Source of the DNA: Croceicoccus pelagius
GTDB taxonomy: Bacteria; Pseudomonadota; Alphaproteobacteria; Sphingomonadales; Sphingomonadaceae
DNA length: 64,000 nucleotides
Assembly: GCF_001661915.1 (NCBI RefSeq)
Contig: NZ_LYWY01000009.1
Coordinates: 1-64,000, forward strand
Direction of reading: 5' to 3'
In this document: positions 1-64,000 of the stretch, in pieces
Numbering within the stretch: position 1 is the first letter of the stretch
Layout: each line of letters starts with the position of its first letter
The notes under the pieces: generated by a model
Told to the model about the DNA's origin: nothing
What the model saw: only the letters and a program-made list of their open reading frames with translations
The model's database searches: none
Made by a program: the position numbers and the translations under genes

Positions 1-781
1 TAGGCCCTGTTGACAAACTGATTGGTCCAGAGGCGGGCGGCGGCGATATGTATGAAGCCGAGATAGCTTGCTGAGGTTTTGTCGTATCGGGTTGCGAGGC
101 GGCGCGAGCATTTGAGCTTGGCGAAGCACCGCTCAATACGGTTCCGCAAGGCGTAGGTGACGGTGTCGTGCGGGATCGGCTCTTTGCGATTGGCCTTGGC
201 CGGGATCACTGGTGTTCCGCCACGCTCGGTGATCGTTGCCCGGATATGATCGCTGTCATAACCCCGGTCAGCCAGGAACACGCGAGCCGTCGGCAGGTCA
301 TCGTCGACCAGAGCATCGAAGCCTTTGAAGTCAGATACTTCACCTCCCGTTACTTCCGCCCGGACAGGGAGGCCGTGAGCGTTGGTAATGAGATGGATCT
401 TGGACGTGAAGCCACCTTTTGAACGGCCAAAACCCTGTCTTTGAGTCCCCCTTTTGCGCCCGCTGCCAAGTGGTGCGCGCGGATCACGGTGCTGTCGATC
501 ATCTGGACGCTGTCTGGCGCTGCGCCGCTATCGTTGAGGGCATCGAGCACCAGTTCCCAAAGTCCGGCCAGGGTCCAGCGCCGGAACTGGCGATACACGC
601 TCGACCACTTGCCGAACTCTTCAGGCAGATCACGCCAGGCAGCACCGGTTCGAGCAATCCAGAAAATACCATCGAGAACAAGGCGGTGGTTGGAGGCCGG
701 GCGACCGCCTTGCCCCCGGATCGCTATCAAAAAGGGTTCAAAGAATGCCCACTCGGCATCCTCCATCAGCAACCGCGCCAA
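1..781 (-). CDS. IS5-family DDE transposase, two frames joined by -1 frameshift
   Basis: DDE transposase that cuts and pastes its own element. The first frame (781 down to about 450) carries the N-terminal IS5 domain with the typical DGIFWIARTGAAWRDLPEEFG block and the first catalytic Asp in MIDSTVIRAHH. At 447-455 the minus strand reads AAAAGGGGG, and shifting back one base there continues into the second frame (GFGRSKGGFTSKIHL, then an ADRGYDSD block with the second Asp and a late Glu region). This is the programmed-frameshift arrangement known in the IS427 group, so the gene is probably functional rather than broken. The start is TTG at 781; an ATG lies at 766. The stop lies at the window edge. 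Confidence 0.85.
3..20. repeat. IS left terminal inverted repeat
   Basis: 18 bp starting GGCCCTGTTGAC, perfectly complementary to 834-851 at the opposite end of the IS. Confidence 0.85.
447..455 (-). promoter_or_regulatory. Slippery heptamer for -1 frameshift in transposase
   Basis: The minus strand reads A4G5 at the exact point where transposase homology passes from one reading frame to the -1 frame. Known IS5/IS427 transposases use this kind of A-AAA-GGG slip site. Confidence 0.7.
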
Positions 782-833
782 GATAACCTCCGCAAAAGCT
801 ATCTTGAATCACATCTCGCAGCGATTGTGAATC

Positions 834-851
834 CAGTTTGTCAACAGGGCC
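834..851. repeat. IS right terminal inverted repeat
   Basis: 18 bp ending GTCAACAGGGCC, the exact reverse complement of 3-20. It is followed by TAG, giving a CTAG at the junction with the flanking gene. Confidence 0.85.
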
Positions 852-2505
852 TAGTTAACTCGTCTTGCGACGGACCGACGCTGCTCGCAATATCCGTCGC
901 AGATTTGTAGCCTCGCCTAGGCCTAGCGGCTGGCCAACTCACGAGGCCACGGGTCTGGAATTGGACCTTGAGAGCTCGGAGAAGCTGAAAGCCCCACTGC
1001 ACGTAAGGGCCGTAGCGCGGGTGCGTCCTAACAGCTCTATGCCGGTTAAGCGAAGCAAGACCTAAATCTCCATCAACCCAATCAACTAAGAAACGAAGAT
1101 CAAATGAGCAGCTTGCGTAAGACGAAGGAGCTCCCGATACAATCCATTCCTCAAGAACCTGTATTTTTGCGATTAGATTAGTAAAATGAGCTGATTTCGG
1201 CCTTTTCAGATGTTTAATGGAAAGCGAATCTAATAAACTTTTAATATTATCAATTAGTTCACTGTGACGATTATATATTGAATTTCGTTTCCCGGTCAGA
1301 ATTGGAATAACAACAATCCCGTAATCAGGATCCTCCCAAGATGAAACCCCCTTCATATCGAAATTGATCCATACTTTTTTATGAATCGGAATGCCGTGTT
1401 GCAACCAAGCTTTGAGGACGTAAAAACGTCTCTCTAGCTGAATTTCAATTATATCATAATTTTCTGAATTAATAATATTCTTGCAGGGCGGCGTAGATAT
1501 CTCTGTCAGCTTTTTGTCATTGTCTCGCCGCGCATGCACTTCTCTTCTTGTTTTCTCGAGAAATATTTTCCCTTCAGCGATCATAATATCGGAAAACTCA
1601 GGGGAAAACTTTTTAATCCTATGAAGTTCATGCAGATTAATAGAGTGATTATTTGGTATAATCTCTCCATTTATAACTATATCTCGCGCAACATTTCGGA
1701 TTATTTCTAGATCATATTCCGACAAATCTATTGGATTGATTGGGGCAGTAAGGTCAAATCCTTCCTCTTTTAGCTGAATAATATATTTAGAATTTACTTC
1801 TTCAAACGCCTTTCCGTCAGTGATGTCCAACAGTACAGCCTCGCAAGCATTTGGCGGACGCTCAAAAGCACACAATTTAACTTGCTGTAAATGTGCGATA
1901 CCAGTGCGAACTCGTGTGATCGCTGCCTGAATCTCTGCTCGTGCCGCTCCTAAAATCTGATTAGCGACATATGGACTATAGGCGTCCTTTGGATTGGATC
2001 GCGGCTTCGGTGCGCTACTGACGTAGCTTAGCCGGTCGCCGTGATGAGGATGATCAAGATCCTCGGAGACTGTGTCCACATCGGACTCGCGCGACGCTCT
2101 CAGAACCACGATAAGAGCTTGCAACCGTTTGTAGTTCGCCTGGCTCGAGCCTACGTCGATACAATCAAGGAACCGTCGATCTATATCACGTAGACAGAGT
2201 ATTCGCTTGTCCGGATCAAGCTCGTCGATATTTGAGAGAATACCCCCAATCGCAAGGCGATAACTGATAAACGTATTGAAGTTGCTGAAGTGCTTCTGGA
2301 CAACTACCATTCTATGGAATACGGAAAGGAAATCGAGTGCCAGTTCTCGCCTCGAATATCGTTCGAAGTTCCATTCTGTGTTCTGACCGGCGATCCAGAC
2401 AACAAGATGCAAACCATCAATTTTGGCATCACTACTGAGTAAAGGCTTGCGCACTAATGCCGGCGCGGCGCAGTCAAAGTTCACGCTCCTGCGACGATGT
2501 GTCAT
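841..2505 (-). CDS. Recombinase-partner protein of the comM element, 3' end cut by IS
   Basis: Large protein of about 554 residues encoded directly after the tyrosine recombinase; the start ATG overlaps the recombinase stop as ATGA (2502-2505), which implies translational coupling. An upstream in-frame start at 2532 is possible but less likely. The last codons and the TGA stop come from the inserted IS end, so the original C-terminus is lost. The N-terminal part (about residues 30-190) is helical and resembles the core-binding region of large integrase-like proteins; I recognise no catalytic motif. The middle (about 1080-1900) is strikingly AT-rich compared with the chromosome, consistent with foreign origin. 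It is probably an accessory factor or degenerate recombinase of the element. Confidence 0.6.
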   Translation of the reverse strand: MTHRRRSVNFDCAAPALVRKPLLSSDAKIDGLHLVVWIAGQNTEWNFERYSRRELALDFLSVFHRMVVVQKHFSNFNTFISYRLAIGGILSNIDELDPDKRILCLRDIDRRFLDCIDVGSSQANYKRLQALIVVLRASRESDVDTVSEDLDHPHHGDRLSYVSSAPKPRSNPKDAYSPYVANQILGAARAEIQAAITRVRTGIAHLQQVKLCAFERPPNACEAVLLDITDGKAFEEVNSKYIIQLKEEGFDLTAPINPIDLSEYDLEIIRNVARDIVINGEIIPNNHSINLHELHRIKKFSPEFSDIMIAEGKIFLEKTRREVHARRDNDKKLTEISTPPCKNIINSENYDIIEIQLERRFYVLKAWLQHGIPIHKKVWINFDMKGVSSWEDPDYGIVVIPILTGKRNSIYNRHSELIDNIKSLLDSLSIKHLKRPKSAHFTNLIAKIQVLEEWIVSGAPSSYASCSFDLRFLVDWVDGDLGLASLNRHRAVRTHPRYGPYVQWGFQLLRALKVQFQTRGLVSWPAARPRRGYKSATDIASSVGPSQDELTRPC

Positions 2506-3908
2506 TTCCGCCAACCTAGAGTTGCGTCCCAACCTTCAGTTGCTCGGGCAACGAGTTCTTGATTATCCTCGACATAGGTAAGGTACTTATACGTGGTCTG
2601 AATGCTCCGGTGCCCCAGAAGCGTCTGTAATTGGCGAAGAGGGTCGCCCACGACCCGATCGTATACCTCTCCTCGACGGTCGAGCCGCCCACGTTCTGCG
2701 CGAACATCAAGAAGGCCCTTCAACATAAAACTAAGGTGATGGACCGCGAAAGTATGGCGCAGCATATGCGGAGTTACTTTAAGCTCTGGATCGTCTTCGG
2801 GGCCCACAGTTACGCAGGCGGCGTCAAACGTCGATAACCAAGTGGAATTTGTGACGCATGATCCGACTTCGGACACCCACAAAAATCCAAAATCGATGAT
2901 TTTGAAGGATTGGCGATTATTATTTGCAGCAACCTCAATAAGCTTCTTGCGCTCGCGCTGAGTCAGTTTAGCCATTGGTACAACGAGCTTTTCAGCATCG
3001 CCCGCAATAATGCGGATTTTTTTACCTTCGACACGTTCGAAGAATATAAAATTCGACAGCCTCTCTAGGCCGTCGATTGAATAGGACTTACGAGGAAAAA
3101 GCCTAGCGATGGTCTGCGCAACCACATGCGCCCGCTCCTCTTCCACGTAGGGATCAAGGAAGTGGCGAACGAAACGCTTTGAAAATGGAACATCGCGTCG
3201 CTTCTCCCACTTTGTGATGGTCGCCGGCAACTCGACCATTATGGTGTTGTGTGCTTCAAATCGCGATCGGTCCGGCACCTCGTGCCGGAGTAGGAGCGCG
3301 CCCTCAGTGCACCGTGCACCCGACGTAACCAGCAGGTCGGCGAAAGCGGCATTCCTAAGTCGGTTGCGATTGCCAGCCATCCCGACGTTTCGAAAGCGTA
3401 GATAGTCGGGCAAGCTGATCATTCGTACGCGATCATCTACCTCAACACTGGCTCTGAAGTCTCGCCACCTTATACCATCGAATTTGAGCTTCAGATGTCC
3501 AAGCAAGCGCAAAAGTGCCGCCGCAACTTTATTCCAGCTAGTCGGCTTTAGCCGAACCTCGAGCGATCCATTGAGGCGCGCGTTTCGGTAGTCCCAGAGG
3601 TCGTCTTCGACCACTTCTGTGAGTTGCCGCCCCCGATGTGCGAGGTAACGAGAAAAAACTTCAGCTTCCCGCGTGTAAGTAAGCGCGGTTAATTCGGACC
3701 GCTCAGTTCGAGAAACCATGGTCGCGAATTGCGTTAATTGCTCATCAATATCCCATTGGTCGTCGACGACGATCGGCTGACCTTGCCTGATCGCATAATG
3801 ATCAACGCTCGTTCGTGCCGCCTCCAGAATGCCCATGTCCACGACATCTCCATCTAGAAATGGAATCGGCCGAAACAATTCTTCGGAACTGAAACGGAAA
3901 ACGGTCAT
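2502..3908 (-). CDS. Tyrosine recombinase/integrase
   Basis: 468-residue phage-type integrase that would cut and join the element at its attachment sites. Catalytic landmarks are visible: the first Arg in SGARCTEGALLL (about residue 200), the HxxR box as HMLRHTFAVHHLS (about 385), and LLGHRSIQTTYKYL, where the second Tyr lies at the usual nine-residue spacing from the GH histidine and is the expected nucleophile (about 442). The N-terminal 160 residues look like a SAM-like core-binding domain. The gene starts only about 150 bp from the junction with comM, as expected for an integrase at the end of its element, and is coupled to the next ORF by an ATGA overlap. Confidence 0.88.
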   Translation of the reverse strand: MTVFRFSSEELFRPIPFLDGDVVDMGILEAARTSVDHYAIRQGQPIVVDDQWDIDEQLTQFATMVSRTERSELTALTYTREAEVFSRYLAHRGRQLTEVVEDDLWDYRNARLNGSLEVRLKPTSWNKVAAALLRLLGHLKLKFDGIRWRDFRASVEVDDRVRMISLPDYLRFRNVGMAGNRNRLRNAAFADLLVTSGARCTEGALLLRHEVPDRSRFEAHNTIMVELPATITKWEKRRDVPFSKRFVRHFLDPYVEEERAHVVAQTIARLFPRKSYSIDGLERLSNFIFFERVEGKKIRIIAGDAEKLVVPMAKLTQRERKKLIEVAANNNRQSFKIIDFGFLWVSEVGSCVTNSTWLSTFDAACVTVGPEDDPELKVTPHMLRHTFAVHHLSFMLKGLLDVRAERGRLDRRGEVYDRVVGDPLRQLQTLLGHRSIQTTYKYLTYVEDNQELVARATEGWDATLGWRK

Positions 3909-4059
3909 GGCTGCTCCATCTGGAGATTAGACAAACACCTTCAAGTTTTCTCGTCAAGGAGTGAAACTGCACCCGAACTTCGCAAGAGAACATTGATATG
4001 GCTGAAACCAAATTTTGAAGCACTCATGAGACTTTGCTAGATCTTCGTGGAGAACCGAG
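3909..4059. other. Element end / probable attachment region next to comM
   Basis: Noncoding stretch between the integrase start and the point where comM homology stops (about 4060). It is less GC-rich than the chromosome and should hold the integrase promoter and the recombinase binding sites. The crossover probably lies within about 4040-4066. The exact core cannot be set without the other element end, which lies outside the window. Confidence 0.45.
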
Positions 4060-4938
4060 ATGCGCGAGACTGACCTCGCCCGGCTTTACCTTCAGCCCCC
4101 CGCCCGTCAGCGCCGCCATCGACGCCGAATGGTGCGGCGCGCGGAACGGACGGGCGCGGCTGATCCGCCCGTCCTCGAGCAGGCCCGCAACCGACTGGAC
4201 CATGCTGGTTTCCAGCGCCTCGCCGCTCGTCAGCGGAGGCAGGATGCCCGGCAGGCAGGAAGCGAGCAGCGACTTGCCAGCACCCGGCGGGCCGATCATG
4301 AGGAGGTTATGACCGCCCGCAGCCGCGATCTCCAGCGCGCGCTTGGCAGTCTCCTGCCCCTTCACCTGCTTGAGGTCAGCCTTCGGCACAGCCATCTCGA
4401 TCGCGCCGGCATCAGGGGCGGGAAGCTGCTGCGTGCCCTTAAGATGGTTCAGCAAGCTGATCAGGTCGGGCGCGGCGATCACCGCCTCGCCATCGGCCCA
4501 CGCCGCTTCGGCCCTTTGCGAGGCCGGGCAGATCAGTCGCTTGTCGTCCGCGGCCGCGTGCATCGCGGCCAGAAGGACACCGGGGGATGCGACGATTCGC
4601 CCATCAAGCGCGAGTTCGCCGACGACGACGTGATCGACCAGCTGTTCGGCATCGGTGACCCCCATCGCGGCAAGCAGCGCCAAGGCGACGGCAAGATCGT
4701 AGTGCGAGCCTTCCTTGGGCAGGTCGGCGGGCGAAAGGTTGATCGTGATCCGCTTGGGCGGCAGGGCAAGGCCCATGGCGGCAAGCGCTGCGCGAACACG
4801 TTCGCGACTCTCTCCCACCGCCTTGTCGGGCAGGCCGACGATGTTGAACGCAGGCAGTCCCGGTGCCAACTGGCACTGAACTTCCACGCTGCGCGCCTCC
4901 AGCCCAAGATAGGCCACGGTGCGGACCAGTGCGACCAT
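4024..4938 (-). pseudogene. comM: comM (YifB-type AAA+ ATPase), interrupted by the integrated element
   Basis: ComM is a Mg-chelatase-like hexameric helicase that promotes branch migration during natural transformation; intact proteins are about 500 residues. Here the N-terminal domain (residues 1-170, MVALVRTVAYLGLEARSVEV onward) and the Walker A motif (GPPGAGKS, about residue 217) are present, but homology ends after GEVSLAH (about residue 293), just before the expected Walker B region. The next 11 residues are element-derived and end in TGA at 4024. The missing half should lie beyond the far end of the element, left of this window. comM is a well-known integration hot spot (for example AbaR islands in Acinetobacter). 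Confidence 0.9.
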
Positions 4939-5030
4939 GTCTTTGATGCGACCCCGAAATTTCCTTTAATCGTTGTCATGGACCGGGAGATATTCGCCTG
5001 TCGAGAGGCAGAGGCCCGCTAACCACATGC

Positions 5031-5059
5031 TTGACTCTGTTCCGTCATGGCCGTAACGG
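5031..5059 (+). promoter_or_regulatory. Candidate promoter of rpmH
   Basis: TTGACT at 5031-5036 and TAACGG at 5054-5059 are separated by 17 bp, about 90 bp before the rpmH start. The -35 is good and the -10 is weak. Confidence 0.35.
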
Positions 5060-5150
5060 CGCACCCACACAGGCGGTCGCCTTCACCGGCGGCCCTTTTT
5101 GTTCGTGTCGCAGATGCGGCCATCAGTCGAAGATTTTTGAGGAATTCGCC

Positions 5151-5285
5151 ATGAAGCGCACTTTCCAGCCGAGCAACCTCGTGCGCAAGCGTCGCCACGG
5201 TTTCCGCGCCCGCCTCGCCACTCCCGGTGGCCGCAAGGTTCTGCGCGCCCGTCGTGCACGCGGCCGCAAGAAGCTGAGCGCCTGA
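5151..5285 (+). CDS. rpmH: 50S ribosomal protein L34
   Basis: 44-residue, highly basic ribosomal protein, complete and of normal length. It begins [20 protein letters not shown] and ends RGRKKLSA, the canonical L34 pattern. A GGAGG-like ribosome site (TGAGGAATTC) precedes the ATG at 5151, which is why the longer in-frame opening from 5031 was discarded. It stands at the head of the conserved rpmH-rnpA-yidD-yidC-engB cluster. Confidence 0.98.
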
Positions 5286-5300
5286 GCCTAAGCGCGTGTC

Positions 5301-5375
5301 TGCGTCCGGCATGATCCGGACGCACCGCCTTGCTCGACGGCCCGCGCCCATCTGGGTTTGCGGGCCGTTGCTGTT
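5301..5375 (+). other. Two hairpins between rpmH and rnpA
   Basis: A 9-bp perfect stem (TGCGTCCGG/CCGGACGCA, 5301-5324) is followed by a second stem (ACGGCCCGC/GCGGGCCGT) ending near 5370 and trailed by TGCTGTTTGG. Position suggests attenuation or processing that lets rpmH mRNA exceed rnpA mRNA. Confidence 0.4.
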
Positions 5376-5522
5376 TGGTTTGCTACGCCGCAACCCAGAC
5401 CACGGGGCGCAAAGCGACACCCGCAAGCGCGAACGCGTGCCCGAGCTTATACGAGGAAGCCATGGGGCGCGGACGCGCCCCGCCCGGCGTCTGAGAGCGA
5501 AGGCGCAAGCCTTCCAGCAAAC

Positions 5523-5945
5523 ATGACAAAACCCACGGTCATCCGAAAGCGATCCGATTTCCTGGCCGCCAATCGCGGCATCAGGGTCGCTCGCCCCGGT
5601 TTCGTCCTGCTGGCGCGCCCCAACGGGCTAGAGCCGCAGGCTATGCGATACGGCATCACGGTGACCAAACGAATCGGCAATGCCGTCGTCCGCAACCGGA
5701 TGAAACGCAGGTTTCGAGAACTGCTTTGGGCGAACCTTCCCGAACACGGCCTTCCCGGGCATGATCACATCCTGATCGGCCGCGACGGCGGGGTGGAGCG
5801 GGACTTCGAAAAACTGGACGAAGAGCTGCGCATGGCCCTGTCCCGCGCCCGCGAAGGCAAGGGCGACCCGCCGCGCAGCCGCAAGCCCGGCCCCCGCCGC
5901 AACGGCCCGAAACAGGGCGGTAAGCAGGAGAAGCGCACATCATGA
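5523..5945 (+). CDS. rnpA: Ribonuclease P protein component
   Basis: 140-residue protein subunit of RNase P, which with the catalytic RNA removes 5' leaders from tRNA precursors. The family core is visible: [14 protein letters not shown] at the N-terminus and the RNR signature region [22 protein letters not shown]. The C-terminal 30 residues are a basic, Pro/Gly/Lys-rich tail. The ATG at 5523 was chosen because it aligns with the family N-terminus. The stop overlaps the next start as ATGA. Confidence 0.96.
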
Positions 5946-6151
5946 AGTGGATCCTGATCGGCATCGCCCGTCTGTGGCAGATCGGCCCTTCGGCCATCCT
6001 GCCGCCATCCTGCCGCTTCAGCCCCTCGTGTTCGCAGTACGCGATCGAGGCGCTTCGCAAGTACGGCGCGATTAAGGGTGGCTGGCTGGCGACCAAGCGG
6101 CTATTGCGCTGCCACCCGTGGGGCGGGTGCGGCCATGATCCGGTTCCCTGA
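5942..6151 (+). CDS. yidD: Membrane protein insertion efficiency factor YidD
   Basis: 69-residue membrane-associated factor that assists YidC/Sec-dependent insertion. Conserved Cys residues are seen in [18 protein letters not shown] and [16 protein letters not shown], with an N-terminal amphipathic or hydrophobic helix. It is coupled to rnpA by a 4-bp ATGA overlap and lies 48 bp before yidC. Confidence 0.96.
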
Positions 6152-6199
6152 CCGGCATCGGCCTTATTTATTTAGACGGAAATTACCGAAGGTTTCGAG

Positions 6200-7999
6200 G
6201 TGGAAAACAACCAGCGCAACATGATCACGGCAGTGGTGCTTATCGCACTGCTGATGCTCGGCTGGGAGCTGGGTCTCAACTATTTCTACCCGCAGCCGGA
6301 AGAACCGGTCGCGGCGGAATCGACCGAGATCGCGGCAACCGACGATGAAGAGCCCGCGGTCAAGCGGACCCGCGAAGGCGGCCTGACCGACCCTGACCAG
6401 ATCGCCGAGGAAGAAGCAGATCTCGACCAGTCGCTGGGCAGCGCGGACCGCATCGCCATCGACGCGCCCGAAGTTGCCGGCTCGATCAACCCGGTCGGCG
6501 CGAAAATCGACGATATCGTGCTCAAGACCCACCGCCAGACGGTCGAGAAGGATTCGGGCCCGGTCCGTCTCTACAGCCCCGAAGGCACGCCCGCGCAGCA
6601 GTTCGCGCAGTTCGGCTTCATCGGCGACAACGTCCGCCTGCCCTCGTCCGACACCGTGTGGCAGGCCGAAGGCGACAAGCTAACGCCCGACAGCCCCGTG
6701 ACGTTGACGTGGAACAACGGCGAAGGGCTCAATTTCTCGATCCGTTACGAGATCGACGATTACTACATGATCAAGGCGACGCAGACCGTCGCGAACACCA
6801 GCGGCAGCGATGTCGCTGTCCGCCCCTTCGGCCTTATCAACCGCACCAGCAATACCGCCAGCGTCGACACCTGGACCGTCCATTCCGGCCCGATCGGCGC
6901 GTTCGACGGGTCGGTCGAGTTCGGCAACGACTATGACGATGTCGCCGAGGAAGGCACCATCGCGGGCAAGGGCGCGGCGAACTGGATCGGGTTTACCGAC
7001 ATCTACTGGCTCTCCGCCCTCGTCCCGCAGGACGGCGCGACGACCAGCACCGACTTCCGCTCGCTCGGCGATACGAAGTTCCGTGCCGACGTGATCTACG
7101 ACGCGATGACCGTGCCGGCGGGCAAGCAGGTCTCACGCACGACGCAGCTTTTTGCAGGCGCCAAGGAAAGCGATGTCCTCGACAGGTACGAGGAAACCGG
7201 CATCGCCAACTTCGGCCTCGCGATCGATTGGGGCTGGTTCCGCTGGTTCGAGAAACCGATCTTCTGGCTTCTGAAGTGGTTGTTCGAACTGGTCGGCAAC
7301 TTCGGCGTCGCGATCATCCTGCTGACCGTGATCGTTCGCGGCCTCATGTTCCCCATCGCCCAGCGCCAGTTCGCCTCGATGGCGGCGATGAAGGCCGTGC
7401 AGCCCAAGATGAAGGCCCTGCAGGAACGGTACAAGGACGACAAGCAGGTGCTCCAGTCCAAGATGATGGAGCTCTACCGCGAGGAAAAGGTGAACCCGCT
7501 GGCCGGCTGTCTGCCGATGTTCCTGCAGATCCCGGTCTTCTTCGCCCTCTACAAGGTGCTGATGCTGGCGATCGAGATGCGTCACCAGCCCTTCATCCTG
7601 TGGATCAGGGACCTTTCGGCGCCCGATCCGCTGCACATCCTGAACCTGTTCGGCCTGCTCGATTTCAACCCGCCGGGCTTCCTTGCCATCGGCGTGCTGG
7701 CTTTGCTGCTCGGTTTGACGATGTGGCTGCAGTTCAAGTTGAACCCGGCGCAGATGGATCCGGCCCAGCAGCAGATCTTCATGCTGATGCCGTGGTTCAT
7801 GATGTTCATCATGGCACCCTTCGCGGCCGGCCTGCTGATCTACTGGATCACCTCGAACCTCCTGACGATCGGCCAGCAAAAGTGGCTCTATTCCCGTCAC
7901 CCGCAGCTCAAGGCCGCGGCGATGGAAGAGCAGAAGGAAAAGCTGAAGGCCGACCTCGCCAAGGAAAAGGCGGAAAAGACCGGAAAGGCCAAGGGCTAA
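6200..7999 (+). CDS. yidC: Membrane protein insertase YidC
   Basis: 599-residue inner-membrane insertase of the Oxa1 family. There is one N-terminal membrane segment (about residues 8-27), then an acidic linker and a large periplasmic beta-sandwich domain (about 70-340). The conserved five-helix insertase core starts near residue 365 (FGVAIILLTVIVRGLMFPI) and contains the hydrophilic-groove Arg and the cytoplasmic coiled region. The C-terminus is a charged Lys/Glu helix (EEQKEKLKADLAKEK). GTG start at 6200 reads MENNQRNMITAV, the usual YidC beginning. engB follows at once. Confidence 0.97.
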   Translation: MENNQRNMITAVVLIALLMLGWELGLNYFYPQPEEPVAAESTEIAATDDEEPAVKRTREGGLTDPDQIAEEEADLDQSLGSADRIAIDAPEVAGSINPVGAKIDDIVLKTHRQTVEKDSGPVRLYSPEGTPAQQFAQFGFIGDNVRLPSSDTVWQAEGDKLTPDSPVTLTWNNGEGLNFSIRYEIDDYYMIKATQTVANTSGSDVAVRPFGLINRTSNTASVDTWTVHSGPIGAFDGSVEFGNDYDDVAEEGTIAGKGAANWIGFTDIYWLSALVPQDGATTSTDFRSLGDTKFRADVIYDAMTVPAGKQVSRTTQLFAGAKESDVLDRYEETGIANFGLAIDWGWFRWFEKPIFWLLKWLFELVGNFGVAIILLTVIVRGLMFPIAQRQFASMAAMKAVQPKMKALQERYKDDKQVLQSKMMELYREEKVNPLAGCLPMFLQIPVFFALYKVLMLAIEMRHQPFILWIRDLSAPDPLHILNLFGLLDFNPPGFLAIGVLALLLGLTMWLQFKLNPAQMDPAQQQIFMLMPWFMMFIMAPFAAGLLIYWITSNLLTIGQQKWLYSRHPQLKAAAMEEQKEKLKADLAKEKAEKTGKAKG

Positions 8000-8000
8000 G

Positions 8001-8681
8001 GTGGACGAAAGCCTTCCCGAAGATCCCGGTCAGGCCCTCTACGAGGAGCGTGCACGCAAGCTCTTTTCGGGGCCCGTGACGTTCCTGCTGTCGGCCCCTG
8101 CGATCAAGTTTCTGCCCGAACCGACGGTGCCGGAAATCGCGTTCGCGGGCCGGTCGAACGTGGGCAAGTCTTCGCTCTTGAACGCGCTGACAGGGCGCAA
8201 GGCGATCGCGCGCACCTCGGTCACGCCCGGGCGCACGCAGGAGCTGAACTACTTTAATGTCGGCGGGGCCGAAGACGGGAGCGAAGAGCCCGAATTCCGG
8301 CTGGTCGACATGCCCGGCTACGGCTTTGCCAAGGCGCCGCCCGCGATCGTGAAGAAGTGGCGTTTCCTTGTGAACGACTACCTGCGCGGGCGACAGGTGC
8401 TGCGGCGCTGCCTGCTGCTGATCGATTCGCGCCACGGCATCAAGCCGGTCGACCTCGAAATCATGGAGATGATGGACATCGCCGGCGTCTCTTATCGTGT
8501 CGTCATGACCAAGGCCGACAAGGTGAAGGCGAGCGAACTTGCCAAGACCATAGAAAAGGTCATGGCCGAAGCGCGCAAGCACGCCGGGGCCTATCCCGAG
8601 ATCTCGGTGACGAGTTCGGAAAAAGGCATGGGCATCGAAGAACTGCGCGGCTTCGTCCTGCAAAGCGCCGAGGGCGGCTGA
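8001..8681 (+). CDS. engB: Ribosome biogenesis GTP-binding protein EngB/YihA
   Basis: 226-residue GTPase needed for 50S assembly. All G motifs are visible: G1 GRSNVGKSSLLN (about residue 50), G3 DMPGYGFAKA, G4 MTKADK and G5 TSSEKG. The GTG start at 8001 begins one base after the yidC stop, so the two are almost certainly co-translated. Confidence 0.96.
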   Translation: MDESLPEDPGQALYEERARKLFSGPVTFLLSAPAIKFLPEPTVPEIAFAGRSNVGKSSLLNALTGRKAIARTSVTPGRTQELNYFNVGGAEDGSEEPEFRLVDMPGYGFAKAPPAIVKKWRFLVNDYLRGRQVLRRCLLLIDSRHGIKPVDLEIMEMMDIAGVSYRVVMTKADKVKASELAKTIEKVMAEARKHAGAYPEISVTSSEKGMGIEELRGFVLQSAEGG

Positions 8682-8696
8682 GCGATAGACTGGCGC

Positions 8697-8787
8697 GGGT
8701 GACAAAGGTTACACCCTGTCACCCACCTCCAACATGCCAGAACCCAAAGATCTGTGCGGCCCCGGCCTTGCGCGGCGCAGGGTGACA
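8697..8787. repeat. Three copies of GGGTGACA, two as an inverted pair
   Basis: GGGTGACA at 8697-8704 faces its complement TGTCACCC at 8717-8724, and a third direct copy lies at 8780-8787. They sit between engB and the DUF4349 lipoprotein gene. They could be an operator or a small dispersed repeat. Confidence 0.4.
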
Positions 8788-8938
8788 CATTGCGGGTAAA
8801 GCGGATCCGACGATGGCAAAGAACGGGCGCTATAGTGGCGGGACATCGTCCTGTAGGAAAACGGTTTTCCAGACGCCGCGCCTTTCCATGCCTCGCCAGA
8901 CATGCAATGACTCCCTCGTGAAAGTCATCGGGGGGTGG

Positions 8939-9916
8939 ATGAAAAAGCTGTATTTGCCATTAGTCTGCCTTGGCCTGCTTGCCGGTTGCAGTGACGCCGG
9001 GACAGAACTGACGGCCCAGGACCTCATCGCGGACACCGAAGCTTCGAGCTCGGATGCGCCGCGTAACAAGTTCGGCTTTGCGGAAGCGCTCCATCAGGGG
9101 CCAAGCCTCTTGCCCGATGCGCCCGTTCCGGCTCGCGATTCGGGCGTCAGGGTCATTCCCAAACAGTCCGGTTCAGCCGAAGCGACGGCCCGGGCCAGCG
9201 AGACCGAAGGCGGCCAACAGATCGCCTATTCCTATGGCTTCGGGTTCAGGATCGCCGGTGACCATATTGCCGAACTTCAGGAAGCGCATATCGCCACATG
9301 CGAGGCCATGGGCGAAAAGTGCCGGGTCCTACGCACGTCGCAGGCCCGAACTGATCTGGACGCATTCGGCGAGATCAACCTGCAGGTCGCGTCGGATCAG
9401 GCGGGGTTATTGGAAAATGCCCTGTCCGATCCTGCCGAAAAGCTCGGCGGGGAACTGATGTCCTCCGTTCGGGACGGCGAGGACTTGTCAGAGAACATCG
9501 TCGACACGCAAGCCAGGCTCAACTCGCGCCTCGTCCTTCGGAAAAAGCTGACTGCAGTCCTGCAGAACAGCAAGGGATCGACGGCCGAACTGATCAAGGC
9601 CGAAGAGGCGGTCGCCGACGTAAACGAGCAGATCGATGCCACGCGCGCAAAATTGCAGCAGTATCGCAACCGCATCCGGTTCAGCGATGTCCGGATAACG
9701 TACGAACCCGAATACGGTCAGTCCCGGATCGGCTTCGCGCAACCGGTCATGGAGGCGGCAGGATCGATCGGCACCACGCTCGGCATCACGATCGGCTTTC
9801 TCATCTACGCGATCACCGCACTCGTACCGATCGCGCTGCTGGTCCTTGCGATAAGGTGGGTCCTGCACCGGTTCGGGTATCGCATCCGGTTCTGGATGGA
9901 AGGCAGCAAGGGCTAG
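8939..9916 (+). CDS. DUF4349 domain lipoprotein
   Basis: 325-residue predicted lipoprotein. The signal sequence ends in lipobox LAGC (LGLLAGCSD, Cys at about residue 20). The middle carries the DUF4349 pattern: a beta-rich section, then a long coiled coil from about residue 175 to 270 (LVLRKKLTAVLQNSKGSTAELIKAEEAVADV). A C-terminal membrane helix follows (IGFLIYAITALVPIALLVLAI). The ATG at 8939 was chosen because it gives the signal peptide; longer in-frame starts at 8813 do not. Function unknown; it is probably an envelope protein anchored at both ends. The stop overlaps the convergent gene's stop within the palindrome CTAG. Confidence 0.8.
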   Translation: MKKLYLPLVCLGLLAGCSDAGTELTAQDLIADTEASSSDAPRNKFGFAEALHQGPSLLPDAPVPARDSGVRVIPKQSGSAEATARASETEGGQQIAYSYGFGFRIAGDHIAELQEAHIATCEAMGEKCRVLRTSQARTDLDAFGEINLQVASDQAGLLENALSDPAEKLGGELMSSVRDGEDLSENIVDTQARLNSRLVLRKKLTAVLQNSKGSTAELIKAEEAVADVNEQIDATRAKLQQYRNRIRFSDVRITYEPEYGQSRIGFAQPVMEAAGSIGTTLGITIGFLIYAITALVPIALLVLAIRWVLHRFGYRIRFWMEGSKG

Positions 9917-10893
9917 ACCTTCTCGGCTGCCACGACACGCTCTCGTGACAGGCGCGCCAGCGATAGCCAGAACACGCCGAACAGGATCACGCTGAGCCCG
10001 ATCGACCAAGCGATCTTTTCGACGCTCGGGTTCTTCAGGTTGAAGTAGGCCATCTGGAAGAGATTGAGCGCGACGACCGCGCGCAGCATCCATTCGACGT
10101 GCAGCTTGTGCAGAATGTAGCTGCCGAGCGGCGCCATCAGCAGCACGACGGGATAAGCGCAAAGCCAAGTCTGGACCTGGTAATCGGTGATGCCCCCGTC
10201 CCAGAACACCCTGTAGCCGAATCCGAGGATGCTGAGGGCGGCCATCAACATGATACTCATGTGCGTGGCGACCTTCTCGTCCATGCGAAAGCGCGTCACC
10301 AGCAAGGTATAGAGCACGATGTCCGCACCGGTGCCGAACAGGCTGGCGCACATCCCTCCGGCGATCAGGACCGCGCCCAGTAGAGCGAGATCGGCGGGCG
10401 TTTTCGTATCGAGCAGCCGGCGTTCGCCGCGATGCTCGCTCGATACATAGGCGAGCGCGAATGTCAGGATGAGGCTGAGGAACAGGGCCTGAATGACATG
10501 GACGGGGATCGCCTGCAGCAGTGTCATGCCCAGTACGAAGCCGGCAAGGCTGACCGGTACGAACAGCAGAACTGGCGCATAGGTCGAAAGCCGGTTTCCC
10601 TTGCGCGTCAGTATCCAGATGCTTGCGCTGGTCATGCCGACCGACTGGATCATCAGGCTGAAGTCGCGGGCCATCTCGCGCTTGATCTCGAAAAAGACGC
10701 TGAGCACCGGAAAAGCAACCGCGCCGCCGCCCTCTGGCGTCAGGCCCGCGATGAACGCGCCCAGTATCATCGTTGCCGGATAATGCCAGTGATCGAGCAG
10801 GAAAGGGACCGAGCACAGGAACGCGAACAATGCCGCCCAGAGCAGCATCATGACGATGTACCAGCCCCTGAAAATGCGGCTCTCGAAGAACAT
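9913..10893 (-). CDS. TauE/SafE family sulfite exporter-like permease
   Basis: 326-residue polytopic inner-membrane protein with about eight to nine hydrophobic segments. It shows the family's two halves, each with a Gly-rich loop: GAFIAGLTPEGGGAVAFPVLS near residue 45 and GGMCASLFGTGADIVLYTLL near residue 190. Family members export sulfite, sulfoacetate or related organosulfonates; the substrate here is unknown. The start at 10893 follows a GGGAGCGA ribosome site; the 36-residue upstream extension to 11001 is rejected. Confidence 0.85.
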   Translation of the reverse strand: MFFESRIFRGWYIVMMLLWAALFAFLCSVPFLLDHWHYPATMILGAFIAGLTPEGGGAVAFPVLSVFFEIKREMARDFSLMIQSVGMTSASIWILTRKGNRLSTYAPVLLFVPVSLAGFVLGMTLLQAIPVHVIQALFLSLILTFALAYVSSEHRGERRLLDTKTPADLALLGAVLIAGGMCASLFGTGADIVLYTLLVTRFRMDEKVATHMSIMLMAALSILGFGYRVFWDGGITDYQVQTWLCAYPVVLLMAPLGSYILHKLHVEWMLRAVVALNLFQMAYFNLKNPSVEKIAWSIGLSVILFGVFWLSLARLSRERVVAAEKV

Positions 10894-11103
10894 CCGTCGC
10901 TCCCGAATTTGCAAGCCGGAAGCTTGAAAGCCCGCTGGCATTGTTCGCGATGCCACATGTCCGCAGCCGGGTCGACTGGTTCGGATCAGCGTGGGCTGCA
11001 AGGTAACGCCGCGAAGCTCCGCGACACTGGCAAAGCATCACCTCCCACTCGACACCCCAGCCCGCCCCCGCTAACCCATCTGTTCAGCTAACAGGGCGTT
11101 TTC

Positions 11104-11778
11104 ATGAAACTCATCATCGGCAACCGTAATTATTCCAGTTGGTCGCTGCGCGGCTGGCTCGCCTGCAAGCAGTCGGGACTCTCGTTCGAGGAAATCACCG
11201 TCAACATCAGCGGTGAGGACTGGGAGAATGCCAAGCGCGACTGGGACGACGTGCAGCCCTCGTCCGGCAAGGTGCCGATCCTGTGGGACGATGACGTCGT
11301 TATCTGGGACAGCCTCGCCATACTGGAACACCTTGCCGACAAGATCGGCGGAGAGAATGGGCGCAACCGCTTCTGGCCGAAGGACCCGGTGGCGCGCGGA
11401 CTGTGCCGCTCGATGGTCGCGGAAATGCATTCGAGCTACCTGCCGCTGCGCCGTGCGACGCCGATGAACGTTCGCCGCCGGGTCGAGGGGCACGAGATCT
11501 CCGACGAAGCGAAGGGCAACATAATCCGCATCCTATCGCTCTGGGCAGAGGCGCGCAGCCGCTTCGGTCATGGCGGGCCGTTCCTGTTCGGCACCTACAG
11601 CGCCGCCGACATCTTCTATGCTCCCGTCGTCAGCCGCTTCATCACTTACAGCATCGGCGTCCCCGGTTTTGCGCAGGCCTATATGGAGGCGATGTGGGAT
11701 CACGACTGGATGCAGCAGTGGGTCGAAGGTGCGGACCAGGAAGACTGGCGCATCGAGGCTTTCGAGGTTGCAGACTGA
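11104..11778 (+). CDS. Glutathione S-transferase family protein
   Basis: 224-residue cytosolic protein with an N-terminal thioredoxin-like domain (MKLIIGNRNYSSWSLRGWLA) and the cis-Pro/Asp-Ser glutathione-binding signature GKVPILWDDDVVIWDSLAI (about residues 57-75). The helical C-terminal domain follows. The NYSSWS motif places Ser or Tyr near the catalytic position as in YfcF-like or zeta-type GSTs. Substrate unknown. It stands alone between divergent neighbours. Confidence 0.9.
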   Translation: MKLIIGNRNYSSWSLRGWLACKQSGLSFEEITVNISGEDWENAKRDWDDVQPSSGKVPILWDDDVVIWDSLAILEHLADKIGGENGRNRFWPKDPVARGLCRSMVAEMHSSYLPLRRATPMNVRRRVEGHEISDEAKGNIIRILSLWAEARSRFGHGGPFLFGTYSAADIFYAPVVSRFITYSIGVPGFAQAYMEAMWDHDWMQQWVEGADQEDWRIEAFEVAD

Positions 11779-11916
11779 GGGAGAAATCTACTTAAAATCA
11801 GTGGCTAAATGAAATTCGTCCAAAATGTGGCAAGAATATGGACATTGCGCCGCAGCATGCAGTATATTGCACCCGCGCGCTCGCTTTCGAGTCTGGCGCA
11901 AAGGGAATGTATCACC

Positions 11917-12132
11917 ATGAAGAAGACTACACTCACCATTCTCGCAACTGCAACCGCTTTCGCCCTCGTCGGCTGCAGCCAGGAAGCTGCTGAACCCGAA
12001 GTCGAAGCGACCGAAGAAGCAGTGGTTGAAGCACCTGTCGTCGAAGAACCGATGGTCGAAGCCACCGAGACCCCGGCCGTCGAAGCGACCGAAGCCGTCG
12101 TCGTCGAAGAAACCGAAGCCGCCGCTGAGTAA
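11917..12132 (+). CDS. Small acidic low-complexity lipoprotein
   Basis: 71-residue predicted lipoprotein: signal peptide MKKTTLTILATATAFALVGC with lipobox LVGC at Cys20, then about 50 residues made almost only of Glu, Ala, Val, Thr and Pro in irregular VEATE/VVEA repeats. There are no basic residues after the signal peptide. A strong terminator follows 19 bp after the stop. Function unknown; it is probably an extended, negatively charged tether at the outer membrane. The ATG at 11917 is chosen for the signal peptide. Confidence 0.75.
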   Translation: MKKTTLTILATATAFALVGCSQEAAEPEVEATEEAVVEAPVVEEPMVEATETPAVEATEAVVVEETEAAAE

Positions 12133-12150
12133 TCTCGCGAAGCTTCGTGA

Positions 12151-12185
12151 AGGGCCTCGCTCCGAAGGGAGCGGGGCCTTTTTCT
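12151..12185 (+). terminator. Rho-independent terminator after small lipoprotein gene
   Basis: An 11-bp stem (GGCCTCGCTCC/GGAGCGGGGCC, one G-T pair) with a GAAG loop, followed by TTTTTCTTT. Confidence 0.9.
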
Positions 12186-12317
12186 TTACCTTATTTGCGC
12201 GAAATCCATCCTCTTTTCGCAAGTGCAGCATTTTTCTTCCCATTGGAGGGTTTGAGACGTATCATGCGCCGTGAACACGGGGCCTTGGATCGGCCCGCAT
12301 GAGGGGAAATCGAGCCA

Positions 12318-12959
12318 ATGCCCACCGTTGCCATCGTCAGCCAGAAGGGCGGATCGGGCAAGACGACGCTCGCCCTGCACCTTGCCACCGCAGGCGCCTA
12401 TTCGGGCAAGAAGACGATCGTCGTCGACACCGACCCGCAGGCGACCGCCGCCGCATGGGCGGACTGGCGCGGTGATTTTCTTCCCGAAGTCGTGACCAGC
12501 CCCCCTGCCCGCCTCGCCCGAACGGTCGAGAAGCAATTGGCCAGCGGAGTCGAGCTTGTCGTCATCGACACACCGCCCCACGCCGATGCCTCTGCGCGCG
12601 AGGCGATCAAGACCGCCGATCTCGTCCTTGTGCCCAGCCGCCCGCGGGCATTCGATCTCCATGCGCTGGAAGCGACAGCCGAAATGCTGCAGTTCGTCGG
12701 CAAGGACGGCAATGTCCTGATGAATGGTGTTCCGGCGCGCGCAACCAGGATGCTCGCCGATGCCAAGGCCAAGGTCGAGGCACTGGGCCTGTCGGTCTGC
12801 CCCGTCATGTTCGGCGAGCGCGCCGCATTCCACCGCGCATCGGGCGATGGCGAGTCCGCGACCGAGTTCGACCCTGAAAGCAAGGCAGCGGACGAAGTAC
12901 GCGAGCTGTGGAAGTGGGTCTGCAAGGCCACCGGCATGAAAGTTGGCAAGAAGTTCTGA
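12318..12959 (+). CDS. ParA-family ATPase (orphan)
   Basis: 213-residue deviant-Walker ATPase. The Walker A is KGGSGKTT (about residue 10), with VVDTDPQATAAAWA and VVIDTPPHAD as the following nucleotide-site motifs. It lacks the N-terminal HTH of plasmid ParA and has no ParB gene or parS-like repeat nearby, so it is more likely a positioning ATPase (MipZ/ParC/PpfA type) or a solitary partition relic than a segregation pair. GTG/ATG choice: ATG at 12318 after AGGGGAAATCGAG. Monocistronic. Confidence 0.87.
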   Translation: MPTVAIVSQKGGSGKTTLALHLATAGAYSGKKTIVVDTDPQATAAAWADWRGDFLPEVVTSPPARLARTVEKQLASGVELVVIDTPPHADASAREAIKTADLVLVPSRPRAFDLHALEATAEMLQFVGKDGNVLMNGVPARATRMLADAKAKVEALGLSVCPVMFGERAAFHRASGDGESATEFDPESKAADEVRELWKWVCKATGMKVGKKF

Positions 12960-13058
12960 CGTCGAGCGACAACGTTTCACTTGCGATCAGGCAGAGATTG
13001 AAGCAGCCTTGACCCATCCAAGGCCGAAGTCACCGGTCAATTTGGATGGGGGAGATCC

Positions 13059-14927
13059 ATGTTAAAGAGCCGTATTCTGGCGGCAACTCTGCTTGCTTGC
13101 CTGTCGCTTGTCGCCTTGCCTGCGGTCGCGCAGGACAAGGCCGCCGACGGGCGCATCATCGTCAAGACGCAGGACGATCTGCCACGTTTCACGTACCAGA
13201 TCGACATGAAGCCGAGCGAGCTTCTTGCCACCGACGACGCGACTTTCAACGCCTTCGCATCACGCGTAGAGGCCGACATTGACGATATGCTGGCCAAGTA
13301 CCTGATCGAGGACAAGGCGACGATGCGCAGCGTGCTTGACCTCAAGGGCAAGATCGCGCTGCTGAAAGGCAACGATTCCACCGCGATGAAGACGATCGGG
13401 CAGGAGCGCGCGCTGGAGGAAAAGCCCGACGCGAAGCTAACCAACGGCCTTCGCGACGAAGCGATGATCCATGCGACCGAGCAGGCCCATGCGTCCAGCG
13501 GCGAGGTCTATGAACTGGCCTATGCCAGTTACCTCGAAAGCGCGGTGTCGCAGCTTCCCTGGGATGTCGTCGGCACCAATCTGAAGTCGCTGAAACGCAG
13601 CGCACTGATTGCGGGCACCGGCAGGCTGATCGGTACGGCACAGGCCGATTTCGACCCGACCTACGAGGCCAACGAGGGCAGCATTTCGCAGAATATCGGC
13701 GCTTCGCTGATCTACATGCGCTATTCGATCGACCGCTGGGTGCCGGTCGCGGACGAAACCGCGCAAGTGCTGTCCAAGCATATCGCCGCCAACGATGTGC
13801 GCAAACCCGACATCTGGGAAGCGCGTGAAGTCACCTTGGCCGAGAGCGACGACCTGCCCCCTGTAGTCGTCGCCATCTGGGATTCGGGCGTCGATCTCGA
13901 TCTCTTCCCGGGGCGGGTCCATACCGGCGCGACACCGACCGATACGACGGGCGAGAGCGGCATCGCCTTCGACCTGCAGTCCATGCCCGAACTGGGCGAC
14001 CTGCAGCCGCTGACCGATGCGCAGCAAGCGCGATATCCCGCAATGCAGGACGACATGAAGGGGTTGAGCGACCTTCAGAACTCCATCGACAGTCCCGAGG
14101 CCGATGCCGTCGCTGCGCGTATCGCGAACCTGAAGCCCGAAGAAACCGAGGACTATCTCGAAACGCTTCGCCTGTTCGGCAACTATTCTCACGGAACCCA
14201 CGTGGCCGGCATTGCGGCGCGCGGTAATCCTGCGATCCGGCTGGTCTATGGCCGCATGACGTTCAGCTGGGAAACGATGCCACCCAAGCCGACCGTCGAA
14301 CTGGCAGAGCGTTCGGCCGCGGCGATGCAGGCCTATGTCGACTGGTTCAAGAAGAACAATGTGCGTGTCGTGAACATGAGTTGGGGCGGATCGCCCGCAG
14401 GCTATGAACCGGCGCTGGAAAAGCACGGCATGGGCAAGGACGCGCAGGAGCGCAAGGCCATGGCCCGCCGCCTGTTCGAGATCGGGCGTGACGCACTGTT
14501 CGCCGCGATCAAGGGCGCGCCCGATATCCTGTTCGTGACCGCAGCGGGCAATTCGGACAGTTCGAACAGCTTCGACGAATCCATGCCGTCTAGCTTCGTT
14601 CTGCCCAACATGCTGACCGTCGGCGCGGTCGACCAGGCGGGCGATGAAACCGGCTTCACCAGCTATGGCGAAAATGTTGTCGTCCACGCCAACGGGTTCG
14701 AAGTGCCCAGCTATGTGCCGGGCGGTCGCACGCTCGCGAAATCGGGCACGTCGATGGCATCGCCGAATGTCGCGAACCTCGCGGCCAAGCTGATCGCTCT
14801 CGACCCGTCGCTGACGCCGGTGGAAGTGAAGAAGATCATCGTCGAAACCGCAACGCCGACTGATGACGGACGCCGTAACAATATCAACCCGAAGGCCGCG
14901 GTCGCCATGCTGGAAAGCGAAAGCTGA
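13059..14927 (+). CDS. Secreted subtilisin-like (S8) serine protease
   Basis: 622-residue exported peptidase. It has a Sec signal peptide (residues 1-25, ending PAVAQ) and a long N-terminal region to about 265. The catalytic triad is complete: Asp in VVVAIWDSGVDLD (about 276), His in YSHGTHVAGIAA (about 384), and Ser in AKSGTSMASPNVANLA (about 565). The oxyanion Asn is in VTAAGNSDSSN. An insertion of about 100 residues separates Asp and His. Probably periplasmic or cell-surface; substrates unknown. The ribosome site GGGGGAGATCC precedes the ATG. Confidence 0.93.
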   Translation: MLKSRILAATLLACLSLVALPAVAQDKAADGRIIVKTQDDLPRFTYQIDMKPSELLATDDATFNAFASRVEADIDDMLAKYLIEDKATMRSVLDLKGKIALLKGNDSTAMKTIGQERALEEKPDAKLTNGLRDEAMIHATEQAHASSGEVYELAYASYLESAVSQLPWDVVGTNLKSLKRSALIAGTGRLIGTAQADFDPTYEANEGSISQNIGASLIYMRYSIDRWVPVADETAQVLSKHIAANDVRKPDIWEAREVTLAESDDLPPVVVAIWDSGVDLDLFPGRVHTGATPTDTTGESGIAFDLQSMPELGDLQPLTDAQQARYPAMQDDMKGLSDLQNSIDSPEADAVAARIANLKPEETEDYLETLRLFGNYSHGTHVAGIAARGNPAIRLVYGRMTFSWETMPPKPTVELAERSAAAMQAYVDWFKKNNVRVVNMSWGGSPAGYEPALEKHGMGKDAQERKAMARRLFEIGRDALFAAIKGAPDILFVTAAGNSDSSNSFDESMPSSFVLPNMLTVGAVDQAGDETGFTSYGENVVVHANGFEVPSYVPGGRTLAKSGTSMASPNVANLAAKLIALDPSLTPVEVKKIIVETATPTDDGRRNNINPKAAVAMLESES

Positions 14928-14950
14928 CCGCCAGCATTACGAGTGCCAAC

Positions 14951-14992
14951 AAAAATGGCGCGGGCTGCATCACGCGGCCTGCGCCCTTTTTT
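14951..14992. terminator. Bidirectional terminator between protease and regulator genes
   Basis: GGCGCGGGC pairs with GCCTGCGCC; AAAAA lies before and TTTTTT after, so it can end transcripts from both convergent genes. Confidence 0.8.
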
Positions 14993-14995
14993 GTA

Positions 14996-15757
14996 TCAGC
15001 GGATGAAGTAGCCCACGACTTTCCAGTCCGCGCCTTCCTTGCGCATGACGACCGTTTCGATCGCGGACGGCGCATTGGCGAAGGCAGAGGCAAATTCCAG
15101 CATTTCGTATTCGCCGTCCGGCGCATTGGGCAGCTTTTCGCGCGCAGTCGCCTTTACCAGCGTGCGAGACTGGATGTCGCCCAGCGGCGCGCGGACAGGC
15201 TTTGCCATTTCGGCCCAGCGTTCGGCCGTGACGCCTGCGTGAAACAGCTCTCCGGCTTCGTACCAGCTTTGCTCGTACTCGGCCGCGTCGGTGAGTTTCA
15301 GCCAGCTTCGCGCGGCGGCCTCGCCTTGCGATGCGACCTGCGGGACCGCCTCGGTCTTTTCGGGTTGCGCGCTACCTCCGGCGCCAACGCCGCCCAGAAC
15401 GGCAAGTGCGATGATGAGCGACATGATGAGCATTCCTCCAGCTAGCCACACGAGGGGCAAGCCCCGGCGGCGGCGTTCGACATGCCCTTGTTCTAGAATG
15501 CCGGCAGTAAGCGTCGCGCCCCTGATTTCTTCGGGTGCAAGATTTTTGAGTTCCTGCGCCTCCGCCTCACCCAAGATTCTTGCGGCCTCGCGGCTGCTCG
15601 TCACCCCGAGTTTCTGACGGGCATTGCGCAGCCTGTCGTTCACCGTGTGAACAGACAGGCCAAGTTCGGACGCAATGGACTTCGCCTCGTGACCGGCGAG
15701 AAGCATTCGCAGGGTTTCCTTTTCCCGCGAAGTCAGGCTCTCGGTCGGATCGGTCAT
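14996..15757 (-). CDS. Membrane-anchored LuxR-type HTH regulator with DUF4019 domain
   Basis: 253-residue protein in three parts: a LuxR/FixJ-type helix-turn-helix (residues 8-65, LTSREKETLRMLLAGHEAKSIA with SVHTVNDRLRNARQKLGV as recognition region), one transmembrane helix (about 103-125, LVWLAGGMLIMSLIIALAVL), and a C-terminal extracytoplasmic DUF4019 domain (about 145-253, ending DWKVVGYFIR). This layout suggests a one-component sensor that reads the periplasm and binds DNA from the membrane. Ribosome site AAAGGGGGG. Only 19 bp separate its start from the thrS stop on the same strand, so readthrough from thrS is possible. Confidence 0.85.
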   Translation of the reverse strand: MTDPTESLTSREKETLRMLLAGHEAKSIASELGLSVHTVNDRLRNARQKLGVTSSREAARILGEAEAQELKNLAPEEIRGATLTAGILEQGHVERRRRGLPLVWLAGGMLIMSLIIALAVLGGVGAGGSAQPEKTEAVPQVASQGEAAARSWLKLTDAAEYEQSWYEAGELFHAGVTAERWAEMAKPVRAPLGDIQSRTLVKATAREKLPNAPDGEYEMLEFASAFANAPSAIETVVMRKEGADWKVVGYFIR

Positions 15758-15776
15758 CGCGCCCCCCTTTCGCGCG

Positions 15777-17774
15777 TTACCGAAGATCGGGCGCGCTGGC
15801 CTCGGTTTTCAGCATGGAGATCGCTTCATCGAGGGTCATCACCCTCTGGTGCTGCTGGCCCAGCGTGCGGACGGCAACGGTGCCTTCCTCGGCTTCGCGC
15901 ATGCCGACGACCAGCAGGTGCGGGACCTTGGCGTGGGAATGTTCGCGCACCTTGTAGTTGATCTTCTCGTTGCGAAGATCGCTTGTCACGCGGATTCCCA
16001 CGGCCTTCAGCTTCGCGACCACTTCGTTCGCATAGCCGTCGGCGTCTGACACGATGGTCGCGACCACAGCCTGAACCGGAGCCAGCCAAACCGGCAGGCG
16101 GCCTGCGAAGTGTTCGATCAGGATGCCGATGAAACGCTCGTAAGATCCGAAGATCGCGCGGTGCAGCATGACCGGACGGTGCTTGCTGCCATCCTCTCCC
16201 ACGTAAGTCGCGTCGAGGCGATCGGGCAGCACGCGGTCCGACTGGATCGTGCCGACCTGCCAGGTGCGGCCAATGGCATCGGTAAGGTGCCATTCGAGCT
16301 TGGGCGCATAGAACGCGCCTTCGCCGGGCAGTTCTTCCCAGCCGTATTCCTCGGTGGCCAAACCCGCCTCGCGAACCGCGTTGCGCAGTTCTTCCTCGGC
16401 CTTGTCCCAGTCGGCATCGCTGCCGAAACGCTTTTCGGGGCGCAACGCAAGCTTGATCGAGTAGGTGAAGCCGAAGTCCTTATAGACCCGGTCCGCCAGT
16501 TCGCAGAAGGCGCGGACTTCGGCGACGATCTGGTCCTCGCGGCAGAAGATGTGCGCGTCGTCCTGCGTAAACTGGCGTACGCGCATCAATCCGTGCAACG
16601 CGCCGTGCGGTTCGTTGCGGTGGCAGCAGCCGTTCTCATAGATGCGCAAAGGGAGGTCGCGGTACGACTTGATACCCTGGCGGAAGATCAGGACGTGCGC
16701 AGGGCAGTTCATCGGCTTCAGCGCCATCCAGTCGGCGTCATCCGACACGATGGGACCTTCGTCTTCCACGTTCGGCACTTCGTCGGGGATGACGAACATG
16801 TTCTCACGGTATTTGCCCCAGTGACCCGACTGCTCCCACTGGCGCGCGTCCATGACTTGCGGGGTCTTCACTTCGTGATAGCCGGCATTGTCGATGGCGC
16901 GGCGCATGTACGCTTCCAGCTCGCGCCAGATGACATAGCCGTGCGGGTGCCAAAATACGCTGCCGTGCGCCTCTTCCTGAAGGTGGAACAGGTCCATCTC
17001 GCGGCCCAGCTTGCGGTGGTCGCGCTTGGCGGCCTCTTCCAGCCGCGTCAGGTAGGCGTTGAGCTGTTTCTTGTTGAGCCATCCGGTGCCGTAAATGCGC
17101 GTCAACTGCGCGTTCTTCTGGTCGCCGCGCCAATAGGCCCCTGCAACGCGCATCAGTTTGAAGGCCTGCGGGTCCAGCTTGCCGGTCGATGGCAGGTGCG
17201 GACCGCGGCACATGTCGAGCCAGTCGTCGCCCGACCAATACACGGTCAGTTCCTCGCCCTCCGGCAGTTCGGCGGCCCACTCGGCCTTGAACGTTTCGCC
17301 TTCGGACAACCATTTGTCGATCAGCTGCTGGCGGGTCCAGACCTCGCGGCGCAGAGGCTTGTCGGCCTGAATGATCTCGCGCATCTTTTCCTCGATGGCG
17401 GGAAGATCGTCCATCGAGAACGGCTCGCGCGAAGACGGCGCCATCACGTCGTAATAGAAACCGTCGTCGGTCGCCGGGCCGAAGGTGATCTGCGTGCCGG
17501 GCCACAGGGCCTGCACCGCCTCTGCCAGGACGTGGGCATAGTCGTGGCGGGCGAGTTCAAGCGCCTCTTCCTCGTCGCGCGAAGTGACAAGAGCGAGCTG
17601 GGCATCACCCTTCAAGGGGCGCGAGAGGTCCACCAGTTCGCCGTCCACCCTGGCGGCGATGGCGGCCTTGGCAAGGCCGGGGCCGATCGCGGCGGCAACG
17701 TCCGCCGGGGTGGAGCCTGGCTCCATTTCGCGCACCGAACCGTCGGGCAGGCTGATCTTCAAGAGCTGGGTCAT
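15777..17774 (-). CDS. thrS: Threonyl-tRNA synthetase
   Basis: 665-residue class II synthetase that charges tRNA-Thr. There is an N-terminal TGS domain ([20 protein letters not shown]) and an editing domain with HxxxH ([12 protein letters not shown]). The catalytic core has the zinc Cys in [10 protein letters not shown], motif 2 around [23 protein letters not shown], and motif 3 near [22 protein letters not shown]. The anticodon-binding domain fills the C-terminus. The start at 17774 matches the family N-terminus and discards a 20-residue extension. The upstream region encodes a Thr-rich leader peptide and attenuator-like structures. Confidence 0.97.
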
Positions 17775-17837
17775 CGTCTCTTCGTCTCGAATTCGCATTA
17801 CGCGCGGCCATGGCACAAGGAGGCGCGCACGCAAAGA

Positions 17838-17990
17838 GGCGTCTGGGATAGGTTCGCCCGTCCGGGAAAAGGAGACGCCGCCCTTGCCCGAACCATGCGG
17901 GCGGCGGTGGCTTGCTGGCTAGCGCGCGACCGTCCGCCCGGAGGTAGTCCGGGTGGTGGTAGTCGTCGTGGTTGTCAGCTTCGTGGCCAT
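17838..17990 (-). promoter_or_regulatory. Probable thrS transcription attenuator
   Basis: Four complementary segments follow one another on the minus strand: 1, GGGCGG at 17939-17934 inside the leader ORF; 2, CGCCGCCC at 17906-17899; 3, GGGCGGCGTCT at 17883-17873; 4, AGACGCC at 17844-17838, followed by TCTTT. Segment 2 can pair with 1 or with 3 (8 bp perfect), and segment 3 can pair with 2 or with 4 (7 bp perfect, terminator-like). A ribosome stalled on the Thr codons would cover segment 1 and free 2 to pair with 3, preventing the 3-4 terminator. A ribosome reaching the stop codon would mask 2 and allow termination. The segments are seen; the switching is inference. Confidence 0.65.
17919..17990 (-). 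CDS. Threonine-rich leader peptide of thrS
   Basis: 23-codon ORF ending 145 bp before thrS. It reads Met-Ala-Thr-Lys-Leu, eight consecutive Thr (17975-17952, mixed ACA/ACC/ACG/ACT codons), Arg-Thr-Thr-Ser-Gly-Arg-Thr-Val-Ala-Arg, stop TAG. Twelve of 23 residues are Thr, matching the amino acid used by the downstream enzyme. The codon mix argues against a simple nucleotide repeat. No strong Shine-Dalgarno sequence is visible before the ATG. Confidence 0.7.
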   Translation of the reverse strand: MATKLTTTTTTTTRTTSGRTVAR

Positions 17991-18058
17991 GGCTGCGCGC
18001 CTAGCACGCGCGGACGCGCCTGTCATGCCTTTCGGATTACCCGGCGTGCCTTTTTGGC

Positions 18059-18475
18059 CTATTCCGGTGGGGCGGGCGGAGCCTTGCAGTTCGCGACGCA
18101 GCGCGAGCCCTGCCCGGGGCGAAAACCGCCGCTGACACGGATCGCACTGCCATTGGCGAGATCATAGGTTTCCGCGTCCGTCCCTTCGAGCGCATCGACA
18201 CCCGCGGGCACGGCATAGCCGCCGCTACTGCCACCACGGCGCGAAGGTGCGCGCGGGCGGACGGCGCGGGCCTGCCGTGTCGTGCTGATCGCACTGCTGG
18301 CGCGGTTGATGGAGCCGGTGATCGAGCGTCCGAGATTGCGCTGCGCAGAACCGGTCGCCTGCCCCGTGCCGCCAAGGATGAGCGCGCTTTCCGCCGCGTC
18401 CTGCGCCACCGCAGCACCGGGCACAAGCGCCAGAGCGCCGACAGCACCTGCCAAAAGAACCGTTTTCCTGATCAT
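18059..18475 (-). CDS. Secreted hypothetical protein
   Basis: 138-residue protein with a clear signal peptide (MIRKTVLLAGAVGALALVPG, cleavage after AVA). The mature part is Ser/Arg/Gly-rich with a single C-terminal CVANC pair that could form a disulfide and a Pro-rich end (APPAPPE). No domain recognised. The ATG at 18475 gives the signal peptide; the in-frame start at 18538 would bury it. It lies upstream of the thrS leader on the same strand. Confidence 0.65.
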   Translation of the reverse strand: MIRKTVLLAGAVGALALVPGAAVAQDAAESALILGGTGQATGSAQRNLGRSITGSINRASSAISTTRQARAVRPRAPSRRGGSSGGYAVPAGVDALEGTDAETYDLANGSAIRVSGGFRPGQGSRCVANCKAPPAPPE

Positions 18476-18599
18476 CCGACCCCCCTTTTCGCGCCGGAAG
18501 CGCGTTACCACGCAAGTATGATACGCCTCTTTTTCCAATCCGCAAAAATGGCGTCGGAAGAGTTTATCGATCGCACTATCTCAGGGGCTTTCCTGTTCG

Positions 18600-19128
18600 G
18601 CATGCCCCAAGGCGATCGTGCTGCCCGGTGCGGCAACGGCGGTCACCGCTCGCGGCCATCCGCATCGTCGACAGCTGCCTACACTGCGACCGGTGTGGCT
18701 ACTGTGCCAAGCACCTCTTCTCTGATGAGGAATTCTTCCTGAAGATGCCCGCCTGAAGAGGCCCGAAGGTCTCTACATCATAGAGGCCGCGCCGCTGCTT
18801 TGCGCCGGCATCGCGACGTTCTCGCCGCTGCGCAAGTTCGGCGTCACCGAGGGGAGTCGCATCGCGATGGTCGGCCATTGCGGGCTCTTGGCCACATGGC
18901 GGCCAATATCGCCTCGGCCATGGGCCGCACGTTTCGACAATCATCCTTACGCCCGACAAAGCGAAGGACCCGGACGAGCTGTCCGGAGATGTTTTCCTGC
19001 TCTCTTCCGACGAGGACGCGACGGACAAGGCCTCGAACGGTTTAGACGTCATCATCGAGACCTTGCCGGTCGATTACGACATTAACTCTTACTTGGCGCT
19101 GCAAATCCTGACTCGCGAAAAAAGAGGC
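18600..19128 (+). pseudogene. Decayed zinc-type alcohol dehydrogenase
   Basis: Conceptual translation across frames recovers MDR/cinnamyl-type alcohol dehydrogenase landmarks in the right order. The structural-zinc cysteines appear as VDSCLHCDRCGYC near 18680. After an in-frame stop (about 18752), EAAPLLCAGIATFSPLRKF follows near 18790. VTEGSRIAMVG leads to the Rossmann entry, then a frameshift to LGHMAANIASAMG near 18895, and another to LDVIIETLPVDYDINSYLAL near 19050-19100. At least one stop and two or more frameshifts, plus missing ends, make it non-functional. The catalytic-zinc N-terminal part is not recognisable. Confidence 0.7.
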
Positions 19129-19136
19129 AGGCAACG

Positions 19137-19170
19137 AAAAAGGGGCCGGAGTGATCCGGCCCCTTTCTCT
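19137..19170. terminator. Bidirectional terminator downstream of ompA-like gene
   Basis: A perfect 12-bp stem, AAAGGGGCCGGA / TCCGGCCCCTTT, with a GTGA loop. Read on the minus strand it follows the OmpA stop and ends in a T-run. Confidence 0.9.
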
Positions 19171-19198
19171 TGTTTCGTTTCCGAGTGATCGGAAAGAA

Positions 19199-20275
19199 TT
19201 ACATGCCCGAACCCGGACCGTACGTGATCTCCACGCGGCGGTTCTGGAGTTCGCGAACACCGTCGGCAGTCGGCACGCGCGGGTTGCTTTCACCGAAAGC
19301 TTCGCTCGTGATGGCCGATGCCGGGATGCTGCGGGCCGTGAGGTAGGACTGAACCGAGTCGTTACGACGCTCGGACAGGCCCATGTTGTACTGCACCGAA
19401 CCCGAACGGTCGGTATAGCCTGCGAGCATGATCGGAACGCTGTCGCAATCGGCGTAAGCCGCAACGGCGCTGTCGAGGATGCTTGCCGCCTCAGGGGTGA
19501 TTTCAGCCGAATCCCAGTCGAAGAACACGATGTACGGACCCGTGTTGCAGACCGCTGCCGGCGGCGGCGGCGGGGGCGGCGGGGGAGGCGGCGGCGGCGG
19601 CGGCGGGGGCGGCGGCGGGGGCGGCGGCGGCGGAGCCATGCCGAAGTTGTACGCCAGCGTCGCCATCAGCGAGTGCGAAGCGAAGTCGTAGTCAACGTCC
19701 TGGCCGCCAGCATCGATGACCGAGTTGTTGTCGGCGCGGAAGTAGCGATACTTCAGGCCGAGATCCCAGTTGTCCGAAAGCGGGGTGCGGACGCCGGCGA
19801 TTGCCTGCCATGCGAAGCCCGTGTCGGTATCGTCGATGTTGTAGCCGGTGGGTGCAGCAACCTGCAGCTTGGTACGGGCAACGCCGACACCGCCGCCGAC
19901 GAAGCCCTGGAGGCCGTCGTCGTCACCGAAGTCGAGCATGCCGTTGAGCATGAAGCTCAGCGCGCTGGTGCCGCCGTCGATGTCGTCTTCATACTGCATG
20001 CCGGCGCGAGTGATCTTGTCCTCGTTCGCACGACGATAGCTGCTTTCGGCTTCGAGACGGAACATGCCGAAGTCGTAACCGACCGCGCCACCGACGTCGT
20101 AACCGTAATCCGTGTTCAGTTCACCCGAGTTCTCGACGCCAGCGACATCAAGATCGATGTTCTCGACCTTGGTGACACCGCCATCAAGTTCGATGTACCA
20201 GGCATCATCGCGAGCCATCGCAGGTGCCGAGAGCACCGTCGAGGCAAGAGCGATGCCAACAATGGCTTTCCTCAT
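19199..20275 (-). CDS. OmpA-family outer membrane protein with polyproline linker
   Basis: 358-residue outer-membrane protein. It has a signal peptide (MRKAIVGIALASTVLSAPAMA), an eight-strand-type barrel (about residues 22-212, alternating aromatic/polar strands, ending LMATLAYNFGM), a linker of 25 consecutive prolines encoded by 19559-19633, and a peptidoglycan-binding OmpA domain (about 240-358). The conserved YTDRSGSVQYNMGLSERRNDSVQSYL block contains the DAP-binding Asp and Arg. It joins the outer membrane to the cell wall. The proline run should need EF-P for efficient translation. The gene is monocistronic with a strong terminator. Confidence 0.95.
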   Translation of the reverse strand: MRKAIVGIALASTVLSAPAMARDDAWYIELDGGVTKVENIDLDVAGVENSGELNTDYGYDVGGAVGYDFGMFRLEAESSYRRANEDKITRAGMQYEDDIDGGTSALSFMLNGMLDFGDDDGLQGFVGGGVGVARTKLQVAAPTGYNIDDTDTGFAWQAIAGVRTPLSDNWDLGLKYRYFRADNNSVIDAGGQDVDYDFASHSLMATLAYNFGMAPPPPPPPPPPPPPPPPPPPPPPPPPAAVCNTGPYIVFFDWDSAEITPEAASILDSAVAAYADCDSVPIMLAGYTDRSGSVQYNMGLSERRNDSVQSYLTARSIPASAITSEAFGESNPRVPTADGVRELQNRRVEITYGPGSGM

Positions 20276-20808
20276 ACTTTCCTCCTGAAAAATTCGAACA
20301 TTCGAGCTCAGTTCAGCCCTTAACTCACTTCAAGCTAATTCGATCCCCCTTTTCGAACCTCCGCCTAAAAAAAGTCATGATTATCTGTGCATGATGGACG
20401 CTCGATGCCCATTCGGCAAGACAATGTCATGACAATGGTTATTGCATAGGGACATGCAAAGCGGAAGCAGGGTAACCTTTACCTGTGCATGGTTGGCCGA
20501 AGCCGTGGCCGACTGACCGGGAACCCGGCAGGATTGCCCTGCATCGAATTACCTGCATCTCGCCATGGCGACGGACTGCTTATCAACTGGAAAACTCTCC
20601 CTCCTCGATCATTTCCATCGAGCGGACCAGCGCAAGCGGAAAGCCCGCTGCCTACGACCGATTTCCTACCAATGCCTTAAAACTCAGCAGGTTCCCGGGC
20701 GCATCAGAATTTTCGCGCAGGCAAGAACGACAGTCGCGAGCATGGGCGTGGCACGGCGAACGGAAAATGTCGTTATGGCAAGATGGGTGGCCGCACAAAA
20801 GGGCCGGA
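20276..20808. other. Intergenic region without recognisable gene
   Basis: 533 bp between the divergently placed ompA-like start and the tRNA 3' end. The first 150 bp are AT-richer and should contain the ompA promoter and 5' UTR. The rest is open in one plus frame, but that translation has no family resemblance and overlaps the tRNA. I see no gene here. Confidence 0.6.
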
Positions 20809-20898
<90 letters not shown>

Positions 20899-21068
20899 GC
20901 TCATCGAGGTTCGCGCGGGGCCAGAGCCCCTCGGGTCGAACGAAGCCGGGCGGTTAGCCGATGGATCGCGGCTTGCCAAGGGGCAAAACGCGCCTTTTTA
21001 CGCGTAGCTGTTCACAGGATAACTCGGGGCGGTTGTTTGAAGCGGCCATCAACCATATATTTGAGCTT

Positions 21069-21503
21069 ATGACCGCATTTTTCCGTAGCCAGCCCCATAC
21101 TGGCAAGGACGCCCGGGGCGATCGATCGACCTACTTCTCGCCTCAGGCGGGACGCGCGGTATCTGCCCCATCGGTTGCCGAAGCCCGCTTTGCCATCGGC
21201 GATATCGTCCGCCACCGGCAACACGACTTTCGCGGCGTCATCTTCGATATCGACCCCGTCTTCGCCAACAGCGAGGAATGGTACGAATCCATCCCCCAGG
21301 CCAATCGTCCCGCGCGCGAACAGCCTTTCTACCATCTCTTCGCCGAGAACGACGAATCGACCTACATCGCCTACGTCAGCCAGCAGAACCTCGTCATCGA
21401 CGGGGATGCAGGGCCGGTCGACCATCCCTCGATCGACTTGGTGTTCGGCGACTTCGAGGAGATCGAGGGCCGCTATGCCCTCCATCGCAGCCTGAAGCAC
21501 TGA
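21069..21503 (+). CDS. hspQ: Heat shock protein HspQ (YccV family)
   Basis: 144-residue protein with the hemimethylated-DNA-binding/YccV domain: ARFAIGDIVRHRQHDFRGVIFDIDP (about residues 39-63), then QPFYHLFAENDESTYIAYVSQQNLV. In enterobacteria HspQ modulates Lon substrate recognition and stimulates degradation of denatured DnaA. The N-terminal 38 residues are a Ser/Arg/Gly-rich extension not typical of the family. The ATG at 21069 follows an AT-rich stretch. It is divergent from tRNA-Ser. Confidence 0.9.
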   Translation: MTAFFRSQPHTGKDARGDRSTYFSPQAGRAVSAPSVAEARFAIGDIVRHRQHDFRGVIFDIDPVFANSEEWYESIPQANRPAREQPFYHLFAENDESTYIAYVSQQNLVIDGDAGPVDHPSIDLVFGDFEEIEGRYALHRSLKH

Positions 21504-21544
21504 GGCCATGCGCATAGGGGCAGGTTTGCCAAGACTTTCGCCCT

Positions 21545-21890
21545 AGGCCCCGCACAGATGGCAAGCGAGACCTTTCGCCAGATCAAGGGATAAACGGGGC
21601 CGACAACCTCGATTCCGGCCTGCAGGTCGCGGCGAAGCTGTTCCCGCTGTTCGGCGTGCCGTTCGTGATCATCGGCCTTGCCATGATGGTCTCACCCTTC
21701 TTTGCCATATCAGTACCGGGCCGCACCCTCAATGCCGTGACCGATCGCCGCATCCTGCGCGTGATCGGCGGGTGGAAGGCTTCGCTACGCGCAATTCCCG
21801 GTGAGTGGGTCACGGGAATCGATCACAAGGCAAAGTTCGACGGGACCGGGACGCACATCGTCAGTTGCGAGCACAAAGGAACGTAAGAGA
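21545..21890 (+). pseudogene. Remnant of a small PH-domain-like membrane protein gene
   Basis: An open frame without a credible start encodes VAAKLFPLFGVPFVIIGLAMMVSP (membrane hairpin) followed by GRTLNAVTDRRILRVIGGWK, the TDRR pattern found in bacterial PH-like membrane proteins, and then DGTGTHIVSCEHKG. It stops at 21886, about 50-80 residues short of family length, and no start codon or ribosome site precedes it. Read as a decayed gene; a short functional protein from 21656 (76 residues) cannot be excluded. Confidence 0.45.
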
Positions 21891-21992
21891 AGCGCCGCGC
21901 GCATCGTGCCGAACGCGAAGGCATGCAGATGATGGCGATCCGCCACTCGCCCTCGATCCGCTCAGTCGTCAGAGCGGCCGAGAAAATGCGGC

Positions 21993-22847
21993 TCAACTGC
22001 GCAGCTTCCAGCCTGAGCGCAGGACGAAATAGGTAAAGAGCCCGAGCACGACGTTCAGCACGCCAAGGCCGAGCGCCCCGTGCAGGACGGCCATGTTGGT
22101 ATCGCCAATGTCGCTCTGCCCCAGAAAGCCGAACCGGAAACCCGAGATCACGTAGAAGAACGGGTTGAGGCGGCTCACCGACTGGAAGAAAGGCGCAAGA
22201 TTGTCGATCACGTAGAACGTCCCCGACAGCAGTGCGAGCGGGGCGACAACGAAGTTCGTAACCGCCGCGTTATGGTCGAACTTTTCCGCCCAAATCGACG
22301 TCAGCACGCCCAGGAACGACAGCATCATCGCACCCATCAGCCCGAACCAGACCACCGCCCACGGGTGCGCCATCGACAAGTCGACACCGGGATAGAGCAT
22401 CATCGCCAGCCCCACGGCCAGTCCGACGAGTATCGCGCGCGTCATCGCCGCGCCGACAAGTCCGACCAGCATTTCGAAATTCGACAGCGGCGGCATCAGG
22501 TAATCGATGATCGTGCCCTGGATCTTGCCACCCAGCAGAGAGAAGCTGGCATTGGCGAAAGCATTCTGCATCATGCCCATCACGATCAGGCCCGGCGCGA
22601 CGAACGTGGCGAAGTTCACGCCGAGGATTTCACGGTCCCCGCGGCCCATCGCGATCGTGAAGATCACCAGAAACAGCAAAGTCGTGATCGCAGGGGCCCA
22701 AATCGTCTGAAGCTGCACCTTGAAGAAACGGCGCACCTCTTTCATATAGAGGGTCCACAGCCCCAGCCGGTTGAGCCGGCCCATGACAGGCTGTCCCGGC
22801 GGGCTGAAGGCGATCTTCGGGTTTTCGTGGGGGCTTGTCTGGGTCAT
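21993..22847 (-). CDS. ABC-2 type transporter permease
   Basis: 284-residue inner-membrane permease of the YadH/NodJ type: an N-terminal cytoplasmic segment, then six hydrophobic segments, with the conserved ABC-2 signature area FVAPGLIVMGMMQNAFANASFSLLGGKIQGTIIDYL (quoted in parts: FVAPGLIVMGMMQ, then GGKIQGTIIDYL) near residues 85-125. Such permeases export drugs, lipids or polysaccharide with an ATPase partner; no ATP-binding gene lies next to it in this window. The start at 22847 is favoured over the 13-residue longer version. Confidence 0.85.
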   Translation of the reverse strand: MTQTSPHENPKIAFSPPGQPVMGRLNRLGLWTLYMKEVRRFFKVQLQTIWAPAITTLLFLVIFTIAMGRGDREILGVNFATFVAPGLIVMGMMQNAFANASFSLLGGKIQGTIIDYLMPPLSNFEMLVGLVGAAMTRAILVGLAVGLAMMLYPGVDLSMAHPWAVVWFGLMGAMMLSFLGVLTSIWAEKFDHNAAVTNFVVAPLALLSGTFYVIDNLAPFFQSVSRLNPFFYVISGFRFGFLGQSDIGDTNMAVLHGALGLGVLNVVLGLFTYFVLRSGWKLRS

Positions 22848-22950
22848 GTGACGCCAGCGGTTACCGGCAGGACTTCCTGAAGGCAAGCGAGCTGCGCATC
22901 GACGCGTGCGGCACTGATGCCGAGGGACTGGTATTTTTTACGGAGTAAGC

Positions 22951-23619
22951 ATGAGCTGGACCGAAGAACGGATCGAGAAGCTGACCAAGATGTGGGAAAG
23001 CGGCTCGACTGCCAGCCAGATCGCGGAAGAACTAGGCGGCGTCAGTCGCAATGCCGTGATCGGCAAGGCGCACCGCCTTGGCCTCAAGGCGCGCCCTTCG
23101 CCGGTGAAGGAAAAGCCCGCCAAGGCAAAGGCCGCCCCCAAGGCTAAGCCCAAGACAGAGGTTAAACCGAAGGTAGAGGCCGCGGCGCCCAAACCTGTCT
23201 CGTCGCCTGCGCCCTCCCCGCGTCCGGCTGCACCGGCACAGGCCGCAGCGCCCGCTCCGCAGGCCCAGCCGAGCAGCAACCAGCCGCGCATCGTGTCGGT
23301 CGGGCCCGGCGGCTTTCTGCGCCAGGGCCCCGGCGATCAGCAGCCGCCGATCCCGCCCGCACCGCCGCGCCGCCTCGTGCCCGCAAAGCCAAGCCCCGAG
23401 ATCGCGGACAAGACATCGCTGCTCGACCTCAACGACCGCATCTGCCGCTGGCCGATGGGCCACCCGGGCGAGCCGGACTTCCACTTCTGCGGTGAGGCGG
23501 TGAACCCCGGCTTCCCTTATTGCGTCGAACATTGCGGCCGCGCGTACCAGGCACAGCTGCCCCGCGGTGCGCGCCGTCCGCCTCCGCCGCTGCCGTTCGG
23601 CGGCCCGCGCGTTCGCTAA
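22951..23619 (+). CDS. gcrA: GcrA cell cycle regulator
   Basis: 222-residue GcrA-family protein. In Caulobacter, GcrA binds sigma-70 RNA polymerase and methylated GANTC sites to activate S-phase genes. The N-terminal HTH is typical (MSWTEERIEKLTKMWESGST, then SRNAVIGKAHRLGL). A Lys/Pro/Ala-rich linker spans residues 50-140 and the C-terminal Cys/His-containing region (CRWPMGHPGEPDFHFCGE, YCVEHC) is present, so the protein is complete. Ribosome site CGGAG before ATG 22951. Confidence 0.95.
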   Translation: MSWTEERIEKLTKMWESGSTASQIAEELGGVSRNAVIGKAHRLGLKARPSPVKEKPAKAKAAPKAKPKTEVKPKVEAAAPKPVSSPAPSPRPAAPAQAAAPAPQAQPSSNQPRIVSVGPGGFLRQGPGDQQPPIPPAPPRRLVPAKPSPEIADKTSLLDLNDRICRWPMGHPGEPDFHFCGEAVNPGFPYCVEHCGRAYQAQLPRGARRPPPPLPFGGPRVR

Positions 23620-23643
23620 GGCGCCCGGCACACCAGACAAGCG

Positions 23644-23678
23644 AAAGCCGTCGGAGCGATCCGGCGGCTTTTTCTTTT
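23644..23678 (+). terminator. Terminator after gcrA
   Basis: AAAGCCGTCGG / CCGGCGGCTTT stem (one internal mismatch) with an AGCGAT loop, followed by TTTTCTTTT. Confidence 0.85.
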
Positions 23679-23708
23679 GGTCAGCTGTTTCGTGCTAAGC
23701 CGCGATGC

Positions 23709-23978
23709 ATGGACGAAGAGGGGCAGGAGAACTGGTATCGCCGCAAGGTGGGTCGCCGGATCGAGCGGGGGATGAACCGCCTGATCGCGGGGGTTCTGGG
23801 CGCAGCGGGTTTCCTTGCGGCCTATTTCTCGCTGCCGCCCGGCAATGACGAGGGCGAATTCCTCTGGTTCGGCCTGATCGTCGCGCTGGTCCTGTTCGGA
23901 TTGGCGCGCGCCTGTTTCGTGGCGAAAGGCTCGGTCATCGAGGAATTCGGCGATGAAGGTTCGGGACGGCGGAGGTGA
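23709..23978 (+). CDS. Small hypothetical membrane protein
   Basis: 89-residue protein with a basic N-terminus (NWYRRKVGRRIERGMNRL) and two predicted membrane helices (about 24-40 and 52-70). No family recognised. Its stop overlaps the next start as GTGA, so the two small membrane proteins are translated together. An ATG at 23705 is out of frame. Confidence 0.55.
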   Translation: MDEEGQENWYRRKVGRRIERGMNRLIAGVLGAAGFLAAYFSLPPGNDEGEFLWFGLIVALVLFGLARACFVAKGSVIEEFGDEGSGRRR

Positions 23979-24229
23979 TCCGCAAGCGCATCCCCCATGC
24001 CGATCGCAGACTTGGCCCAATGTTGGCGCGGGTCTGCGAGACAGTGTTTCTGGCGATCGGTGTGCTTTCGGCGGTGTCGGTGGCGGAAAGCGAGGGCTTC
24101 GCGCTTGCCACGCATTGGCCGGGGCTGACGATTTCAACGCTTTTTATTCTTGCCGCTATCGGCTGTTTCCGCTCGCGCCGCGGTCTTGTCGACACGGTGA
24201 CTGGCAGTCACCCCGATGGGCGTGGCTGA
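23975..24229 (+). CDS. Small hypothetical membrane protein
   Basis: 84-residue protein with two hydrophobic segments (about 16-38 and 48-65) and a short basic/polar tail. GTG start at 23975 overlaps the upstream stop; GGAGG lies within the end of the preceding gene and serves as ribosome site. No recognised domain. Confidence 0.5.
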   Translation: MIRKRIPHADRRLGPMLARVCETVFLAIGVLSAVSVAESEGFALATHWPGLTISTLFILAAIGCFRSRRGLVDTVTGSHPDGRG

Positions 24230-24478
24230 CTACCCTTTGGGAAAGGCCATGCGGCGCATCTGTTCGAGGCTTTCCATCGCTTGCCGAGCATATTCGGGCG
24301 AGGCGCGGTCTCCCATTGCCATGATCGCGATCTCCATCGCCTGATCCGCTTTCTCGAAAGCGCCCCGCGCGATCCCGCCCTGACCTGCGCCCGACAATTC
24401 GTGCATCAGCCCGATCACAAGCGTCTGCAGCGCGATGTTCTGCGCGCCGAGGCGGCGGATCTCGTCGGCTTGGTCCAT
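24230..24478 (-). CDS. Small helical hypothetical protein
   Basis: 82-residue cytosolic protein, all predicted helix, beginning MDQADEIRRLGAQNIALQTL and ending EQMRRMAFPKG. It is convergent with, and directly abuts, the preceding small membrane gene. Heptad-like spacing of Leu/Ala/Ile suggests a dimeric coil. No family assigned. Confidence 0.55.
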   Translation of the reverse strand: MDQADEIRRLGAQNIALQTLVIGLMHELSGAGQGGIARGAFEKADQAMEIAIMAMGDRASPEYARQAMESLEQMRRMAFPKG

Positions 24479-24560
24479 GCGGGCTCCCTTTGTCGCTGCT
24501 GCGAGGAGAAGAGTGCCTCACTGGCCGGATAAGTCGAGCGCGGCGAAGTTGGTTATCCCC

Positions 24561-25232
24561 CTAAAGGCGGCGGTGCGCGAACCAGATCGTGTGGCGCGGG
24601 CCCTTGTTGTTGGGGCGGGCGCGGACTTCGACCGGGTCGACTTCGAAACCTGCCTTGGTCAGCTGGCGCGTGAAACGCGGATCGGGCGCGGCGGACCATA
24701 TGGCAAGGACCCCGCCCGGCTTCAGCGCGCGCTTGGCAGCGGCAAGGCCGGCGTTGGCGTAGATCGCGTCGTTCTCGGGCCGGACGAGGCCGTCCGGGCC
24801 ATTGTCGACGTCGAGGAGGATGGCATCGTAAGTGCCGTTTCCTTCGGCGATCACCTGCCGCACGTCGCCCATGCACAAGGTGACGCGCGGATCGTCGAGG
24901 CAACCTTTCGCGACTTCAGCCATCGGCCCCCGCGCCCATTCGATGATCTCAGGCACGAGTTCGCCCACGGTCACGCGGCCCTTGTCGCCCAGCCGCGCCA
25001 GTGCAGCGCGCAGGGTGAAGCCCATGCCGTATCCCCCGATCAGGATATGCGGGTCGGGTCGCTCAAGCCGGTCGAGCGTGAGTTCGGCGAGCTGTTCCTC
25101 GGAGAACCACATTCGTGTGCTCATCAGCTCGTTCCGGTCGAGCGCGATGATGTAGTCGGTTCCATGAGAAAAGAGCTGCAGCAGGGCGCCGCCCGGTACT
25201 TGCGCTTCGCCCAGCAATTCGCGTTTGAGCAT
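24561..25232 (-). CDS. Spermidine synthase-like methyltransferase-fold protein
   Basis: 223-residue protein with a Rossmann fold resembling spermidine synthase: HILIGGYGMGFTLRAALARL (nucleotide-binding Gly loop, about residues 62-81), VTVGELVPEIIEWAR (acidic ribose-binding position), and YDAILLDVDNGPDGLV. The region normally binding putrescine is not clearly conserved, so it may act on another amine or only share the fold. The start at 25232 replaces a 20-residue extension that would cross the pnp terminator. Confidence 0.75.
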   Translation of the reverse strand: MLKRELLGEAQVPGGALLQLFSHGTDYIIALDRNELMSTRMWFSEEQLAELTLDRLERPDPHILIGGYGMGFTLRAALARLGDKGRVTVGELVPEIIEWARGPMAEVAKGCLDDPRVTLCMGDVRQVIAEGNGTYDAILLDVDNGPDGLVRPENDAIYANAGLAAAKRALKPGGVLAIWSAAPDPRFTRQLTKAGFEVDPVEVRARPNNKGPRHTIWFAHRRL

Positions 25233-25250
25233 ATTCGGTATCCGAAATGA

Positions 25251-25284
25251 AAAGGGCCGCCGGAGTTGCTCCGACGGCCCGTTT
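25251..25284 (-). terminator. Terminator of pnp
   Basis: A 12-bp stem (GGGCCGCCGGAG/CTCCGACGGCCC, one mismatch) with a 3-nt loop. Read on the minus strand it follows the pnp stop and ends in TTTTC. Confidence 0.88.
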
Positions 25285-25303
25285 TCAGTCAATCCTCAAA
25301 GGA

Positions 25304-27613
25304 TCAGTCGTCCTTAAGAAACGCGGGCATGTGGTCGGGGTTGCCCCCGGCCTTGCCTTCGCCGCCATCACGGTCCCGGCCGCCACTGCGGGGGCCACGA
25401 TCGCCGCCACGACCACGGCCACCGCCGCCGTCACGACGCGGGCCGCGACGGTCGCCGCGATCACCGCGATCACCACGGGGCTCGCGCGGTTCGCGCGGCG
25501 GACGGGTGTCTTCCAGCTCTTCGCCGGTTTCCTGGTCGACGACGCGCATCGACAGGCGGACCTTGCCGCGATTGTCGATCTCGAGGACCTTGACCTTAAC
25601 TTCCTGGCCTTCGGAAACGACGTCGGTCGGCTTTTCGACGCGCTCGTTCTTCATTTCCGACACGTGGACGAGACCGTCCTTGCCACCCATGAAGTTCACG
25701 AATGCGCCGAAGTCGACGATGTTGACGACCTTGCCGGTGTAGATCTTGCCGACTTCCGCCTCTTCGACGATGCCTTCGATCCACTTGCGGGCGGCTTCGA
25801 TCTGCGAAAGATCGCTGGACGAGATCTTGATCACGCCCTCGTCGTCGATGTCCACCTTGGCGCCGGTTTCCGCGACGATTTCGCGGATGACCTTGCCGCC
25901 GGTGCCGATGACGTCGCGGATCTTCGACTTGTCGATCTGCATCGTCTCGATACGCGGAGCGTGGGCCGACAGTTCGGTGCGGGCCGTGCTCAGTGCCTTG
26001 GTCATTTCACCAAGGATGTGCGCGCGGCCGTCCTTCGCCTGCTTGAGAGCAGCTGCGAAGATTTCCTGCGTGATACCGGCGACCTTAATGTCCATCTGCA
26101 TCGTGGTGATGCCGGCTTCGGTACCTGCAACCTTGAAGTCCATGTCGCCAAGGTGATCCTCGTCGCCCAGGATGTCCGAGAGGACGGCGAATTCATCGCC
26201 TTCGAGGATGAGGCCCATGGCGATGCCCGACACCGGACGTTCAATCGGAACGCCTGCGTCCATCATCGACAGACAGCCGCCGCAAATCGTCGCCATCGAG
26301 GACGAACCGTTCGACTCGGTGATGTCCGACAGGATGCGGATGGTGTAGGGGAAGTCTTCCTTCGACGGCAGCACCGGGTGCAGCGCGCGCCATGCCAGCT
26401 TGCCGTGGCCGATTTCGCGGCGGCCCGGGGCGCCGAAGCGGCCCACTTCACCGACCGAGTAGGGCGGGAAGTTATAGTGCAGCATGAAGTTGGAGTAGGT
26501 CAGGCCTTCGAGGCCGTCGATCATCTGCTCCGATTCCTTGGTGCCCAGCGTGGTGGTGCAGATCGCCTGCGTTTCACCGCGCGTGAACAGCGCCGAACCG
26601 TGCGTGCGGGGCAGGAAGCCTGCCGTCGCCTCGATCGGGCGGACCTGGTCGAGCTTGCGGCCGTCGATGCGCTGGCCGTCCTTGAGGATGGCGGTACGCA
26701 CGATTTCCGCTTCCAGCTTCTTGACCGCCTTGTTGGCGACCATCTGCGTCTGCGGCTCTTCCCCGGCAAAAGCTTCCTTGGCCTTGGCGCGGGCGGCGTT
26801 GAGCGCGTCCGAGCGGGCCGACTTGTCGGTCAGCTTGTAGGCAGCGGCGATGTCGTCGCCCACGATGCCGCGCAGCTTTTCCTTGATCGCGGAGGTATCG
26901 TCCGACTGGTCGATTTCCCACGGATCCTTGGCGGCCTTTTCGGCCAGCTCGATGATCGCGCCGATGACCTTCTTCGATTCCTCGTGCGCGAACATGACGG
27001 CGCCGAGCATTTCGTCTTCGGTCAGTTCCTTGGCTTCGGATTCGACCATCATCACCGCGTCGTTGGTTGCGGCGACGACGAGGTCGAGGCGGCCGTCTTC
27101 AAGAGCGGCGTCCTGCTTGGGGTTCAGCGTGTATTCGCCATCGACGTAACCGACGCGCGCAGCGCCGATCGGGCCCATGAACGGCACGCCCGAAATGGTG
27201 AGCGCGGCAGAAGCGGCGATCATCGCAAGGATGTCGGCCTCGGTCTCGCCGTCATAGCTCATCACCTGGCAGATGACGTTGATTTCGTTGTAGAAACCTT
27301 CGGGGAACAGCGGGCGGATCGGACGGTCGATCAGGCGGCTGGTCAGCGTTTCCTTTTCGGTCGCGCCGCGTTCGCGCTTGAAGAAGCCACCGGGGATACG
27401 GCCGGCGGACGAAAACTTTTCCTGGTAGTGAACGGTGAGCGGGAAGAAGTCCTGCCCTTCCTTCACCTTCTTCGCGGCCGTGACGGCGCAAAGAACCACG
27501 GTTTCGCCGTAAGTGGCGAGGACCGCGCCGTCAGCCTGACGGGCAATGCGGCCGGTTTCGAGGGTGAGGGTCTTTCCGCCCCACTCCAGCGATACAGTCT
27601 TGGTGTCGAACAT
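25304..27613 (-). CDS. pnp: Polyribonucleotide nucleotidyltransferase (PNPase)
   Basis: 769-residue phosphorolytic 3'-5' exoribonuclease and degradosome component. It has two RNase PH domains ([20 protein letters not shown] at the start; the second around [18 protein letters not shown]), a KH domain ([12 protein letters not shown], about 555) and an S1 domain ([20 protein letters not shown], about 625). A C-terminal Arg/Gly/Asp-rich tail (about 710-760) is unusual for enterobacteria but common in alphaproteobacteria, where it may bind RNA or RNase E. Start ATG at 27613. It lies downstream of rpsO in the classical order. Confidence 0.97.
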
Positions 27614-27818
27614 TGATTTTCCTTCTGACCCGCGTGCCATATTGCATCGCGGGGCCTGCAGTTCCGGGTGAACCGTCCCGGTCCGGTGTGGGGCTTTATT
27701 CCGCCCCTTTCGGCATCCTCACCGGATTGTGAGTTACGCCGCTTGCATATGCGTGCCCGATTTTACGGTACGCAGATAGACGAAGGGGCAGCCCCTCGGC
27801 CGCCCCCTCGAGAAACTC

Positions 27819-28088
27819 TTACTTGCGAAGACCCAGCTTCTGGATCAGGGCGTTGTAACGCTCGACGTCCTTCTTCTTGAGGTACGCCAGCAGCGAACGC
27901 CGCTTGTTGACCATCACCAGCAGTCCGCGACGCGAGTGATTGTCCTTGTGATTTTCCTTGAAGTGGTCGGTCAGGTTGCGGATACGCTCGGTGAGGATCG
28001 CGACCTGGACTTCCGGACTGCCCGTGTCGCCATCGACGCGTGCGTTGTCCTTGATGATTTCCTGCTTACGTTCGGCGGTAACCGTCAT
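27819..28088 (-). CDS. rpsO: 30S ribosomal protein S15
   Basis: 89-residue primary 16S rRNA-binding protein, complete: begins [20 protein letters not shown], contains [15 protein letters not shown] and the [24 protein letters not shown] signature, and ends LIQKLGLRK. The rpsO-pnp order is conserved; 205 bp separate the two and contain a GC-rich hairpin just past the rpsO stop. Confidence 0.98.
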
Positions 28089-28111
28089 ACTTCATACTCC
28101 GCGACATCTTG

Positions 28112-28996
28112 TCATAGGTTGAAGCCCCGAAGGACCCTTGCCTCGCCATCGGTCACTTCCATCAGGGCCACGGGCGTATCGCCCTCTCGCCCCCAGTAGG
28201 TGCCGTCTGGTTCTGGCAACCCGGAAAGTTTCCGGCCCTGTCGGACCGCCCCTGCCGCATCCGGGGTAAGTGCAAGGGCCGGGATGTCGTCCAGCCCCGC
28301 CTCGAACGGCAGGATCATTTCTTCAAGGGGCGCGCCCTTACCCAGTTCGTTCAGTTTGTCCAGCGAAATCGCGTTTTCGAGGGAGAACGGGCCGGCTTTC
28401 ACGCGCCTGAGCATCGTGACATGGCCAACCGAACCGAGCGCGCGGGCAATGTCCCTTGCTAGGGACCGTATATAGGTGCCCTTGCTCACTTTTGCCACCA
28501 GCGTGACCGAATCGGCGGTGATTTCCGTGATATCCAGTGCGTGGATCGTGACGGACCGTGTCTTCAGAGTGACCTCCTCACCCGCACGGGCAAGGTCGTA
28601 GGCGCGCTTGCCGTCTACTTTCAGGGCCGAATAGGCGGGCGGAACCTGTTCGATCGGCCCGGTAAAACGGGGGAGAATCGCCTCGATCTCAGCGCAGGTC
28701 GGTCGCACGTCGCTGGTTTCGGTCACTTCGCCCTCCGCATCCAGCGTCGTCGTTTCCGCACCGAATGCCAGCGTGAAGGCATAGGCCTTGGTGGCCTCGA
28801 GCATCCTTCCGGCAAGCTTTGTCGCTTCGCCCACCGCGATGGGCAGGACGCCGGTGGCCAGCGGGTCCAGTGTGCCGCCGTGGCCGACTTTCACCTTGCC
28901 GAAGCCCGCCTGCCGCAAGTTGCGCTTTACCGCGGCAACAGCCTGGGTCGAGCCGAGTTCGAGCGGCTTGTCGAGAATGATCCAGCCGTGTGGCAT
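28112..28996 (-). CDS. truB: tRNA pseudouridine(55) synthase TruB
   Basis: 294-residue enzyme that makes pseudouridine 55 in the tRNA T loop. The catalytic Asp is in VGHGGTLDPLATGVLPI (about residue 42), with KAYAFTLAFGAETTTLDAEG and the Tyr in PPAYSALKVDGKRAYDLAR as further family marks. The start at 28996 fits the family N-terminus (MPHGWIILDKPLELGS) and shares one base with the stop of the upstream M50 protease gene (TGATG). Confidence 0.96.
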   Translation of the reverse strand: MPHGWIILDKPLELGSTQAVAAVKRNLRQAGFGKVKVGHGGTLDPLATGVLPIAVGEATKLAGRMLEATKAYAFTLAFGAETTTLDAEGEVTETSDVRPTCAEIEAILPRFTGPIEQVPPAYSALKVDGKRAYDLARAGEEVTLKTRSVTIHALDITEITADSVTLVAKVSKGTYIRSLARDIARALGSVGHVTMLRRVKAGPFSLENAISLDKLNELGKGAPLEEMILPFEAGLDDIPALALTPDAAGAVRQGRKLSGLPEPDGTYWGREGDTPVALMEVTDGEARVLRGFNL

Positions 28997-29679
28997 CAGC
29001 TTTGCGCGATGGCGAGCGCGAGGTCCATGAAGTGCATCCGGATCCATTCGACCGGCGGCAGGATCACTTTCTCGATCAGGCCGAACTGCGGGAACGCCCA
29101 GGTCGCCGCGATCAGGAGGACGAGCAGGATCATCCCGATCGGGCGCAGCTTTTCATAGGCAGTGGCCCACTTTCGCGGCAGCAGGCCTTCGACGATGTGC
29201 GACCCGTCGAACGGCGGGATCGGCAGGAGGTTGAACAGCGCGAGGAACAGGTTGATGATGACCATGTAGTTGAGCGCGAGCAACGTCCATTCCAGCGCCC
29301 CTGTCGGCTCTGCCACGAGATTCCGGCCCAGCAGCCCCAGCCCGATCGTGGCGATCAGCGCCAGCGCGAAATTGGTGCCCGGTCCTGCGGCGGCGACCGC
29401 CATCATGCCGTAGCGCGGATTGTTCAGCCGCCACTTGTTCACCGGCACCGGTTTCGCCCAGCCAAAAATCGGCCCGCCGAACAGTGCCAGCGCACCGGGC
29501 ACCAGAACCGTGCCCACCGGATCGGCATGGCGGATGGGGTTGAGCGTCAGGCGATGACGCTCTTTTGCTGTCGTATCGCCCAACGCCAGCGCGGCCCAGC
29601 CGTGCGCCACTTCGTGGAACACGATGGAGACGACAAGGATCGGGATCAGGATCGCCGCGAGAATCAGGGTATCGGACAT
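28996..29679 (-). CDS. Site-2-protease-like M50 metalloprotease
   Basis: 227-residue polytopic membrane protease of the short YwhC type. The zinc ligands are visible: HExxH in VFHEVAHGWAAL (about residue 23) and the NxxPxxPxDG-like motif LFNLLPIPPFDGSHI (about 165). Six hydrophobic segments. It lacks the PDZ domain of RseP, so it is not the sigma-E protease; substrate unknown. It is translationally coupled to truB. Confidence 0.92.
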   Translation of the reverse strand: MSDTLILAAILIPILVVSIVFHEVAHGWAALALGDTTAKERHRLTLNPIRHADPVGTVLVPGALALFGGPIFGWAKPVPVNKWRLNNPRYGMMAVAAAGPGTNFALALIATIGLGLLGRNLVAEPTGALEWTLLALNYMVIINLFLALFNLLPIPPFDGSHIVEGLLPRKWATAYEKLRPIGMILLVLLIAATWAFPQFGLIEKVILPPVEWIRMHFMDLALAIAQS

Positions 29680-29737
29680 CGCCTGACAGATGGGGGTTTA
29701 GGCCGCCCGGGTAAAGAGATGCCGACCAATCGACCTA

Positions 29738-31354
29738 ATGCCTTGCAAAGCGGGACCGGACTGCGCCAGAAATCGCCTTGTGAGCAGCACCAGGCAGGAA
29801 ACTTCGGGCGTCCTCGGATGGATCGAACGCGTCGGCAACCGTCTGCCCGACCCGGTGTTCCTGTTCCTCTGGCTGATCGCGATTCTGGTCGCGATCTCGG
29901 TCATAGGGGCCCTGGCCGGATGGTCGGTAGCGCACCCCACCGCGCTCGACGATGCGGGCCGCCCGCTTGTTGTCGCGGTGACGAGCCTGATTTCGGCTAC
30001 CAACATCCAGCTTCTGCTGACCGAGATGCCGCATACCTTCACCGGCTTTGCGCCGCTGGGCTATGTGCTGACCGTGATGCTGGGCGCGGGCGTGGCGGAG
30101 CGGTCGGGCCTGTTCGCGGCAGCCATGCGCGCCTCTGTCGCCAAGGCGCCCCATGCCCTGCTGACCCCTGCGGTCGCGCTGGTGTCGATGATGGGCAACC
30201 ATGCCGCCGATGCGGCCTTTGTCGTCATGATTCCGCTGGCAGGGGTGATCTACCACGCCGCGGGCCGTCATCCGCTGGTTGGCATCGCGGCCAGTTTCGC
30301 AGGCGTTTCGGGCGGGTTTTCGGCCAATCTCCTTCCCGGACAACTCGATGCGCTCCTGCTCGGCATTACGGAAGAGGCGGTGCATACCGTGCAGGCGGGT
30401 TGGACCGCGAATATCGCTGGCAACTGGTACGTCATCGCGGCCATGGCGATAATCTACACGCCGGTCATCTGGTTCGTGACCGACCGCATCGTCGAACCGC
30501 GCATGGGTCCGTGGAGAGGCGGCGCGGGTGCCGACCACGCCGAGGCGGAGGAGGAAACCCCGCCCGCCGTGGTGCGCAAGGGCCTGGTGCACGCAGGTCT
30601 GGCCGCGCTGGCCGTCATCGGGGCGTGGACGCTGTTCACCTTCGGTCCCGGCACGCCCCTGATCGACGAAAGCGCCGCGCCCGAAGCGCGGCTGACGCCG
30701 TTCTTCCGCAGCCTGGTGCCCTTTTTCCTGTTCGTCTTCCTCCTCCCCGGCTGGGCCTATGGGCGCGCGGTCGGCACGATCCGCGATCACCGCGACCTGG
30801 TGAAGATGATGGCCGGCGCGATGGAGGACATGGCCTATTACCTCGTCCTCGCCTTCGTCGCGGCGCATTTCGTGGCGATGTTCGGGTGGTCGAACCTTGG
30901 CCTCGTCATGGCGGTGGAAGGCGCGGACCTGCTGCGGTCCAGCGGGCTGCCTGCATGGGCGATGCTGGCGGCAATCGTCGTGTTCGCAGGTTTGCTCAAC
31001 CTTTTCATCGGTTCGGCCAGCGCGAAATGGGCGGTCGTTGCCCCCGTTCTGGTGCCGATGCTGATGCTGCTCGGAATCAGCCCCGAAATGACCACGGCGG
31101 CCTATCGCGTGGGCGACAGCGCAACAAACATCATCACGCCGCTGATGGTCTATTTCCCGCTGGTCCTGATCTTCTGCCGCCGCTGGGTCGCGGACTACGG
31201 CATCGGCAGCCTGACTGCGACGATGGTGCCCTATGGCGTGGGCATAATGCTGGCGGGTCTGTTGCTGATCGTGGGATGGGTCGTGCTGGAAGTGCCGCCC
31301 GGGCCGGGGGCGTCGATCTTCATCGAACCGCTCAGTTCGCCAGCGCCTCGCTGA
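29738..31354 (+). CDS. AbgT-family transporter
   Basis: 538-residue inner-membrane transporter of the AbgT family, whose members import p-aminobenzoyl-glutamate or act as sulfonamide/antimetabolite exporters (MtrF/YdaH). It begins with LGWIERVGNRLPDPVFLFLWL, contains MMGNHAADAAFVVMIPLAGVIYH and GGFSANLLPGQLDALLLGIT (family re-entrant hairpin regions), and ends with VGDSATNIITPLMVYFPLVL. About eleven membrane segments. Start uncertain: ATG 29738 or GTG about 29780; neither has a strong ribosome site. The 3' end overlaps convergent tdk by 23 bp. Confidence 0.9.
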   Translation: MPCKAGPDCARNRLVSSTRQETSGVLGWIERVGNRLPDPVFLFLWLIAILVAISVIGALAGWSVAHPTALDDAGRPLVVAVTSLISATNIQLLLTEMPHTFTGFAPLGYVLTVMLGAGVAERSGLFAAAMRASVAKAPHALLTPAVALVSMMGNHAADAAFVVMIPLAGVIYHAAGRHPLVGIAASFAGVSGGFSANLLPGQLDALLLGITEEAVHTVQAGWTANIAGNWYVIAAMAIIYTPVIWFVTDRIVEPRMGPWRGGAGADHAEAEEETPPAVVRKGLVHAGLAALAVIGAWTLFTFGPGTPLIDESAAPEARLTPFFRSLVPFFLFVFLLPGWAYGRAVGTIRDHRDLVKMMAGAMEDMAYYLVLAFVAAHFVAMFGWSNLGLVMAVEGADLLRSSGLPAWAMLAAIVVFAGLLNLFIGSASAKWAVVAPVLVPMLMLLGISPEMTTAAYRVGDSATNIITPLMVYFPLVLIFCRRWVADYGIGSLTATMVPYGVGIMLAGLLLIVGWVVLEVPPGPGASIFIEPLSSPAPR

Positions 31355-31910
31355 AATGCTTGCGGCATAGCGCGACATAACGGTCGTTGCCGCCGATCTC
31401 GGTCTGCGCGCCTGCCTTGACTGCTGCGCCGCTGGTATCGACGCGCAGGTTCATCGTCGCCTTCCGACCGCAGTAGCACACCGCCTTCAGTTCGATCAGA
31501 GCGTCGGCCATGCCGAGCAGCGCGCCCGAACCGGGGAACAGTTCCCCCTGGAAATCGGTGCGCAGGCCATAGCAGAGCACGGGAATGTTCGCCTCGTCCG
31601 CAAGCCGCGCGCATTGCCACGCCTGATCGACGGTCATGAATTGCGCCTCGTCAATGAGGACGCAGGCCAGCGGCTCGACATGGTGCGCGGCCGTGACGCG
31701 GGCGTAAAGATCGGTCTCGGGCGTAAAGCGATGCGCCTCGGCCTCAAGCCCGATGCGGCTGGCGATGGGCTTGCCCGTACTGCGATCGTCGAGCGCGGCG
31801 GTCCAGAGCATCGTGTTCATGCCCCGCTCACGGTAATTGAAGTCGGCCTGCAGCAACGTGGTCGATTTGCCCGCGTTCATGCTCGCATAGTAGAAATAGA
31901 GCTTCGCCAC
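31332..31910 (-). CDS. tdk: Thymidine kinase
   Basis: 192-residue type II thymidine kinase of the nucleoside salvage pathway. P-loop MNAGKSTTLLQ (about residue 11), Asp-Glu of Walker B in VLIDEAQFMT (about 88), lasso-loop Cys residues in CYCGRKA and the later ALCRKHF. Complete. Ends inside the abgT 3' end on the opposite strand. Confidence 0.96.
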   Translation of the reverse strand: MAKLYFYYASMNAGKSTTLLQADFNYRERGMNTMLWTAALDDRSTGKPIASRIGLEAEAHRFTPETDLYARVTAAHHVEPLACVLIDEAQFMTVDQAWQCARLADEANIPVLCYGLRTDFQGELFPGSGALLGMADALIELKAVCYCGRKATMNLRVDTSGAAVKAGAQTEIGGNDRYVALCRKHFSEALAN

Positions 31911-31940
31911 GCGGGCCCCCGTTATGGCTGGATCAGCAGA

Positions 31941-32336
31941 TCACTCTTCGCCCAGATCGCGGCGCACGCGCGGATCGTCGAGCAATTGGTCGATGCGGCT
32001 CGCCTCGTCGAACGTTTCGTCGGCGCGGAACTGGATCTTGGCCGCGTTCTTCAGGCCCAGCCGCTTTGCAACCTCCCGCTGAAAGAAGGCGGTGTTGGTC
32101 TGCAGCGCCTTCAGCACCTTCGCCTCGTCCGCGCCGAGGAGCGGTTTCACATAGACCTTGGCCTGCCGCAGATCGGGGGACATGCGCACTTCGGTCACGC
32201 TGACCGTGGTGGCGGAAAGGGTGTCGTCATGCACTTGCTGCCTGGTCAGGATTTCCGACAGGACGTGGCGCACGCGCTCACCCACCTTGAGCAGGCGGAC
32301 GGAGCGGTCTTCGGGCGTGGATTGTTGGCGTGCCAT
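31941..32336 (-). CDS. rbfA: Ribosome-binding factor A
   Basis: 131-residue KH-like 30S maturation factor: [19 protein letters not shown] at the start, [19 protein letters not shown] in the middle and [16 protein letters not shown] near the end, all family marks. The start at 32336 avoids an 11-residue extension. It is separated from infB by two unrelated genes, unlike the usual infB-rbfA adjacency. Confidence 0.95.
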
Positions 32337-32606
32337 GGTTGGGGCCCGATTTGGGGCGAACCGCGGCAATTTGCAACAAATCGTCGCAAGACGATCCCCC
32401 GGCCGATCGCCGGAATGCGCGAAACCATGCGCCTGAGGTGAGCGGCAGATTAACGAATCGTACAGACGGCTCGGGTCGTCCCGGCAGGGGCGCGGTGCAG
32501 CGCTATCGCCATGAAATATTGCCTCCTTTGCTGCACGATACGTCCTGCGACCTCCCGAGATGCCATCCGGGCATCACGATAGACAGAGACATCAGGGAGA
32601 CCCTGT

Positions 32607-33080
32607 ATGAAGAAACTGATAGCCGCCGCGATTGCCGCGGCGATGATCGTGCCCGCCGTATCAACGCCCGCCGAAGCACGTGGCAAGGACCGTTATGAGC
32701 GCAGCGAACATCACAAGCGCTATGATCGCCGCGACCGCCATGATCGGCACGACCGGTACGAGCGCCGCTATTCAAAGCGCGACCGTTATGACCGCCGCCA
32801 CCGCTATGATCGTGACCACCGCTACGATCGTCGCGATCGTTACGCCCGCCGCGATTACCGGGATTATCGCCGCTATTCGAACCACCATCGCTGGCGGCGC
32901 GGCGACAGGTTCGACCGGCGCTATGTCCGCTACTACCGTCCGGTCTATTATCGCGACTATCGTCGGCTCTACGCGCCGCCGCGCGGTTATCGCTGGGTGC
33001 GGGCGAACGACGATGCGCTGCTGATCGGCATTACCAGCGGGATCGTATCGGCCATCGTGTCGAACGCGTTCTACCGCTGA
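32607..33080 (+). CDS. RcnB-like secreted protein with Arg/Tyr/Asp/His repeats
   Basis: 157-residue periplasmic protein: signal peptide (MKKLIAAAIAAAMIVPAVST), then about 60 residues of irregular YDRRDRHDRHDRY-type repeats, then a globular end matching the RcnB family (YRPVYYRDYRRLYAPPRGYR, then a hydrophobic LLIGITSGIVSAIVSNAFY). In E. coli RcnB affects nickel/cobalt homeostasis; the His/Asp-rich repeat could bind metal, but that is inference. Ribosome site AGGGAGA. Transcribed against the surrounding translation-factor genes. Confidence 0.75.
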   Translation: MKKLIAAAIAAAMIVPAVSTPAEARGKDRYERSEHHKRYDRRDRHDRHDRYERRYSKRDRYDRRHRYDRDHRYDRRDRYARRDYRDYRRYSNHHRWRRGDRFDRRYVRYYRPVYYRDYRRLYAPPRGYRWVRANDDALLIGITSGIVSAIVSNAFYR

Positions 33081-33108
33081 CACGCTCAAATAGTATGGCC
33101 AAACGGAC

Positions 33109-33138
33109 AAGGGCGGGCCTCGCGGCTCGCCCTTTTTC
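33109..33138 (+). terminator. Terminator after the RcnB-like gene
   Basis: AAGGGCG/CGCCCTT outer stem with an inner GCC/GGC stem, followed by TTTTTC. Confidence 0.8.
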
Positions 33139-33145
33139 TTTCGTG

Positions 33146-33682
33146 TCAGGTCATCTTTTCGTGAATGCGCCTTAGCGAGCTCATGTTGCGGCCAGTCACC
33201 TGCCGCTCAAGCCGCCGTTCGATGAAGGCACCGGTCAGCTTCGAATTGCCCACGCTCTCGATATAATCGACGTAGATGCAGCCCTCGCCCATCGCCATCC
33301 GCTCCGGCCCGCGGCCCTCATAGGCCTCGACCATCGCCTTGAACTTTGCAGGGTCCGCCGGTTCGTCGAGGAAGAGCGTGTGGACCATCTTGTCCTCGCC
33401 CTCTCCGTGGAAGGGATTGTCCTCGAACGCGGCCCGCACTTCGTCCGCATTGCGCACGGCAGCGAAGGTGGCAAAGCCGAAGCGGTCCTTCACGATGAAG
33501 GCCAGCATTTCCGACAGGCCGTCCGACGGGCGGTCGTCGAAGGAAAACAGTACGTTGCCGCTGGCGACTACGGTCTCGACGTCCTCCAGGTCCTCCCGCT
33601 CCAACGCGTCGCGCAGGTCGGTCATCTTCAGGCGGTTTCCGCCGACGTTCATGCTGGCGAAGAAGGCGCAATAGCGGGGCAT
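33146..33682 (-). CDS. DUF1697 family protein
   Basis: 178-residue cytosolic protein of the DUF1697 family: starts MPRYCAFFASMNVGGNRLKM, followed by TDLRDALEREDLEDVETVVASGNVLF (in parts) and the C-terminal RNMSSLRRIHEKM signature (usually RNWNTV). Function unknown for the whole family. The start at 33682 fits the family; a 20-residue longer form would run into the infB terminator. Confidence 0.85.
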   Translation of the reverse strand: MPRYCAFFASMNVGGNRLKMTDLRDALEREDLEDVETVVASGNVLFSFDDRPSDGLSEMLAFIVKDRFGFATFAAVRNADEVRAAFEDNPFHGEGEDKMVHTLFLDEPADPAKFKAMVEAYEGRGPERMAMGEGCIYVDYIESVGNSKLTGAFIERRLERQVTGRNMSSLRRIHEKMT

Positions 33683-33718
33683 TCTTGCTCTCCGATAAAT
33701 CAAATTTGGCCGTCGGAA

Positions 33719-33756
33719 TGAAAACGGGGCGCCGGACCTCAAGCCCGGCGCCCCGC
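33719..33756 (-). terminator. Terminator of infB
   Basis: A perfect 11-bp stem CGGGGCGCCGG/CCGGCGCCCCG; on the minus strand it follows the infB stop and ends in TTTTC. Confidence 0.9.
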
Positions 33757-33780
33757 TTCGTATCAGATTGATCGGCGCGA

Positions 33781-36378
33781 TCAGAGAACGCGTTCGCGTT
33801 CCTCGACCTCGAAGACTTCCAGCTGGTCACCAGCCTTGATGTCGTTCGTGTCGGTCAGCACGACACCGCATTCCAGGCCTGCGCGGACTTCTTCCACGTC
33901 GTCCTTGAAGCGCCGCAGCGAAGCGATCGTCGTTGCCGAGACGATGACGTCGTCGCGGGTAAGACGCGCGAAAAGACCCTTGCGGATGACGCCTTCCTCG
34001 ACGAGCAGACCGGCGGCCTTGTCCTTCTTGCCGGCCGGGAAGACCTGCTTGACCTGCGCACGGCCCACGACGTGCTCGATCCGCTCGGGACCAAGCTCGC
34101 CCGCCAGCTCCTTCGTGATCTCTTCCGTGAGGTGGTAGATCACGTCGTGGTACATCAGCCGGACCTTGTCCTTATCCATCTGCTGACGCGCCTTGGCGTT
34201 GGGACGCACGTTAAAGCCGATGATCGGCGCGCCGGTCGATGCGGCAAGCGTCACGTCGCTTTCCGTGATCGCGCCCACGCCCGAGTGCAGCACGCGGACC
34301 TTGATCTCGTCGTTCGAGATCTTGGCCAGCGCATTGGTGATCGCCTCGACCGAGCCTTGGACGTCGGCCTTGATGACGACGGGGTATTCGATGACGTTGC
34401 TCTTCAGCGCCGAGAACATGTTCTCGAAGCTGGCCGGAGCCATCGTCGTGCGTTTCTCGTTCGCCTTCTCGGTACGATAGGCCGAAACCTCGCGGGCGCG
34501 CTGCTCGTTCTCGACGACCGAAAGCTGGTCACCGGCATTCGGCACGCCGCCGAGGCCGAGGACCTCGACCGGCATCGAGGGGCCGGCTTCCTTGATCTGC
34601 TTGCCCTTGTCGTCGTGCAGCGCACGGACACGGCCGCTTTCGGTGCCGACGACGAAGATGTCGCCGCGGCGCAGCGTGCCGCGCGTGACGAGCACGGTGG
34701 CCAGCGGCCCCTTGCCCTTGTCGAGCTTGGCCTCGATCACGGTCGCCTCGGCGTCGCGGTCGGGGTTGGCCTTCAGTTCGAGCAGTTCGGCCTGCAGGTT
34801 GATCGCTTCGAGAAGCTTGTCGAGACCCTGCTTCGTCTTCGCCGAAACCTCGACGTCCTGCACGTCACCGCTCATCGCCTCGACCACGATCTCGTGTTCA
34901 AGCAGACGCTCGCGGATCTTCTGCGGCTTGGCTTCGGGCTTGTCGCACTTGTTGATCGCGACGATCATCGGAACGCCAGCGGCCTTCGTGTGATTGATGG
35001 CCTCGATCGTCTGCGGCATCAGGCCGTCGTCGGCTGCTACGACAAGGATGACGATGTCGGTGACGTTGGCACCGCGCGCACGCATCTCGGTAAACGCCTC
35101 GTGTCCGGGCGTATCGAGGAAGGTGATCTTCTGCTTGTCTTTGGTGGTGATCTGGTAGGCGCCGATGTGCTGCGTGATGCCGCCAGCCTCGCCGCGGGTC
35201 ACGTCGGTGCCGCGCAGCGCGTCCAGCAGGCTGGTCTTGCCGTGGTCGACGTGGCCCATGATCGTGACGACGGGCGGACGCGCCTTCAGCGACTCTTCCG
35301 GATCGACGTCCTCGGTCGTGTCGATGTCGACGTCGGCCTCGGACACGCGCTGGATGTTGTGGCCGAACTGTTCGACCAGCAGTTCCGCGGTGTCCTGGTC
35401 GATCGTCTGGTTGACGGTGACCATCATGCCCAGGTTGAAAAGCTCCTTCACGAGGTCGGCGCCCTTCTCGGCCATGCGCTGTGCCAGTTCCTGCACCGTG
35501 ATCGCCTCGGGGACGATAACGTCGCGGACCTGCTTCTCGCGGGGCTGACGCGAACCGCCGCCACCGCCGTGGATGCGGCGTTCCTTTTCACGCGCACGCT
35601 TCAATGCGGCGAGGCTGCGGGCACGGCGGCCTTCGTCCTCGTTCAGCGCCTTGGAAACAGACAGCTTGCCGCTGCGGCGACGGTCGGGCTTGGCTTCGGC
35701 CGAACGGTCGTCGCGCTTTTCGGCGCCGCGAGCAGGCTTCTTGGCTTCCTTCTCGGCTGGCGGGCGCTTGGGCTCGGGGCGCTTGACGGGCGTGAAGCGG
35801 CGCGGCGCGGGCGAAGCCTCGTCGCCGGTGTCGTCGCTTCCTTCCGTGGCGGGAGCTTCCTCAGCCGTGGGTTCTTCAGCCTTGGGTTCCTCAGCCTTGG
35901 GCTCTTCCTTGGGCTTCGCGGCCGCGGCCTTCGCCTCGGCGGCGGCAGCCTTCTCGGCTTCTTCCTCGGCCTTGCGGTTGTCCTCGGCGCGCTGCTTCTC
36001 TTCTTCGAGAGCGCGCTGCTTCGCTTCCTGCTCGCGACGGTTGGCCTCTTCCAGCGCGGCAAGGCGTGCCTCTTCGGCCTCGCGCAGCAGGCGGGCCTGC
36101 ATTTCCTGGCGGCTCTCGCGCGATGCGGCGGGCTTGGGCGCGGGCGTCGGGGCCGGTGCCGGCGCAGGCGCAGGGGCCTTCGCCTCCGGCTCGGGCGCAG
36201 GGGTCGGCGTGGGCGCGGCGGTTTCGCCGGGCTTCAGGATCTTGCGGCGACGCTTGACCTCGACCGCAACCTTGTTGGTACGGCCGTGGCTGAAGGTCTG
36301 CTTGACCTCGCCCGCGTCCACCGAGCGCTTGAGGCCAAGCGGCTTGCGGGTCCGGGGGGTGTCGTTGGTATCGCTCAT
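33781..36378 (-). CDS. infB: Translation initiation factor IF-2
   Basis: 865-residue GTPase that positions initiator tRNA. The N-terminal 270 residues are low-complexity Ala/Glu/Pro/Lys-rich, longer than in many bacteria, and contain [16 protein letters not shown]-type repeats. The IF2_N-like region follows, then the G domain: G1 [14 protein letters not shown] (about 374), G3 DTPGHEAF, G4 NKCDKP. Domains II-IV to the end with [10 protein letters not shown] and [12 protein letters not shown]. Own terminator downstream. Part of the rimP-nusA-ylxR-infB operon on the minus strand. Confidence 0.98.
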
Positions 36379-36465
36379 ACGGTCAAAACGTCCTTCAAAA
36401 ATTCTTCATATCGTCCACCGTTCCAACGCAACTGGATCGGCGTCATGCATCGGTGTTCCCGGCCG

Positions 36466-37212
36466 CTATGCGGCGTGGCCCTCTCTGGGGCCCTCCACGG
36501 GCGGGTCGGCACCGATGGGCGGGCTGTCTTGTCCCGTGTCACGGGGCCTGAGGAAACGCGCCAATCGTGCCAGCTGGGCATCAACACGCCGGGCGGCGGC
36601 ACGATCGGTCAATGCCAGGTGGACGACATTCTCGCGGCCCAATGCCACAGACAGAGCCGCCCGGTCCAGTGGCAAGCGCACGCCCGTTTTTCCGGTCCCT
36701 TCCGCATTGCTTCCCACGCGCCAGGCCTGGTCCAGCCGCTTCGACCCGTCTTCGCCCGCATCGGATGCATGGCCAAGCCAATTCACGCGGCCCGAACGGG
36801 CCTGTTCGGCAATGCGATCGGACCCTGCAAGCACATTGCCCGAACGCCACTCGATCCCGAGCCTGTCGGCAAATGCGCGGCGCAGGGCCGCTTCGGCAAG
36901 ATCGGGAAGATCCGCAGGTATCGACAGGGGGGCACCCTTGAACCCGCGGGCCAGCGCACCCTTCAGATGGCCCTTTGCGATCGATTCTTCAAGTTCTTCG
37001 CGGCTGACGCCGATCCACGCGCCGCGGCCCGGCGCCTTGGCATGGGCGTCGGGCAGGACCTGACCTTCGGGACCGATAGCGAGACGCAGCAGGCGTTCGC
37101 GCGGCTCGGTGCGCCCGGTCAGGACACAGCGGCGTTCCGGCGCGCTCTTGGCAGAGCGCACCGTTCCGTCATCGAAGCTGTCGGTTAGCGGTTCATTGTG
37201 AGGATTCCGCAT
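36466..37212 (-). CDS. YlxR (DUF448) domain protein fused to an L7Ae-like domain
   Basis: 248-residue RNA-binding protein between nusA and infB. The N-terminal YlxR domain is clear: ERRCVLTGRTEPRERLLRLAI and DAHAKAPGRGAWIGVSREEL (about residues 26-75). The C-terminal half (about 110-210) resembles an L7Ae/YlxQ-type fold (RLGIEWRSGNVLAGSDRIAEQ is a degraded start of it). In Firmicutes these are two genes (ylxR and ylxQ); fusion is common in alphaproteobacteria. Its start overlaps the nusA end by 20 bp. Confidence 0.88.
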   Translation of the reverse strand: MRNPHNEPLTDSFDDGTVRSAKSAPERRCVLTGRTEPRERLLRLAIGPEGQVLPDAHAKAPGRGAWIGVSREELEESIAKGHLKGALARGFKGAPLSIPADLPDLAEAALRRAFADRLGIEWRSGNVLAGSDRIAEQARSGRVNWLGHASDAGEDGSKRLDQAWRVGSNAEGTGKTGVRLPLDRAALSVALGRENVVHLALTDRAAARRVDAQLARLARFLRPRDTGQDSPPIGADPPVEGPREGHAA

Positions 37213-38845
37213 CGGCGGCCTCCTCTGCTGCGGGAACGGCAGCTTCTGCCGGCTCCTCGTCTTCGAACCAGTGGGCGCGGGCCGCCATGATGATCTCGTT
37301 GCCCTGCTCTTCGGAAAGGCCGAATTCGCCCAGCACGCCGCCCTTGTCGCCTTCGCGCACGTTGCGCTTCAGCGGCGGGCCGTCCGTGTTGCCCCGGCGA
37401 CGCGGCGCCTCGCGCTTCTTGGCGATGAGTTCGTCGGTGGCGAGATCGGCCAGATCGTCGAGCGTCTTGATGCCGCCCTTGCCCAGCACGACCAGCATCT
37501 CCTCGGTGAGGTGCGGGATCTCGGCCAGCGCGTCCTCGACGCCAAGCTCGCGGCGCGCTTCGCGGTAGGTCGCCTCGCGGCGTTCCAGCGCTTCGATGGC
37601 ACGCGACTGAAGTTCCTCGGCGAGTTCCTCGTCGAAGCCTTCGATGCCGGCCAGCTCGTCGCGTTCAACGTAGGCGACTTCGTCCAGTTCGGTGAAGCCT
37701 TCGGCGACGAGCAGCTGCGACAGCGTTTCGTCGACGTCGAGTTCTTCCTCGAACATCTTGGAGCGTTCGGCGAATTCCTTCTGGCGCTTCTCGCTCGATT
37801 CCGCCTCGGTCATGATGTCGATCTGGCTGTCGGTCAGCTGCGAGGCGAGACGCACGTTCTGGCCGCGGCGACCGATGGCGAGCGAAAGCTGGTCATCGGG
37901 AACGACGACTTCGATGCGGCCTTCTTCCTCGTCAAGGACGACGCGGCTGACGGTGGCCGGCTGCAGCGCGTTGACGATGAAGGTCGCGGTATCCTCGCTC
38001 CACGGGATGATGTCGATCTTCTCGCCCTGCAGTTCCTGCACGACGGCCTGGACGCGGCTGCCCTTCATGCCGACGCAGGCGCCGACGGGGTCGATCGAGC
38101 TGTCGTGGCTGATCACGCCGATCTTGGCGCGGCTGCCCGGATCGCGGGCGGCGGCCTTGATCTCGATGATGCCGTCGTAGATTTCGGGCACTTCCTGCGC
38201 GAAAAGCTTCTTCATGAACTCGGGGTGGGCGCGCGACAGGAAGATCTGCGGGCCACGGTTCGAACGCTCGACCTTGGAAATCCATGCGCGGATGCGTTCG
38301 CCGACACGGGCAACCTCGCGCGGGATCTGCTGGTCGCGGCGGATGATGCCTTCGGCGCGGCCGAGGTTCACGATCACGTGGCCGAATTCGACCGACTTGA
38401 TGACGCCGGTGATGATTTCACCCGCGCGGTCCTTGAATTCCTCGTACTGACGCTCACGCTCGGCATCGCGGACCTTCTGGAAGATCACCTGCTTTGCCGA
38501 CTGGGCATCGATACGCCCAAGATCGACCGGGGGCAGCGGATCGACGATGTAGTCGCCGACGACTGCCCCTGCCTGCAGCTTCTGGGCCTGCTCGACCGAG
38601 ACCTGCTTGAAGTAGTCCTCGACCTCTTCGACGACTTCGACGACGCGCCACAGGCGAAGGTCGCCGGTGTTCGGGTCAAGCTTGGCGCGGATGTCGTTTT
38701 CCGCGCCATAACGGTTGCGGGCGGACTTCTGGATCGCCTCTTCCATCGCCTCGATGACGATCGACTTGTCGATCATCTTCTCGTTCGCCACCGAGTTGGC
38801 GATGGCGAGCAGTTCGGCACGATTTGCGGAAATCGGGCTGGCCAT
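37193..38845 (-). CDS. nusA: Transcription termination/antitermination factor NusA
   Basis: 550-residue RNA polymerase-binding factor: N-terminal domain (residues 1-130), S1 domain (about 135-200, [22 protein letters not shown]), KH1 and KH2 ([15 protein letters not shown] and [16 protein letters not shown]), then a C-terminal extension with helix-hairpin-helix-like repeats ([16 protein letters not shown] and [19 protein letters not shown]) and an acidic Ala/Glu tail. rimP lies 2 bp upstream. Confidence 0.97.
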
Positions 38846-38847
38846 TA

Positions 38848-39423
38848 TCAGTCTTCCTGTTCCTGAAGATCGTCTTCGGTTTCGATGATTTCATCCGCGC
38901 CAGTCGTGTCCAGCGGCACGGTGGCCTTGATCAGCTTGTCGGTAAGGACGAGCTTGGCCGAATGAATGGTGGCAAGCGGGATTTCGACCCGCCCGTTCTT
39001 GCGGTCGTCGACGACGACGTTATCGCCTTCCAGACCGATGAGGTCGCCGTGAAACGTGCGGCGGTTGCCCGTCGGCGCTTCGGCGTCCTTGGAAATGTTG
39101 ATGCGCGCCTCGTGGCCTGCCCAGTTGGCGTAGTCCTTGGCGCGGGTGAGCGGACGGTCGATGCCCGGGCTGCTCACTTCGAGGCGGTAGGCCCCCTCGA
39201 TCAGGTCGTCGCCGGCTTCTTCCCTCGCGTCCAGCGCGCTGGAGATGCGGCGGGAAAGCGCCATGCACTGGTCGATCACCAGCTGGCCCGTTGCCGGGTC
39301 TTCTGCCATGATCTGCAGGGTGCGTTCGTCGTCCTGGCCGAACAGTTTCACGCGCACGAGGTCGAAGCCGGAAGCCTTTACTTCCTGCTCGATCAGGTCG
39401 GTAGCACGTGCGATGTCGGTCAT
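38848..39423 (-). CDS. rimP: Ribosome maturation factor RimP
   Basis: 191-residue 30S maturation factor, first gene of the nusA operon. Family marks: DLVRVKLFGQDDERTLQIMAE (N-terminal), DYRLEVSSPGIDRPLT-type motif seen as AYRLEVSSPGIDRPLTRAKD, and the SH3-like C-terminal domain with GDLIGLEGDNVVVDDRKNGRVEIPL (quoted in part: VVVDDRKNGRVEIPL). The start at 39423 discards a 28-residue extension. It ends with an acidic run. Confidence 0.95.
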   Translation of the reverse strand: MTDIARATDLIEQEVKASGFDLVRVKLFGQDDERTLQIMAEDPATGQLVIDQCMALSRRISSALDAREEAGDDLIEGAYRLEVSSPGIDRPLTRAKDYANWAGHEARINISKDAEAPTGNRRTFHGDLIGLEGDNVVVDDRKNGRVEIPLATIHSAKLVLTDKLIKATVPLDTTGADEIIETEDDLQEQED

Positions 39424-39586
39424 TCTGTCTCCGGTTGTCAGGCCCTGTATGCATGCGAGAAATCGTGCCGGGGCGCATCCGCTCCGGCCCGGCCTTGCTT
39501 GCGACAATGTCGGGATGAGTCGCCAACTAGGCGCTTTGCGCGCGATTTACAAGTGTGTGTTGGGGGGCGGTCCGGCCCGCTCGCGA

Positions 39587-40615
39587 TCAGGTTGCGGATA
39601 TCTCGTGCTTCTTCATGCAGTGGCGCAGCTGGTCGTATGTCACGCCCAGCGCCTCTGCCGTCTTGCGCTGGTTCCAGCGGTTGCGGTCCAGCGCGGCCTC
39701 AACGATCGCCTTTTCGTGGCCGTCGACGGCGAGGCGCAAGTCGGTCACTGCGGAATAGTCGAAAGCGGGCTTCCTGACTGCGGGTGCCGAAGCGGCAGCG
39801 GTCGCTGCGGTCGGTTGCGCAACGGGCGAGGATTTTGGTGCCCAGGGGCTGTCGAAGGGGTCGAACACCACCTCACCGATCGGCAGGTCCCACATGTCCC
39901 AGCGATAGACCGCGCGTTCGATCACGTTGCGCAATTCGCGCACGTTGCCGGGCCAGTCGTGATCTTCCAGATCGTCCATCACGCTGTCGGAAAAGCCCGG
40001 CCACTCCTCCCAGCGGAGTTCTGCGGCCATGCGGCGGCCGAAGAAATCGGCAAGGACCAGCACATCCCCCTCACGCGCGCGCAGGGGCGGGAGAGTGATG
40101 ACCTCGAAACTCAGCCGATCGAGAAGGTCGGCGCGGAATTTGCCCTGTTCGGCAAGGGCGGGAAGATCCTCGTTCGTGGCGGCGACGATGCGCACGTCGA
40201 CCCGCTTGGGCCGCGAAGAACCGATGCGCGTAACCTCGCCATATTCGACCGCGCGCAGCAGGCGTTCCTGCGCCGCCATCGACAACGTGCCCAGTTCGTC
40301 GAGGAACAGCGTACCGCCGTCGGCTTCCTCGAACCGGCCTTCGCGCACTTTCGTGGCGCCGGTGAAGGCGCCTGCCTCGTGCCCGAACAGTTCGGCCTCG
40401 ATCAATGTCTCGGGTAGGGCAGCGCAGTTCATGACGACCAGCGGTTCGCCCCAGCGATCAGACAGGCGGTGGAGGCGTTCCGCGATCAGTTCCTTGCCCG
40501 TACCGCGCTCACCGATGACGAGCACCGGGCGCGAGAGCGCGGCGGCTCGGCTGGCGCGTTCAACCGCGTCGAGGATCGACTGCGACTGTCCGACGAACTG
40601 GTTGTCCCGCTCCAT
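39587..40615 (-). CDS. pspF: PspF, sigma-54-dependent activator of the psp operon
   Basis: 342-residue bacterial enhancer-binding protein without a receiver domain. AAA+ motifs: Walker A GERGTGKE (about residue 37), the sigma-54-contacting GAFTGA loop (GHEAGAFTGATKV, about 80), Walker B GGTLFLDELGTL, and the R-finger region. C-terminal Fis-type HTH (KAIVEAALDRNRWNQRKTAEALGV). It is divergent from psp genes and controls them, with PspA as its expected inhibitor. ATG at 40615 preferred over TTG 40621. Confidence 0.95.
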   Translation of the reverse strand: MERDNQFVGQSQSILDAVERASRAAALSRPVLVIGERGTGKELIAERLHRLSDRWGEPLVVMNCAALPETLIEAELFGHEAGAFTGATKVREGRFEEADGGTLFLDELGTLSMAAQERLLRAVEYGEVTRIGSSRPKRVDVRIVAATNEDLPALAEQGKFRADLLDRLSFEVITLPPLRAREGDVLVLADFFGRRMAAELRWEEWPGFSDSVMDDLEDHDWPGNVRELRNVIERAVYRWDMWDLPIGEVVFDPFDSPWAPKSSPVAQPTAATAAASAPAVRKPAFDYSAVTDLRLAVDGHEKAIVEAALDRNRWNQRKTAEALGVTYDQLRHCMKKHEISAT

Positions 40616-40616
40616 A

Positions 40617-40665
40617 CCCAAACATTAGCGAAAATTCCCAAGTGCTGGCAATATCCCCAAATGTT
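40617..40665. promoter_or_regulatory. Three phased repeats, candidate PspF binding sites (UAS)
   Basis: CCCAAACATT (40617), CCCAAGTGCT (40637) and CCCAAATGTT (40656) are direct repeats spaced 20 and 19 bp, about two helical turns, placed 52-100 bp upstream of the sigma-54 promoter. Position fits an enhancer for the divergently encoded PspF. Confidence 0.6.
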
Positions 40666-40716
40666 GATATGGCGGAAAAACTACTCAATACATTGATATC
40701 GTTTTATAAATTTGAA

Positions 40717-40733
40717 TTGGCACGCCTCTTGCT
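40717..40733 (+). promoter_or_regulatory. Sigma-54 promoter of the psp operon
   Basis: TTGGCACG-CCTC-TTGCT: a full match to the -24/-12 consensus, with GG (40719-40720) and GC (40731-40732) separated by exactly 10 bp. Transcription should start near 40744, 25 bp before the first ORF. Confidence 0.9.
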
Positions 40734-40769
40734 GAATGCTTGGTGAACCCGTTTGGAGGAAGGGACACC

Positions 40770-40928
40770 ATGTTCAACCGTCTTGCAAAGCAAAGCCCCG
40801 TAGCCTGGTCCTCGATGGCCAGCCTCGTGGCCATGCTGTCGCTCAACGTCTTCGCGCTGAGCCAGCAGCTGCACGAGGCCCCGCAGTTCGCTGCGCCGGC
40901 CACGATCGTCGAGGGGTCGCTGGCATGA
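40770..40928 (+). CDS. Small membrane protein, first gene of psp operon
   Basis: 52-residue protein with a basic start (MFNRLAKQ) and a single hydrophobic helix (MASLVAMLSLNVFAL), then a polar tail. Strong ribosome site GGAGGAAGGG and first position after the sigma-54 promoter make it a credible Psp component. No known Psp protein is recognised in it. Its stop overlaps an in-frame ATG of the pspA reading frame (ATGA at 40925). Confidence 0.7.
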   Translation: MFNRLAKQSPVAWSSMASLVAMLSLNVFALSQQLHEAPQFAAPATIVEGSLA

Positions 40929-41140
40929 GCGAGCCGTTCGACCTCGAACCCGAACGCGAGGAAAAGCGCCGTCGCGCCGCTCGCGTGACGACCCGTGACG
41001 AGCGTGCCTCATCGCGGATCGACAGCGAGGTCGCACGGCTTCGGAATGGTAACAAGAGCGGCAACAGGGCCGAGGGCGAATACGCCGTCCGCCCCGAAGG
41101 CCGCAGGAACATGGACATTAGCCAGTATGGAGCGCCGTTG

Positions 41141-41824
41141 ATGGGCATCTTTTCCCGCACCCGTGACATTATCGCCGCGAACTTCGCCGACCTGATCGAA
41201 AAAGCCGACGATCCCCACAAGATGATCCGCATGATCATTGTCGAGATGGAAGAAACGCTTGTCGAGGTTCGCGCCAGCGCGGCCCGTACAATCGCCGACC
41301 AGAAGGAAATGCAGCGCCACCAGCTTCGCCTGGAAAAGCTGCAGTCCGACTGGGGCGAAAAGGCGGAACTCGCGCTTTCCAAACAGCGCGAGGATCTTGC
41401 CCGCGCCGCTCTCGTCGAAAAGCGCAAGGCCGGCGACCTGTCGACCCAGCTTCGCGCCGAGATCGACCTGCTCGACGAAAGCCTGCGCTCTTACGAGGAG
41501 GATATCTCCAAGCTGCAGGGCCGCCTTCGCGAAGCCCGCAGCCGGCAGAGCCAGATCGCAGCCCGCCTTGAAAGCGCGGAAAACCGCTTCAAGCTGCGCT
41601 CGCTGCTTTCGACCGAGCGGGTGGACGAGGCGATGGCCCGGTTCGACCAGCTCGAACGCCGCGTCGATTACGCCGAGGGCCGCGCCGAGGCGGTCAGCCT
41701 GTCGCAGGCCAAGGGCGAGATGAGCCTCGCTGAACAGATCGACGCCCTCAACATCGACGACACCGTCGATGCCGAACTCGAAGACATGAAGCGCGCCCTG
41801 AAGGGCAACGCCAAGGAGGACTGA
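41141..41824 (+). CDS. pspA: Phage shock protein A (PspA/IM30)
   Basis: 227-residue membrane-stress effector and PspF inhibitor. N-terminal amphipathic helix MGIFSRTRDIIAANFADLIE, followed by a long coiled coil (LEKLQSDWGEKAELALSKQR, REDLARAALVEKRKAGDLST) and DALNIDDTVDAELEDMKRAL at the end. The family start is ATG 41141, with GGAG eight bases before it. The frame stays open to ATG 40925, which overlaps the preceding stop, so a 299-residue form with a charged extension is also possible. Confidence 0.92.
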   Translation: MGIFSRTRDIIAANFADLIEKADDPHKMIRMIIVEMEETLVEVRASAARTIADQKEMQRHQLRLEKLQSDWGEKAELALSKQREDLARAALVEKRKAGDLSTQLRAEIDLLDESLRSYEEDISKLQGRLREARSRQSQIAARLESAENRFKLRSLLSTERVDEAMARFDQLERRVDYAEGRAEAVSLSQAKGEMSLAEQIDALNIDDTVDAELEDMKRALKGNAKED

Positions 41825-41827
41825 GCC

Positions 41828-42121
41828 GTGGACATCGAATTTCTTGCCGTACCCATCCTGTTCATCGCTCTGCCGTGGCTCGTGCTTCACTACGTAACCA
41901 AGTGGAAGACCGCGCCGAAGCTGACCGACGGTGACGAACAGATGCTGGAAGAGCTCTACCAGCTCGCCCGCCGCCTCGATGCCCGCATGGACACTGTCGA
42001 ACGCCTCGTCGCTGCCGACAGCCCGGAATTCGAAGCCCCGCGCCTGATCGCGGACAATGCTGACGACAACGCGACGCTCGCCGAAATCGAGCGCAAGCTG
42101 AAGGAAAGGACTTCACGATGA
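41828..42121 (+). CDS. pspB: Phage shock protein B-like
   Basis: 97-residue inner-membrane protein: one N-terminal membrane helix (IEFLAVPILFIALPWLVLHYV), then a cytosolic coil LARRLDARMDTVERLV as in PspB, plus a 35-residue extension. PspB with PspC relays envelope stress to PspA. GTG start three bases after pspA. The stop overlaps pspC as ATGA. Confidence 0.9.
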   Translation: MDIEFLAVPILFIALPWLVLHYVTKWKTAPKLTDGDEQMLEELYQLARRLDARMDTVERLVAADSPEFEAPRLIADNADDNATLAEIERKLKERTSR

Positions 42122-42492
42122 ACACGCCCCGCACCCGCTTTTATCGCAACAAGGCGGAAGGCAAGTTCCTGGGCGTATGTTCGGGTATTGCCGACTATAC
42201 CGGCGTCGACGCCATCTGGATCCGCCTCGGCTTCCTGGTCGCCATGTTCACGCTGGGCTGGCCGATCCTGGTCTACTTCGCGATCGGCATGTTCGCCGAG
42301 ACGAAGCCAACCGCGCTCTATGCCGACAAGCAGGAAGAGAAGTTCTGGCAGGGCGTGCGCCAGTCGCCTGCCCGCTCGGCCCGCGAGGTCCGCAGCCGCT
42401 TCCGCGAAATCGACCGCCGCCTTGCCCGCGTGGAAGAGCACTACGTCGACAACAACCGCGCGCTCTCGGCCGAGATTGAGAGCCTGCGTTGA
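42118..42492 (+). CDS. pspC: Phage shock protein C
   Basis: 124-residue membrane sensor with the PspC domain (FYRNKAEGKFLGVCSGIADY, then VDAIWIRLGFLVAMFTLGWP and LVYFAIGMFA). The cytosolic end carries FREIDRRLARVEEHYVDN followed by LSAEIESLR, the same coil signature that recurs in the four small proteins downstream. ATG 42118 overlaps the pspB stop. Confidence 0.94.
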   Translation: MNTPRTRFYRNKAEGKFLGVCSGIADYTGVDAIWIRLGFLVAMFTLGWPILVYFAIGMFAETKPTALYADKQEEKFWQGVRQSPARSAREVRSRFREIDRRLARVEEHYVDNNRALSAEIESLR

Positions 42493-42523
42493 TCACACGA
42501 ATTTTCGAAGGGGAAACTCGAAA

Positions 42524-42817
42524 ATGGACGCTCAAATATTCGCACTCCTGATCCCGCTGGCCCCGTTCATGCTGGGCGGCCTGTGGATCTGGACCAAGCA
42601 CAAGCAGAAAGAGCTGCAGATGACGAGCGAGCTTTCCGCAGAGAAAGCAGCCCAGTACGCGCAGCACACTTCGCAGCTCGAAGAACGGGTCCGCGTCCTC
42701 GAACGCATCGTCACCGACAAGGGCTATGACCTTGCCCACCAGATCGAGGCTCTGCGCGGCGAGGACAGCGACCGCCGCCTGAACGCCCCCATCGAACGTC
42801 CGCGCCACGAGGTCTGA
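42524..42817 (+). CDS. PspB-like small membrane coiled-coil protein 1
   Basis: 97-residue protein: an N-terminal membrane helix (FALLIPLAPFMLGGLWIW) and a cytosolic coil ending QLEERVRVLERIVTDKGYDL-AHQIEALR. The RVRVLERIVTD...EIEALR pattern is shared with PspC and the next genes. Ribosome site GAAGGGGAAA. Probably an extra Psp membrane component or the product of pspB-like duplication. Confidence 0.8.
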   Translation: MDAQIFALLIPLAPFMLGGLWIWTKHKQKELQMTSELSAEKAAQYAQHTSQLEERVRVLERIVTDKGYDLAHQIEALRGEDSDRRLNAPIERPRHEV

Positions 42818-42823
42818 TAAACC

Positions 42824-43147
42824 ATGAACGAACTGATTACACCCGCCGTGCTCGGCATCGGCATCGTCGCGATGAGCGCGGCCTGGATCATCAACACCGC
42901 CATCCGCGTGCGCCACGGCTATCCACTGGAAAACAGCTGGGGCCGGTCGGTTTATCCCAAGAAGGACGCCGAAACCGCCGAACGCCTGAAGCTGATGACG
43001 CAGGAAAACGCCCAGCTTCGCGCAGAGATCGGTTCGGTGAAGGACCGGCTGGCCAATGTCGAACGGATCGTCACCGACAGCGGCTATCACCTGACGCAGG
43101 AAATCGAACAACTTCGCCTGTCGGGCGAAAAGGAGAAGATGCAGTGA
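42824..43147 (+). CDS. PspB-like small membrane coiled-coil protein 2
   Basis: 107-residue protein with an N-terminal membrane helix (AVLGIGIVAMSAAWIINTAI) and coil VKDRLANVERIVTDSGYHL-TQEIEQLR, nearly the same signature as its upstream neighbour. Six bp follow the upstream stop. Its own stop overlaps the next GTG start (GTGA). Confidence 0.78.
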   Translation: MNELITPAVLGIGIVAMSAAWIINTAIRVRHGYPLENSWGRSVYPKKDAETAERLKLMTQENAQLRAEIGSVKDRLANVERIVTDSGYHLTQEIEQLRLSGEKEKMQ

Positions 43148-43404
43148 GTTTGTGGACTGCCATCGTCGTCATCGTGGCCATTGTCGTCATCGGCCAGGCG
43201 ATCCGCTCACGCCACAACTCGGCGGCGGGCTTCGGCACCGACGACGGCGGCAACCCCGTGCCGCGCGCCGACACCGGACGCGAGCGCGAACTGGAAGACG
43301 AGGTCTCGGAACTGAAGGAGCGGATCAAGGTGCTGGAGCGGATCGCATATGACGATCGCAAGCGGCTGGGCCTTGCCGACGAGATCGAAAGCCTGCGCGA
43401 CTGA
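43144..43404 (+). CDS. PspB-like small membrane coiled-coil protein 3
   Basis: 86-residue protein: membrane helix LWTAIVVIVAIVVIGQAI at the extreme N-terminus, Gly/Asp/Arg-rich spacer, coil VSELKERIKVLERIAYDDRK ending LADEIESLRD. GTG start at 43144 overlaps the preceding TGA, so translation is coupled. Confidence 0.78.
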   Translation: MSLWTAIVVIVAIVVIGQAIRSRHNSAAGFGTDDGGNPVPRADTGRERELEDEVSELKERIKVLERIAYDDRKRLGLADEIESLRD

Positions 43405-43432
43405 GCGCCAACGCAAGGAAGGGGAACAGCAC

Positions 43433-43660
43433 ATGGCTTATGAAATCTTGACCGTCGCGATCGCCGCCCTTGCCGCTGTCGCCATCGTCACCATGGCCGC
43501 ACTACGCGGCTGGCAGGGATATCTCGCGCTGCGGATGCAGGAGATCGGCCACACTGACAGCAGGCCCGGTGAAGGGATGCCCGCCGCCCGCATCGAGCTG
43601 GCGGATCTGAAGGAACGCGTCCGGCAGTTGGAAGCTATCGCAGCCGGCGTCGAACTATGA
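43433..43660 (+). CDS. PspB-like small membrane coiled-coil protein 4
   Basis: 75-residue protein: membrane helix (ILTVAIAALAAVAIVTMAAL) and a short coil LADLKERVRQLEAIAAGVEL that keeps the first half of the shared signature but ends before the EIESLR part. Ribosome site AAGGAAGGGGAA. Last gene of the psp operon. Confidence 0.75.
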   Translation: MAYEILTVAIAALAAVAIVTMAALRGWQGYLALRMQEIGHTDSRPGEGMPAARIELADLKERVRQLEAIAAGVEL

Positions 43661-43700
43661 AGCGTTGATCGATCGCGCGCGGCTCGCTAGCGGGTGGGCC

Positions 43701-44123
43701 ATGCGATCGATCGACGACATTGCCGAAGAGTACGAGTTCCTTGAAGGGGACGAACGCTACCGCCTCCTCATCGAACTTGGCCGCGAGCTCGAGCCCATGC
43801 CCGACGCGCTCAAGACAGAGGCGACGCAGGTCAAAGGATGCTCAGCCGCGGTATGGGTCTATCCCACCCGTGTCGGCGAAGGCAGCGAGGAGAAGCTGCA
43901 CTTCCTCGCCGATAGCAATGCCGCCATCACCAAGGGCATCGTCGCTCTCGTCATTTCGGCGGTGCAGGACCGTCCGGCCAGCGAAGTGGCAAAGACCGAC
44001 ATCGCAACCTGTCTCGACCCGTTCGATCTGAAGAACCAGCTTTCGTCGAACCGGACGCAGGGTGTGCCCAACATGATCGCGCTGATTCGCGAAACGGCAG
44101 CCCGGATCGCGTCCGAAAGCTAG
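43701..44123 (+). CDS. sufE: SufE family Fe-S cluster assembly sulfur acceptor
   Basis: 140-residue protein that accepts persulfide sulfur from the SufS desulfurase. The catalytic Cys is in QVKGCSAAVWVYP (about residue 47). It begins MRSIDDIAEEYEFLEGDERY, the family N-terminus. ATG 43701 is chosen; an upstream TTG would add 12 residues. No other suf genes are nearby. Confidence 0.93.
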   Translation: MRSIDDIAEEYEFLEGDERYRLLIELGRELEPMPDALKTEATQVKGCSAAVWVYPTRVGEGSEEKLHFLADSNAAITKGIVALVISAVQDRPASEVAKTDIATCLDPFDLKNQLSSNRTQGVPNMIALIRETAARIASES

Positions 44124-44366
44124 GTTTTCCGCGCTTTTCACGCTGCACCCGCGAACTGGATCGGTCATTTTCACGCCTTACCCCGCCAAACGGGCGCCTG
44201 ACCTCGCACGCGCAACATAAGTGCGCGAAAGGCGGGACTCCACGCATCAATCGTGCTACAAGCGGACTCGGCGCGCGAGTACATCCAATTACAAGCAAGC
44301 CTTCACCAGACCCGTTCACCCAAGGACGGGCCGATGCCAACATGTCTGCCGAGGGAGAGCGGCACC

Positions 44367-44582
44367 ATGGAAGACTTCAACAGCCTCCTGCTCAATGAGC
44401 AGGTCGAGCTGATCCGGGCCCAATGCGCCAAGACGCAAGCGGAACGGATGCAGCACTGCAGGGAAGCGGAAAGCTTCGGAAGGCAGATTGAAAATCATGC
44501 CTTTCCGTATCGTTCAGTCGCCCAGAACGGCCGTCGGCTGTTCGACGCGCACAGCTACGACTACCTGCTGACGACGCATTGA
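44367..44582 (+). CDS. Small hypothetical protein
   Basis: 71-residue soluble protein rich in Gln, Glu and Arg (MEDFNSLLLNEQVELIRAQC), with His near each end and a C-terminal YDYLLTTH. A good ribosome site (GAGGGAGAGC) precedes the ATG and a strong terminator follows. No family recognised. The 243 bp upstream should hold its promoter. Confidence 0.6.
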   Translation: MEDFNSLLLNEQVELIRAQCAKTQAERMQHCREAESFGRQIENHAFPYRSVAQNGRRLFDAHSYDYLLTTH

Positions 44583-44595
44583 GCAGGCCAATCTG

Positions 44596-44645
44596 AAGGG
44601 GCGCGCACGGGCCGGAGCCAAGCCGGTCTTGCGCGTCCCTTTTCC
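44596..44645. terminator. Bidirectional terminator between the 71-aa gene and crtZ
   Basis: AAGGG/CCCTT, CGCGCA/TGCGCG and CCGG/CCGG stack into a long hairpin followed by TTTTCCTTT; it serves both convergent genes. Confidence 0.75.
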
Positions 44646-44652
44646 TTTGCAG

Positions 44653-45189
44653 TCAGAGCGATGAAGTCTGGTCGCTGACCTGCGACTTGCGCAGTTGTGC
44701 CTTGCCCAGTCGTTTCTGGCGCATCAGGTCCTGCTTCAGCCTGTCGGGATGGCGCGCGATCACGAAGCCGAAGCTGACGCCGCCCTCCTTGCCGTGGGTC
44801 GCATGATGCAGGTGATGCGCCTGAACCAGTCGTTTCAGATAGCCCTTGCGCGGAACGTACCGGAACCACCGCTGGTGGACGAGCCCGTCGTGGATCAGAG
44901 TGTAGATCACGCCATAGACGAGAATGCCCATCCCGATCCACGTCGCAGGCTCCCACGCGCTGTCACCCATGACGAGCGGACTGCCGAGCGCGAACATCGA
45001 AATGCTCATCGCCGCGCCGACCAAAGCGTAGAGGTCGTTCTTCTCGAAGAAGTTGTCGTGCCGCTGGTGATGATCGCGGTGCCAGCCCCAGCCGAAGCCG
45101 TGCATGATGTACTTGTGCGAAACCCAGGCGACGAATTCCATCGCCGCGGCGCTGGCAAGCACGATCAGTATCTTTTCGGTCAGACCCAT
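44653..45189 (-). CDS. crtZ: Beta-carotene hydroxylase
   Basis: 178-residue membrane di-iron hydroxylase that converts beta-carotene to zeaxanthin. The His clusters of the fatty-acid-hydroxylase superfamily are present: HKYIMH (about 25), [19 protein letters not shown] (about 37-55), and HDGLVHQRW with [14 protein letters not shown] (about 100-135). Four hydrophobic segments. It accounts for yellow/orange xanthophyll pigment. No other crt genes are adjacent. Confidence 0.95.
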
Positions 45190-45257
45190 GCTGCCCTGAT
45201 ACTCGCCTGCGCAATGGCTTGCAATCGGCGGCGCGGACGCGCAAATGCGCGCTCATT

Positions 45258-46685
45258 ATGACCGAAAAAGCGCGCACTCTTTACGAGAAGATCTGGGACG
45301 CCCACGTCGTCGAACGTCGGGACGATGGCACCTGCCTCATCTATATCGACCGTCACCTCGTCCACGAAGTGACCAGCCCGCAGGCCTTTGAGGCGCTTCG
45401 CGTTTCGGGCCGCAAGGTGCGCCGCCCCGATCTCACGCTTGCTGTGCCCGATCACAACCTGCCCACGACCGCGCGCCGCGATGCCGCAGGCAACCGCGTG
45501 CCGATCGCCGATCCGCAAAGCGCGCAGCAGTTGGCCGCACTGGAACGCAATGCGCCCGAATTCGGTATCCACCTCATCGGCGATGCCGATCTTGAACAGG
45601 GCATTGTCCACGTCGTCGGCCCCGAACAGGGCTTTTCGCTGCCCGGCACCACGATCGTCTGCGGCGATTCGCACACCGCTGCCCACGGCGGTCTGGGCGC
45701 TTTGGCCTTCGGCATCGGCACGAGCGAGGTCGAGCACGTGCTCGCCACGCAGACACTTTTGCTGAAACAGTCCAGAACGATGGAAGTTCGCGTCGAAGGC
45801 AAGCTGGGTGCGGGCGTCACGCCCAAGGACGTCGTCCTGCACGTCATCGGCGTCATCGGCACCGCCGGCGGCACCGGCCACGTTATCGAGTTCTGCGGCT
45901 CCACGTTCGAGGACATGAGCGTCGAGGGCCGTATTACCGTGTGCAACATGGCGATCGAAGGCGGCGCGCGTGCCGGCCTGATTGCGCCCGACGAAAAGAC
46001 TTTCGCTTATGTAAAGGGCCGCCCGATGGCCCCCACCGGCGAGGACTGGGACAAGGCGCTGGCGTGGTGGAAGTCGCTTCCCACCGATGCGGGCGCGACC
46101 TTCGACAAGTCGGTCCACATCGACGCTGCCGACATCCAGCCGACCGTGACCTGGGGCACCAGCCCCGAAGACACTGTAGCCATCGGCGGCGTGGTCCCCG
46201 ATCCGTCCAGCTTTGCCGACCCGTCGAAGCAGAAGGCCGCACAGGCCAGCCTTGATTACATGGGCCTGACGCCGGGCACGAAGATGGCCGACATCCCGGT
46301 CGAAAACGTCTTCATCGGGTCCTGCACCAACAGCCGTATCGAGGATCTTCGCGCCGCTGCCGACGTGGTGCGCGGGCGCAAGAAGGCTGCTGGCGTGAAA
46401 TGGGCGATCGTCGTCCCCGGCTCGGGTCTCGTGAAACAGCAGGCCGAGGAAGAAGGTCTCGACAAGGTCTTCATCGATGCGGGGCTCGAATGGCGCGAAC
46501 CCGGCTGTTCGGCTTGTCTTGCCATGAACCCGGACAAGGTGCCCGCAGGCGAACGCTGCGCATCGACCAGCAATCGCAACTTCGTCGGCCGTCAGGGCCC
46601 GGGTGCCCGCACCCACCTGCTCAGCCCCGCGATGGCGGCGGCGGCGGCGGTAACCGGCCACCTTACCGACGTCCGCGAGCTTTGA
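45258..46685 (+). CDS. leuC: 3-isopropylmalate dehydratase large subunit
   Basis: 475-residue aconitase-family enzyme of leucine biosynthesis; works with LeuD. It begins [14 protein letters not shown], contains [22 protein letters not shown] (in part: [18 protein letters not shown]), and ligates a 4Fe-4S cluster through Cys in [12 protein letters not shown] (about 350) and in [13 protein letters not shown] (about 413). Start ATG 45258; a 13-residue longer form would begin upstream. leuD lies downstream after three small unrelated genes. Confidence 0.97.
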
Positions 46686-46686
46686 A

Positions 46687-47091
46687 GTGAAAGGGCACTG
46701 CGCCTGCGGATCGGTTACCGTGACGCTGGCGCGCAAGCCCGACTACGTGAACTTCTGCAACTGCTCCGCCTGCCGCCCGATGGGCGCGGGCTGGGGCTAT
46801 CTCGCGTCGGGCGAAGTCGAGATCGCGGGCAATATGGCCGAATTCGGCCGCACCGATGTCGAGCGCTGCCTGACCTTCCACTTCTGCCCTGCCTGCGGTT
46901 CGACCGTCGCGTGGACGCCTTACGGCGACCATGAAGAGGAAAGGATGGGCGTGAACATGCGCCTTTTCCCGCTGGACGAAGTGACCGGCATTCCCGCGGT
47001 CTGGTCCGATGGCCTTGCCATGACCGACGACAGCGACACGCCGACGACGCGCACCGGCCACGGCACGATGGGCGACGGCAAGGCGTTCTGA
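46687..47091 (+). CDS. GFA/CENP-V family protein
   Basis: 134-residue zinc-binding protein of the glutathione-dependent formaldehyde-activating family. Cys ligands: GHCACGSV (residues 4-8), NFCNCSACRP (about 23-29), and FCPACGSTVAW (about 68-71). Family members are usually of unknown substrate despite the name. GTG start one base after leuC. It ends CTGA, overlapping the next frame. Confidence 0.88.
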   Translation: MKGHCACGSVTVTLARKPDYVNFCNCSACRPMGAGWGYLASGEVEIAGNMAEFGRTDVERCLTFHFCPACGSTVAWTPYGDHEEERMGVNMRLFPLDEVTGIPAVWSDGLAMTDDSDTPTTRTGHGTMGDGKAF

Positions 47092-47615
47092 CCCGCAAGT
47101 CCTCTTTTCCGCCCGTAGTCAGGGCCGATACCCGCCTGCTCCTGCTCGGCAGCCTGCCGGGTGAGGCCTCGCTTCGGGCCGAGCGGTATTACGCGCACCC
47201 GCAGAACCGGTTCTGGCATCTGGTCGGCGCGGTAATCGGCGCGGACCTCCCCGCCATGGAATACGATGCGCGGCTGGCGATCCTGCTCGATCACGGCATC
47301 GGGCTCTGGGACGTGGTGAAAAGCGGACGGCGCGAGGGAAGCCTTGATACCGCGTTGCGCGAGGTGGAGGGCAATCCGCTTGCCGATCTGATCGCGGACC
47401 TGCCTGACCTTGCCGCGATCGGCTTCAACGGCGGCACTGCCGCGCGGATCGGCAGGCGGCTGATCGGGACCGATACGCCCCTTGCCTTGATCGATCTTCC
47501 GTCAAGCAGCCCTGCCTTTGCCGCGATGAGCCTTGCGGAAAAGACGGCAAGGTGGCTTGCACTTCGCCCGTTTCTGACCGAGCGCAAGGACAGCAGTCGC
47601 GAAACCGGCGCATGA
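47088..47615 (+). CDS. Uracil-DNA glycosylase superfamily, DNA-deoxyinosine glycosylase-like
   Basis: 175-residue protein with the superfamily motif [20 protein letters not shown] then [13 protein letters not shown] (about residues 17-50), [18 protein letters not shown], and a late LPSSSPAFA motif. This pattern fits bacterial hypoxanthine/deoxyinosine or mismatch-type glycosylases. No ATG, GTG or TTG lies at the expected N-terminus; CTG at 47088 reads (M)[10 protein letters not shown] and overlaps the GFA stop as CTGA, so CTG is the likely start. The next start ATG at 47612 overlaps its stop. Confidence 0.75.
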
Positions 47616-47815
47616 TCGGTTCGTGGCACAGGAAGAGACAGACAAGGATTATCGACGTGAGCGACGACAAGAACTGGACCGGAAAGGCCGCCATGGCCGG
47701 TGCCGCGATCGGATCCGCCGCGCTGACCGCCGCGCTTCTGTATGCCTCGCGCCGCAAGGAACGGGCCGAGAAGAAGAAGGCAAAACCCACGGCAGAGATG
47801 CCCGAGACCGACTGA
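47612..47815 (+). CDS. Small single-pass membrane protein
   Basis: 67 residues from ATG 47612 (overlapping the previous stop as ATGA) or 52 from GTG 47657. It contains one Ala/Gly-rich membrane helix ([20 protein letters not shown]) followed by a Lys/Glu-rich cytosolic tail. No family recognised. Confidence 0.6.
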
Positions 47816-47886
47816 GCGCCGATTCCCGCCCGGAATCGGGCAGATTCGTGTTGAGGCGGCCCGCCGCTTCATCTAGGCGAAAGTCC

Positions 47887-48483
47887 ATGGAACCGATCCG
47901 CGAAATCGAAGGCCGCGCCATCCCTTATGGTGCGAAGAACGTCGACACCGACGTCATCATTCCGGCTCACTGGCTGAAGACCATCACGCGCGAAGGCCTG
48001 GGCCAGGGCGCATTCGAGACGGTTCGTCAGGATCCGGACAACATCTTCGACAGCGAACGATACAAGGGCGCGCCGATCCTGATCGCGGGCGACAACTTCG
48101 GTTGCGGATCCAGCCGCGAACACGCAGCCTGGGCCCTTCTCGACATGGGCGTAAAGGCCGTGATCGCACCCAGTTTTTCGGATATCTTCTCCGGCAACGC
48201 TTTCAAGAACGGCATTCTCACTGTCGTGCTGCCGCAGGACAAGGTGGACCGCCTTCTCGAAGTAGCCGCAGAGGAGGACATCGCGATCGACCTTGAGCAC
48301 CAGACGGTGACCACGCCGTTTCAGGACCGGTTCGAGTTCGAGATCGACCCGTTCCGCAAACACTGCCTCCTCGAAGGGCTCGACGAAGTCGGCCTGACGA
48401 TGACCCGCGGCGACGCGATCTCGGCCTACGAGGCCAAGACCGCGTCCGTCCTTCCGTTTCTTTCCGGGCCGCGTGCAGCCTGA
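47887..48483 (+). CDS. leuD: 3-isopropylmalate dehydratase small subunit
   Basis: 198-residue partner of LeuC. Family marks: [20 protein letters not shown] (substrate loop), [17 protein letters not shown] (about 68-84), and [15 protein letters not shown]. Ends [16 protein letters not shown] plus a short tail. Complete. ATG at 47887. Confidence 0.97.
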
Positions 48484-48504
48484 TCAATCCCAAGGGGAAC
48501 TGCC

Positions 48505-48828
48505 ATGACCGATTTTCGTGACCGCGAACGCGCCGAGGAAGCCAAGTTTGCTTTCGACGAGGAAACCCTGTTCCGCATCACCGCGCGCCGTAACCGGCTG
48601 GTGGGCGAATGGGCCGCAGCCCGCATGGGCCTGAACGAGGCAGAGACCGAGGCCTATCGCAAGGCCGTAGTCCAGGCCGACTTCGAAGAAGCCGGTGACG
48701 AGGACGTGATCCGCAAGCTGCTCGGCGACATGACCGCAGCGGGGCTCGACATCGACGATGCGACGGTCCGCGCCGCGCTTGAAGAAAAGATGGTCGAAGC
48801 GCGCCGCCAGTTCCTCGGCGAAGTCTGA
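48505..48828 (+). CDS. ATPase inhibitor subunit zeta (DUF1476)
   Basis: 107-residue protein of the alphaproteobacterial zeta family, which binds F1-ATPase and blocks ATP hydrolysis (described in Paracoccus). Typical N-terminus MTDFRDRERAEEAKFAFDEE; the inhibitory segment is the first 15-20 residues. Four-helix C-terminal domain. Marker for alphaproteobacterial origin. Confidence 0.9.
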   Translation: MTDFRDRERAEEAKFAFDEETLFRITARRNRLVGEWAAARMGLNEAETEAYRKAVVQADFEEAGDEDVIRKLLGDMTAAGLDIDDATVRAALEEKMVEARRQFLGEV

Positions 48829-48900
48829 TCGCATCCCCACCTCGGGGCTGTAAGAAATACCGACAGGGCGCCCGTCAGGGGCGCGAAAGGCAAGTTCATC

Positions 48901-49134
48901 ATGGCAATGCAGGCCAGCGAGATCGAATCGATGATCCGCGCCGCCCTTCCCGATGCCGAGGTCACGATCACCGACCTTGCAGGCGATGGGGACCATTATG
49001 CCGCGCACGTCGTGTCGCCCAGTTTTGCAGGGATGACCCGCGTCGCGCAGCACAAGGCTGTGTACGAGGCGCTGGGCGGCCGCATGGGCGGTGAACTCCA
49101 CGCCTTGCAACTGACGACTTCGGTTCCCAAGTGA
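48901..49134 (+). CDS. BolA family protein
   Basis: 77-residue BolA-type protein: DAEVTITDLAGDGDHYAAHV and the conserved RVAQHKAVYEALGGRMGGELHAL block (in part: AQHKAVYEAL, GGELHAL) with the cluster-ligand His. It lies 34 bp before the monothiol glutaredoxin gene; BolA and Grx4 form a 2Fe-2S heterodimer. Confidence 0.94.
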   Translation: MAMQASEIESMIRAALPDAEVTITDLAGDGDHYAAHVVSPSFAGMTRVAQHKAVYEALGGRMGGELHALQLTTSVPK

Positions 49135-49168
49135 ACTGCACGAAATTCTTCACGGGAAACTGAATTAC

Positions 49169-49498
49169 ATGTCCGACGTAAACGACCGCATCCAGGATAT
49201 CGTCCAGGCCGACGACGTCGTGCTCTTCATGAAGGGCACCCCCCTCTTCCCGCAGTGTGGTTTTTCAAGCCGCGCTGTTGCCATCCTCGATCACTGCGGC
49301 GTCGCCTTCGGTTCCGTCGACGTGCTGCAGGACATGGAAATCCGTCAGGGAATCAAGTCGTTCTCCGACTGGCCGACCATTCCGCAGCTCTACGTGAAGG
49401 GCGAATTCATCGGCGGCAGCGACATCATGATGGAGATGTTCGAAGCCGGTGAACTGCAGCAGCTGATGGATGAAAAGCAGGTTGCAAAGGCCGACTGA
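49169..49498 (+). CDS. grxD: Monothiol glutaredoxin, Grx4 family
   Basis: 109-residue Fe-S cluster carrier. Active-site CGFS in PQCGFSSRAVAILD (about residue 29), GSH-binding WPTIPQLYVKGEFIGGSDI. It is paired with bolA, matching a role in Fe-S trafficking. Confidence 0.97.
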   Translation: MSDVNDRIQDIVQADDVVLFMKGTPLFPQCGFSSRAVAILDHCGVAFGSVDVLQDMEIRQGIKSFSDWPTIPQLYVKGEFIGGSDIMMEMFEAGELQQLMDEKQVAKAD

Positions 49499-49694
49499 TG
49501 GCGGCGTTCCGACCTGTCCCGTTTGCTCGCGGGGCTGTCGGAGACCAGTACGACAACCCCGCGTCTTCTGAGTTTCGTTCGGGTGTAACGGAAATAAAGC
49601 ACGAAGCGTGCCAAATAATGCGAAACCGCGGAATTACGCGGTTTGCGCGTTTCTGGCAGACCGGCGCGTCGCGTGAATTGTCAAGAATCCCGAC

Positions 49695-50459
49695 ATGACC
49701 AGTCCCGAAAACCCCTCTCCCGGCATTCCAGCATCGACCCTGATCGCGTTCCGTAACGGCGTGGATGGCACGGAAATCCTCATGGTCCGCCGCTCGAAAA
49801 AGCTGGCCTTCGGGGCAGGAGCGGCGGTTTTCCCAGGCGGGCGGATAGACGCCGCTGATCACGATCTTGCCGCCGACATGTCCGGCGATCCGGAATGGAA
49901 TGTCGCCCGCGTTGCCGCGGTGCGCGAAACGCTCGAGGAAACGGGCCTGCTTGTCGGTGTCGACGGACAGGTCACGGCCACGCAGGCGAGCGAGGCCCGC
50001 GCCGCGCTTTGTTCAGGCACCCCGCTGACCAACCTGCTTTCGGACTTAGGGCTCGCCATTGTGCCCGACGCACTGGTTCCTTTTGCCCGCTGGTTCCCGC
50101 CTCTCAGCATTCCGCGCCGGTTCGACACGCGCTTTCTGATCGCAGACCTCGGTACAGGCGCTGTCGATCTGTCCGCCGACGGGTCCGAGACGACCGAACA
50201 TTTCTGGATCACGCCCGAGGCGATGCTGGCGCGCGCGGAGACGAGCGACGAAGAGCTCATGTTTCCCACTCGCATGAACCTGCTGCGTATCGCACAACTC
50301 GGCAATTTTGAACGGGCGAGGGAACAGGCTCGGGCGATCCCGCCGCGTATGGTGATGCCGGTCATCGCCGAAGAAAACGGCGAACGCTGCCTCATCATGC
50401 CCGAGGGCCACGGCTATCCACACTTTGCCGAACCACTCGGCACCATCCGTCGCCACTGA
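49695..50459 (+). CDS. NUDIX hydrolase
   Basis: 254-residue NUDIX-fold hydrolase. The NUDIX box is recognisable though interrupted by an insertion: FPGGRIDAADHD, then RVAAVRETLEETGLLVG with the REtxEEtG metal-binding Glu residues (about residue 78). The insert and length match NUDT19/CoA-like diphosphatases. A terminator follows the stop. Substrate unknown. Confidence 0.88.
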   Translation: MTSPENPSPGIPASTLIAFRNGVDGTEILMVRRSKKLAFGAGAAVFPGGRIDAADHDLAADMSGDPEWNVARVAAVRETLEETGLLVGVDGQVTATQASEARAALCSGTPLTNLLSDLGLAIVPDALVPFARWFPPLSIPRRFDTRFLIADLGTGAVDLSADGSETTEHFWITPEAMLARAETSDEELMFPTRMNLLRIAQLGNFERAREQARAIPPRMVMPVIAEENGERCLIMPEGHGYPHFAEPLGTIRRH

Positions 50460-50462
50460 TAT

Positions 50463-50499
50463 AAAAAGGGCGCGGGAGCATTATGCCCCCGCGCCTTTC
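50463..50499 (+). terminator. Terminator after the NUDIX gene
   Basis: AAAGGGCGCGGG pairs with CCCGCGCCTTT (one bulge) across a 10-nt loop; short T-run. Confidence 0.75.
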
Positions 50500-50554
50500 G
50501 GAGTTTCGCGACCCTCTCCCTCAAGCGGGCCGCGTTGTGTTCTATTCTGACCGT

Positions 50555-50725
50555 TCAGCCGGCGCGGCCGAGACGGTGTAGAAGGTTGGCATACCGGTTC
50601 GCCTCTGCCGGATCCTCGCAGGTCCGGGCGTAGTGGGCGACGGCGGTCTTCAGCATCGGGAAGTCCGCGTTGCTGAAGATCGCACGGGGACGCTGTTCGG
50701 GACGGCTCGTTTCTTCGGTGCTCAT
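50555..50725 (-). CDS. 56-residue hypothetical protein downstream of aceA
   Basis: Short ORF with a strong ribosome site (AAGGAG, 8 bases before ATG 50725). It reads MSTEETSRPEQRPRAIFSNA, then a helical DFPMLKTAVAHYARTCEDPA and ANRYANLLHRLGRAG. It lies 80 bp after the isocitrate lyase stop on the same strand, so it is probably cotranscribed. No family recognised with certainty. Confidence 0.65.
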   Translation of the reverse strand: MSTEETSRPEQRPRAIFSNADFPMLKTAVAHYARTCEDPAEANRYANLLHRLGRAG

Positions 50726-50805
50726 GTCATTTGCTCCTTGGATCTGCCGCCCTTTAAGCGGCCTTTCAGTTCTGCACTCTCATCTGGTTTCCGATTTGCC
50801 GTCCG

Positions 50806-52404
50806 TTACGCGGCGGCAAACTGGTTCATCGTGTTGTCCTTGCCGCCGGCCTTGAGGGCCGCTTCACCGGCAAAGTATTCCTTGTGGTCGTCGCCGATGT
50901 CGGAGCCGGCCATGTTCTGGTGCTTGACGCAAGCGATACCCTGGCGGATTTCCTCGCGCTGGACGTTGAGGACGTAGCCGAGCATGCCCTCTGCGCCGAA
51001 GTAGCGCTTGGCGAGGTTGTCCGTGCTCAGCGCAGCCGTGTGGTACGTCGGCAGCGTGATGAGGTGGTGGAAAATGCCGGCCTGTGCCGCCGCGTCCTTC
51101 TGGAAGGTGCGGATGCGTTCGTCGGCTTCGGCGGCGAGATCGCTGCCATCGTAATCCACGCTCATCAGCTTGGCACGGTCGTAACCCGACACGTCCTTGC
51201 CTTCCGCTTCCCAGGCATCGAAGACCTGCTGGCGGAAATTCAGCGTCCAGTTGAAGCTGGGCGAGTTGTTGTAGACCAGCTTGGCATTCGGAATGACTTC
51301 GCGGATGCGGTTCACCATTCCGCCGATCTGGCCGATGTGCGGCTTCTCGGTCTCGATCCAGAGCAGGTCTGCACCGGCCTGAAGCGAAGTGATGCCATCG
51401 AGCACGCAGCGATCTTCGCCCGTTCCCGAACGGAACTGGTAAAGGTTCGAAGGCAGGCGCTTGGGACGAAGCAGCTTGCCGTCGCGGCTGATCAGCACGT
51501 CGCCGTTGCCCAGGTTCGAGGCATCGACCTCGTCGCAATCGAGGAACGAGTTGTACTGGTCGCCCAGGTCGCCCGGTTCCTTGGTGAAAGCGATCTGCTT
51601 GGTCAGGCCAGCGCCCAGTGAGTCGGTGCGGGCGACGATGATGCCGTCATCCACGCCGAGTTCGAGGAAGGCGTAACGGATCGCGCGGATCTTCTGGTGG
51701 AAGTCCTCGTGCGGGACCGTGACCTTGCCGTCCTGGTGGCCGCACTGCTTTTCGTCAGAGACCTGGTTCTCGATCTGCAGGGCGCAGGCACCGGCTTCGA
51801 TCATCTGCTTGGCCAGCAGGTAGGTCGCTTCCGGGTTGCCAAAACCTGCGTCGATGTCCGCAATGATCGGAACGACGTGAGTTTCGTAGTTGTCGATCGC
51901 GGTCTCGATACGCTTCGCCTCGATCTCGTCACCACGCTCACGCGCTGCGTCGAGGTCGCGGAACATCATGCCGAGTTCGCGGGCGTCGGCCTGCTTGAGG
52001 AAGGTGTAGAGCTCCTCGATCAGGGCCGGAACGCTGGTCTTCTCATGCATCGACTGGTCGGGCAGCGGGCCGAATTCGGAACGCAGGGCAGCAACCATCC
52101 AGCCCGAGAGGTAGAGGTACTTCTGCTTGGTCGTGCCGAAGTGCTTCTTGATGGAGATCATCTTCTGCTGACCGATGAACCCGTGCCAGCAGCCGAGCGA
52201 CTGGGTGTAGTTTGCAGGGTCCGCGTCATAGGCCGCCATGTCCTGGCGCATGATCTTCGCGGTGTACTTCGCGATGTCGAGGCCGGTGTTAAAGCGGTTC
52301 TGCAACTTCATGCGAGCAGCGCTTTCGGCGTCGATCGCATTCCACGGTGCGCCGTTGGCGTCGATCGTGTCCTTCAGGGACGCGATGGTCTGCTGGTAGG
52401 TCAT
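50806..52404 (-). CDS. aceA: Isocitrate lyase
   Basis: 532-residue glyoxylate-bypass enzyme that splits isocitrate into glyoxylate and succinate, for growth on acetate or fatty acids. Signature Cys in SDEKQCGHQDGKVTVPHEDF (about residue 218), metal-binding Asp in IIADIDAGFGNPEATYLLAK (about 178). At 532 residues it is the longer ICL form, not the 430-residue E. coli type. Divergent from the ScfR/RamB-like regulator. Malate synthase is not in the window. Confidence 0.96.
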   Translation of the reverse strand: MTYQQTIASLKDTIDANGAPWNAIDAESAARMKLQNRFNTGLDIAKYTAKIMRQDMAAYDADPANYTQSLGCWHGFIGQQKMISIKKHFGTTKQKYLYLSGWMVAALRSEFGPLPDQSMHEKTSVPALIEELYTFLKQADARELGMMFRDLDAARERGDEIEAKRIETAIDNYETHVVPIIADIDAGFGNPEATYLLAKQMIEAGACALQIENQVSDEKQCGHQDGKVTVPHEDFHQKIRAIRYAFLELGVDDGIIVARTDSLGAGLTKQIAFTKEPGDLGDQYNSFLDCDEVDASNLGNGDVLISRDGKLLRPKRLPSNLYQFRSGTGEDRCVLDGITSLQAGADLLWIETEKPHIGQIGGMVNRIREVIPNAKLVYNNSPSFNWTLNFRQQVFDAWEAEGKDVSGYDRAKLMSVDYDGSDLAAEADERIRTFQKDAAAQAGIFHHLITLPTYHTAALSTDNLAKRYFGAEGMLGYVLNVQREEIRQGIACVKHQNMAGSDIGDDHKEYFAGEAALKAGGKDNTMNQFAAA

Positions 52405-52434
52405 TGTTCAAGCCCTCACGATTCGAAAATGAGT

Positions 52435-52481
52435 AAATCCGATGGCATGCTTATGATGCGGATTTGTGCGTTGCGGAACGC
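52435..52481. promoter_or_regulatory. Dyads between aceA and its divergent regulator
   Basis: AAATCCG (52435-52441) / CGGATTT (52459-52465) is an inverted repeat with a 17-bp gap; GCGTTgcggAACGC (52468-52481) is a compact dyad next to it. The location between two divergent genes makes them candidate operators for the ScfR-like regulator. Confidence 0.4.
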
Positions 52482-52570
52482 GGCTCGGTGTCATCATGTC
52501 AAACTTTACAAAAATCGGATGTAATGTTGTAATGACGCTGACTCGAACGATGTGAAGGGTGTGCGATTCG

Positions 52571-54001
52571 ATGGCCCGTAAGGCGCTTTTCATGGGACCG
52601 CGGCTGAAACGCGTACGGCGCGACCTCGGCTTGACGCAGGCCAACATGGCCGCCGACCTGGACATTTCGCCAAGCTATGTCGCCTTGATGGAGCGGAACC
52701 AGCGGCCCGTTACGGCAGACCTGCTGCTGAAACTGGCGACGACATACAAGATCGACATTGCCAGCCTTGCCGACGACGGGGGCGAGGAACTGTCGAAGCG
52801 GCTTCAGGCAACATTGAAGCAACCGATCTTCGAAGACATCGACCTACCCGCGCTGGACAGCGCCGACATCGCCACCAGCTATCCCGGTTTCGCAGAGGCG
52901 CTGCTGCGCCTGCACACCGCCTTTACCGAAGAACAGATGGCCCACGCTCAGCGGCGCGAAATGGCGAGCGGCGAAGGCGCGCCAGCCGCAGCGAGCGACC
53001 CTGTTGGCGAAGCGCGCGCGTTCCTTGCCGCGCGGCGCAACTGCTTTCCCGCGCTCGACGACCACGCAGCCGAAGTCGCGCAGGAGATGGCCGCGGCCCA
53101 GTCGCGTGAGGAATCGGTTTCGACAGACGCCCTCATCGCGCGACTGGCCCGCAAGCACGGGCAGAAAGTGCGATTTTCCGATCCCGAACTGATCCTCGGC
53201 TCGCTGCGCTGGCACGACCGCCACCGCGAACAGGTGCTGATCTCGAACCTGCTCGACAATCCGGGCCGCCGCTTTCAACTGGCATTGCAGATCGCGCTCT
53301 TGGAAGCGCGGCAGGTCATCCAGACGCAAGTGCTTGAGGGGCGCTTTTCGGGCGAGAACGCCCGCCGCCTCGCGCAACGCGCGCTCAGCGGGTACTGGGC
53401 TGCGGCGCTGCTGATGCCCTATCGCCCTTTCCTGCGCGCCGCGCGCCAGACGCGGCATGATATAGAGGCCTTGTCACGCCGCTTTGCCGCCAGCTTCGAA
53501 CAAATCGCCCACCGCCTCACCACGATGGGCCGCCCGGGAGAGGAAGGCGTGCCGTTCTTCTTCCTGCGCGTCGACCGCGCAGGCAACGTGTCCAAGCGGC
53601 TGGACGGCGCGGGCTTTCCTTTCGCGCGCACGGGCGGATCATGCCCCTTGTGGAACGTCCACGCCGTATTCGAGACGCCGGGCCGCATCCGCCCGCAATG
53701 GCTGGAACTGCCCGAGGGCGAAAAGTTCTTCTCGATCGCCCGCTCGGTCGAGGCGGGTGGCGGATCGTGGGATGCGCCCCGCGCAACCCGTGCGGTGGCG
53801 CTGGCCTGCGCGCCCGAACATGCAGGGCACGTGATCTATTCCGACGGCCTCGATCCGGACGCCACGACGCCCATCGGCGTGGCTTGTCGCCTGTGCCACC
53901 GCCCGCGCTGCATCGCACGCTCGGCTCCGCCGATCGGCCGCGAACTGCGCCCCGATGACAATCGCGATACCGGCGTGCCCTTTGCCTTTGCAGGCGATTA
54001 G
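52571..54001 (+). CDS. XRE-type short-chain fatty acyl regulator (ScfR/RamB-like)
   Basis: 476-residue regulator: N-terminal XRE helix-turn-helix (GPRLKRVRRDLGLTQANMAA, SPSYVALMERNQRPV, residues 8-65), a central metallopeptidase-like region, and a C-terminal DUF2083-type domain with Cys clusters (GVACRLCHRPRCIARSAPP near the end). Family members (RamB, MccR, ScfR) sense acetyl- or propionyl-CoA and control glyoxylate or methylcitrate genes. The divergent position to aceA suggests that it controls it. Start at 52571 in preference to 52559. Confidence 0.9.
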   Translation: MARKALFMGPRLKRVRRDLGLTQANMAADLDISPSYVALMERNQRPVTADLLLKLATTYKIDIASLADDGGEELSKRLQATLKQPIFEDIDLPALDSADIATSYPGFAEALLRLHTAFTEEQMAHAQRREMASGEGAPAAASDPVGEARAFLAARRNCFPALDDHAAEVAQEMAAAQSREESVSTDALIARLARKHGQKVRFSDPELILGSLRWHDRHREQVLISNLLDNPGRRFQLALQIALLEARQVIQTQVLEGRFSGENARRLAQRALSGYWAAALLMPYRPFLRAARQTRHDIEALSRRFAASFEQIAHRLTTMGRPGEEGVPFFFLRVDRAGNVSKRLDGAGFPFARTGGSCPLWNVHAVFETPGRIRPQWLELPEGEKFFSIARSVEAGGGSWDAPRATRAVALACAPEHAGHVIYSDGLDPDATTPIGVACRLCHRPRCIARSAPPIGRELRPDDNRDTGVPFAFAGD

Positions 54002-55266
54002 ACCAGTTCCTCGCCTTCGACCTGTGCGATGCTTTCCTTGCGGCGACGGAACAGCTTGCCCCGTTCCGAGAAAAGAATGAGCATTAGCCCCGCAAGCGAC
54101 AGCCCGAACAACGCCGCACCCAGCGGCCTTGCCGTGCCGTCGTAGGCGTTGCCCACGATCGCGCCCAACACCGCCCCGCCACCAACGCGGATCGTGGTCT
54201 GAAGCGAGGAGGCCGACCCTGCGAAGTGCTTGAACGGCTGCAACGCGATCGAGCTGAAATTACCACCGAGGAAGCCGATAAGCCCAAGGTTCACGGTCAT
54301 CAGCGGCGCAAACAGCCAGAAGCTGTTGGGGGCAGCCCATGCAGCGATCAGTTGCAGGAAGCCGGTGACGACGAACATCAGCAGCGCGGTATGACTGACC
54401 CGGCGCGCACCGAACTTTTCCACGATGCGTGAATTGACGAAGTTCGCCAGCGCCATGAACACGGCCATCCCGCCAAAGACATAGGCGAACCGCTGACCAA
54501 GGCCGAAGTGTTCGCCCACCAGCTGTTCCGCGCAGTTGATGTAGCCGTAGAGCCCCGCAAAGACGAGCGTCGCACCAAAGATGTAGCCGAAGGCATCGCG
54601 GTTGGTGATGACCAGCCGGAAATTGTGCGCCACCCGTTTCAGGTCCATCGGCTGACGCTCATGCGCCGCCAGAGTTTCGGGCAGGCGGAACAGGACCCAC
54701 AGGAACATCGTGATGCCGGTTACGAACATCATGCCGAAGATCGAACGCCAGCCCGCGACCAGCAGGATCATCTGACCGATCGTCGGGGCCAGCACCGGCA
54801 CGATCATGAAGACCACCGCTATCATCGACACGACACGCGCCATGGCATCGCCTTCAAAGCGGTCGCGCACGATGGCGTTGGCAACGACACTTCCCGCTGA
54901 GGCGACCATGCCGTTCGCAAAGCGGAAGACCAGCAGTGCGTTGAAATCGGTGATGATCATGCAGCCGAAATCGAACAGGCAATACGTCCCGATCCCGCCA
55001 AGGATCACCGGCTTGCGCCCGAACCGGTCTGCCAGAAACCCGAAGATGAGCGAACCGACGCCCATTCCGATAAGGTAGGTGCCGACGACCAGCTGGCGCT
55101 GGTTCGGATCCTCTACCTTCAGTTCGGCGGCGATGTCGGAAAGCGCGGGCAGCATGGCGTCGATGCCAAGTGCCTGCAGCGCCATCACGAAAGCGAGCAT
55201 TACCGTGAATTCCGTACGGCTCAGTTCTTTGGGGGGCTTGGGTAGGCGAAACATTGCCAGCCTCAT
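53998..55266 (-). CDS. Bcr/CflA-family multidrug MFS exporter
   Basis: 422-residue major facilitator with 12 predicted segments. The MFS motif A is visible as GFLADRFGRKPVILGGIG (about residue 78), preceded by MALQALGIDAMLPALSDIA, the Bcr/CflA motif D1-like start. Probably an H+-coupled drug efflux pump. The stop overlaps the convergent regulator's stop. Start at 55266; a longer Ser-rich extension is rejected as antisense to dinB. Confidence 0.9.
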   Translation of the reverse strand: MRLAMFRLPKPPKELSRTEFTVMLAFVMALQALGIDAMLPALSDIAAELKVEDPNQRQLVVGTYLIGMGVGSLIFGFLADRFGRKPVILGGIGTYCLFDFGCMIITDFNALLVFRFANGMVASAGSVVANAIVRDRFEGDAMARVVSMIAVVFMIVPVLAPTIGQMILLVAGWRSIFGMMFVTGITMFLWVLFRLPETLAAHERQPMDLKRVAHNFRLVITNRDAFGYIFGATLVFAGLYGYINCAEQLVGEHFGLGQRFAYVFGGMAVFMALANFVNSRIVEKFGARRVSHTALLMFVVTGFLQLIAAWAAPNSFWLFAPLMTVNLGLIGFLGGNFSSIALQPFKHFAGSASSLQTTIRVGGGAVLGAIVGNAYDGTARPLGAALFGLSLAGLMLILFSERGKLFRRRKESIAQVEGEELV

Positions 55267-55372
55267 GCGCCCCTTGCCGCGATGCCGCAATGGCAAATCG
55301 GGCACGCCCCGCGTCGCCATCTGGACTTGTCCGCCTGACAAAAGGCCACGCCTTGCGCTAAGGCCTGGCCCC

Positions 55373-56494
55373 GTGAGCGAGACGATCCACGACGACGATG
55401 ACGAGGAAGGCGAAGCCGAAGGGCTGCGCAAGATCATCCATGTCGACATGGACGCCTTCTTCGCCAGCGTCGAACAGCGCGATGAGCCTTCGCTACGCGG
55501 AAAACCGGTCGCCGTCGGCGGGTCGTCGGGCCGCGGCGTGGTTGCCGCCGCCAGTTACGAAGCGCGCAAGTTCGGAGTGCGGTCCGCCATGCCGTCGGTC
55601 ACGGCCAGGCGGCTGTGCCCCGATCTCATCTTCCGCAAGTCCCGCTTCGATGTCTATCGGGAGGTTTCGGGCCAGATCCGCGCGATATTCAACGACTACA
55701 CCCCGCTGGTCGAACCGCTCTCGTTGGACGAGGCCTATCTCGACGTGACGGAGGACTTGCGCGGGCTGGGATCGGCCACCCGCATCGCGCAGGAAATCCG
55801 CCGCCGCATCCGCGAAGAAACCGGCCTCACCGCCAGCGCGGGGGTCAGCTACAACAAGTTCCTCGCAAAGCTCGCCAGCGACCAGAACAAGCCCGATGGC
55901 CTATGCGTCATCCGCCCGGGCGAAGGCGCGGCCTTCGTCGCGACCTTGCCGGTCAAGCGCTTTCACGGCGTCGGCCCCAAGGGCGCGGAGAAGATGTCGC
56001 GACTCGGTATCGAGACGGGGGCAGATCTCGTCACGAAGGACCTCGCCTTCCTGCGCGCCAATTTCGGCAGTTTCGCCGACTATCTCTATCGCGCCGCACG
56101 CGGCATCGATTTGCGACAGGTACGCGCCAGCCGCAATCGCAAGTCGGTGGGCGGCGAACGCACCTTTCACGAGGACCTGTCGAACCCTGCCGAACTGCGC
56201 GAGGCGATGGACCGCATCATCGACATCGTGTGGGAGCGGATCGAGCGCGCCGAGGCGACAGGCCGCACAGTCACGATGAAGCTGAAATACAACGATTTCA
56301 CGATCCAGAGCCGCGCTACCACCCTGCCGCGCAGCGTCGCCGGCAAGACCGAGTTCGGGCGCATCGGGCACGACCTGCTGTCCGAAATGCTGCCCCTGCC
56401 CCGCCCGATCCGGCTGATGGGCCTGACCTTGTCGAAGCTGGATGGCGCAAGGCCTTCCCGCCAGGCAGACAGCGCGCAGCTCGACCTGTTCTGA
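55373..56494 (+). CDS. dinB: DNA polymerase IV
   Basis: 373-residue Y-family translesion polymerase. Catalytic acidic residues in IIHVDMDAFFASVEQ (about residue 22) and SLDEAYLDVTED (about 118); steric-gate region FFASVE intact; C-terminal little-finger domain and a terminal QLDLF beta-clamp-binding motif. GTG start at 55373 with an acidic, unusual 17-residue lead-in (HDDDDEEGEAEG). Complete. No LexA box recognised upstream. Confidence 0.95.
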   Translation: MSETIHDDDDEEGEAEGLRKIIHVDMDAFFASVEQRDEPSLRGKPVAVGGSSGRGVVAAASYEARKFGVRSAMPSVTARRLCPDLIFRKSRFDVYREVSGQIRAIFNDYTPLVEPLSLDEAYLDVTEDLRGLGSATRIAQEIRRRIREETGLTASAGVSYNKFLAKLASDQNKPDGLCVIRPGEGAAFVATLPVKRFHGVGPKGAEKMSRLGIETGADLVTKDLAFLRANFGSFADYLYRAARGIDLRQVRASRNRKSVGGERTFHEDLSNPAELREAMDRIIDIVWERIERAEATGRTVTMKLKYNDFTIQSRATTLPRSVAGKTEFGRIGHDLLSEMLPLPRPIRLMGLTLSKLDGARPSRQADSAQLDLF

Positions 56495-56556
56495 CACCCT
56501 TGCAGGCGAGGAATGAATCCCTACTTCCGACCCCGCCCAACAAGACAGGACCAGAC

Positions 56557-57141
56557 ATGACCGGACGCGACGCGCACGAAAAAATCGTTCCCCTCATCGT
56601 GGAGCGCTGGTCGCCCCGCGCGTTTGATGAAACCGCGCTGCCGCTCGAAGACCTGAAAGTCATCATCGAAGCCGCTGGCTGGGCGGCATCGGCCTTCAAT
56701 GCACAGCCATGGACGTTCCTCTACTCCCTGCGCGGGGACGAGAACTGGGACACGTTCCTCGACCAGCTGATCCCGTTCAATCAGGACTGGGTCAAGACGG
56801 CAGGCGCGCTGCTGTTCATCGTCTCGGACCGCGGCACGACCAAGAGCGAAGACGGATCACCAAGCCACAGCCACAGCTTCGATGCGGGCGCGGCATGGGC
56901 CAACCTTGCGCTGCAGACGACGGCCATGGGCTATCACGCGCACGCCATGACCGGGATCGAGTTCGACAAGGCGGTCGCGGCGCTGAACATTCCCGACACG
57001 CACCGCCTCGAAGCAGCCGTTGCGATCGGGCGTCGCGGCAGTGCGGAAAGCCTGCCCGAGGACCTGCAGGACAAGGAGCAGCCGTCGGGCCGCAAGCCGG
57101 TCGACGAGATCATGCAGCCGGGTACTTTTTCCGCGAACTGA
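56557..57141 (+). CDS. Nitroreductase family protein
   Basis: 194-residue FMN-dependent oxidoreductase. N-terminal RWSPRAFDETALPLEDLKVI with the FMN-binding Arg/Ser pair, AAGWAASAFNAQPWTFLYSL, and VAIGRRGSAESLPEDLQDKE near the end are family marks. It probably reduces nitro or quinone substrates with NAD(P)H; the native substrate is unknown. Confidence 0.92.
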   Translation: MTGRDAHEKIVPLIVERWSPRAFDETALPLEDLKVIIEAAGWAASAFNAQPWTFLYSLRGDENWDTFLDQLIPFNQDWVKTAGALLFIVSDRGTTKSEDGSPSHSHSFDAGAAWANLALQTTAMGYHAHAMTGIEFDKAVAALNIPDTHRLEAAVAIGRRGSAESLPEDLQDKEQPSGRKPVDEIMQPGTFSAN

Positions 57142-57295
57142 CGATCCGCGACGTGGCAGCAATGCCGCACTTTCATGACAAATCCTGAAAGCTGATGAAA
57201 TCGGGGTGTTAGGCCTTTGCCTTCCCCGATTTCTGGCTAAGTTCCATTTCGATCGAAACTATTTTTCGCACGCGTTGGCGCAGGGGGCGCCAGAC

Positions 57296-58756
57296 GTGAC
57301 GGATACGGATCGGGTGGGAAACATTCTGGCCAGCAGGCGCGCATCGATACGTTCGGCGGCTCTTTTCATCGCGGCGGCTTCATTGCCGCTTGGTGGCTGC
57401 ACGTCATTGCTGGGCGAAAAACCGGCCGAACCGGGCGTCGCCATCCCTGAAACATGGTCGATGCCGGTCGCGCCGGTCACGGTGGACCTCGCCGAATACT
57501 GGACCCTGCTCGACGATCCACTCGTCACCGAGTTCGTCGCCGCCGCGATTCTGAACAACCGCGATCTAGCCGCTGCCGCCGCCCGCGTTCGCATCGCCCG
57601 CGCCGGTGTCAAGGCCAGCCGGGCCAGCTACTTCCCGCAGATCGGCGCCAGTGCAGGGGTTCAGCGCGATGTCGGCGATTTTGCCAGCGACGACTACACC
57701 TTCTCGGTCGGCGCCGATGCCCGCTGGGAAGCGGACCTGTTCGGGTCTATTGGTTTCGACGTCGCTTCCAGCAAGGCGGATCTGCTGGCCGCGGGATATT
57801 CGCTGGCAGACCTGCAGCGGCTGATCGTCGGGCAGGTGGCGCAGACGACAATTTCGGCCCGCGCGCTCGCCCTGCAACTCGCCATCGCGCGCGAGACGCT
57901 GGCCATTCAGGACGAGAACCTGCAGATCGCCCGCTGGCGGCTCGAGGCGGGGCTGGTCTCCAGCCTAGATGTCGAGCAGGCTCGCACGCAGCGCGCGCAG
58001 ACAGCGGCCTCGATCCCCGCGCTCGAACGCGATCTTGCGTCCGCGGCGAACACGATCTCCACCCTGATCGGCGAAGCGCCCGGCCCCGTGCTGACGCGGT
58101 TCGAGGGGTCGGAGACGATACCCGTTCCGCCCGAACTGCTCGGCTATCCGATGCCTGCCGAAGTTCTGCGCAACCGGCCGGACGTGCGTCAGGCCGAGGC
58201 GATCCTGATCTCCGACACGGCGCGTATCGGGCTTGCCCGCGCGCAGCTGTTCCCGATGCTTTCGCTGACGGGCAACATCGGCACTTCCGCGACCAGCGCG
58301 GGCGACCTGTTCGACATCATCACCGGCGGACTGTTTGCTGGGATCAGCCAGCTGATCTTCGACGGTGGGCGCACCGCCGCCCAGATCGAGGCTTCGCGCG
58401 CGCAGGCCGCCGCCTCGCTCGCCGGGTGGGAGCAGGCGATCCTCCTCGCGCTCGAAGACGTCGAGAGCGCCAACGCCTCCTTGCGTGCCGCGCGCCAACG
58501 GGTCGGGCTCTTTGCCGAGGCTTTGGACGCGGCCAGCAATGCCGCGCTGCTTGCGCGCAGCCAGTATCAGGCAGGCCTCATCGATTTCGAAACGCTGCTG
58601 CTTGCCGAAAACCAGTTGCTGTCCGCACGCAATGCGCTTGCCGCCAGCGAGGCGGAGCGCGCCAACGCTTTCGTCCGCCTGACACAGGCGCTGGGCGGCG
58701 GGTGGACCGACGGCGACAACGACATTCCCGAGAACCCCGAAAGGACTGGGCCATGA
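57296..58756 (+). CDS. Outer membrane efflux lipoprotein (NodT/TolC family)
   Basis: 486-residue RND/ABC-type outer membrane channel lipoprotein. Signal with lipobox LPLGGC (Cys at about 37), then two repeats of the efflux helical domain (YWTLLDDPLVTEFVAAAI; LQIARWRLEAGLVSSLDVEQ; RRPDVRQAEA-like NRPDVRQAEAILISDTARIG). GTG start at 57296; the stop overlaps the next start (ATGA). It provides the exit duct for the MacAB-like pump encoded next. Confidence 0.92.
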   Translation: MTDTDRVGNILASRRASIRSAALFIAAASLPLGGCTSLLGEKPAEPGVAIPETWSMPVAPVTVDLAEYWTLLDDPLVTEFVAAAILNNRDLAAAAARVRIARAGVKASRASYFPQIGASAGVQRDVGDFASDDYTFSVGADARWEADLFGSIGFDVASSKADLLAAGYSLADLQRLIVGQVAQTTISARALALQLAIARETLAIQDENLQIARWRLEAGLVSSLDVEQARTQRAQTAASIPALERDLASAANTISTLIGEAPGPVLTRFEGSETIPVPPELLGYPMPAEVLRNRPDVRQAEAILISDTARIGLARAQLFPMLSLTGNIGTSATSAGDLFDIITGGLFAGISQLIFDGGRTAAQIEASRAQAAASLAGWEQAILLALEDVESANASLRAARQRVGLFAEALDAASNAALLARSQYQAGLIDFETLLLAENQLLSARNALAASEAERANAFVRLTQALGGGWTDGDNDIPENPERTGP

Positions 58757-60066
58757 GCGATGCCGACGACGGGCAGGCGCCCGAAGGTATCGACGATTTC
58801 CTCGGCACGAAGCCGAAGCCGCGCTGGCGCAAGTACATGCGCTACTGGCTGCCCGCGCTTATCGTAATCGTCCTGATCCTGCTGATCGCGCAATGTTCGG
58901 GCGGCGATGACAAGCCGCAGTACATCACAGAGGCGGTGCAGCAGCGCTCGCTAGACCTGACGGTAACGGCCACCGGCAACCTGCGCCCGACAAACCAGGT
59001 GCAGGTCGGCTCGGAAGTGTCGGGCCGGATCGACCAGATCTACGTCGACGTGAACGACCGCGTATCGCGCGGGCAGACGCTGGCCGTGATCAATACAGAC
59101 ATCATCGACGACCAGATCACGCAGGCGCGCGCCAATCTCAACGCTGCCAGCGCGCAAGTCGCACAGGCCCGCGCGACGCTGGACGTGGACGAAGCACAGC
59201 TTGCCCGCCTGCGCAGCGTTTACGAAGCATCGGACGGCAAGGTGCCGTCGAAGACCGAACTGGAACAGGCCGTCGCCGCGGTAAAGCGCGACCGCGCCGC
59301 CGTCGCTTCGGCCGAGGCCAACGTGAAGGCGCAGGAAGCGCAGTTGTCTTCCGCGCTGACCAATCGCGGTCGGGCGCTGATCAGTTCGCCGGTCTCGGGC
59401 GTCGTCCTCGCCCGTCAGGTCGAACCGGGACAGACCGTCGCGGCCAGCTTCAATACGCCGACCCTGTTCGTGATCGCCGAAGACCTGTCGCAGATGCAGC
59501 TTCGCGTCGACATCGACGAGGCTGACGTGGGGCAGGTCGAAGCAGGGCAGGATGCGACCTTCACCGTCGATGCCTATCCGGGCCGCAAGTTCCCCGCAGC
59601 GGTCGAACGCGTGAACCGCGCGTCAAGCAACATCGCGACCTCGACTGCGTCCGGCACGACGTCCACCGCGACGAACCAGGTCGTAAGTTACGAAGCGCGC
59701 CTTGCCGTCTCCAACCCCGAAGGCCTGCTGCGCCCCGGCATGACGGCAACGGCCACAATCGCGACGCAAAGCACGGGCAAGCGACTGCTCGTCCCCAACA
59801 GCGCGCTGCGTTTCGATCCGGGCGATGTCGGCAAGGACGAAGGCGGCGGCGTGCTCAACCCCGAGATCGGTCTGGAACAGAACGAACAGCAGGCGACCAT
59901 CGGCATCGGCAGTCGCCAGCGCGTCTATGTCCTTCAGGATGACGGCACGCTCGATCCGATCGACGTCGTGACGGGGCAAAGCGACGGTCGCTTGACGGTC
60001 GTGACTTCGAAAAACCTCAAGGCCGGCATGAAAGTCGTCACCGGCGTCGGCGCGAAAGGGCGCTGA
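58753..60066 (+). CDS. macA: MacA-like periplasmic adaptor (HlyD family)
   Basis: 437-residue membrane-fusion protein: cytosolic lead (about 30 residues), one membrane helix (YWLPALIVIVLILLIAQ), lipoyl half-motifs (TGNLRPTNQVQVGSEVSGRI and ALISSPVSGVVLARQVEPGQ), a coiled hairpin between them, and beta-barrel/MP domains. A Ser/Thr-rich loop (SSNIATSTASGTTSTATNQV, about 295-315) replaces the compact family loop. The ATGA overlap on one side and TGATG on the other tie it to the operon. Confidence 0.92.
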   Translation: MSDADDGQAPEGIDDFLGTKPKPRWRKYMRYWLPALIVIVLILLIAQCSGGDDKPQYITEAVQQRSLDLTVTATGNLRPTNQVQVGSEVSGRIDQIYVDVNDRVSRGQTLAVINTDIIDDQITQARANLNAASAQVAQARATLDVDEAQLARLRSVYEASDGKVPSKTELEQAVAAVKRDRAAVASAEANVKAQEAQLSSALTNRGRALISSPVSGVVLARQVEPGQTVAASFNTPTLFVIAEDLSQMQLRVDIDEADVGQVEAGQDATFTVDAYPGRKFPAAVERVNRASSNIATSTASGTTSTATNQVVSYEARLAVSNPEGLLRPGMTATATIATQSTGKRLLVPNSALRFDPGDVGKDEGGGVLNPEIGLEQNEQQATIGIGSRQRVYVLQDDGTLDPIDVVTGQSDGRLTVVTSKNLKAGMKVVTGVGAKGR

Positions 60067-60791
60067 TGCGCCAGTCGCCCGAATCCCAGCCGCTCATCGA
60101 ACTGGAGGGGATCACCAAGACCTTCGGTGAAGGAGCGGCTGCGTTCCAGGCCCTGAAAGGCGTCGATCTGACCATCGATCGCGGCGATTTCGTCGCGGTC
60201 ATGGGCCCGTCGGGTTCGGGCAAGTCGACGACGATGAACGTCCTCGGCTGTCTCGACGTACCGACCAGCGGGGTCTTCCGCTTCCACGGGGTCGAAGTGC
60301 AGTCGCTCGACCGTGACCAGCGCTCGCTGCTGCGGCGGCGTTATCTCGGCTTCGTGTTTCAGGGTTTCAACCTGCTCGCCCGCACCAGCGCGCTGGAGAA
60401 TGTCGAGCTTCCCCTGCTCTATCGCGGCGAAAGCAAGGCCGCGCGGTGCGAGGCGGCGATGCGCGCGCTCGATCAGGTCGGCCTTGCGCCGTGGGCCACT
60501 CATACCCCTGCAGAGCTTTCGGGCGGCCAGCAGCAGCGTGTCGCCATCGCCCGAGCGCTCGTCACGCAACCCGACGTGCTGCTGGCGGACGAGCCGACCG
60601 GCAACCTCGACACCGAACGCTCGCTCGAAATCATGGAGCTTCTCACGCGGCTCAACGGCGAGGGCATCACTGTCGTGATGGTGACGCACGAGGAAGAGAT
60701 GGCGCAATTCGCGCGCACGATCGTGCATTTCCGCGACGGTCTGGTCGAGCGGATCGATCGGGGCGCCCGCCACCGGGTGGAACCGGCCTGA
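60066..60791 (+). CDS. macB: MacB-type ABC transporter ATP-binding protein
   Basis: 241-residue ATPase: Walker A GPSGSGKSTTMNVLG (about residue 43), Q-loop FVFQGFNLLART, signature LSGGQQQRVAIARAL (about 147), Walker B VLLADEPTGNLD, H-loop VTHEEEM. In MacB of E. coli the ATPase and permease are one protein; here they are separate genes. Start shares a base with the upstream stop (TGATG). Confidence 0.95.
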   Translation: MRQSPESQPLIELEGITKTFGEGAAAFQALKGVDLTIDRGDFVAVMGPSGSGKSTTMNVLGCLDVPTSGVFRFHGVEVQSLDRDQRSLLRRRYLGFVFQGFNLLARTSALENVELPLLYRGESKAARCEAAMRALDQVGLAPWATHTPAELSGGQQQRVAIARALVTQPDVLLADEPTGNLDTERSLEIMELLTRLNGEGITVVMVTHEEEMAQFARTIVHFRDGLVERIDRGARHRVEPA

Positions 60792-61999
60792 TGCTAAGGA
60801 TGTTCGCGGCCACCCTGCTGCTGGCGTTTCGGGAAATCCGCCGCCACCTGCTGCGTTCGTTCCTGACGACGCTGGGTATCATCATCGGCGTGGCCGCCGT
60901 CATCACCATGGTCACTTTGGGCAATGGCGTGACGGCCTCGATCCGGGACCAGATCAGTTCGCTCGGCTCCAATGTCTTCATCGTCTTCCCCTTGCGCGGC
61001 GATCGCGAGGTGATCCGCCCGTTCGAGGAGGAAGACATCGAGGCCGTGGCAAAGCAGATCGCTGGTGCGCAGGAAGTGGCGGGCAGCGTGTCGGCATCGA
61101 CCACCGCATTCCATAACGGAGCGGACTGGACGACCAGCGTGCAGGGCGCGAACAATACATTCCTGCGCGCGCAATCGATAGAGATCGAGGAAGGTCGCCC
61201 CTTCACGCGCGAGGAAGAAAGCGCTGGCAAGAACGTGTGCCTGTTGGGCCCCAAGGTGCGCGATGCGATCTTCGTGCCCGACGCCAGCCCGCTGGGCGAG
61301 GAAATGCGCCTTGGCGGCGTATCGTGCACGGTGATCGGCGTCCTTGCTGAACGCGGCCAGGGCGGCGGCCCCAACCAGGACCAGGACAATACGGTGCTGA
61401 TGCCGCTGAAGACGGTGCAGCGCCGCTTCACCGGTAGCGACGACCTGCAGTACTTCGTCATCAAGTACGACAGCGCCTATTCCAGCAGCGCGATCCAGGA
61501 TTCGCTGGTCGAACTGCTGCGCGAACGCCGCCTGCTTCAGGAGGGCGCGGACAACGACTTCAACATCATCGACACCGCGCAAGTGAACCAGGCGCTGGGC
61601 GCGGCGACAGGGGCACTGACGGCGATGGTCGCGGTGATCGCCGGGATCAGCCTACTGGTCGGCGGGATCGGGATCATGAATATCATGCTGGTGTCCGTCA
61701 CCGAACGCACCCGCGAGATCGGCATCCGCCTCGCCATCGGGGCATTGGCTCGCGAAGTGCGATTGCAGTTCCTGACCGAAGCGGTCGTGCTGTGCTGCCT
61801 TGGCGGGCTGGTCGGGATCGCGCTGGCTTTCGCGCTGTCCTATTCGCTCGCCTCGGTCATCGACGTGCCGTTCATCTTCAGCCCGATGATCAACCTGGCA
61901 AGCTTTCTGTTTTCGGCGGTGATGGGGATCGTCTTCGGCTACTACCCGGCAGCCCGCGCCTCGCGCCTCGATCCGATAGACGCGTTGCGTCACGAATAG
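60791..61999 (+). CDS. MacB-type ABC transporter permease
   Basis: 402-residue FtsX/MacB-type permease: first membrane helix LRSFLTTLGIIIGVAAVITM, large periplasmic MacB_PCD domain (about 55-270), and three C-terminal helices (MVAVIAGISLLVGGIGIMNI, LGGLVGIALAFALSYSLASV, and LASFLFSAVMGIVFGYYPAA), ending PIDALRHE. Mechanotransmission-type pump for toxins, macrolides or lipids. Last gene of the four-gene efflux operon; the coupling is TGATG. Confidence 0.95.
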   Translation: MLRMFAATLLLAFREIRRHLLRSFLTTLGIIIGVAAVITMVTLGNGVTASIRDQISSLGSNVFIVFPLRGDREVIRPFEEEDIEAVAKQIAGAQEVAGSVSASTTAFHNGADWTTSVQGANNTFLRAQSIEIEEGRPFTREEESAGKNVCLLGPKVRDAIFVPDASPLGEEMRLGGVSCTVIGVLAERGQGGGPNQDQDNTVLMPLKTVQRRFTGSDDLQYFVIKYDSAYSSSAIQDSLVELLRERRLLQEGADNDFNIIDTAQVNQALGAATGALTAMVAVIAGISLLVGGIGIMNIMLVSVTERTREIGIRLAIGALAREVRLQFLTEAVVLCCLGGLVGIALAFALSYSLASVIDVPFIFSPMINLASFLFSAVMGIVFGYYPAARASRLDPIDALRHE

Positions 62000-62032
62000 G
62001 CGCGGCTCAGGCCGGCAGCCGAGCAGAAGAAG

Positions 62033-62863
62033 GTGCTTGTTGTCGGTGGCGGCCCTGCCGGACTGGAAGCGGCGCGTGTCGCAGCGCTACGCGGGCACAA
62101 AGTCACACTTGCCGAAGCCAGCTCGGTGCTTGGCGGAACGCTGCGCGCTGCCGCAAAGGCACCCACGCGCCATGGCATGATCGATATCGCTACCTGGCTT
62201 GAATCGGAAGTTTTCCGGCTTGGGGTCGACGTACAGCTGTCGACTTACATGGACGAAGAAGACGTGATCGAAAGCGGTGCCGAATCGGTCATCGTGGCAA
62301 CCGGCTCATTCCCGCGCATGGACGGCATACAGCACTCTCACCCCGGCCAACCGATACGCAATTTCGAACGCAAGAACGTGATCTCCTCTTTCGACCTGTT
62401 CATGCAGCCGCCCGCAAATCTCGGGAAGACGGCGGTCGTGATCGACGATGTCGGCCATTATGAAGGTATCGCCGCGAGCGAACACCTGATCAACGCGGGT
62501 CTGTCCGTCACCTACGTTACGCGCCTCCGCATGTTCGCGCCGCAGGCGCAAGGCCCGCTGATGGTGGAACCGTTCCTCACCCGCATGCGCGGAAAGCCGT
62601 TCGAATATCTTATCCGCCACCGCGCGGTGGAATTCACCGAAGATGAAGTGTTGATCAGCCCGACCCACTTCACCGATGACGCCGATCTACGACGCTTGCC
62701 GGCCGACACCATCGTTTTCGTATCGGCCAACGCACCGAACCGCGAACTCTTTACTGCACTCAGCGACCGTAACACCGATGTACGTGTTGTCGGCGATGCC
62801 AATTCACCCCGCTTCCTGCAGTCGGCAATCCGCGAAGGCCATTTGGCCGGCGCGTCGATCTGA
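62033..62863 (+). pseudogene. Amputated NADH:flavin oxidoreductase (old yellow enzyme, FadH-like), C-terminal half
   Basis: 276-residue ORF that starts directly at the second dinucleotide-binding half of a FadH-like enzyme: VLVVGGGPAGLEAARVAALRG (FAD/NADPH Rossmann motif) through VGDANSPRFLQSAIREGHLA. Full enzymes have about 650-680 residues, with an FMN TIM barrel and a 4Fe-4S Cys cluster in front; none of that is present. Only about ten more homologous codons (RPAAEQKK) lie upstream before the macB-permease stop. GTG 62033 has no ribosome site. It is either a deletion relic or a truncated protein kept by coupling. Confidence 0.7.
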
Positions 62864-62874
62864 GGACCTGGCGG

Positions 62875-63648
62875 ATGGGACTACTGGACGGAAAAGTTGC
62901 CGTCGTGCTCGGCGCATCGGCGCCGGGCGGATCTGGCGCGGCGATAGCCCGGCGTTTTGCGGCTGAAGGTGCACGGTTGCTCGTTGGCGCGCGCAGCGAA
63001 GGTCCCTTGCATGACCTGGCACGCGAAACTGGTGGCCTGGCAATGCGTTGCGACGTTGGCAACCAGGACGACGTCGCTGCCTTCATCGCACGGGCAGTCG
63101 ATGCCTATGGCCGGCTCGACGTGGGGATAAATGCTGCAGGGCTGCCGATGGGCGGCACGATTGCGGATTCGTCCGTCGAAGATGCGCGCGCCGCGATGGA
63201 GGTAAACTATTTCGGCTGCCTGCACTTCATCAGGTACAGCGCCCAGGCGATCGTCCTGTTTTCCTCTCTAGCGGCAGCACAGCCCATGGAATTTGTCTAT
63301 TCCTACGGCTGCGCCAAGGCCGCAACAGACGCGCTCGTCCGGTACGCCGCTGCGGAATACGGGCCCAAGGGCATCAAGGTCAATTCGATCCAGCCCGGTC
63401 CAATCCGGAGCGACATGGCCTCGGGCCTATGGGAAGTTGCGGGGATGGAAGATGCCTATGCGCGAGAGATACCTCTGCGCCGCATCGGTGAGCCGGACGA
63501 CTACGCCGATGCAGCACTATGGCTGGCGGGCCCGTCCTTCGTAAGCGGGCTCAACCTTCCGGTGAGTGGCGGCAACCAGTTGACGAGGATGCCCTATCTT
63601 TCCGAACGCCCCGATATGACAGGCAACGACCCGACCAACGCGTCCTGA
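62875..63648 (+). CDS. Short-chain dehydrogenase/reductase
   Basis: 257-residue SDR: N-terminal cofactor motif GASAPGGSGAAIARRFAAEG (a GxxxGxG variant), NAAG motif as INAAGLPMGG, catalytic YxxxK as YSYGCAKAATDALV with Ser in LFSSLAAAQ, and PGPIRSDMASG. Between CLHFIRYSAQ and AIVLFSS, a few residues normally seen in this region appear to be missing, though the frame is kept. Twelve bp follow the upstream ORF; the SDR likely acts on hydroxyl/keto groups of a cyclic or aromatic catabolite, by analogy with the FadH-like neighbour. Confidence 0.85.
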   Translation: MGLLDGKVAVVLGASAPGGSGAAIARRFAAEGARLLVGARSEGPLHDLARETGGLAMRCDVGNQDDVAAFIARAVDAYGRLDVGINAAGLPMGGTIADSSVEDARAAMEVNYFGCLHFIRYSAQAIVLFSSLAAAQPMEFVYSYGCAKAATDALVRYAAAEYGPKGIKVNSIQPGPIRSDMASGLWEVAGMEDAYAREIPLRRIGEPDDYADAALWLAGPSFVSGLNLPVSGGNQLTRMPYLSERPDMTGNDPTNAS

Positions 63649-63671
63649 CGATCTCCAAGAAGGAAATTACA

Positions 63672-64000
63672 ATGAGTATTGGAAAGGACATCCTGTCACT
63701 GGCGAACAAGCGCGTCCTCGTTGTCGGCGGATCGAGCGGCATCGGCAATGGCATTGCACAGTTGTTCCGGGCCCAAGGTGCCCAAGTTCGTGTATGGGGC
63801 ACACGCGACGCCGCTGACGACTACGCGAACGAAGATGGCTCCGACCTGACGGGCCTGGAATACGAGCAGGTCGACGTATCGGACGCAGCTGCAGTCGAGG
63901 CCGCAGGAGACTTTCCTGATGGGCTCGATATCCTCGTGCTGGCGCAAGGCGCGGTCGTCTATCGCCGCAAAGAGTATGAGATCGAGACTTTCCGTAGAGT
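63672..64000 (+). CDS. Short-chain dehydrogenase/reductase, partial
   Basis: First 109 codons of a second SDR: VLVVGGSSGIGNGIAQLFRAQG (TGxxxGIG cofactor motif), YEQVDVSDAAAV, and LDILVLAQGAVVYRRKEYEI (NAG-like motif as LAQGA). The gene runs off the window's end. Ribosome site AGGAAA before ATG 63672. Confidence 0.88.
   Translation, partial: MSIGKDILSLANKRVLVVGGSSGIGNGIAQLFRAQGAQVRVWGTRDAADDYANEDGSDLTGLEYEQVDVSDAAAVEAAGDFPDGLDILVLAQGAVVYRRKEYEIETFRR

Follow-up and report, generated by a model that had tools for sequence, protein, structure and literature searches.

Many amino-acid operons are known to be controlled by leader-peptide switches. In the his operon leader of enteric bacteria, a run of regulatory codons is combined with an alternation of odd:even and even:odd helices, and the terminator forms by default when there is no translation. 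In Escherichia coli, thrS is controlled by an operator in its mRNA, which threonyl-tRNA synthetase (ThrRS) occupies to prevent translation; no leader peptide is involved. To our knowledge, leader-peptide switches have hardly been described for thrS.

The autoregulation of E. coli thrS is mentioned in PMC2965389. Among the synthetase genes, pheST and, in Streptomyces, trpS and leuS are known examples of leader-peptide attenuation (PMC1262725). In Streptomyces lividans, a Thr leader, thrL (MKRVRPFLETTPGFVPAR), was proposed upstream of thrS; it is described as leaderless and without a U-rich tail (PMC8079986). In Sinorhizobium meliloti, the trpL RNA starts at the leader ATG (PMC7298713). A search of the open-access literature found no report of a thrS leader in Alphaproteobacteria. 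Within that literature, the initial annotation of this DNA was right to suggest that threonine attenuation of thrS may not have been described before in this group, but a thrS leader peptide had already been proposed in S. lividans.

A threonine-rich leader ORF upstream of thrS

The window, i.e. the whole stretch of 64,000 nucleotides of Croceicoccus pelagius DNA that was analysed, harbours thrS and a short upstream ORF:

15777-17774, minus strand: thrS, threonyl-tRNA synthetase, 665 aa
17919-17990, minus strand: leader peptide ORF, 23 codons, 12 of them Thr, kept in relatives
17952-17975, minus strand: Thr run, eight successive codons (ACA ACC ACG ACG ACT ACC ACC ACC)

ThrS matched TIGR00418 (643 bits, above the cut-off) and the Pfam domains TGS, tRNA_SAD, tRNA-synt_2b and HGTP_anticodon, and it is 97% identical to ThrS of the closest named relative, Croceicoccus sediminis. 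The gene 3' of the leader acts on the same amino acid as the leader codons. Direct reading of the minus strand gave ATG GCC ACG AAG CTG ACA ACC ACG ACG ACT ACC ACC ACC CGG ACT ACC TCC GGG CGG ACG GTC GCG CGC TAG, whose product is MATKLTTTTTTTTRTTSGRTVAR followed by the stop. The 23 codons, 12 Thr, eight consecutive Thr and four kinds of Thr codon that had been reported initially were all found again, and the distance from the leader stop to the thrS ATG (17774-17772), given then as 145 bp, measured 144 bp. A pattern of seven consecutive Thr codons had two overlapping matches in the 3.3 Mb genome, both inside this run, which is the only one of at least seven codons in the genome. As the pattern matches nowhere else, the Thr run is not due to chance. 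On the other side of thrS, positions 14996-15757 (minus strand) encode a LuxR-type helix-turn-helix fused to DUF4019 in one protein; an OmpA-like ORF at 19199-20275 (minus strand) encodes over 25 prolines in a row.

Conservation of the leader in the family and the class

Sequences upstream of thrS were collected from 80 named GTDB genomes and from further genomes of the family (181 after duplicate removal), and a leader was scored as a short ORF at most 350 bp upstream of thrS in which a stretch of 8 codons includes 5 or more Thr. Such Thr-rich short ORFs were present in 74 of the 181 upstream sequences, compared to 1 of 1,810 Markov shuffles and 0 of 181 antisense sequences. The leader of a typical relative reads M..TTTTTTT(P/R)..RGRxVA before its stop and ends approximately 115-170 bp upstream of thrS. 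The leader part was 42, 45 or 48 nt long in all of the 46 aligned species, while the segments 3' of the leader varied by single bases; lengths changing by threes only within the leader support a coding constraint on the ORF and point to selection on its reading frame. On the ThrS tree, the leader was present in 15 of 15 rows of the Croceicoccus/Erythrobacteraceae clade and in several Novosphingobium, and it was scattered in Blastomonas, Sphingopyxis and Sphingomonas. This distribution needs 8 changes (21 with shuffled labels).

A covariance model of the element (R1) matched 24 of 81 sources among the family loci at E<0.001, each time upstream of thrS. When 289 genomes from the class were searched with strict filters, it matched only genomes of the same family. 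The sole other match near E 0.01 (L200) was considered as a second Thr attenuator and was rejected, as it sits in apparent coding sequence. Unrelated Thr leaders precede thrS in 3 of 60 upstream sequences from other alphaproteobacterial families (L210, L218 and L243, from three families), one of which (L218) has a classical terminator with a TTTTTT end. Judging from these sequences, thrS appears to have acquired a Thr leader on more than one occasion.

Alternative RNA helices downstream of the Thr run

The segments that can pair within and behind the leader are, in the order of transcription:

17949-17953, minus strand: segment A0, CCCGG, possible partner A
17934-17941, minus strand: segment A (segment 1 of the initial annotation), CCGGGCGG, inside the leader ORF, partner A0 or B
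17898-17907, minus strand: segment B (initially 2), CCGCCGCCCG, partner A or C1
17881-17893, minus strand: segment C1, partner B or E
17873-17879, minus strand: segment C2 (initially 3), GGCGTCT, 5' arm of a terminator-type hairpin
17860-17872, minus strand: segment E, partner C1, putative antiterminator that traps C2 in its loop
17838-17844, minus strand: segment D (initially 4), AGACGCC, 3' arm of the same terminator-type hairpin, with TCTTTG behind it

The pairings of the initial annotation are all present in the window: 1-2 (17940-17934 with 17904-17898, 7 bp), 2-3 (CGCCGCCC 17906-17899 with GGGCGGCG 17883-17876, 8 bp) and 3-4 (GGCGTCT 17879-17873 with AGACGCC 17844-17838, 7 bp), the last followed by TCTTT. 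A further pairing, C1:E (17893-17881 with 17872-17860), was absent from that annotation and is better conserved than 2-3. The possible helices are A0:A, A:B, B:C1, C1:E and C2:D. In the consensus, the order is Thr run, A0 (CCCCGG), A (CCGGGGGCGG, coding for RGR), stop codon, B (CCGCCGCCCGG), TTT, C1 (CGGGCGG), C2 (GGCGTC), E (CTCCCGAAACCG), D (GACGCC) and CTTC.

Co-evolution was analysed in 77 species by pairing each segment with the partner from its own species or from another one (2,000 permutations). Own pairing was favoured for C1:E (z -14.2), C2:D (z -8.7), A:B (z -5.9) and A0:A (z -3.4); B:C1 is nearly invariant in sequence, which leaves the test little power (z -1.9). Six wrong pairings showed no comparable excess in the same test (z -1.7 to +2.3); the permutation does not fully remove relatedness, but the wrong pairings share the same relatedness. 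In alignment A1, 89.8% of the cells were paired in the terminator state, with 38 two-sided changes vs. 14.2 in shuffles, and 92.1% in the readthrough state, with 21 vs. 6.7. The compensatory changes in both states exceeded all 500 shuffles, and they affect 6 of the 9 pairs of C1:E and 4 of the 6 pairs of C2:D. A:B was paired in 93.5% of the cells with zero double changes. Mutually exclusive helices 3' of the codon run have been kept in evolution, and the check proposed initially, a Thr run with covarying alternative pairings across Sphingomonadales, gave a positive result (74 of 181 upstream sequences and the co-evolution of the helices).

The scheme itself had to be revised. In relatives, B:C1 and C2:D use separate bases and can coexist, and C1:E is incompatible with both. 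The three-segment model, in which 2-3 and 3-4 exclude each other, was rejected as the conserved scheme since B:C1 and C2:D share no bases in relatives; what stands of it is that alternative pairings are kept and covary. Going by the aligned sequences, the conserved scheme is a his-leader-like alternation between B:C1 plus C2:D (terminator-type) and A:B plus C1:E (readthrough), in which the putative antiterminator is the fifth segment, E, paired with C1 and set up by A:B.

Predicted folding by ribosome position

The RNAs of 46 species were cut at D and folded with the ribosome-covered part hidden (means are given). When the ribosome edge was placed on the last Thr codon, C2:D had 0.26 bp and C1:E 6.0 bp. 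With the edge at the stop codon, C2:D had 4.4 bp and B:C1 6.0 bp, and 34 of the 46 species formed C2:D; with no ribosome, C2:D had 3.2 bp. Stalls early in the Thr run were predicted not to open the switch. The drifted Croceicoccus sequence of the window formed A:B (17940-17934/17904-17898) and C1:E (17893-17881/17872-17860) when stalled, and B:C1 and C2:D at the stop codon. The geometry therefore fits a switch that is opened by threonine shortage and closed by sufficiency. The nearest relative, C. sediminis (L003), showed only a weak switch in folding, and the fold of the window depends on the point at which the RNA is cut: once the tail is free to pair with GCAAGGG, C2:D becomes stable during stalling as well. 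Shuffling of E or A kept 3.35 and 3.76 bp, respectively, of the 4.12 bp difference. In these models the switch is only partly sequence-specific, and much of the effect of ribosome position comes from base composition. Consequently, covariation and not folding energy carries the argument, the folding being supportive but not decisive.

The predicted accessibility of the thrS start region was 0.44 at every ribosome position, and the hairpin just upstream of thrS was likewise unchanged. These predictions bear on the alternative that the leader ribosome changes the translation of thrS, directly or by reinitiation, instead of its transcription. The short distance of 144 bp between leader and thrS and the stable GC-rich hairpin just upstream of the thrS start would suit such control; a constant accessibility points away from a translational output, which we regard as improbable.

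Candidate promoters P1 and P2

Two promoter-like elements, both absent from the initial annotation, flank the attenuator:

18002-18025, minus strand: P1, predicted leader promoter, TGAC (18025-18022) and GCTA (18005-18002), with conserved box spacing
17800-17836, minus strand: P2 or P-hairpin block, CTTTGCG-N-TTGTGCCATGG with a GC-rich inverted repeat

Of the 66 relatives in which a box was found, 56 have the GCTA/CCTA-type box 13-16 nt ahead of the in-frame start that was scored, and some of the others use a start a few codons downstream. In most relatives TGAC/TGAA is present approximately 20 nt further upstream. Alphaproteobacterial sigma-70 promoters often lack the T at -7 (PMC8407463). 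From the conserved spacing of P1 we infer that transcription begins on the leader AUG itself or directly beside it.

The P2 block, which can also be written CTT-N15-TTGTGCCATGG, includes a promoter-like stretch (17836-17808) between the attenuator and thrS, and its spacing is gapless in most relatives. Its boxes agree with a -35/-10 pair that has a 17-bp spacer, and the block is present in two relatives where no leader was detected (L099 and L109); it may therefore be a second thrS promoter. As the arms of its inverted repeat co-evolve (z -5.7), the block may also be a hairpin or an operator, instead of or besides a promoter. The pattern is one of two matches in the genome, and the weight matrix scored 25.9 bits at this site and 15.3 at the next one in the window, so that P2 was rejected as a generic promoter motif and is thrS-specific; this specificity neither proves nor excludes a promoter. 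Starting downstream of 17919, transcription from P2 may bypass the leader and its attenuator for part of the thrS mRNA. In one relative (L020, approximately 2330-2500), the Thr leader TLTATTTRTIRGRGAVR and a P2-like hairpin are kept and most of the intervening segment is lost, a natural attenuator deletion.

The conservation of a P2-like block beyond the leader could also mean that P2 alone drives thrS, with the leader expressed but irrelevant to it and the Thr run serving some other purpose. We consider this very unlikely, as the leader ORF and the attenuator helices are kept together, co-evolve and have thrS behind them in every locus examined. Still harder to sustain is control by a T-box or by an E. 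coli-like operator to which ThrRS binds. Both control thrS elsewhere. An E. coli-type operator has a loop resembling the tRNA-Thr anticodon, which ThrRS binds beside the ribosome-binding site; the loop of the P-hairpin is conserved and often has TGT, but the G of this TGT is only 75% conserved, neither system explains the Thr codons, and an Rfam scan of 16500-19200 with E up to 10 gave no T-box or Thr_leader match. The scan gave nothing relevant, only CsrC-like matches at a strong GC hairpin (19125-19200), which are below threshold, occur on both strands and lie in a structure resembling a bidirectional terminator.

The terminator-type hairpin and its possible output

The initial annotation had noted TCTTT behind the 3-4 pairing. 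The hairpin is well supported by co-evolution, but the tail is weak: the sequence behind C2:D has a mean of 2.9 T per 10 nt in relatives and 5 in the window, with no normal U-tract. Together with the 28-nt loop that C2:D has in the window, this T-poor tail makes it a poor intrinsic terminator. Termination at this place is therefore putative, and Rho or pausing may be involved.

The same ribosome-sensing switch could have an output other than intrinsic termination at C2:D: termination by Rho, pausing of the polymerase or interference with P2, which overlaps the hairpin tail. In addition to the T-poor tail, this reading is favoured by the CTT behind D, which lies within the P2 block and is also present in the two relatives without a detected leader. 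By contrast, C2:D is among the best supported helices, and an unstructured Rho site would not need one. We judge a non-intrinsic output possible but rather unlikely. Less likely again is a leader-peptide switch whose terminator tail doubles as the -35 box of P2, where a polymerase halted at C2:D under threonine sufficiency would also gate initiation at P2, combining attenuation and promoter interference in one element.

Proposed mechanism and significance

The element upstream of thrS is real and conserved, and it is probably a ribosome-mediated threonine attenuator. The ribosome-sensed threonine switch put forward in the initial annotation is the best reading of the conserved Thr run and the covarying alternative pairings, and we consider this explanation likely.

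As the P1 transcript would begin on the leader AUG or directly beside it, the RNA that encodes the leader peptide is probably leaderless. With ample Thr-tRNA, the ribosome would reach the stop codon and cover A, so that B:C1 forms and C2 is free for D; the GC-rich C2:D hairpin would then end or halt transcription upstream of thrS. When charged tRNA-Thr is scarce, the ribosome would stall late in the Thr run, short of A, covering A0 and leaving A free. A:B would form, followed by C1:E, which would trap C2 in its loop, prevent C2:D and allow the RNA polymerase to read through into thrS. Without translation, C2:D would tend to form. P2 may provide basal thrS expression.

If this mechanism is correct, threonine and thrS join the synthetase genes under leader-peptide attenuation in Alphaproteobacteria. 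The element would also be an example of an attenuator whose likely terminator has no strong U-tract. As a compact family with more than 70 natural variants, it makes ribosome position, RNA switch and leaderless start testable together.

Comparison with known systems

The thrS element resembles the his leader in its codon run, in the alternation of helices and in a terminator that would be the default without translation. It differs in its target, an aminoacyl-tRNA synthetase gene, in having no strong U-tract and in its putative antiterminator, as C1:E would enclose C2, an arm of the terminator-type hairpin, in its loop without pairing with it. The operator of E. coli thrS likewise exerts feedback control on thrS, but by binding of ThrRS to the mRNA and a block of translation, with no leader peptide; the attenuator would be a third route to thrS control beside this operator and the T-box of Firmicutes.

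The S. lividans thrL shares a short leaderless Thr leader before thrS and a hairpin without a U-rich tract, whereas MKRVRPFLETTPGFVPAR has two Thr, compared to a run of 5-9 here, belongs to a different phylum and comes without a description of alternative structures in the available part of the source (PMC8079986). The gammaproteobacterial pheST attenuator (cited in PMC1262725) is similar in being a leader-peptide attenuator of an aminoacyl-tRNA synthetase gene, and differs in amino acid, bacterial group and sequence. The S. meliloti trpL (PMC7298713) is, like the thrS element, an alphaproteobacterial attenuator with a leaderless RNA (a predicted feature here), but it senses Trp and controls a biosynthetic gene.
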